Below, one piece after another: positions 1-25,758 of a DNA stretch of 25,758 bases. Position numbers and translations under genes: made by a program. Location of the stretch: positions 1-25,758 of the IMG/VR virus record IMGVR_UViG_3300021079_000030; one strand, written 5' to 3'. Source of the DNA: a virus. The notes beneath the pieces were generated by a model. That model saw nothing but the letters and a program-made list of their open reading frames with translations, searched no databases and was not told where the DNA came from. Each line of letters begins with the position of its first letter. Within the stretch, counting starts at the first letter, position 1.

Positions 1-629
1 TAGACAGATTTATCGGAGTAGTTTTCAATTTCTCGTTTCCAATTAATTTTAAGTGTTGCCGGACAAATGATTAAAACTTTTTTTGAGTTGGCTTCTATAG
101 CGGCAATAATAGTGGAAGTAGTTTTGCCAAGTCCCATATCATCAGCCAAAATAAACTTTTTATTTTCAACCAATTTTTGGATTGCTTCTTTTTGGTGAGA
201 TAATGGTGGACGATGAGAATATTTTTCATAATCAATCACAACATTTTTAACAGTATTATCCTTTATAATTGCGGCTTTTGGCAACCAAAAATCGTGAAAT
301 TCTTGTTTTTCAGTTATCTTACCCCAAATATGATATGCCTTTTCTTTATCTGCCAATAACTTCTCAACCCATATCTTTTCAGGGATTTCAGTTAACAATT
401 TATCATCAGCAAGTTTTTGGGCGAAATAAGCATCAAGTATCACCCACTTTTTGGCAACCTTTGGTGTCTTATCGTAATTGGCAATTATATATTCGGATTG
501 ACTTCTTGTTGGGTAAAATCTTTTATTGATTTGAGATTTTCTTTTTATCTCAATCAAATAGTTATTCGCTCCTTCATAAGTCTCCAATAGGGACATTGCT
601 TTTGATTCTAAACTAACATCAATTCCCAT
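1..629 (-). CDS. SNF2-family DNA helicase/ATPase, N-terminal part (runs off the left edge)
   Basis: The first 209 residues are present; the gene continues beyond position 1. After an N-terminal stretch of about 140 residues that I do not recognise come the superfamily 2 helicase landmarks: a Q-motif-like SHQKEAI near 146-152, Walker A with ADDMGLGKTT at 162-171, and motif Ia with LIICPATLKINW near 187-198. DDMGLGKT followed by CPxxLKxNW is characteristic of the SNF2/SMARCAL1-like ATPases, which translocate on duplex DNA and remodel forks or bound proteins; T4 UvsW is a more distant analogue. Its ATG shares one base with the stop of the SET gene upstream (TAATG), so the two are probably translated from one leftward mRNA. 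The later helicase motifs (DEAH box, motifs III-VI) lie outside the window and cannot be checked. A role in phage replication or recombination is inferred. Confidence 0.85.
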   Translation of the reverse strand, partial: MGIDVSLESKAMSLLETYEGANNYLIEIKRKSQINKRFYPTRSQSEYIIANYDKTPKVAKKWVILDAYFAQKLADDKLLTEIPEKIWVEKLLADKEKAYHIWGKITEKQEFHDFWLPKAAIIKDNTVKNVVIDYEKYSHRPPLSHQKEAIQKLVENKKFILADDMGLGKTTSTIIAAIEANSKKVLIICPATLKINWKREIENYSDKSV

Positions 630-1024
630 TAAACAACATTAATATTTTGTCTTCCATCTGACCAGTAATTAACATCACCGTAATATACGAATAATTCTTC
701 ATCAGGGTTTATATCTTTAACAGCATAAAATTCAAATGTTTGGTTTGAAGTATTTGATTTCCATAAAGTATTTGGGGTATTTGAATGATTATATAATCCT
801 GCCCATCCAAACCCGATTACTTGTTTATCCCACTCATTTCCTTGTGGCCAATTAAACCTATAATCAAGTAATACATTTGAAACTTCCCCCTTTGGAATTT
901 CCAAATCTAATATTGGACATACTTCTACCACTTCACCTGACACGATAAATTCAGAAGCAAATACCCCAAGTCCATGAATAGGACTTTCAGATAGATATAT
1001 TTTAGTTGGCGGTTGAATTTTCAT
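629..1024 (-). CDS. Small SET-domain protein (putative protein-lysine methyltransferase)
   Basis: This 131-residue protein is almost entirely one SET domain. It has the N-terminal SPIHGLGVFA turn (14-23), the knot-forming NHSNTPN motif (79-85, matching the family's NHSxxPN) and the DEELFVYYGD segment (108-117, matching the ELxxxYG motif with its active-site tyrosine). SET domains transfer a methyl group from S-adenosylmethionine to lysine side chains. There are no pre-SET or post-SET cysteine clusters, as in the small bacterial and viral SET proteins. The ATG at 1024 is 46 bases from the divergent gene at 1071. The stop overlaps the start of the SNF2 helicase by one base, so the pair forms an operon. 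The substrate is unknown; host ribosomal, nucleoid or transcription proteins are possible, but the sequence does not say. The SET assignment is strong. Confidence 0.85.
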   Translation of the reverse strand: MKIQPPTKIYLSESPIHGLGVFASEFIVSGEVVEVCPILDLEIPKGEVSNVLLDYRFNWPQGNEWDKQVIGFGWAGLYNHSNTPNTLWKSNTSNQTFEFYAVKDINPDEELFVYYGDVNYWSDGRQNINVV

Positions 1025-1038
1025 TAATACACTTTATA

Positions 1039-1069
1039 GAAATATATGTGAAAATAAAGTATTTATCAA
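1039..1069 (-). promoter_or_regulatory. Possible Bacteroidota-type promoter for the SET/SNF2 operon
   Basis: Read on the minus strand, TTG (1069-1067) is followed after 20 bases by TATATTTC (1046-1039), 14 bases before the SET start codon. This fits the Bacteroidota -33 TTTG / -7 TAnnTTTG promoter with one mismatch in each box. It overlaps the plus-strand motif at 1060-1067. It rests on pattern matching in very A+T-rich DNA, so it is weak. Confidence 0.3.
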
Positions 1070-1072
1070 TAT
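1053..1072 (+). repeat. 20-bp direct repeat, copy 1 (start of endonuclease gene)
   Basis: The 20 bases aataaagtatttatcaatat are identical to 1972-1991. The last two bases are the AT of the endonuclease start codon. The two copies bracket the endonuclease gene exactly and each holds the TATTTATC motif. Confidence 0.9.
1060..1067 (+). promoter_or_regulatory. TATTTATC late-promoter-like motif, endonuclease gene
   Basis: TATTTATC lies inside the 20-bp repeat, only 3 bases before the ATG at 1071. If it is a -10 box, transcription would begin at or just inside the annotated start, giving a leaderless mRNA or use of the Met at codon 4 (1080). Confidence 0.5.
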
Positions 1073-1970
1073 GAAAGTGATGATTAACGAAAGCCAGTTC
1101 AGAAGAATGGGTAATAACTTAAATAAAAAGAATATAAAATTATTTGAATATGGAGTGTCTAAAAATCTTGATAAAATTGATTTAAATAATACAAAAAATA
1201 TTTCTTATAAAGATATTGAAGATAAGGCAAAAGATTTTTGGTTTAAGGAAGAATTTAGGGTTGCGTGGCCATCCTATTATCTCAACGCTTTTAGAAATGG
1301 CATGTTAGATGAATTATTTCCATTTGAAAAAGAAAGAAAAGCTGAATTAAAACAAAAAAAGATTGATAATGCAATAGAAATTGCAAAGTCTTATCAATCA
1401 AAAACTGAAATGGCTAAAAGTAAAGATTCTAAATATCATGCGGTATTAAGAAATTCTGGTTTATTAAATACCGTTTTCTCTGATAAATCAATCCATTTTA
1501 AAAGTCTTGGTGAAAAATATATTAATCAAATTTTAACAGAAATGGGTCTTGATTTTATATATGATAAAAGTCACGGAGATTGTAAAGGTGAAGAAATACT
1601 AAGGAAAGGAAAAAATGGATTATATTATCCTTATTGCTCCTCTTATAGATTTGATTTTATCATTCCTTATAATGATAAAAATAAAGAAATTATTAAAAAT
1701 TTACCAAAAAATGGTATTATGATTGAATTTGATGGTGAGTATCATTTTTTTGATAAAAGAAAAAATCGTCGCGAAGGAGACTCGTTTCAAAATGATGTTA
1801 ACAGGGATATTAGAAAAAACGATTATTGTATTAAAAATAATATTAAACTAATTAGAATTCCTTATACAAGTAATATCCAACAAATAAAAAACGATATTGA
1901 TAATAGTCTTAAAAGTAATGATATGTTTGTGTTAACGGGTAATTATCCTAAATTAGGTTGGAATAAATAA
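1071..1970 (+). CDS. Free-standing PD-(D/E)XK homing-type endonuclease
   Basis: The protein has 299 residues. Two copies of a DNA-binding repeat seen in phage homing nucleases occupy about 49-83 and 101-136; each has the pattern A..Y/F.(S/K)..EF/M......Y..A.RN.G.L. A Vsr/EDxHD-like PD-(D/E)XK nuclease core follows. Its elements are RFDFII (193-198, metal-binding D195), IEFDGEYHF (218-226, E219, D221 and E223) and a segment around 242-266 with NDVNRDIRKNDY and LIRIPY typical of these enzymes. It would cut a specific DNA target and promote its own spread. It lies immediately before the neck gene. Copies of one 20-bp sequence flank it, so it looks like a late insertion that duplicated the neck gene promoter. 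The opening MINESQFRRM is unexplained. The exact cleavage-family subclass is uncertain. Confidence 0.75.
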   Translation: MKVMINESQFRRMGNNLNKKNIKLFEYGVSKNLDKIDLNNTKNISYKDIEDKAKDFWFKEEFRVAWPSYYLNAFRNGMLDELFPFEKERKAELKQKKIDNAIEIAKSYQSKTEMAKSKDSKYHAVLRNSGLLNTVFSDKSIHFKSLGEKYINQILTEMGLDFIYDKSHGDCKGEEILRKGKNGLYYPYCSSYRFDFIIPYNDKNKEIIKNLPKNGIMIEFDGEYHFFDKRKNRREGDSFQNDVNRDIRKNDYCIKNNIKLIRIPYTSNIQQIKNDIDNSLKSNDMFVLTGNYPKLGWNK

Positions 1971-1971
1971 T

Positions 1972-1991
1972 AATAAAGTATTTATCAATAT
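1972..1991 (+). repeat. 20-bp direct repeat, copy 2 (before neck gene)
   Basis: Identical to 1053-1072. It begins two bases after the endonuclease stop codon (1968-1970) and ends directly before the neck-protein ATG at 1992. Confidence 0.9.
1979..1986 (+). promoter_or_regulatory. TATTTATC late-promoter-like motif, neck gene
   Basis: TATTTATC, 5 bases before the ATG at 1992, inside copy 2 of the 20-bp repeat. The short spacing again suggests a leaderless or nearly leaderless mRNA if this is a -10 element. Confidence 0.5.
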
Positions 1992-2504
1992 ATGCAAAAC
2001 TTAGTTCCAATTACACGTTTAGGTAAGTTCTTCGGTGGTGAAGATCTCTCACTTGATATTGGTATGGGAGAAGAATGGTTATTGGGGGATATGAATTTCA
2101 CAATTATACTTTATCGTATTGATAGATATAAAACAAAAACTGATGATGTTTATGGTGAAGTTCTTGAAGATGGAATTCAGTTCTTGGCTCCAATTGAATT
2201 GAAGGGTCTTGTTCAAATCATGGCTCCATCCAATAAATTATTGGGTAGTTCAAAGGTTAAACAAGATGAACCAGGTAATATGAAATTTTCAATATATCAA
2301 AAAACTTTGGACGACCTTAGTGTGAATATTTTTATGGGTGATTATATTGGATACCACGAAACTGAAGATAGAGTTAGATATTATACGGTGATTGATGATG
2401 GTCTTGTTGTTTCTGATAACCGCCACTCGTATGGAGGCGTAAAGCCTTTCTATCGTAGTATAACCGCTACATATGTAAGTACTAATGAATTTAGAGGATT
2501 ATAA
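1992..2504 (+). CDS. Probable neck / head-tail connector protein (T4 gp14-like)
   Basis: The protein has 170 residues with no signal peptide or membrane segment. I see loose similarity to the T4 gp14 neck family: a VYGEVLEDG segment (about 54-62) resembling the IFGED region of that family, and a C-terminal half with MGDYIGY, a YYTVIDDG strand and VKPFYRSITATYV (about 149-161), like the GDLI...FEI...PFYQ layout of gp14. Its position just ahead of a gp15-like gene and the sheath agrees, because T4 genes 13, 14 and 15 build the neck and finish the tail top. Homing-type nucleases lie on both sides, which often marks a conserved essential gene as the invasion site. Another connector or head-completion protein is the main alternative. 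Assignment rests mostly on context. Confidence 0.45.
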   Translation: MQNLVPITRLGKFFGGEDLSLDIGMGEEWLLGDMNFTIILYRIDRYKTKTDDVYGEVLEDGIQFLAPIELKGLVQIMAPSNKLLGSSKVKQDEPGNMKFSIYQKTLDDLSVNIFMGDYIGYHETEDRVRYYTVIDDGLVVSDNRHSYGGVKPFYRSITATYVSTNEFRGL

Positions 2505-2505
2505 T

Positions 2506-3120
2506 ATGAAAAAGTGTAATAAATGTAACCTTGAAAAAAAAATTTGTTTTTTTAATAAAAAAACTGACTCAAAAGACGGACATCATCCATCTTGTAAAGA
2601 ATGTCGTAAAAATTTACATAAATTATATTACGAGGAAAAGAAATCAGAATTATTAGAATATCAAAAAAAGTATTATTCAAATAATAATGAAAAAGTTAAA
2701 AATAGGCAAAAAAATAAAAGAAAAAACAATCCAATAATATCCAAAGAATATGACTTGAAAAGAAGGTCAAAAAGAAAAATATATTTTAAAGAATATTTTT
2801 ATAAAAGAAGAAATGAAGACATTTTATTCAAAATATCTCATAACCTAAGAGGTAGAATATATAAATTTGTTCAAAATAAATCAAAATCCACAAAAACTAT
2901 TGTTGGATGTTCTTATTTACAAATTAAAGACCATTTGGAAAAACAATTTAATGATGGTATGTCTTGGGATAATTACGGATATTATGGTTGGCATATTGAC
3001 CACATAATACCACTATCATCCGCAAATAATGAAGATGAGGTTTATAAGCTTTGTCATTATACAAACCTTCAACCACTTTGGGCTGAAGATAATCTAAAGA
3101 AAAGTAATAAAATAATATAA
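2506..3120 (+). CDS. HNH endonuclease with N-terminal zinc ribbon
   Basis: This 204-residue, very lysine-rich protein has a zinc ribbon made by C4xxC7 and C30xxC33. A basic helical linker follows (about 45-110). The C-terminal HNH nuclease has WHIDHIIPLS (162-171), the central asparagine in NLQPLW (187-192), and the final N and K in EDNLKKSNK (194-202). Such enzymes cut DNA with one metal ion and behave as free-standing homing endonucleases in phage genomes. I start it at 2506 rather than the in-frame ATG at 2485. MKKCNKC is the usual start of this family, and 2506 avoids a 20-base overlap with the neck gene. Its TAA shares one base with the ATG of the next gene (TAATG). It has no promoter motif of its own and splits a neck/tail-completion pair. 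Confidence 0.88.
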   Translation: MKKCNKCNLEKKICFFNKKTDSKDGHHPSCKECRKNLHKLYYEEKKSELLEYQKKYYSNNNEKVKNRQKNKRKNNPIISKEYDLKRRSKRKIYFKEYFYKRRNEDILFKISHNLRGRIYKFVQNKSKSTKTIVGCSYLQIKDHLEKQFNDGMSWDNYGYYGWHIDHIIPLSSANNEDEVYKLCHYTNLQPLWAEDNLKKSNKII

Positions 3121-4160
3121 TGGGATTTCCAAAACAAATTAAAAAAACATTGCCTTTAGTACCGAAAAAAATTCTTTCGGAAAGAAGGGAACAACTTCTT
3201 GAATATATCAATAAGGATGGGACTTATTTACCCAAGTCAGTTTTACATGCAGACTTGGATAGAGGAATGCTTGATTTTGTTAAAGAAGATTTACAAGTTG
3301 TTTCTGCAGGAAAAATAGTTCCAATGTTGGATATTTTAATTACAACACAAAACTGGTCTCAATATGTAGAAACAGCACAATTTACAGATATGGATAATAA
3401 TCCAGAACCTCCATTTATTACTGTTGTAAGAATTCCCGAAGTTAAGTATGGCACAAACCCATCACTTCAATATACAATACCAAATAGAAAACAATTTTAT
3501 TATGCATCAGTTCCAACTTGGAACGGAAATGAACAAGGCATGGATATCTACACAATACCGCAACCAGTCCCTGTTGATATCAATTATAGTGTTAAGATTG
3601 TTTGTAATAGAATGAGAGAATTGAATCAACTTAATAAGATTGTAATGCAAAAGTTTTCATCAAGACAAGCATACACCTTTATTAAAGGACAATATGTTCC
3701 AATCATTATGAATAATGTTTCAGACGAATCTCAAATGACAACCGAGTCTAGAAAATATTATATTCAAAACTATGACTTTACAATGTTAGGTTATTTGATT
3801 GATGAAGAAGAATTTCAAGTTAAGCCTGCAATTCAAAGAGTTACACAACTATTTGAAGTTGACACAAGAATCCCAAATACAAAAAGAAATAAATTTCCAA
3901 AAAATCCTGATGAATTTAGTTTTAATTTTCTTTTTGTTTCAGGAGTTACAAGATTAGTTGATGTAATTGATTTTACCGCAAATATGAGTTTGATTGATAC
4001 CGATAATGTTCATAGTTATGATGTGTATATCAATAATGATTATTATGGTAGTGATGTTAATATTATACAAATAACAACTAACGATACTTTAAGGATAGAT
4101 GTTACAAAAATAGATAATACTTTACAGTCAGTAATTCAGTTTGAAAACAAACTTGTTTAG
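3120..4160 (+). CDS. Probable tail completion / sheath stabiliser protein (T4 gp15-like)
   Basis: The protein has 346 residues. The middle part (about 150-245) has the arrangement I associate with gp15-type terminators: a PVPVDINYSV strand, an NQLNKIVMQKF helix, a YVPIIM strand and YDFTMLGYLIDEEEF. In T4, gp15 caps the tail tube and sheath and joins the tail to the neck. The N-terminal 110 residues, with KEDLQVVSAGKIVPMLDI, and the C-terminal 75-residue beta-rich part are not recognised; T4 gp15 is shorter (about 270 residues). It starts by a one-base overlap with the HNH stop and has no TATTTATA motif nearby, so it probably depends on read-through from 1979 or on coupling. Its stop codon overlaps the stop of the convergent small gene at 4157. 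The gene directly precedes the sheath region, as expected. Confidence 0.5.
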   Translation: MGFPKQIKKTLPLVPKKILSERREQLLEYINKDGTYLPKSVLHADLDRGMLDFVKEDLQVVSAGKIVPMLDILITTQNWSQYVETAQFTDMDNNPEPPFITVVRIPEVKYGTNPSLQYTIPNRKQFYYASVPTWNGNEQGMDIYTIPQPVPVDINYSVKIVCNRMRELNQLNKIVMQKFSSRQAYTFIKGQYVPIIMNNVSDESQMTTESRKYYIQNYDFTMLGYLIDEEEFQVKPAIQRVTQLFEVDTRIPNTKRNKFPKNPDEFSFNFLFVSGVTRLVDVIDFTANMSLIDTDNVHSYDVYINNDYYGSDVNIIQITTNDTLRIDVTKIDNTLQSVIQFENKLV

Positions 4161-4318
4161 TCTTCCCCATAGATGTCTTTCTTCTCTTTACACTTTTCTA
4201 TAATTAAATTCTCAAGAAATTTATAAATTTTAATTCCCCTCTTATCACAGTATATTTTCAATATATTATGTGATTCAGGTGATATCTTTATGTTCTTTAT
4301 TTCCTTCTTTGTTTTCAT
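4157..4318 (-). CDS. Small ribbon-helix-helix DNA-binding protein
   Basis: This minus-strand gene encodes 53 residues: ATG at 4318-4316, TAA at 4159-4157. The protein starts MKTKKEIKNIKISPESHNIL. A short basic beta strand (IKNIKIS, 7-13) is followed by two helices (PESHNILKIYCDKRG, then KIYKFLENLIIEKCKEK), the order of the ribbon-helix-helix (Arc/MetJ/CopG) fold. These dimeric proteins bind operators through the paired strand. Its stop overlaps the stop of the gp15-like gene tail to tail, so it is on the opposite strand from all surrounding virion genes. It shares the 120-base region 4319-4438 with the sheath promoter and could act there, but this is conjecture. The start choice is the only ATG that keeps the strand. 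Confidence 0.7.
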   Translation of the reverse strand: MKTKKEIKNIKISPESHNILKIYCDKRGIKIYKFLENLIIEKCKEKKDIYGED

Positions 4319-4397
4319 AGTATGAAAAAAGGCAGAATAAATTCATACCGTTTACAAATACATATCTAAAAGTCAAGTTTTTTGTGTTAGTCTTGAA

Positions 4398-4405
4398 TAT
4401 TTATC
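4398..4405 (+). promoter_or_regulatory. TATTTATC late-promoter-like motif, tail sheath
   Basis: TATTTATC, 33 bases before the sheath ATG at 4439, in the 120-base divergent region between the ribbon-helix-helix gene and the sheath. The rest of that region (4319-4397 and 4406-4438) is A+T-rich with no further gene seen. Confidence 0.6.
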
Positions 4406-4438
4406 ATTAAAATAAATCTGTAATAGAATTAATTAATA

Positions 4439-7400
4439 ATGGCAACAGCACAAGCAAACAAAAAAGTATTCGTATCACCTGGAGTATACACATCCGAAAC
4501 GGACTTATCATTCGTAGCTCAAAGTGTCGGTGTAACGACATTAGGTATAGTTGGGGAAACAATTAAAGGCCCAGCTTTTGAACCAATCTTCATAACTAAC
4601 TACGATGAGTTCCAAGCCTATTTTGGTGGAACAGAACCCGTTAAATTTGTGAACACACAAATTCCAAAATATGAGGCGGCTTATATAGCTAAATCATATT
4701 TGCAACAATCAAACCAACTTTTCGTAACGAGAGTGTTAGGATTATCGGGATACGATGCGGGTCCTTCTTGGACAATCAGCGTAACAGCAAATGTTGACCC
4801 TTTAACTATTGGGTTTAGTCCGTCTTCAGCAGGAACTGTATTTACAGCTACTTTTGTAGGTAGTAATTCTGCAAATACGATTACATTGAATACTTCAACT
4901 TTACCTGTAACAATGCAGGATAGTTACACTAGTCAATATAGATTAAGTGACGGAAGTGTTTCAACATTAAAAAATGATTTTAATTATTACATTAGTAATA
5001 TTACTGACACTTCAGGTGCTTCAGGTAATACTTGTGTGGTTTATGGTTCAATACCATCTTCAGATTGGTCTTCGTTAACAGGTAGTTACCCTAACTTAAA
5101 TAACGTGTTTGGTGTGCCTGGTGATTGTGATTATGAATATAACGATTTAAGCTCAGGTTCAAATGACCCTTGGTATTATGCAAACTTTGATAACTACTCC
5201 GCGGATAACTATTCGGGTTATTCTTTTGATTATATTGTTAGTTCAGTAGTATCAGGTGCTGGCGATTCATATTCAGGATCAATATCAGGTACCATATATA
5301 CTTTCTCAGGAACAGCATATAGTGAATATAACAACATGGTTGTTGCTACATTACGTTCAAGAGGTATTTCTCTTTATACAAATAACGCTGATTCTGAAAA
5401 TCACGGACCTATATATGAAACAACAGGATTAACAATGGTTTGTAATGGTTCATATTCTGGTGTAAGTACAAATCCTTATGGAACATTCTTATTATCAGGT
5501 GCAACTAAAGACAATACAACATTCCAATTTGAGACTTCATTATTGGCGTCTTCTTCAAAATATATTACAAAAGTATTTGGGGAAGATAACTTTGGTAAAT
5601 CAAGATATACAGTCCCTGTATTTGTTGAAGAATCTTATCAAGCATCATTAAACATTGCGTATCAAAAAGGTTATATTAAAGGATTAAATTGTTCATTAAT
5701 TGATCTTCCAGATGCTAGAAGTGAAGATAATACATCAATTGCTTATAGTTTAGAACAATACCAATCACCTGAAACACCATTTTTAGTTTCAGAATTAAGA
5801 GGTAATAAAGTTTATAATTTATTTAAATTCATATCAATTTCTGATGGTGATTCTGCAAATATGGAAGTTAAAGTTTCAATTGCAAATCTTTCATTTAATA
5901 ACATGTCATTTGATGTATTAGTTAGAAATTTCTACGATACAGATGCTGCTCCTGTTGTAATTGAAAAATTTACTAATTGTAATATGGATCCAGGTTCTAA
6001 CAACTTTATTGGTGTTAAAATTGGTACATCAAGTGGTGAATACGCTTTGATTTCAAAATACATCATGGTTCAATTGGCTGACGGAGCACCTATAGATGCA
6101 ATTCCTTGTGGATTCCGTGGATATACTCAAAGAGAATATTATAATGTTTCTGAGTATCCATCACCATATATCCAATATAAAACAAAATATTTCTATCCAG
6201 GTGAAACAATTACCGATCCTCCATTTGGTGGTTCTGCAAACACAACAGAATCTGCGGGAGATATTGTTAGAAGAGCTTATTTAGGTTTCTCAACTCAATA
6301 TGGTGTTGATGAATCGTTCTTAACTTATAAAGGAAAACAAACACCATCTAGTTGGATTTCAAACCCAACACAAGCGGCAGAACCTTGGAATATTCAAAGT
6401 AAAGGTTTCCATATGGATTCAGGTGCTACTGTTGTAACAATCGCAAACACTTATCAAACAAGTGGTCAAACTGCTTTTGAATGTGGTACAGCAGATTTTA
6501 GATTTGACCCTGAGTCTCAAGAAAATCCTTATTACTTTATTTACTCAAGAAAATACACAGTATGTTTTGCAGGTGGATTTGACGGATGGGATATATACAG
6601 AGAACACAGAACAAATACAGATAATTTCCAATTAGGTTCAAGTGGTTATTTAGCTGGAGCATATCCTTCTTCAAGATATCCAAACGCAACAGGAGATGGT
6701 TTATTCAAAAGAATTGTTGTACAAAATAACACTCAAGACTTTGGAAATACTGACTACTACGCTTACGACTACTACGCTTACTTACTTGGTATTCTTAGTT
6801 TTGCAAATCCTGAATCTACAAACATCAATATTTTTGCAACTGCAAGTATAGATTATGTTAATAACTCTAACTTATGTGAAGAGGCTATTGATATGATTCA
6901 ATATTCAAGAGCTGACTCAGTTTATATCGTAACGACTCCTGACTATAATATGTTCACTGCAGATGCTTCAAGTCAATATGATGTTATCTATTCACAGGAA
7001 GCAGTTGATAATTTAGACAACACAGGAATTGATTCAAACTATACCGCAACTTACTATCCTTGGATTTTAACAAGAGACACAGTAAACAATACACAAATTT
7101 ATTTACCTCCAACAGGTGAAGTTGTAAGAAACTTAGCTCTAACAGATAATATTGCATTCCCTTGGTTCGCATCAGCGGGTTACACAAGAGGTCTTGTAAA
7201 TTCAATCAAAGCTAGACAAAAATTAACACAAGAAAATAGAGATACATTGTATCAAGGTAGAATTAACCCTATCGCTACTTTCTCTGATGTTGGTACTGTA
7301 ATTTGGGGTAATAAAACTTTACAAGTTGCTGATTCAGCTTTGAACAGATTAAATGTAAGAAGATTATTATTACAAGCTCGTAAATTAATATCTGCTGTCG

Positions 7401-7654
7401 CTGTAAGATTATTGTTTGAACAAAACGATCAAATAGTTAGACAACAATTCTTAGATAGTGTTAACCCAATCTTAGATTCAATTAGAAGAGATAGAGGTTT
7501 ATACGATTTCCGTGTAACAGTTTCTTCAACACCTGAAGACTTAGATGCAAATAGATTAGTAGGTAAAATATACCTTAAACCAACGAAGGCTTTAGAGTTC
7601 ATTGATATTGAATTCTTCATTACTCCAACAGGAGCTTCGTTTGAGAATATTTAA
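4439..7654 (+). CDS. Contractile tail sheath protein (T4 gp18 family), enlarged
   Basis: The protein has 1071 residues, against 659 in T4 gp18. The N-terminus (FVSPGVYTSETDLS, 11-24; then GIVGETIKGPAFEP) and the C-terminal domain are typical sheath sequences: RRLLLQARKLISAVA, FEQNDQIVRQQFLDSVNPIL, and a final strand ending in IDIEFFITPTGASF. Sheath subunits form helical rings around the tail tube and contract to drive injection. The extra length sits in Ser/Gly/Tyr-rich segments between the N- and C-terminal domains, for example about 115-360. These probably form surface domains on the sheath exterior. An exact five-codon duplication (DYYAY twice, residues 772-781) lies in the middle. It has its own promoter motif and a terminator hairpin directly after, in keeping with very high expression. 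Confidence 0.93.
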   Translation: MATAQANKKVFVSPGVYTSETDLSFVAQSVGVTTLGIVGETIKGPAFEPIFITNYDEFQAYFGGTEPVKFVNTQIPKYEAAYIAKSYLQQSNQLFVTRVLGLSGYDAGPSWTISVTANVDPLTIGFSPSSAGTVFTATFVGSNSANTITLNTSTLPVTMQDSYTSQYRLSDGSVSTLKNDFNYYISNITDTSGASGNTCVVYGSIPSSDWSSLTGSYPNLNNVFGVPGDCDYEYNDLSSGSNDPWYYANFDNYSADNYSGYSFDYIVSSVVSGAGDSYSGSISGTIYTFSGTAYSEYNNMVVATLRSRGISLYTNNADSENHGPIYETTGLTMVCNGSYSGVSTNPYGTFLLSGATKDNTTFQFETSLLASSSKYITKVFGEDNFGKSRYTVPVFVEESYQASLNIAYQKGYIKGLNCSLIDLPDARSEDNTSIAYSLEQYQSPETPFLVSELRGNKVYNLFKFISISDGDSANMEVKVSIANLSFNNMSFDVLVRNFYDTDAAPVVIEKFTNCNMDPGSNNFIGVKIGTSSGEYALISKYIMVQLADGAPIDAIPCGFRGYTQREYYNVSEYPSPYIQYKTKYFYPGETITDPPFGGSANTTESAGDIVRRAYLGFSTQYGVDESFLTYKGKQTPSSWISNPTQAAEPWNIQSKGFHMDSGATVVTIANTYQTSGQTAFECGTADFRFDPESQENPYYFIYSRKYTVCFAGGFDGWDIYREHRTNTDNFQLGSSGYLAGAYPSSRYPNATGDGLFKRIVVQNNTQDFGNTDYYAYDYYAYLLGILSFANPESTNINIFATASIDYVNNSNLCEEAIDMIQYSRADSVYIVTTPDYNMFTADASSQYDVIYSQEAVDNLDNTGIDSNYTATYYPWILTRDTVNNTQIYLPPTGEVVRNLALTDNIAFPWFASAGYTRGLVNSIKARQKLTQENRDTLYQGRINPIATFSDVGTVIWGNKTLQVADSALNRLNVRRLLLQARKLISAVAVRLLFEQNDQIVRQQFLDSVNPILDSIRRDRGLYDFRVTVSSTPEDLDANRLVGKIYLKPTKALEFIDIEFFITPTGASFENI
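6752..6781 (+). repeat. 15-bp exact tandem repeat, two copies, in sheath gene
   Basis: The unit gactactacgcttac occurs at 6752-6766 and 6767-6781 and encodes DYYAY twice (residues 772-781). The exact DNA identity suggests a recent duplication. Confidence 0.9.
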
Positions 7655-7661
7655 AATATAT

Positions 7662-7692
7662 AAGGGGGAAGTTAATCTTCCCCTTTATTAGC
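7662..7692 (+). terminator. Terminator-like hairpin after the tail sheath
   Basis: Stem 7662-7671 (aagggggaag) pairs with 7677-7686 across the loop ttaat, ten pairs with one G-U. The 3' side runs into tttatta, so the T-tract is short. It lies between the sheath stop and the HAD start at 7697. The strong G+C core stands out in this genome. Confidence 0.7.
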
Positions 7693-7696
7693 CAAT

Positions 7697-8536
7697 ATGA
7701 GAAGAATAGTAGAAGGATTTAAGTCAGAACATACACCAGATATGAAATATTATGCATTTGATTGGGATGATAATATTGTTCATATGCCAACTAAGATTAT
7801 CTTAAAGACTGAAGATGGTGATGAGGTTGGAATGAGCACTGATGATTTTGCTGAATATAGACATGATATAGGAAAAAAACCTATAAACTATAAAGGTGAA
7901 AAAATTGTTGATTATGCTGATGAAGCATTTAGGAACTTTAAAACGAAAGGAGATAAAGATTTTTTAATAGATGCAATGACAGCTGAAAAAGGTCCGGCCT
8001 TTAATGATTTTAAAGAAGCAATAAATAATGGGTCAATTTTTTCTATCATCACAGCTAGAGGTCATAATCCAAACACTTTAAAACAAGCAGTTTATAATTA
8101 TATTATAAATGGTTTTGGTGGTATTGATAAAACTCAATTAGTTAAGAACCTTAGGAAATATAGAACATTTGCGGATGAAGAAGATATGTCTGATGATGAC
8201 CTAATTAGGTCATATTTAGATATTAACAAATACCATCCAGTTTCTTTTGGTACTGAAAATGGAGCTACTAGCCCTGAGGAATTAAAAGTTATGGCGATGG
8301 ACGAATTTGTAGATTATGTTAAAGGTCTTGCGGCATTTCTTAATAAAAAAGCATTTCTGAAAAAAGATATTAGTAACAACTTTATACCAAAGCAACCTAT
8401 GATAGGATTTTCAGATGATGATTTAAAGAATGTAGAAAAGATAAGTAAACATTATAAAGATAAACCAGATAATATAGTAAAAACTTATTCTACTGCTGGA
8501 GGAACTAAGCAAGAATATAAAGAAGAATATATATAA
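7697..8536 (+). CDS. HAD-superfamily hydrolase (putative phosphatase)
   Basis: The protein has 279 residues. HAD motif I is FDWDDN (21-26) with nucleophile D22 and acid D24. Motif II is SIITARG (116-122, T119). Motif IV is IGFSDDDLKNV (236-246, D240 and D241). The motif III lysine is not certain. HAD enzymes remove phosphate groups through an aspartyl-phosphate. The long stretch between motifs II and IV (about 115 residues) is larger than usual and may hold a cap. The C-terminal 35 residues are polar. The start at 7697 gives a 15-residue leader before MKYYAFDWDD; Met16 (7742) is a possible alternative start. It stands between sheath and tube without a clear TATTTATA motif and behind a terminator hairpin, so it may be expressed at a lower level than both neighbours. 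Its substrate is unknown. Confidence 0.75.
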   Translation: MRRIVEGFKSEHTPDMKYYAFDWDDNIVHMPTKIILKTEDGDEVGMSTDDFAEYRHDIGKKPINYKGEKIVDYADEAFRNFKTKGDKDFLIDAMTAEKGPAFNDFKEAINNGSIFSIITARGHNPNTLKQAVYNYIINGFGGIDKTQLVKNLRKYRTFADEEDMSDDDLIRSYLDINKYHPVSFGTENGATSPEELKVMAMDEFVDYVKGLAAFLNKKAFLKKDISNNFIPKQPMIGFSDDDLKNVEKISKHYKDKPDNIVKTYSTAGGTKQEYKEEYI

Positions 8537-8550
8537 TGAATATTCTTTTT
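8523..8550 (+). terminator. Weak A/T terminator-like hairpin after HAD gene
   Basis: Stem aagaatat (8523-8530) pairs with atattctt (8540-8547) across a 9-base loop, and T residues run to 8550. The stem includes the last codons and the loop includes the stop. It is A/T-only, so its strength is doubtful. Confidence 0.4.
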
Positions 8551-8588
8551 AAAAATAAAGTAAATAGAAAAAATTTTTGAGAAGACTA

Positions 8589-8596
8589 TATTTATA
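8589..8596 (+). promoter_or_regulatory. TATTTATA late-promoter-like motif, tail tube
   Basis: TATTTATA, 34 bases before the tube ATG at 8631, followed by an A-rich leader. The spacing almost equals that before the sheath gene. Confidence 0.65.
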
Positions 8597-8630
8597 AGAT
8601 ATAAAATAAAAAAAACAAAATTTAAATAAC

Positions 8631-9119
8631 ATGGCTGATTTACTAATGAAAATGCCGATTCCTTACGAACCGAAACGTCAGAACCGATTCATCTTGAGGT
8701 TTCCTTCAAGCTTAGGAATAAATGAGTGGTTCGTGGAAAGTGCGAAAAGACCATCTATCAAAATTGCTTCAACAGAAATACAATTTTTAAATACATCAAC
8801 ATTTGTTGCAGGTAGATTTAATTGGGATGAAATTTCAGTTAAATTTAGAGACCCAATTGGGCCTTCAGCGGCTCAAGCTCTTATGGAGTGGGTTCGTTTA
8901 CATGCTGAGTCTGTAACAGGTCGTATGGGATATGCTGCAGGTTATAAGAAAGACATTGACTTGGAGATGTTAGACCCAACAGGAGTAGTTGTTGAAAAAT
9001 GGATCCTTTATGGAACATTTTTAACAAGTGTAGATTTTGGAGCTCTTGGATATTCAACAGATGCTTTAGCTGATATTACAGCTTCATTAAGAATGGACAG
9101 ATGTGTTTTAGTATACTAG
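8631..9119 (+). CDS. Tail tube protein (T4 gp19 family)
   Basis: The protein has 162 residues, against 163 in T4 gp19. Family features are the N-terminal RQNRFILRFPSSLGI (16-30), a SAKRPSIKIAS strand (38-48) and the NWDEISVKFRDPIGPSAAQA segment (64-83). The loop near WVRLHAESVTGRMGYAAGYKKD and the late strand VEKWILYGTFLTSVDFG also fit. The protein stacks as hexameric rings inside the sheath and forms the channel for DNA. It has its own upstream TATTTATA motif and an intrinsic terminator after it, so it can be made independently and in large amounts. It directly precedes the gp26-like gene and the tape measure, an order shared with many tailed phages. Confidence 0.93.
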   Translation: MADLLMKMPIPYEPKRQNRFILRFPSSLGINEWFVESAKRPSIKIASTEIQFLNTSTFVAGRFNWDEISVKFRDPIGPSAAQALMEWVRLHAESVTGRMGYAAGYKKDIDLEMLDPTGVVVEKWILYGTFLTSVDFGALGYSTDALADITASLRMDRCVLVY

Positions 9120-9126
9120 TATTTAA

Positions 9127-9134
9127 TATTTATA
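9127..9134 (+). promoter_or_regulatory. TATTTATA late-promoter-like motif ahead of a hairpin and the gp26-like gene
   Basis: TATTTATA lies 60 bases before the ATG at 9195. The terminator-like hairpin at 9158-9192 is between the motif and that start codon, so a transcript starting here would meet the hairpin before the gene. Confidence 0.55.
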
Positions 9135-9157
9135 AAAAACAAATCTCAATTATATTT

Positions 9158-9192
9158 AACCGTAAAGACATAAACTTTACGGTTATTTTTTT
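9158..9192 (+). terminator. Strong intrinsic terminator (or leader attenuator) before the gp26-like gene
   Basis: A perfect 10-bp stem, aaccgtaaag (9158-9167) with ctttacggtt (9175-9184), has a 7-base loop and is followed by seven T residues (9186-9192). The T-tract ends two bases before the next ATG. It most simply terminates the tube transcript, but the motif at 9127 lies upstream of it. Confidence 0.85.
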
Positions 9193-9194
9193 AT

Positions 9195-9938
9195 ATGGAC
9201 AATCAAACACAAAATTACGCACAACAGAATTTCACACTTCCTCACGATGTGGTTCCATTGCCTTCGCAAGGAACTTTTTATAAAAATAAAAAGAAGTCAG
9301 TTAAGATTGGTTATTTGACCGCATCTGATGAAAATATTTTAATGGCAGGAGGAGATGACATAACTACCAATTTAATTAAGAGTAAGTTATATGAACCTGA
9401 TATTAGAGTTGAAGATTTATTAGAAGGAGATGTTGAAGCAATTCTTATCTTCTTAAGAAACACTTCATTTGGACCTGAATTAACAGTTAATGTAACAGAC
9501 CCAACAACAAAAAAATTGTTTCAAACAAAAGTTGTTTTAGATGAACTTAATGTTATTAAAGGTCAAGAACCATCAGAAGATGGAACATTTGTTGTAACAC
9601 TTCCAAAATCAAAAAGTATTATTAAGTTAAGACCTATGACATATGGTGAAATTATCAATATAAATAAGATGAGTGAATCATATCCACAAGGGAGAACAAT
9701 ACCTAAAGTAACTTGGAGACTTGAAAAACAAATTGTTGAAATTGACGGAAATATAAACAAAGGAGACATCGCTAAATTTATTGAACAAATGCCAATTATG
9801 GATTCAAAATTCATCAGAAATTTTATGGATGAAAATGAACCAAGATTAGATATGAACAGAGTAGTAACAACCCCATCAGGAGATATACTGACAGTCAACG
9901 TCGGTTTTGGGGTGGAGTTTTTTCGTCCTTTCTTCTGA
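9195..9938 (+). CDS. gp26-like baseplate/tail assembly protein; probable tail assembly chaperone, frame 0
   Basis: The frame-0 product has 247 residues. It matches the T4 gp26 type of baseplate protein: VVPLPSQGTFYKNKKKSVKI (19-38), then YLTASDENILMAGG, then VEDLLEGDVEAILIFLRNTSFG (about 72-93). It closes with VGFGVEFFRPFF, which looks like a natural family C-terminus. T4 gp26 acts in baseplate hub assembly. Here the gene sits exactly between tube and tape measure, where other tailed phages encode the tail assembly chaperone pair made by ribosomal frameshifting. An open frame in the +1 register overlaps its end (9892-10077) and lacks a useful start codon. Shift-prone runs GGGG (9909-9912) and TTTTTTC (9918-9924) lie in the overlap. 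A fused product would have about 293 residues. The family call is fairly firm; the chaperone role is inferred. Confidence 0.7.
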   Translation: MDNQTQNYAQQNFTLPHDVVPLPSQGTFYKNKKKSVKIGYLTASDENILMAGGDDITTNLIKSKLYEPDIRVEDLLEGDVEAILIFLRNTSFGPELTVNVTDPTTKKLFQTKVVLDELNVIKGQEPSEDGTFVVTLPKSKSIIKLRPMTYGEIININKMSESYPQGRTIPKVTWRLEKQIVEIDGNINKGDIAKFIEQMPIMDSKFIRNFMDENEPRLDMNRVVTTPSGDILTVNVGFGVEFFRPFF

Positions 9939-10077
9939 TTATAGAAAAGGACAACTTGATGAGTTTTTTTATTTAAATACTCTACTCAAGATTACATGGC
10001 AAGATTTTGAACGAATGCCCATATTTGTAAGAAAATATCTATTAGACAAATGGATTGAAAATAACGCGAAGGACTAA
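9892..10077 (+). CDS. Frameshift-dependent C-terminal extension of the gp26-like protein (+1 frame)
   Basis: The +1 frame is open from 9892 (after a TGA at 9889-9891) to TAA at 10075-10077. It encodes a helix-rich tail: FFVLSSDYRKGQLDEFFYLN, then LLKITWQDFERMP, then VRKYLLDKWIENNAKD. This looks like real protein and like the small C-terminal parts of tail assembly chaperones. The only in-frame ATG is at 10015, which would leave just 20 codons; TTG at 9907 is the other possible start. Fusion to the upstream gene by a +1 (or -2) shift between 9909 and 9924 explains the arrangement best. An assembly indel in the G or T run is the main alternative. The stop codon is within the 5' arm of a hairpin (10069-10093). 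Confidence 0.65.
   Translation, partial: QSTSVLGWSFFVLSSDYRKGQLDEFFYLNTLLKITWQDFERMPIFVRKYLLDKWIENNAKD
9909..9924 (+). other. Candidate ribosomal frameshift site
   Basis: In frame 0 the codons are GGG GTG GAG TTT TTT CGT. A glycyl-tRNA on GGG (9909-9911) could re-pair with GGG one base on (9910-9912). A phenylalanyl-tRNA on TTT (9921-9923) could re-pair with TTC (9922-9924), the better match for its usual GAA anticodon. Both give the +1 frame of the extension. A -2 slip on the six T residues would reach the same frame. I cannot choose between them from sequence. Confidence 0.45.
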
Positions 10078-10093
10078 AAAAAAATTAGTCCTT
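10069..10093 (+). terminator. Hairpin spanning the stop codon of the extension
   Basis: Perfect 9-bp arms aaggactaa (10069-10077) and ttagtcctt (10085-10093) enclose a loop of seven A residues. No T-tract follows (cttctattt comes next), so it is not a classical terminator. Five bases after it begins the next TATTTATA motif. It may limit read-through into the tape-measure promoter or protect the 3' end. Confidence 0.5.
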
Positions 10094-10097
10094 CTTC

Positions 10098-10105
10098 TAT
10101 TTATA
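10098..10105 (+). promoter_or_regulatory. TATTTATA late-promoter-like motif, tape measure
   Basis: TATTTATAATAAAA begins here, 13 bases between the 8-mer and the ATG at 10119. Spacing and the ATAAAA extension are the same as before the 12013 gene. Confidence 0.65.
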
Positions 10106-10118
10106 ATAAAATATTCCA

Positions 10119-11963
10119 ATGGGTCCCGAAGACGAAACATCAGAACAGTATAATAAAACATTAAAAGATGCGTTAGACTTTAGTCTTGATAAGTTTGTTC
10201 AGTATACTGACGAAATGATTAAGGGAGGTAATGCAATGACCCAAGCTTTTGGAGGTTCTAGAGCAAGGGTTAGCGAGATGATGAGTGCAGTTAGTGAAGC
10301 TGCACCAAAAATGAGAAGACTTGGCGCTGACTTTAATCAAACATTAACGTCAATGCAAGATATTGCAAAGGCAACAGGTAAAAATACTTTAGCTTCTGCG
10401 GATAGTGTTTCTAAGTTATATGCAACTACTAAAGTCATTGGTGGAACTGTTGAAAACATTGCTAAGACGTTTACTGAAGTCGGAATTCAATTTGGGATTG
10501 TTGGTAACGAACTGGAAAAATCTGTAGTATCTGTTAGAGATATGGGTTTAAATGCTGAAACAGTAATGAAATCCGTAGTTGAAAATGCCTCTAAACTTAA
10601 TAAATATAATTTTGAAGGAGGTGTACAAGGTCTTACTAAAATGGCTGCAAGGGCGGCAATGCTTAGATCTGACATGTATGAAACGTTTAATTTTGCTGAA
10701 CAAGTTATGGATCCTGAAAATGCTGTTGCAATGGCATCAACGTTTCAAAGACTTGGAGTTTCAGTTGGAAATCTTGCCGACCCGTTTGCGTTGATGAACG
10801 CTTCTATTAATGACCCAGGAGCACTTCAAGAAAGTATTGCTAAGGCAGCTCAAGCATATACAACATTTGACGAAAAAACCAAAACATTCAAGATGAATCC
10901 TCAAGGAATGTTAACACTTAGACAGATGGCTAAGGAAACTGGTATGAGTTATGAAAATTTATCTAAGATGGGTTTAGCCGCTGCAGATCTTGATAAGAGA
11001 TTATCACAAATTAGCCCAACTCTTAATTTTAAAGATGAATCAGACAAACAATTTCTATCCAATTTGGGTGAAATGGATGCTTCAGGAAATTATGTTGTTA
11101 AAATTAATGATTCACAAAGCAAAAATCTTGCAGATGTAACACAAGAAGAATTTGATAAATTAATTGAAGAACAAAAAAATGCTCCCAAAACAATGGAAGA
11201 CATTGCAAAAGCGTCAATGAAATCTGGTGAAATTTTGGTAAATGAAGTTGGTGCAATTAAAGAAGCGGTTGTTAGAGGTGCAGTATCAACATCATTTGTT
11301 AAAGATAATTTAGAGTCTTTTAGAAGAATAATCACAGTTCCAGCAACGGCAGGAGCAAACACATTTGCTAAGACTGAACTTTTTAATACACAATTTGAGA
11401 AAGCATCCAATTCACTTAGAGATGCTGCAGCACAAATGGCAGACAAAAATAATAAGAAGTCAATGGGTGAAATAATTAATGATCTTGGTAGTAAGTTTAA
11501 AGATCAAGGTGGTGAGATTAGTGCAATTATGACAAATTTACTACCACAATTTACTAAACAAATAAGTGACCAAAATTATAAAAAAGGAAGTAGTGAGATT
11601 GGAGAAATGGCAAATCAATTTATTGCGGTAGCAAAAGAAAAATTAGGTGGTGGGAAAGCGGAAACAACATTATCGCAAAACAAAACAAATACAAAAAAAC
11701 TAACACAAGCTCAAATGGTCGCTAATACTTTATATGGAACAGAATCATTAAATAAAACAACAAATCAAAACCAACCATTAACATCTGTGGTTGCTCAAAG
11801 TGCCAACAATACCAATACTCATACAGGAACTATTACAATTAAAATAGATGCTCCAAATCTTGATACTCAACAATTGATACAAATTTTTAATAAAAAAGAA
11901 GTACAAGAAGCCATTTGGAATGCTAATTATAAACAAGATAAAGAAATGGGAAAGGTTAAGTAA
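10119..11963 (+). CDS. Tape measure protein (T4 gp29-like role)
   Basis: The protein has 614 residues (T4 gp29 has 590) and is rich in Ala, Lys, Met and long predicted helices. It carries the kind of TMP core seen in tail length regulators, with repeated short helices such as EMMSAVSEAAPKMRRLGADF, MQDIAKATGKNTLASADSVS and LRQMAKETGMSYENLSKMGL (about 268-287). The C-terminal 120 residues are Asn/Gln/Thr-rich and end in a small strand region (GTITIKIDAPNL). Tape measures set tail length at about 0.15 nm per residue, which would give roughly 90 nm if this gene alone decides it. The gene order tube, assembly protein, tape measure supports the call. There are no obvious lytic or transmembrane segments, though hydrophobic helices near 95-125 deserve a check. 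Confidence 0.72.
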   Translation: MGPEDETSEQYNKTLKDALDFSLDKFVQYTDEMIKGGNAMTQAFGGSRARVSEMMSAVSEAAPKMRRLGADFNQTLTSMQDIAKATGKNTLASADSVSKLYATTKVIGGTVENIAKTFTEVGIQFGIVGNELEKSVVSVRDMGLNAETVMKSVVENASKLNKYNFEGGVQGLTKMAARAAMLRSDMYETFNFAEQVMDPENAVAMASTFQRLGVSVGNLADPFALMNASINDPGALQESIAKAAQAYTTFDEKTKTFKMNPQGMLTLRQMAKETGMSYENLSKMGLAAADLDKRLSQISPTLNFKDESDKQFLSNLGEMDASGNYVVKINDSQSKNLADVTQEEFDKLIEEQKNAPKTMEDIAKASMKSGEILVNEVGAIKEAVVRGAVSTSFVKDNLESFRRIITVPATAGANTFAKTELFNTQFEKASNSLRDAAAQMADKNNKKSMGEIINDLGSKFKDQGGEISAIMTNLLPQFTKQISDQNYKKGSSEIGEMANQFIAVAKEKLGGGKAETTLSQNKTNTKKLTQAQMVANTLYGTESLNKTTNQNQPLTSVVAQSANNTNTHTGTITIKIDAPNLDTQQLIQIFNKKEVQEAIWNANYKQDKEMGKVK

Positions 11964-11991
11964 TTTATCATCAGAAAAATACCAATTAACC

Positions 11992-11999
11992 TATTTATA
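11992..11999 (+). promoter_or_regulatory. TATTTATA late-promoter-like motif, large baseplate gene
   Basis: TATTTATAATAAAA starts here, with 13 bases between the 8-mer and the ATG at 12013, as at 10098. It probably drives the overlapping run 12013-24585. Confidence 0.65.
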
Positions 12000-12012
12000 A
12001 TAAAAACATTAA

Positions 12013-15000
12013 ATGGGTAGTCCGTTAGATTTAGTTAATTCCGAAGTTTTTAGAAAGAAGCTTATTACAAGAAACTTAACGCCTTATGCTAAGGCACCTA
12101 ATAGACCTACGCCACAAAATAATTACGAATATATACAATCAGATACATCAGTAATTGATAGCCCTGACCAATTAATTGATGAACCATCGTTTGCCAATAA
12201 ATTATATCCATTGAATAAATGGGGTAATGAAGGAGGATATGAACAAGCTCCTGACCCTATTGGGAATACAAATACAAAGTCTAACGAAGGTGAATATGGA
12301 TTTCAAGATGCAAACATTTTAAGTGAAGCAGAACCCGAATCAAAAAATTGGAGGAAAATTAATGCTTTTGGTAATGGTGGTGAACAATTATATGATGGTG
12401 CAGAATTTGTTACACAATTAGAAACAATTGATGCGAACGGTAGTACAAGATATTATAATAACCAACCATATCCAAATTTCAACCCGTCAGCATACGGACC
12501 TGTTTCAATTTTATTAAGTCCTGATCCACAAGGTAGTAATGGAACATTAAGCGCTGACTCATATCTTGCTCGTTTAGGAGCATCAAGATTAAGAAAAGGA
12601 TTCGAAGAAAGAATTGCAACAGGAATATATCAACAAACAATTGGAAGAGCTAATGCGTTTAATGTAAGAAGTGGAACTGATGTGTTGAATTTGGTAACAG
12701 GTAGAGTTCCTTTAATTGAACCTAACTATGTTATTACTTCACCATCAAATCCAATATTAGCTGCAACTGATTTTGCTTTAAGACTTGCTGGTAGTACTAT
12801 ACCAACATCAACAATACCTGGTTCTTATTTTGATGCAAGTATCAATTCAAAACAACCAACAACAATTCAACAATTAAGTGCCGCGTTTCTTAAAACATCT
12901 GTTGGTAAGGGATTTAGCAGATTGTTAGGAGGTGATAAAACAGGTTCACAATTATTTTTAAACAATACAGGTGGTGGTCAAAAATCCAGATTGTTTGGGA
13001 ACATTGACTACAACAAATATAAGCCAGATTATCAAAGAACTTTGTTTGATAGAGTTGGTGGTGCTTTAGTTGGTTCTACAACTGATAATAGTAATTTCTA
13101 TGTAGGTTCAAGAACATCAGACCCATCAAGAGTATTCTCACCAGGAGGTGACATACCAGTAAACCAATTTGGACAAGAGGTTCAATCACCTGTTTATGGC
13201 CCTAATGAACTTGCTGCATTATATGAAGGTCCTGATAAAGAAAGTAAACTTGGCGCTAATGGTCCATCATATGGTAATGGAGGAGGAATTGAGGGTGGAT
13301 TTACATGGGTATCACCAAAATATAAAGATAACGCTGGAAAGTATGTTGGTATTGGAGGATTAATTATTAGACAAGATTCGGACTTTAAACCATCATCATA
13401 CGATAGTACAGAATCAACCAATCAACCATATAGAGAAGGATCGATTCTTGATGATACTCAAAGATTAATTAATAGCCAACCCGCAGGAGGAAGAAGATTA
13501 CAACATGTCGGTAATGCTATAGACCAAGTTAGTAAGGTCTTTAATGATGGTTATAGAGAGATTACAAAAGGTTCTAGAGTGTTGACATATGTTGGGTCAA
13601 TTGGACAAGAAGTGGGTACTGAATACTGTCGTGTATTCACCAAAGACGTTCCTTATTTACAATACAATGACCTTCAGAAAAGAAATGGTATGACAACTGA
13701 AGGTAGAAAGTTTGCATATTCTGTTATGGATAAAACTTGGAACTTAAATATCTATCCAAATAAACAAGAAGGAGGACAAGACTCAACGAATCTTATCGGA
13801 ACAAATAGTACGGCTTATGCTAAAAAATATATGTTTTCGTTAGAAAATCTTGCTTGGAGAACATCTAATACGCCAGGATATTCTGTTTCAGATTTAGCAA
13901 TTTGTGAAAGAGGTCCTAATGGTGGTAGAGTAATGTGGTTTCCTCCATATGGATTAACATTTACGGAATCAGTTACTGCTAACTGGAAAAATACTGATTT
14001 TATTGGAAGACCTGAACCAATTTATACTTACAATAATACAAGTAGAACGGGTAGTCTTACTTGGAAAATAGTTGTGGACCATCCTTCTGTATTGAATGTT
14101 CTTGTTGATAAAGTTTTAAAAAATGAAACAAATAGACCAAGAATTGATAGTATCATTGATTCGTTTTTTGCCGGATGTAGAACATATGATTTGTATGAAT
14201 TAGCCAAAAAATATGTTACTATCAATCCTAATGATTTATATGAACTTCAACAAATGATATCATCTAAGGAGATGACAAAGGAACAATTAACATATGCAGT
14301 TAAAACAATTCAACCTGAGCCTATTGTTAAAGAAACACCTAAAATAGACCCAATTAAAAATTTTAATAATGTTGGATTTTATTTTGATAATGATATACCT
14401 AACGATGCTCAAGTAGCAACAGATGATTATAGTCAAGAATATAGTGAATATTCCAATAATGTTTTATTAGGGAATTACCAAAAACAAACAACTAAAGGTG
14501 AAACAACATCTTTTTTTAAATCAGTTGTTACACCTAACTATACTAAAATTCAAGAACTTTGTGTTTTAATTAAAAGTCAAATTACTAAACTACAACCAGG
14601 AGATAAAGGTACAATTTCAATTGTCATTGATGCTAGTTGTTCTGCACCTGCAACTAGTACTTACAATAAAAAATTAGCAACAAGAAGAATTACAACAGCA
14701 ATTAATTATTTTAAAAATAATAAAGATTTACAACCATATATTACTAGTGGAAATTTAATTCTTAAACCAGGTACAAATTTTGGTGAAGAGTCAAGTGTTT
14801 TACAATATGATGATAAAGGAAATGTTACTAACGGTGCCCCAGTGTCTTGCTCGGATAAAGATATTAAAGCTAAAAATGGCGACACTCAATCACAGACAAA
14901 TAAAATTTATTCTACTACTGCGATGGCTTGTAGAAGAGCGTATATTAGTAATATAAGTTCAACATTAAATCAACCACCCGCACAAAAACCTGAAAGTATA

Positions 15001-16989
15001 ACACCACCAGCACAAAGAAGTGAGTTATTAGGAACCGTAACACCGGTAACAACAACAGTTCAACAAATTGAACAAAAATATGTAGAAAGAGATAATATAA
15101 CTAAAAGAGTATTAAGATCATTACTTTCTGAATGTAATTACTTTGAAGCAATCAAAGAAGATTCTCCAATGGTGTATGATAATTTAAAAGAAAAATTAAA
15201 GTTTTTCCAACCAGGTTTTCACTCAATGACACCCGAAGGATTAAATACCAGATTAACATTTTTACAACAATGTATGAGACCTGGTGACACAATACCAACA
15301 ATCAAAACAGTTGGACAAAAAAATGAACTTCAATATAATAATGCTGTTAATACTGCATTTGGAGCACCTCCCGTATTAGTTTTAAGAGTTGGGGATTTTT
15401 ATAATACAAAAATTATTCCAACAGGATTACAACTTGCATATGAAGATTTAGATATTAATCCTGAAGGTATTGGTATTCAACCAATGATTGCAAATGTTAC
15501 ATTATCGTTTAATTTTGTTGGAGGCAGTGGATTAAAAGAATCTGTGGATAAATTACAGAACGCATTAACATTTAATTATTATGCCAATACTGAAATGTAT
15601 GATGATAGGGCAGATGCTACAGATTTAAGTTATAAAGTGATTGATAAAGATTTTATAAATTCTAGTAAAATACCTGCACCAACACTTAATCAAACACAAG
15701 ATAATAACCCACAAACAAATGAGTCAACTATTGGAGATATTTTATCAATAAATGGTACAACAGGAACAACTACTTATAAAAAGTTTATGAATGATTTTGT
15801 TGCTGAAACACAAACTTATTTCCGAACTTTTGTTAGTAAAAGCAAAGAATGTGTTAAACAATATAATAACGCTATGTTACAAAACTGGACATCAAGTAGA
15901 AATTATACCAAAGGAAATTTCTTGACGGATAAAGATAAAGATGTTTTATTAGTAGGTAAACCCGACAATATTCAAAAAATAGTTGATAATGTTTTTACAG
16001 ATTATCTTGCGGATATAGAAAGTGGTGAAGATCTGTTTATAAAGTTTATGTCAGGTCCAGAAAAAGGGTTTAATATTAAAGTAATAAGGGCTTTAAAAAT
16101 GAATATGAAGAATTTTGTTACAAATAAAAAAAGTTCTTATCAAAATGCCATAACACAATTAAATCAAGATATTGTTACACAACAACAAAAATATATTCAA
16201 TATTTAACAAGAGCTAATGTAATACCTGTATTTAATGCGACAAGTACTACAGGTACTGATGGATTACAAGAAAAGAATGGTAATGTTGTAATTTATAATA
16301 TTACAGGAACTGATAAAGTTTATAAACCTGCTGAAGCCGCAAACACACTTATTGAATTACAAAATGATATTAAAAAAATTGGTTATAATATTACTGAGTT
16401 TTATAATTTAATAGTAACAAAGAAAGAATTTACATATGAATCTGCAAAGTATAATGGAACCGCTTTATATGGTGTGAGTAGTGAAGGAACAACATATGAT
16501 AAAGATTTAAAGTCTCAAGTATTCGTACCTTTTAGTGGTGATAATGATTTTGATAATAAATCTTTTAAAAGAATGTATATGATTTTATCTCCTGAAATAT
16601 TGGATGATAAAAAATATCAAACCTTTAAAAATGATATGATTGGTAATATAATTAAGAATAAAGATATTCTTGATAGTGGAACTATGGATGTGGCTACTCA
16701 ATTTGATGCCTATTGGATATCAATTGCAAAACCTAAATTTACTAAAGAAAATAATATAACAATTGCATTTTTTGAAGAACTTGAAAAGGGTAAGTTAAAA
16801 GATTTTATGATTTATACACCATTTGGAGTCAAAGATAGATTACTTACTTTTGAAAAATCAACAACACCAACAGTAAGTCAAACTGCTGTGATAACAGGAT
16901 TAGGTAGAGTATTAGCAAATACTGATAAAAATACTTGGAATAATGAGGACAAAGCTACAGCATATGTTTCAAAATTAAAACTTAATTAA
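12013..16989 (+). CDS. 1658-residue baseplate/virion protein with an embedded OmpA-like domain
   Basis: I do not recognise the whole protein. The N-terminal 750 residues are Asn/Gly/Ser-rich and hold a conserved-looking segment with WKIVVDHPSVLNVLVDKVL (about 688-706) and SFFAGCRTYDLYELAKKY. Residues 787-980 look like an OmpA/MotB peptidoglycan-binding domain: VGFYFD (787-792), IVIDASCSA (870-878), YNKKLATRR (884-892) and ACRRAYI (972-978). A further region has HSMTPEGLNTRLTFLQQCMR, then APPVLVLRVGDFYN. The C-terminus is helical. The gene lies between the tape measure and the gp53-like gene, so a baseplate role is likely. Its TAA overlaps the next ATG by one base. Peptidoglycan contact during infection is a hypothesis. 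The acidic residue expected in the OmpA ligand site is not evident. Confidence 0.6.
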   Translation: MGSPLDLVNSEVFRKKLITRNLTPYAKAPNRPTPQNNYEYIQSDTSVIDSPDQLIDEPSFANKLYPLNKWGNEGGYEQAPDPIGNTNTKSNEGEYGFQDANILSEAEPESKNWRKINAFGNGGEQLYDGAEFVTQLETIDANGSTRYYNNQPYPNFNPSAYGPVSILLSPDPQGSNGTLSADSYLARLGASRLRKGFEERIATGIYQQTIGRANAFNVRSGTDVLNLVTGRVPLIEPNYVITSPSNPILAATDFALRLAGSTIPTSTIPGSYFDASINSKQPTTIQQLSAAFLKTSVGKGFSRLLGGDKTGSQLFLNNTGGGQKSRLFGNIDYNKYKPDYQRTLFDRVGGALVGSTTDNSNFYVGSRTSDPSRVFSPGGDIPVNQFGQEVQSPVYGPNELAALYEGPDKESKLGANGPSYGNGGGIEGGFTWVSPKYKDNAGKYVGIGGLIIRQDSDFKPSSYDSTESTNQPYREGSILDDTQRLINSQPAGGRRLQHVGNAIDQVSKVFNDGYREITKGSRVLTYVGSIGQEVGTEYCRVFTKDVPYLQYNDLQKRNGMTTEGRKFAYSVMDKTWNLNIYPNKQEGGQDSTNLIGTNSTAYAKKYMFSLENLAWRTSNTPGYSVSDLAICERGPNGGRVMWFPPYGLTFTESVTANWKNTDFIGRPEPIYTYNNTSRTGSLTWKIVVDHPSVLNVLVDKVLKNETNRPRIDSIIDSFFAGCRTYDLYELAKKYVTINPNDLYELQQMISSKEMTKEQLTYAVKTIQPEPIVKETPKIDPIKNFNNVGFYFDNDIPNDAQVATDDYSQEYSEYSNNVLLGNYQKQTTKGETTSFFKSVVTPNYTKIQELCVLIKSQITKLQPGDKGTISIVIDASCSAPATSTYNKKLATRRITTAINYFKNNKDLQPYITSGNLILKPGTNFGEESSVLQYDDKGNVTNGAPVSCSDKDIKAKNGDTQSQTNKIYSTTAMACRRAYISNISSTLNQPPAQKPESITPPAQRSELLGTVTPVTTTVQQIEQKYVERDNITKRVLRSLLSECNYFEAIKEDSPMVYDNLKEKLKFFQPGFHSMTPEGLNTRLTFLQQCMRPGDTIPTIKTVGQKNELQYNNAVNTAFGAPPVLVLRVGDFYNTKIIPTGLQLAYEDLDINPEGIGIQPMIANVTLSFNFVGGSGLKESVDKLQNALTFNYYANTEMYDDRADATDLSYKVIDKDFINSSKIPAPTLNQTQDNNPQTNESTIGDILSINGTTGTTTYKKFMNDFVAETQTYFRTFVSKSKECVKQYNNAMLQNWTSSRNYTKGNFLTDKDKDVLLVGKPDNIQKIVDNVFTDYLADIESGEDLFIKFMSGPEKGFNIKVIRALKMNMKNFVTNKKSSYQNAITQLNQDIVTQQQKYIQYLTRANVIPVFNATSTTGTDGLQEKNGNVVIYNITGTDKVYKPAEAANTLIELQNDIKKIGYNITEFYNLIVTKKEFTYESAKYNGTALYGVSSEGTTYDKDLKSQVFVPFSGDNDFDNKSFKRMYMILSPEILDDKKYQTFKNDMIGNIIKNKDILDSGTMDVATQFDAYWISIAKPKFTKENNITIAFFEELEKGKLKDFMIYTPFGVKDRLLTFEKSTTPTVSQTAVITGLGRVLANTDKNTWNNEDKATAYVSKLKLN

Positions 16990-17312
16990 TGGCGTATCAA
17001 TATTATAATCGTTATGATGAATTTATTATCAATGGTGAACAAACTGTGGTACCATTTGTAAATTTATATCAAAAACCTACCGACCAAACTTATATCTATA
17101 AAGTGGCCCAAAGTAGATTAGATAAAGTTTCTCAAGAATTTTATAGTTCACCTTATTTTAGTTGGTTAATATTACAAGCCAATCCCCAATTTGGTGGATT
17201 AGAAAATTATATTTATGACGGTGCAGTATTGATTATTCCATTTCCGCTCATAGCTTCCTTACAGGATTATAAAGCGGCATTAGAAAATCATTTTTATTAT
17301 TATGGCAGGTAA
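16989..17312 (+). CDS. Baseplate wedge protein, gp53/LysM-like
   Basis: The protein has 107 residues. The core QTYIYKVAQSRLDKVSQEFY, followed by a SSPYFSWLILQANPQFGG segment and YDGAVLIIPFPL, has the LysM-like layout of T4 gp53 and tail protein X: a strand, a helix giving a start rule, a tryptophan helix with NP, and a closing GxxLxIP strand. T4 gp53 joins neighbouring wedges of the baseplate; this version is about half as long (T4 gp53 has 196 residues). It begins by a one-base overlap with the gene before it and ends 11 bases inside the gene after it, so all three are one translational unit. Confidence 0.7.
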   Translation: MAYQYYNRYDEFIINGEQTVVPFVNLYQKPTDQTYIYKVAQSRLDKVSQEFYSSPYFSWLILQANPQFGGLENYIYDGAVLIIPFPLIASLQDYKAALENHFYYYGR

Positions 17313-20300
17313 CTTACAAGCTGACAACAGCGGAAATATATTGGTTGATTTTGATTATCAAAATCTTATTGTGGTTGATCCAAATAAGACAATAGATTTG
17401 TTTGGTAATATCAGAGAAAGAATTGTTGACCATGAAAACTTGGTAATGTACGTAAATCTTGAAGCTGAAGTTATACCAAGAACAAAATTAGCAGTTGGAG
17501 GAAGCCCTGAAGATAGAATAAGAACTATATCTGTTGCTAAAATTAATTTTTTAAAACCAACCAAAAATAGTTATTTGGGTACAGGTTATTATGATGATTT
17601 AACAGGAGAAAATTCTACCAAATATCAAGCAGTTAACCAACCAAAACAAGTACCGATTAATCCTGGAAACGGAGAAAAACCTTATATCATAAATACTGTT
17701 GCTGATGAAACAAATGTTATTGATACAGGTTTACTTGGGATTACATCAATTAGTATTAAAACCAGTACATCATTTATTCCAAGTGTAACTATTGAACTTG
17801 AAGATGTACAAGGAAGAGCACTATTCCAATTAGGAAATAATTCACCATATTCGGCATTTTTTAATTTACCATATTGTCCATTTTATTTAACACTAAAAGG
17901 TTATTATGGGCAGGCAATTAGATACCAATTAAATTTAGAAAGATTTGCTGCCAGATTTAATTCAACTAGCGGTAACTATCAAGTAACTTTAGATTTTAAA
18001 GGATACAAATTTAATATATTAAATGAAATTTCTTTTGGTCATTTACTTGCCGCACCGCATATGTATTCTCAAAGATTTCAAACTACTCAATCACCTACAA
18101 CCAACAGTACAAACAATGTTACAACTGAAATTGTAAGTGAACGAGGATATCAAAAAGTGGTTGAGATTTATAGTGAATATAAAGCCAAAGGTTTAGTTTC
18201 ACCTGATTTTCCAGAATTAACTGTTCAACAATTAATGAACAAACTTGAAAACTTTGAACAAGCAATTGTTAATTCATATAAAAAATCTAATGTTGAGCCA
18301 TTAACAAATATAAGAACTTACAAACAAAAACTTACAGACTATTTTGCAAATGTTAGAGGTTCTGATTCTTCATGGTTTAACACCTATTGTAATACTAAAC
18401 CTATAATATTAGACGGAGGACAATTTGTTTATTCATTTAAAGAGAATTTAGATGAAGCGGCAAAACAAGAAGCTCTATCTAAATTATCTGATTTAGTTGC
18501 AAGATATAATATAGCTTTAGCTGAGAATCCAACTTTAGGAGCAAAAGGAACATCTCCAATTGAAAATCCAATAAAATATGATGATTTTTTTAAAATTGTT
18601 AATGATTCCGATATAAATGAGATAGAGACTGTTAGATATCAAACAGGTACAGTATTGCCAACAACTGAACAAATCTCAACTATAAAAACTAATTTAAAGA
18701 AACAATCAGCACCTAGTGTTGAAGTCATAACAGTTTTTGGTGTTGCTATACCAAAGAACGTAGTATTTCCAAAATTTATAATATTTGAGGGTGATAAATT
18801 GTTTGATAAAAATATTGCTAATATGGAAACTCAAGCGACAGCAAAACTTGCTGAAATTGAGGGTATAATATCTGCAGATTTAGCCAGAAAGATTGAAGAT
18901 AAAGCAACTGGATTAGGGTTCAAACCAACTGTAAGAAATATTATTGCTGTGATAATGGCGTCAACGGAAGCGTTTATAAGACTTCTTGATGATGTTCATA
19001 CAAATTCTTGGAATGTCAAATACGATCCTATTAGAAAAAATGCAATATTAGATAATCCATCATCAGCTCCTGGATCAGACACAATAGATAAAGTTTCAAT
19101 TTCTACTAGTGCTCAACAATCTAATCAAGGGTTATCAACATCACAAATACCTGTTTATCCTTGGCCACAATTTTTTGTTGAAACTCCTGAAGATAAAAAG
19201 GGAAGGTTTCAGTTAAAATATATTGCAGACCCATCAGTTGTTAATCTTACAAAAGGTTACTTATATGATAAATGGCCTGAGGTTGAATTTGTTGAAGAAT
19301 ACATGAAAGGATTAACTCAAAAATTCCAAGCACCTTTAAGTCAGCCATCATTGGATGCAGAATCAAAAACAATAATAACAAATGTTAACGCTATTGAATA
19401 TCCAAATATTGGTATTGCCTATGTTAATAAAGAAGAAATAAAATTCTTTTATGAAATTTGGGAAAGACAATATTTAACATCTTTTTATTCAGGATATGTT
19501 AGATTACTTGGTAATAGTAATGGTGTTGGAGGATTTTCAGATTATTCAATGAAAGTTGAAACAAGTAATCTTGTAAAAAGTTTGGGTGGTAATTCTCCAT
19601 TTTTAACTGTTAAATTAAAAAATTTGGCATTAAATGCTGATAATTATGTGAGTACGCTTGAAACGATTTCAAATCAAGGAACAGGTAGGTCATATCAAGA
19701 TTTTATTAGAGATTTTTATATTACACCTTATATTAAAGCTTTAACAGATTCCCCTTTTTCTATTCTAAATTTAAATGAAACAGGTAAAATTCCTGAATCA
19801 GCACAAGACCCAAAAGATTTACAATCCATAATAAAAACAGATTATAATACCCCAATGTTATTGGATACTTATCCATTTACAAATCCTCAATGGTGTTTAA
19901 AAAATATGGACAGGGCATTACAAAATCCTAATGAACTTGTATATAACACAAATAATACATATAAGATATTTTCTCAGAATAATGTGGTTGCCAATTTTGA
20001 CACACTTACGGATTATACCACCAATAGACCTGTTACAAATTTTTCATATTTAAATGTTACCAACCCATCTACTACAGTTGTTAGTGGAAATTTAAATATA
20101 TTTTATAATGGAAGAGAACCACAAAAATTTATTCCAACAGAAGGGTATTGTTATTTTACATCACCAGTTACACCATTCCCAGCACAAACAACAACATCAA
20201 TGTTGAATACGCCATATTTTATTAATGCAATTCAAAACGGTGTTTATAATTCAAGAACTTCAGACCCATATCCGTATATTCAAGCGGCATATTTGTTTAT

Positions 20301-23300
20301 CAACTCATTACCATTAGATACCTTAAGAGAAAGATATAAAACATATTCGGGTGGTGTCACAACTGATTTAGATTATATTGCTTCAGTATTTAAAAAGTTT
20401 GGAGCTGTTCATAAAGTGCCATATGCGTGGGTTCTTAAAATGGGTTCTATTTGGCATAGGTATAAAAAATATATTGAAACTAATGTTGATATATTGGATA
20501 CGTGTTGGAAAGATTTTGATTATGTTACAAATTATGATCCAATAACAAATAATATTAGTCATGAATATAGTTACGATACTAAAATAAATGGTGAAGTAAA
20601 AAACGAAAAAATTGTTTTACAAAAGGAAACTACTGATAACGTTATAATACAGAATGGATTTTATCCAAAAGTTATTAATGATTTTAATGTATTTTATAAT
20701 GGTTATGATCTTTATCAAACATATTCTAATGTAGAAATACAAGATAGTATGGTTAAAGGAATGAAAATAACTTCATTGGCTGATGGGCAAATTACAGGTA
20801 AAAAACAAAATACAAAACCTTTATTCGTTCAACCATTTAGTGTGGTGATACCACATCTAATGACTACCTCAAGTAATAGTCAATCAGTATGTGTTCCTAC
20901 GAATAATACCAAAGGAACTGAATATTATGTAATACCATCATTTGGTAATAATATTATTAATCAAACACAATCGCAATGTATTAATGCGATAGGAGATACA
21001 ATAGTTGATTTAACTTATAATCAATCAATGTATAATGGTAGTGTTAGGTTATTATGGTCGGCACCTAACTATGGATATTTTGATACATATACAAGGGTAA
21101 AGCCAAAACCAAATTCTTATTTGAATTATATTAGCCCAACATCTTTAAATCAATCGCCACTTAGTTTTTTATCTGGAGATACTTATTCTAACATTGAAGA
21201 AATATTTTCAGTATTTGATAAATCTGTATTAAATCAATTTGAAAAAGAATTTCTAAATTTTTGTAAACCAATTAATACATTAATTGCAGCAAAAAATATT
21301 GTTGGATTAGGAGAAAGTCCTTTTGATATTAATGCGAATTTTAAGAACTTTCAATCTTTTATGAGGGTTGCAATGACAGTTCCCGCAATGACAGGTACAG
21401 ATACTAACCAATATTTTTTAGATACTATTAATAATCAATTACAAGTTTTTTCTTCAAACATTAAAAACTTTATGGAGTATGATGTTATTTTAAGAAATGG
21501 TAATCCTGGAAATTATAATAGAAGAATATTTGGTTCATTTGTTGGGACTGCAACAGATTCAATTAAAAATGAGCCATATGTTACAGGAAGTTTACCGACA
21601 TTAAAAGGTAAAACAACTTTATCGCAAAGTAAGGCAAAATATCCATTACAATGGTCGGCATTACAGACTGAAGTTGGATTTTCAACAATACTTAATTTAG
21701 ACTATACTAATCAGGGTTCATATATAACAGATTTCTTTGTTGATAATAATATTGAATTCTCTGTTCCAAATATTACGTTATATGCAGAATTAATTAAAGT
21801 TTATGCAACAAGAAAATTGTTGAATCCATCAATAACAACAACAAACTTTAAAACACAAATAAGTAATTTTATTTCAGATGGTACAAATTTACAAAATATT
21901 ATTTTAAATAAAACTATGGAGGCGTTAAGGGCTTCCCTTCCAAATCAATCTTTTTTACCTGAAAGAACAATACAATCAGTAATTGATGGGCAACAATCTA
22001 AAGTAGAAAATTATGAAGTGTTTAAAGGACTTAATGATAAATGGATAGCCGGTGGAGATTATAAAACCAAAACATTATTTGAGGATATGATGTTCTTAGA
22101 TAGAGCATCCAGAAATATTGGTGATACTATAATAATAGATATCTTTGATTTACAAAATGTTCTTAATAAAAACGCCTATAATGAAAGAATGAGTGTGTTC
22201 ACTTTAATAAGTGGAATTCTTATTAAAAATAACTTTGTTGTTATGCCACTTCCAGCTTATGTTAACTTTTATAATGTTCAAGATGTTTCGGGTATTAATA
22301 CACAAAAATCAGAAGGGTCTCTTGAATTTGCCAATAGTATGTGGGGGACATTTTTAAATGTTGACTATAGAAATTCAGGTCCAAAAATGATATGTTTTTA
22401 TGCGGGAAAACCTTCTGAGTATTTACAATTACCTAAGGGAAATTCTAGATATAGAGATGATAGTTTTGAAATGAGAAGGGCATCTGAAAATCCGTTAATT
22501 GAAGATCCCGCAAATAAAAAAGATTATTCTTTATCAAATAGATGTGTTGGATTTAATGTTGATATTGGTATTAGAAATCAAAATGTATTCTATTCGTTTC
22601 AAGTATCACAAGAAGCGGGTAAAGCGACTTCAGAAACAATAGAAACACAATTAAACATGATTAACCAAGCAAATGGTAAAAATGTTGCAACTCAAAATGT
22701 AAGTCTTTATAATTTATATAAAAACAGAAGTTATACTTGTACAATACAATGTCTTGGGAATGCCTTATTACAACCAACAATGTACTTTAATTTACAACAC
22801 GTACCAATGTTTAATGGACCTTATATGATTACTGATATTTCACATAACATTACTGCTGGTAATTTTGAAACAACAATTACAGGAGTAAGACAAGGTATGT
22901 TTGATTTACCGGCAATTGATAATTTCTTACAAAGTCTTAATAAAAATCTATTAACCAAAATTGAACAAGCAGTTCTTAATAAAAAAGATGAACCGCCTGC
23001 AAATGGGGCAACAACAGATGTATCAAAAGCCGCAAAAATATTACAAAAAGCTGAAAGTTCTTATAATGCACAAAATGCTTGTAAGGAAAAACTTCTTCCT
23101 ATTTATGATCAACAAAAGTGGGAATCAACAACAGCAACTCTAACAACACTCTCATCACAACTATTTAAAGATGCAATTGTAAAAAAGATACCTAATAATG
23201 GTGTACTTCAAACGATTATTTATTGTATATGTTATGTTAGAAGTTTCCAAGGAACAAAGGATAAACCTTTAATAGCTGGATGGAATAATAACTTTGCGGC

Positions 23301-24585
23301 GGTAACTTTAGATATAGATTATGGTGATGGTAATAATTATTTTACAAAAAAATATTCTTGTTTAGATGTACAGGCAGGAGAATCTCAATCAAAGGCTAGT
23401 CCAAATACATTACCTATCGCAAACTTTGAAAATGTTGATAGGTTTATTGATTTTATGGTATCAAGATTAACACCAAATGTTCAAAGAATACAACAAATTG
23501 GATTACCAAAATATTATGTATGTTATTGGCCAATAAATAATGTAACTCCTGAATATTATGAAAGTAATAAACTTAAACAATTTGAAAAAGTAAATATTAC
23601 TTTTAGTGGCGCGAATTTAAGTTCGTTAACTTTAGGATTACCATTATTAGATGGAACTTATCCAAATGGTGTTCCAGCAGTTTCACCTCTTGTATCAGCA
23701 ACGCCAGGATTAACACCAACTGCAACACCTATACTTACTCCAACGCCTACACCAACAAAAGGAACAGTGCCTCCACCAACACCAACACCTTCATCATGTG
23801 AAAAACCTGTTATTATTTCATTTACACCAACTTTTGGTGGTGCTAATACTATTTTAACTATTACAGGGAAGTACTTACAAGCAACAACAGCAATTGTTAT
23901 AAGCAATGCGACTGTGACTAAAGGTATCATTAAATCAAGTGACGGAACTCAACTTACGGTGACTGTACCTCTAAGTCAATTTCTAGATATAAACTCAAAT
24001 ACCATACTTGTAAAAACTCAAAATGGTGATGTTACAAGTACAAATAAGTTTACTTATAATCCTGCAATAACAAATACAAACGCTCCTGCAGCTCAATTAA
24101 ATACAACAAATGTAAGTCAACAAACACAAACAGAACTTTCTAAAGTTCAAAGTGTAAATAGACAAGATGGACAAACAGGACCTAAAGTTTTAATTGATAC
24201 TATTGTAACAAATTCAATAAAAGGATTTGAAAGTTTATTGGTTAAAGTTAATACTGACCCTACTTTAGGTGTTTGGGTAATAAACCAAAATGTGAATATT
24301 AAAGTTGAACTTAAAGATACTGTAAACACAGGAAATAATACACTTAAACCAAATATTATTAAAGAAATAAACTTTATATCGGAAAATGGATTTGTTTCAA
24401 ATAATTCAGTTTATATAACTTCAAGTCAAATTACTAAACTTATAGTTGAAAGTAATGATATTACAGATGAAGAATGGAAACAAACAAAAGAAATCCTTGG
24501 GTCAGTAAATTTAACTACTGTACCTGCAGATAAAAATAAACAACCACTTTGGTCAACATACAACTTCACAATGTTTAAAAGTTAA
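17302..24585 (+). CDS. 2427-residue baseplate hub protein with Thr/Pro linker and IPT/TIG domain
   Basis: This is the largest gene of the window. Residues about 144-245 (ITSISIKTSTSFIPSVTIEL, then GYYGQAIRYQLNL) resemble the first beta domain of gp27/VgrG-type hubs. Residues about 1745-1870 (NVDIGIRNQNVFYSFQVSQE, YTCTIQCLGNALLQPTMYF, PMFNGPYMITDISHNI, ITGVRQG) resemble the second hub domain. The very long central part is unrecognised. Residues about 1960-2080 may be an enzymatic or wall-binding domain (AGWNNNFAAVTLDIDYG). A Thr/Pro-rich linker (2134-2163) leads to an Ig-like IPT/TIG domain (2169-2252: ISFTPTFGGANTILTITG, ending in NKFTYN) and a 175-residue tail. Hubs sit at the baseplate centre; the C-terminal Ig-like module suggests surface binding. 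The start at 17302 overlaps gp53-like by 11 bases. Confidence 0.6.
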   Translation: MAGNLQADNSGNILVDFDYQNLIVVDPNKTIDLFGNIRERIVDHENLVMYVNLEAEVIPRTKLAVGGSPEDRIRTISVAKINFLKPTKNSYLGTGYYDDLTGENSTKYQAVNQPKQVPINPGNGEKPYIINTVADETNVIDTGLLGITSISIKTSTSFIPSVTIELEDVQGRALFQLGNNSPYSAFFNLPYCPFYLTLKGYYGQAIRYQLNLERFAARFNSTSGNYQVTLDFKGYKFNILNEISFGHLLAAPHMYSQRFQTTQSPTTNSTNNVTTEIVSERGYQKVVEIYSEYKAKGLVSPDFPELTVQQLMNKLENFEQAIVNSYKKSNVEPLTNIRTYKQKLTDYFANVRGSDSSWFNTYCNTKPIILDGGQFVYSFKENLDEAAKQEALSKLSDLVARYNIALAENPTLGAKGTSPIENPIKYDDFFKIVNDSDINEIETVRYQTGTVLPTTEQISTIKTNLKKQSAPSVEVITVFGVAIPKNVVFPKFIIFEGDKLFDKNIANMETQATAKLAEIEGIISADLARKIEDKATGLGFKPTVRNIIAVIMASTEAFIRLLDDVHTNSWNVKYDPIRKNAILDNPSSAPGSDTIDKVSISTSAQQSNQGLSTSQIPVYPWPQFFVETPEDKKGRFQLKYIADPSVVNLTKGYLYDKWPEVEFVEEYMKGLTQKFQAPLSQPSLDAESKTIITNVNAIEYPNIGIAYVNKEEIKFFYEIWERQYLTSFYSGYVRLLGNSNGVGGFSDYSMKVETSNLVKSLGGNSPFLTVKLKNLALNADNYVSTLETISNQGTGRSYQDFIRDFYITPYIKALTDSPFSILNLNETGKIPESAQDPKDLQSIIKTDYNTPMLLDTYPFTNPQWCLKNMDRALQNPNELVYNTNNTYKIFSQNNVVANFDTLTDYTTNRPVTNFSYLNVTNPSTTVVSGNLNIFYNGREPQKFIPTEGYCYFTSPVTPFPAQTTTSMLNTPYFINAIQNGVYNSRTSDPYPYIQAAYLFINSLPLDTLRERYKTYSGGVTTDLDYIASVFKKFGAVHKVPYAWVLKMGSIWHRYKKYIETNVDILDTCWKDFDYVTNYDPITNNISHEYSYDTKINGEVKNEKIVLQKETTDNVIIQNGFYPKVINDFNVFYNGYDLYQTYSNVEIQDSMVKGMKITSLADGQITGKKQNTKPLFVQPFSVVIPHLMTTSSNSQSVCVPTNNTKGTEYYVIPSFGNNIINQTQSQCINAIGDTIVDLTYNQSMYNGSVRLLWSAPNYGYFDTYTRVKPKPNSYLNYISPTSLNQSPLSFLSGDTYSNIEEIFSVFDKSVLNQFEKEFLNFCKPINTLIAAKNIVGLGESPFDINANFKNFQSFMRVAMTVPAMTGTDTNQYFLDTINNQLQVFSSNIKNFMEYDVILRNGNPGNYNRRIFGSFVGTATDSIKNEPYVTGSLPTLKGKTTLSQSKAKYPLQWSALQTEVGFSTILNLDYTNQGSYITDFFVDNNIEFSVPNITLYAELIKVYATRKLLNPSITTTNFKTQISNFISDGTNLQNIILNKTMEALRASLPNQSFLPERTIQSVIDGQQSKVENYEVFKGLNDKWIAGGDYKTKTLFEDMMFLDRASRNIGDTIIIDIFDLQNVLNKNAYNERMSVFTLISGILIKNNFVVMPLPAYVNFYNVQDVSGINTQKSEGSLEFANSMWGTFLNVDYRNSGPKMICFYAGKPSEYLQLPKGNSRYRDDSFEMRRASENPLIEDPANKKDYSLSNRCVGFNVDIGIRNQNVFYSFQVSQEAGKATSETIETQLNMINQANGKNVATQNVSLYNLYKNRSYTCTIQCLGNALLQPTMYFNLQHVPMFNGPYMITDISHNITAGNFETTITGVRQGMFDLPAIDNFLQSLNKNLLTKIEQAVLNKKDEPPANGATTDVSKAAKILQKAESSYNAQNACKEKLLPIYDQQKWESTTATLTTLSSQLFKDAIVKKIPNNGVLQTIIYCICYVRSFQGTKDKPLIAGWNNNFAAVTLDIDYGDGNNYFTKKYSCLDVQAGESQSKASPNTLPIANFENVDRFIDFMVSRLTPNVQRIQQIGLPKYYVCYWPINNVTPEYYESNKLKQFEKVNITFSGANLSSLTLGLPLLDGTYPNGVPAVSPLVSATPGLTPTATPILTPTPTPTKGTVPPPTPTPSSCEKPVIISFTPTFGGANTILTITGKYLQATTAIVISNATVTKGIIKSSDGTQLTVTVPLSQFLDINSNTILVKTQNGDVTSTNKFTYNPAITNTNAPAAQLNTTNVSQQTQTELSKVQSVNRQDGQTGPKVLIDTIVTNSIKGFESLLVKVNTDPTLGVWVINQNVNIKVELKDTVNTGNNTLKPNIIKEINFISENGFVSNNSVYITSSQITKLIVESNDITDEEWKQTKEILGSVNLTTVPADKNKQPLWSTYNFTMFKS
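23701..23800 (+). repeat. Thr/Pro-coding low-complexity stretch in hub gene
   Basis: Codons for Thr and Pro (ACA, CCA, CCT, ACG) alternate through residues 2134-2163, making loose repeats such as ccaacacca. The opposite strand shows a false Gly/Val-rich open frame. Confidence 0.7.
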
Positions 24586-24603
24586 TTTAACTGTGTATTC
24601 GTA

Positions 24604-24611
24604 TATTTATA
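24604..24611 (+). promoter_or_regulatory. TATTTATA late-promoter-like motif, 74-residue gene
   Basis: TATTTATATAAAA starts here, with 12 bases between the 8-mer and the ATG at 24624. It follows the hub gene and probably drives the two genes 24624-25527. Confidence 0.6.
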
Positions 24612-24623
24612 TAAAAGACTTTT

Positions 24624-24848
24624 ATGGACATAAAAACAGCATTAAACAATTATCTTGGAAAATCAGTAAGATATTCTGAGGAAGATAACGGTGATGGAAG
24701 TAAACAAGTTTGTGATTTGGATACTGGAGACTGTTATACAGTAAGAGAAAGAGATGGACTAATTGAAAGAGCAGGACATCAAACAACGGCTAACAGAAAA
24801 GTTAGAGTTGAAACATCAAGAGGAATAAAACAACTTTTAAACGGATAA
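24624..24848 (+). CDS. Conserved-looking small protein of unknown function
   Basis: The 74-residue product is hydrophilic, with an acidic centre (SEEDNGDG, then CDLDTGDC with two cysteines six residues apart) and a basic end (TTANRKVRVETSRGIKQLL). I see no signal peptide, membrane segment or known motif; the two cysteines do not form a CxxC pair. It is the first gene of a two-gene unit with its own TATTTATA motif and ends four bases before the next ATG. Good coding character and tight spacing make it a real gene. I assign no function. Confidence 0.65.
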   Translation: MDIKTALNNYLGKSVRYSEEDNGDGSKQVCDLDTGDCYTVRERDGLIERAGHQTTANRKVRVETSRGIKQLLNG

Positions 24849-24852
24849 AAAC

Positions 24853-25527
24853 ATGAGCTTAGATAAAAAAATTATTAAAGAAATACAAAGATATAGAAGT
24901 ATTGATAAGTATATAATGGAACAAGCATTAGACGCAATACCACCACCACCCCCAGCAGATCTAGCTGGTGATTTAGGCGCTATGGCACCACCAGCCCCTG
25001 ATGCAGGTGCGGCGGCACCACCACCGGCAGCACCACCGGCAGCACCTACAACTCCTCAAACTATTGATGTTGCAAATGATCCTGATGTTGAGAAGATTGA
25101 CGATGATGGTGAATCTGAAGAAAAGAAAGATGATAGTGATGAATCAGGTGAATTAGATATTACAGAGTTAGTTGATTCTCAAAAAAGTATTCAATCAAAA
25201 CAAGATGAATATTTTGAAAACTTATTTGGTCAATTAAATAAATTAGAATCAAGATTAGGTGAGATGGATCAGATTATGTCTAAACTTAATACACTTGAAG
25301 CTAAGATTGAAAAATACAGAGAAAAAACTCCACAAGAAAAATTAGAGTTAAGAACTTATGATTCATATCCGTTCAATCAAAAGTTATCAGATTTTTTTAC
25401 TGATAAGCAAGATGAGATGGAAAAAACAGGAAAACATGATTATGTTTTAACTTCAGATCAAGTTTCAGATATTAATCAAAATGATATTAAAAAATCCTTC
25501 CAACCAACGGAAGACGATTTAATGTAA
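24853..25527 (+). CDS. Pro/Ala-rich, acidic coiled-coil protein (possibly structural or scaffold)
   Basis: The protein has 224 residues. A basic N-terminus (KKIIKEIQRYRS) is followed by a Pro/Ala-rich disordered stretch (30-68, with five prolines at 30-34). Next comes an acidic stretch (about 78-100, KIDDDGESEEKKDDSDES), then a heptad-like coiled coil (about 104-155, with QLNKLESRLGEMDQIMSKLN). The C-terminal part (LELRTYDSYPFNQKLSDFF) looks well folded. The layout recalls phage scaffold, prohead-core or fibre-chaperone proteins, but I cannot name it. It shares a transcript with the 74-residue gene and is followed by a strong terminator. The Pro/Ala stretch is unusually G+C-rich for this genome and includes a perfect 12-bp tandem repeat. 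Confidence 0.7.
   Translation: MSLDKKIIKEIQRYRSIDKYIMEQALDAIPPPPPADLAGDLGAMAPPAPDAGAAAPPPAAPPAAPTTPQTIDVANDPDVEKIDDDGESEEKKDDSDESGELDITELVDSQKSIQSKQDEYFENLFGQLNKLESRLGEMDQIMSKLNTLEAKIEKYREKTPQEKLELRTYDSYPFNQKLSDFFTDKQDEMEKTGKHDYVLTSDQVSDINQNDIKKSFQPTEDDLM
25021..25044 (+). repeat. 12-bp exact tandem repeat, two copies, in Pro/Ala region
   Basis: The unit ccaccggcagca occurs at 25021-25032 and 25033-25044, encoding two Pro-Pro-Ala-Ala units (read in frame). It is a local G+C-rich island. Confidence 0.85.
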
Positions 25528-25542
25528 AAAAAATAAAGTAGT

Positions 25543-25573
25543 AAAAGTCATCGGAAGATGACTTTTTTTATTT
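25543..25573 (+). terminator. Strong intrinsic terminator after the coiled-coil gene
   Basis: A perfect 10-bp stem, aaaagtcatc (25543-25552) with gatgactttt (25557-25566), is closed by a GGAA tetraloop, and the T-run reaches 25569. It follows the stop at 25525-25527 by 15 bases. This is the clearest terminator of the window. Confidence 0.92.
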
Positions 25574-25602
25574 GACATAAGGGATATATTCACTTATATT
25601 TA
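25571..25602 (+). promoter_or_regulatory. Host-type promoter before the probable ssDNA-binding protein
   Basis: TTTG (25571-25574) is followed after 20 bases by TATATTTA (25595-25602), fitting the Bacteroidota -33/-7 consensus with one mismatch. The same DNA also reads as TTGACA (25572-25577), 17 bases, TATATT (25595-25600), a near-perfect sigma-70 promoter. No other TATTTATA copy in the window has a -35-like box, so this gene may also be transcribed early. Confidence 0.6.
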
Positions 25603-25604
25603 TA
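25597..25604 (+). promoter_or_regulatory. TATTTATA late-promoter-like motif, right-edge gene
   Basis: TATTTATA, 20 bases before the ATG at 25625. It overlaps the host-type promoter's -7 box, so it may be that box rather than a separate late element. Confidence 0.45.
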
Positions 25605-25624
25605 GAACAAAAAAACATATAAAT

Positions 25625-25758
25625 ATGAGTAATGTATTAGACGCCGTATTGGCACAGTATGAAAAAACAAAACAACAAGGGGCAGGCCCGCAGTTCAAAA
25701 TGTCGCAAGACGAAAGAATGAAAAAGTATTTCGCTTTAATCCTTAGTGATAAAGAGAA
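25625..25758 (+). CDS. Probable single-strand DNA-binding protein (gp32-like), N-terminal part
   Basis: Only the first 44 codons are inside the window. The sequence begins MSNVLDAVLAQYEKTKQQ and continues through FKMSQDERMKKYFALILSDK. The MSQ-E/D-RMKKYF block followed by a short gap is, from memory, the usual start of gp32-type single-strand DNA-binding proteins in large Bacteroidota phages. The diagnostic OB-fold and zinc motif lie beyond the edge. A gp32 role (covering single-stranded DNA in replication and recombination) would fit the host-type promoter and its independent transcription behind a strong terminator. Treat the name as a hypothesis; a structural protein cannot be excluded. Confidence 0.45.
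   Translation, partial: MSNVLDAVLAQYEKTKQQGAGPQFKMSQDERMKKYFALILSDKE

What the first reader, a model, noticed from the sequence alone, without database searches (positions are those of the whole stretch)
9892..10077. Probable programmed frameshift joining a T4 gp26-like protein to a C-terminal extension, between tail tube and tape measure
Seen: frame 0 of the gene at 9195 ends at 9938. A protein-like frame in the +1 register is open from 9892 to 10077, with no ATG except one that leaves 20 codons. GGGG and TTTTTTC runs allow +1 slippage in the overlap. Known: in many tailed phages the tail assembly chaperone made by frameshifting sits exactly between tube and tape measure genes (lambda G/GT, P2 E/E'). 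T4 itself is not known to use it. Inference: here a gp26-family protein plays that part, linking gp26 to the frameshifted chaperones and using a +1 or -2 shift instead of the usual -1.
Basis: partly seen in the sequence, partly recalled or inferred. Interest (0 to 1): 0.85.

Follow-up and report, generated by a model that had tools for sequence, protein, structure and literature searches.

The report
Frameshifted tail chaperone in T4-like phages
A phage tail-assembly gene appears to be read past its own stop by a built-in one-base reading-frame slip that adds a second domain; the same arrangement recurs in every relative checked, which suggests that phage T4's two separate genes 26 and 51 are the duplicated form of this one slipping gene.

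Summary
The gp26-like gene (9195-9938; PF12322, PHROG_150) overlaps a +1-frame ORF (9892-10077). All 319 gp26-family loci with enough downstream sequence have such an out-of-frame ORF; extension HMMs confirm 316 (231 in +1, 85 in -1). In the window's clade the extension evolves as protein (dN/dS 0.105, no stops). The slip site is UUU_CGU (9921-9926): the slipping codon is UUU in 191/191 distinct +1 sequences, followed by a pyrimidine in 190. The -1 relatives carry T_TTT_TTN (71/71). GGGG is not the slip site and -2 slippage is disfavoured; 52 loci have no start codon for separate expression.

T4 gp26 and gp51 both belong to this family. The frameshift-fusion profile aligns T4 gp51 through the junction, whereas T4 gp26 stops at the slip point; the short cyanophage "gp51" is the -1 extension of gp26. 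The gp26 model's best solved match is the HK97 tail assembly chaperone (2ob9, Z 5.1, next 2.6).

Best reading: a lambda G/GT-like chaperone pair made by +1 frameshifting, replaced in T4 by gene duplication. Frameshifting and chaperone function are inferred, not measured. No earlier report was found in the open-access library.

The parts
8631..9119 (+). tail tube gene, upstream neighbour
   Evidence: PHROG_4542 tail tube E 9e-23
9195..9938 (+). gp26-like gene, frame 0, short product of 247 aa
   Evidence: PF12322 E 9e-9, PHROG_150 E 8e-14
9909..9912 (+). conserved GGGG (Gly codon GGG), possible stimulator, not the slip site
   Evidence: GGG in 117/121 distinct sequences of the group; +1-frame stop right after it in 6
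9918..9926 (+). slip site UUU_UUU_CGU; the P-site UUU 9921-9923 slips to UUC 9922-9924
   Evidence: UUU then C in 121/121 distinct sequences of the group; variation collapses here
9936..9938 (+). frame-0 stop TGA of the short product
   Evidence: same position in relatives, two codons later in L076
9892..10077 (+). open +1 frame holding the extension
9925..10077 (+). C-terminal extension read after the shift (50 codons and stop), three predicted helices
   Evidence: dN/dS 0.105; model mean pLDDT 89; extension HMMs
10119..11963 (+). tape-measure-like gene, downstream neighbour
   Evidence: weak PF10145 match below its cut-off, and position

Best explanation
Ribosomes reading the gp26-like gene reach UUU_UUU_CGU near its end. 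A fraction stall with UUU (Phe) in the P site and a rare CGU arginine codon in the A site; [quoted passage not shown] The phage thus makes a short product (gp26, 247 aa) and a longer gp26-extension fusion (293 aa) in a set ratio. By analogy with lambda gpG/gpGT, both bind the tape measure protein and the helical extension of the minor product recruits the tail tube subunit during tail assembly. Shown: conservation of gene, register, slip site and extension across many phages. Inferred: that slippage occurs, its efficiency, and the chaperone role.
For: Register and extension kept in the 80 closest relatives (two contigs end inside it), 52 distinct sequences. Extension under purifying selection only in the +1 frame (dN/dS 0.105, pS 0.63); almost no variation from slip site to stop. 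CGT/CGC in the A site in 52/52, although only 13 of 511 Arg codons elsewhere in these genes; CGN about 6% of Arg in the window. Family-wide: 319/319 overlapping ORFs, 316 confirmed by extension HMMs, none in reverse-strand control frames. +1 sites always P-site UUU, followed by C or T in 190/191; -1 relatives always T_TTT_TTN (71/71). L076 lacks the adjacent stop, so a stop-assisted shift is not required. Gene lies between tube and tape measure. Profiles of +1 and -1 fusions align through the junction (E 1e-15). T4 gp51 aligns with the fusion through the junction and T4 gp26 stops at the slip point. Best solved fold among 986 re-aligned chains is the HK97 tail assembly chaperone 2ob9 (Z 5.1, 87 of 104 residues; next 2.6).
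Against: No direct measurement of frameshifting or of the fusion protein. Z 5.1 is modest and Foldseek itself gave no significant solved match. No match to a phage TAC family in Pfam. No consistent downstream RNA structure in the +1 clade, so efficiency may be low. Most evidence comes from uncultivated contigs.
Confidence: 0.84

Rival explanations
1. The extension is a separate small protein made by internal initiation or coupled re-initiation (for example TTG 9907), not a fusion.
For: A TTG lies at 9907 in the window, and similar products are annotated as separate short genes in Melnitz, P-SSM4, HTVC008M and SP-15.
Against: 52 loci have no ATG, GTG or TTG in the shifted frame near the junction; no start codon is conserved; this would not explain the invariant slip sites in overlaps as short as 7 nt; T4 gp51 carries gp26-like part and extension in one chain.
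Confidence: 0.07
2. The +1 frame is reached by a -2 ribosomal shift, giving one extra Phe.
For: In most members the run of six T would allow it.
Against: Members with TTC_TTT_CGN cannot re-pair well after -2; UUU followed by a pyrimidine fits +1 re-pairing in 190/191.
Confidence: 0.05
3. RNA polymerase slippage on the T run yields mRNAs with an indel that join the frames.
For: A homopolymer run is present in most members.
Against: Six T is short for polymerase slippage (general knowledge), members with TTC_TTT break the run, and the rare CGY codon is conserved, which matters for ribosomes and not for polymerase.
Confidence: 0.03
4. Sequencing error, decayed gene or chance open frame.
For: None found.
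Against: Same arrangement in hundreds of independent contigs and in finished phage genomes; purifying selection.
Confidence: 0.01

Closest known systems
Lambda gpG/gpGT and P2 E/E+E' frameshifted tail assembly chaperones
   Same: Position between tube and tape measure genes; short product plus frameshift-extended product; suggestive shared fold with the HK97 chaperone 2ob9
   Different: -1 in lambda, +1 at UUU_CGN here; no detectable sequence match; the review PMC5009743 names T4 as the exception to this conserved frameshift
T4 gp26 and gp51 (hub assembly chaperones)
   Same: Same protein family PF12322/PHROG_150; gp51 contains the gp26-like part plus the extension
   Different: T4 encodes them as two separate, divergently oriented genes without a visible frameshift
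Cyanophage and pelagiphage gp26 plus short gp51
   Same: gp26 followed by the extension in another frame at a Phe-Phe or Phe-Leu slip site
   Different: -1 shift at T_TTT_TTN; annotated as two genes; the shortness of cyanophage gp51 was noted in PMC3037559
Influenza A PA-X +1 frameshift site (UCC_UUU_CGU)
   Same: Same UUU_CGU core with a rare CGU in the A site (PMC8310308)
   Different: Unrelated virus, gene and host; similarity of the motif only
HSTV-2 and Listeria phage PSA +1 frameshifts
   Same: +1 frameshifting in tail genes (PMC5009743)
   Different: Different genes or sites (in PSA a proline codon next to a stop or pseudoknot)

Membership tests
PF12322 / PHROG_150 (T4 gp26/gp51 family) | Significant profile match of the frame-0 protein | tested here: met
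   PF12322 35.7 bits over cut-off 24.5; phrog_150 E 8e-14
PF12322 / PHROG_150 (T4 gp26/gp51 family) | Extension homologous to the C-terminal part of T4 gp51 | tested here: inconclusive
   Clear for the -1 group (extension alone E 2e-5, whole fusion 5e-9, at Z=1000). For the window's own clade only through intermediates; the pooled extension profile gives E 0.018
Frameshifted tail assembly chaperones (lambda G/GT type) | Gene between tail tube and tape measure genes | tested here: met
   Tube 8631-9119, tape measure 10119-11963; same order in LIS04, immuto and SP-15
Frameshifted tail assembly chaperones (lambda G/GT type) | Conserved overlapping out-of-frame extension with a slip site inside the overlap | tested here: met
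   319/319 ORFs, 315/315 slip sites in the overlap
Frameshifted tail assembly chaperones (lambda G/GT type) | Sequence match to a known phage TAC family | tested here: not met
   Only PF12322 passes its cut-off in Pfam
Frameshifted tail assembly chaperones (lambda G/GT type) | Same fold as the HK97 tail assembly chaperone | tested here: inconclusive
   2ob9 ranks first with Z 5.1, rmsd 4.0, 87 of 104 residues, next hit 2.6; Foldseek alone not significant
Frameshifted tail assembly chaperones (lambda G/GT type) | Both products made in a set ratio, bind tape measure and tube, absent from virions | not testable with these tools
   Needs expression, binding assays and mass spectrometry
UUU_CGN +1 frameshift sites (PA-X type) | P-site UUU followed by C with a rare CGN A-site codon | tested here: met
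   UUU 121/121, next base C 121/121, CGN 120/121 in the window's group; CGN rare
UUU_CGN +1 frameshift sites (PA-X type) | Measured +1 frameshifting | not testable with these tools
   Needs a reporter assay

The most novel reading that the evidence does not exclude
T4-type contractile phages are not an exception to the frameshifted tail-chaperone rule: the gp26 gene of most relatives makes a G/GT-like pair by +1 or -1 frameshifting, and T4 and its near relatives replaced the frameshift by duplicating the gene, gp26 being the short form and gp51 the extended form. This explains why cyanophage gp51 lacks its first ~200 residues and predicts that gp26 and gp51 act together on the tape measure gp29.
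Probability: 0.75. Interest if true: 0.88.

Novelty: new variant of a known kind. Interest (0 to 1): 0.82.

Why it matters
T4 is the textbook contractile tail, and a review lists it as the exception to the conserved tail-chaperone frameshift (PMC5009743). Here its poorly understood hub assembly proteins gp26 and gp51 become candidates for the two halves of that system, which makes their function directly testable. The finding also reveals a widespread +1 site (UUU_CGN or UUU_UGG) in phages, would correct the annotation of many genomes in which the extension is missing or called a separate gp51, and shows one conserved position served by a +1 slip, a -1 slip or gene duplication.

Tried and rejected
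GGGG as the slip site: rejected, because in six distinct sequences a +1-frame TAG lies between GGGG and the T run. Stop-assisted +1 shift as a requirement: rejected, because L076, L104 and L110 lack the adjacent stop. A 3' RNA stimulator: 12 sites folded; only L141, L090 and L307 have z below -2 and there is no consistent structure in the +1 clade. Search of solved structures by sequence: only zinc-finger proteins at marginal E. Foldseek against PDB: best E 0.35. A viral-contig scan with the LR756508 protein found no relatives. PHROGs does not recognise the window's extension. My first motif-based frame caller mislabelled some loci (for example L243, L251, L306) and was replaced by extension HMMs. 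The 319 loci include some contigs fetched twice; distinct sequences number 262.

Full report
What was checked. The window is a 25,758-base uncultivated virus record that carries a contractile-tail gene block. The gene at 9195-9938 encodes a 247-residue protein matching Pfam PF12322 (T4_baseplate, E 9e-9, above the curated cut-off) and PHROG_150 (baseplate hub, E 8e-14). It sits between a tail tube gene (8631-9119) and a tape-measure-like gene (10119-11963).

Close relatives. A scan of viral contigs with the gp26-like protein gave 80 relatives at 70-95% identity. In each the gp26 frame stops at the same place (two codons later in L076) and the long open frame is +1; two contigs end inside it. 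Among 52 distinct sequences the extension has dN/dS 0.105 and pS 0.63 in the +1 frame with no stop, while the other two frames hold thousands of stop-codon comparisons. Just upstream of the slip site third-position variation is normal for frame 0 (0.37); from slip site to stop it falls to 0.08 or less at every codon position; downstream the pattern is that of the +1 frame. The constrained frame therefore changes at the TTTTTTC run.

Slip site. The core TTT_CGY_CCT_TTC_TTC is kept in the 52 sequences, with TTT or TTC before it. Members that read TTC_TTT_CGN must slip on the second Phe codon, from UUU to UUC. CGT or CGC fills the A site in 52/52, although the preferred Arg codon is AGA (13 CGT or CGC among 511 Arg codons elsewhere in these genes; CGT 5% of Arg in the window). 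Over all +1 loci the P-site codon is UUU in 191/191 distinct sequences and the next base is C or T in 190, so tRNA-Phe can re-pair. The same UUU_CGU core is the +1 site of influenza PA-X, where the rarity of CGU was also noted (PMC8310308). A stimulatory role is inference, and is uncertain because the window's own genes show no obvious Shine-Dalgarno sequence before 9195 or 10119.

Breadth. Broader scans and named phages gave 319 gp26-family loci with at least 150 bases after the stop (262 distinct sequences among those with a resolved junction). All have an out-of-frame ORF that overlaps the stop and runs 35 or more codons past it; for other long ORF ends in these loci it is 125 of 765. HMMs of the extension confirm 316 (231 in +1, 85 in -1) and hit no reverse-strand control frame. 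The three unconfirmed (XacN1, Atu_ph07, PA5oct) have an open -1 frame beginning at a T run. Examples in +1 are SP-15, LIS04, vB_SagM-GXN1, immuto and Mel-JY01; in -1, Melnitz, P-SSM4, HTVC008M, phiAS5 and RL38J1. All distinct -1 sites tallied are T_TTT_TTN (71/71). In a quick tree of 129 rows the direction of the shift needs only two changes; deep branches are long and weakly placed. Profiles of +1 and -1 fusions align through the junction (E 1e-15; extensions alone E 2e-9).

Link to T4. T4 gp26 and gp51 both match PF12322 and PHROG_150. The -1 fusion profile aligns T4 gp51 from position 23 to 280 of 299, through the junction (E 5e-9 at Z=1000), and Acinetobacter phage Stupor gp51 likewise (2e-10); T4 and Stupor gp26 end at the slip position, and no extension follows T4 gp26. 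The extension alone matches the gp51 C-terminus (E 2e-5). In T4 the two genes are divergent. A 2010 comparison noted that cyanophage gp51 is only about 20% of the T4 length and lacks the first ~200 residues (PMC3037559); in P-SSM4 the gene called gp51 lies in the -1 extension of gp26. The simplest reading is duplication in the T4 lineage, with one copy keeping the short form and the other the fused form; the Straboviridae member phiAS5 still has the frameshift arrangement. The direction of that change is inference.

Function. The AlphaFold2 model of the gp26 part (mean pLDDT 88) has no significant Foldseek match in PDB, but when 986 chains were re-aligned the HK97 tail assembly chaperone 2ob9 stood first (Z 5.1, 87 of 104 residues; next 2.6). 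This is suggestive, not proof. The extension is modelled as three helices (mean pLDDT 89). T4 gp26 and gp51 are listed as hub assembly chaperones (PMC3004832), and the Stupor record names gp26, gp51 and gp28 tape measure protein assembly chaperones, so that part of the idea is not new. With the lambda model (G binds the tape measure, T recruits the tube; PMC5009743) a G/GT-like role is the best explanation.

Alternatives and novelty. Separate initiation is disfavoured by 52 loci without any start codon near the junction; -2 slippage and transcriptional slippage by the TTC_TTT members; sequencing error by hundreds of relatives. Frameshifted tail chaperones with +1, -1 or -2 shifts are known, so the kind is known, and a review excepts T4. 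I found no report of frameshifting in the gp26 family in the searches made, but the library lacks most subscription journals, so priority cannot be asserted. By sequence this is not a member of a known TAC family; it is a gp26-family protein that appears to work like one.

Noticed in passing
window 10068-10092 and 9160-9192: Inverted repeats AAGGACTAA...TTAGTCCTT right after the extension and CCGTAAAG...CTTTACGG before gp26, followed by pyrimidine or T-rich stretches: terminator-like hairpins that would set the gp26 cistron apart.
   Followed up: no
window 4439-7654: Tail sheath protein of 1071 aa; known sheath profiles match only about the last 290 residues, leaving a large N-terminal part unmatched.
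   Followed up: no
window 629-1024 (- strand): SET-domain protein (PF00856, E 4e-14) in a phage, next to an SNF2-type helicase fragment (3-629, - strand).
   Followed up: partly
window 2485-3120: Possible HNH endonuclease (PF01844, below its cut-off) within the structural gene block.
   Followed up: partly
L338 3585-3904: In Rhizobium phage RL38J1 an annotated repeat region overlaps the end of gp26 and its -1 extension near the end of the record.
   Followed up: no
L090, L273, L307 and other -1 loci: SD-like GAGG or GGAG about 10 nt before the -1 heptamer in 62 of 63 distinct sequences (12 expected), a dnaX-like spacing; the conserved Glu-Gly codons could also produce it.
   Followed up: partly
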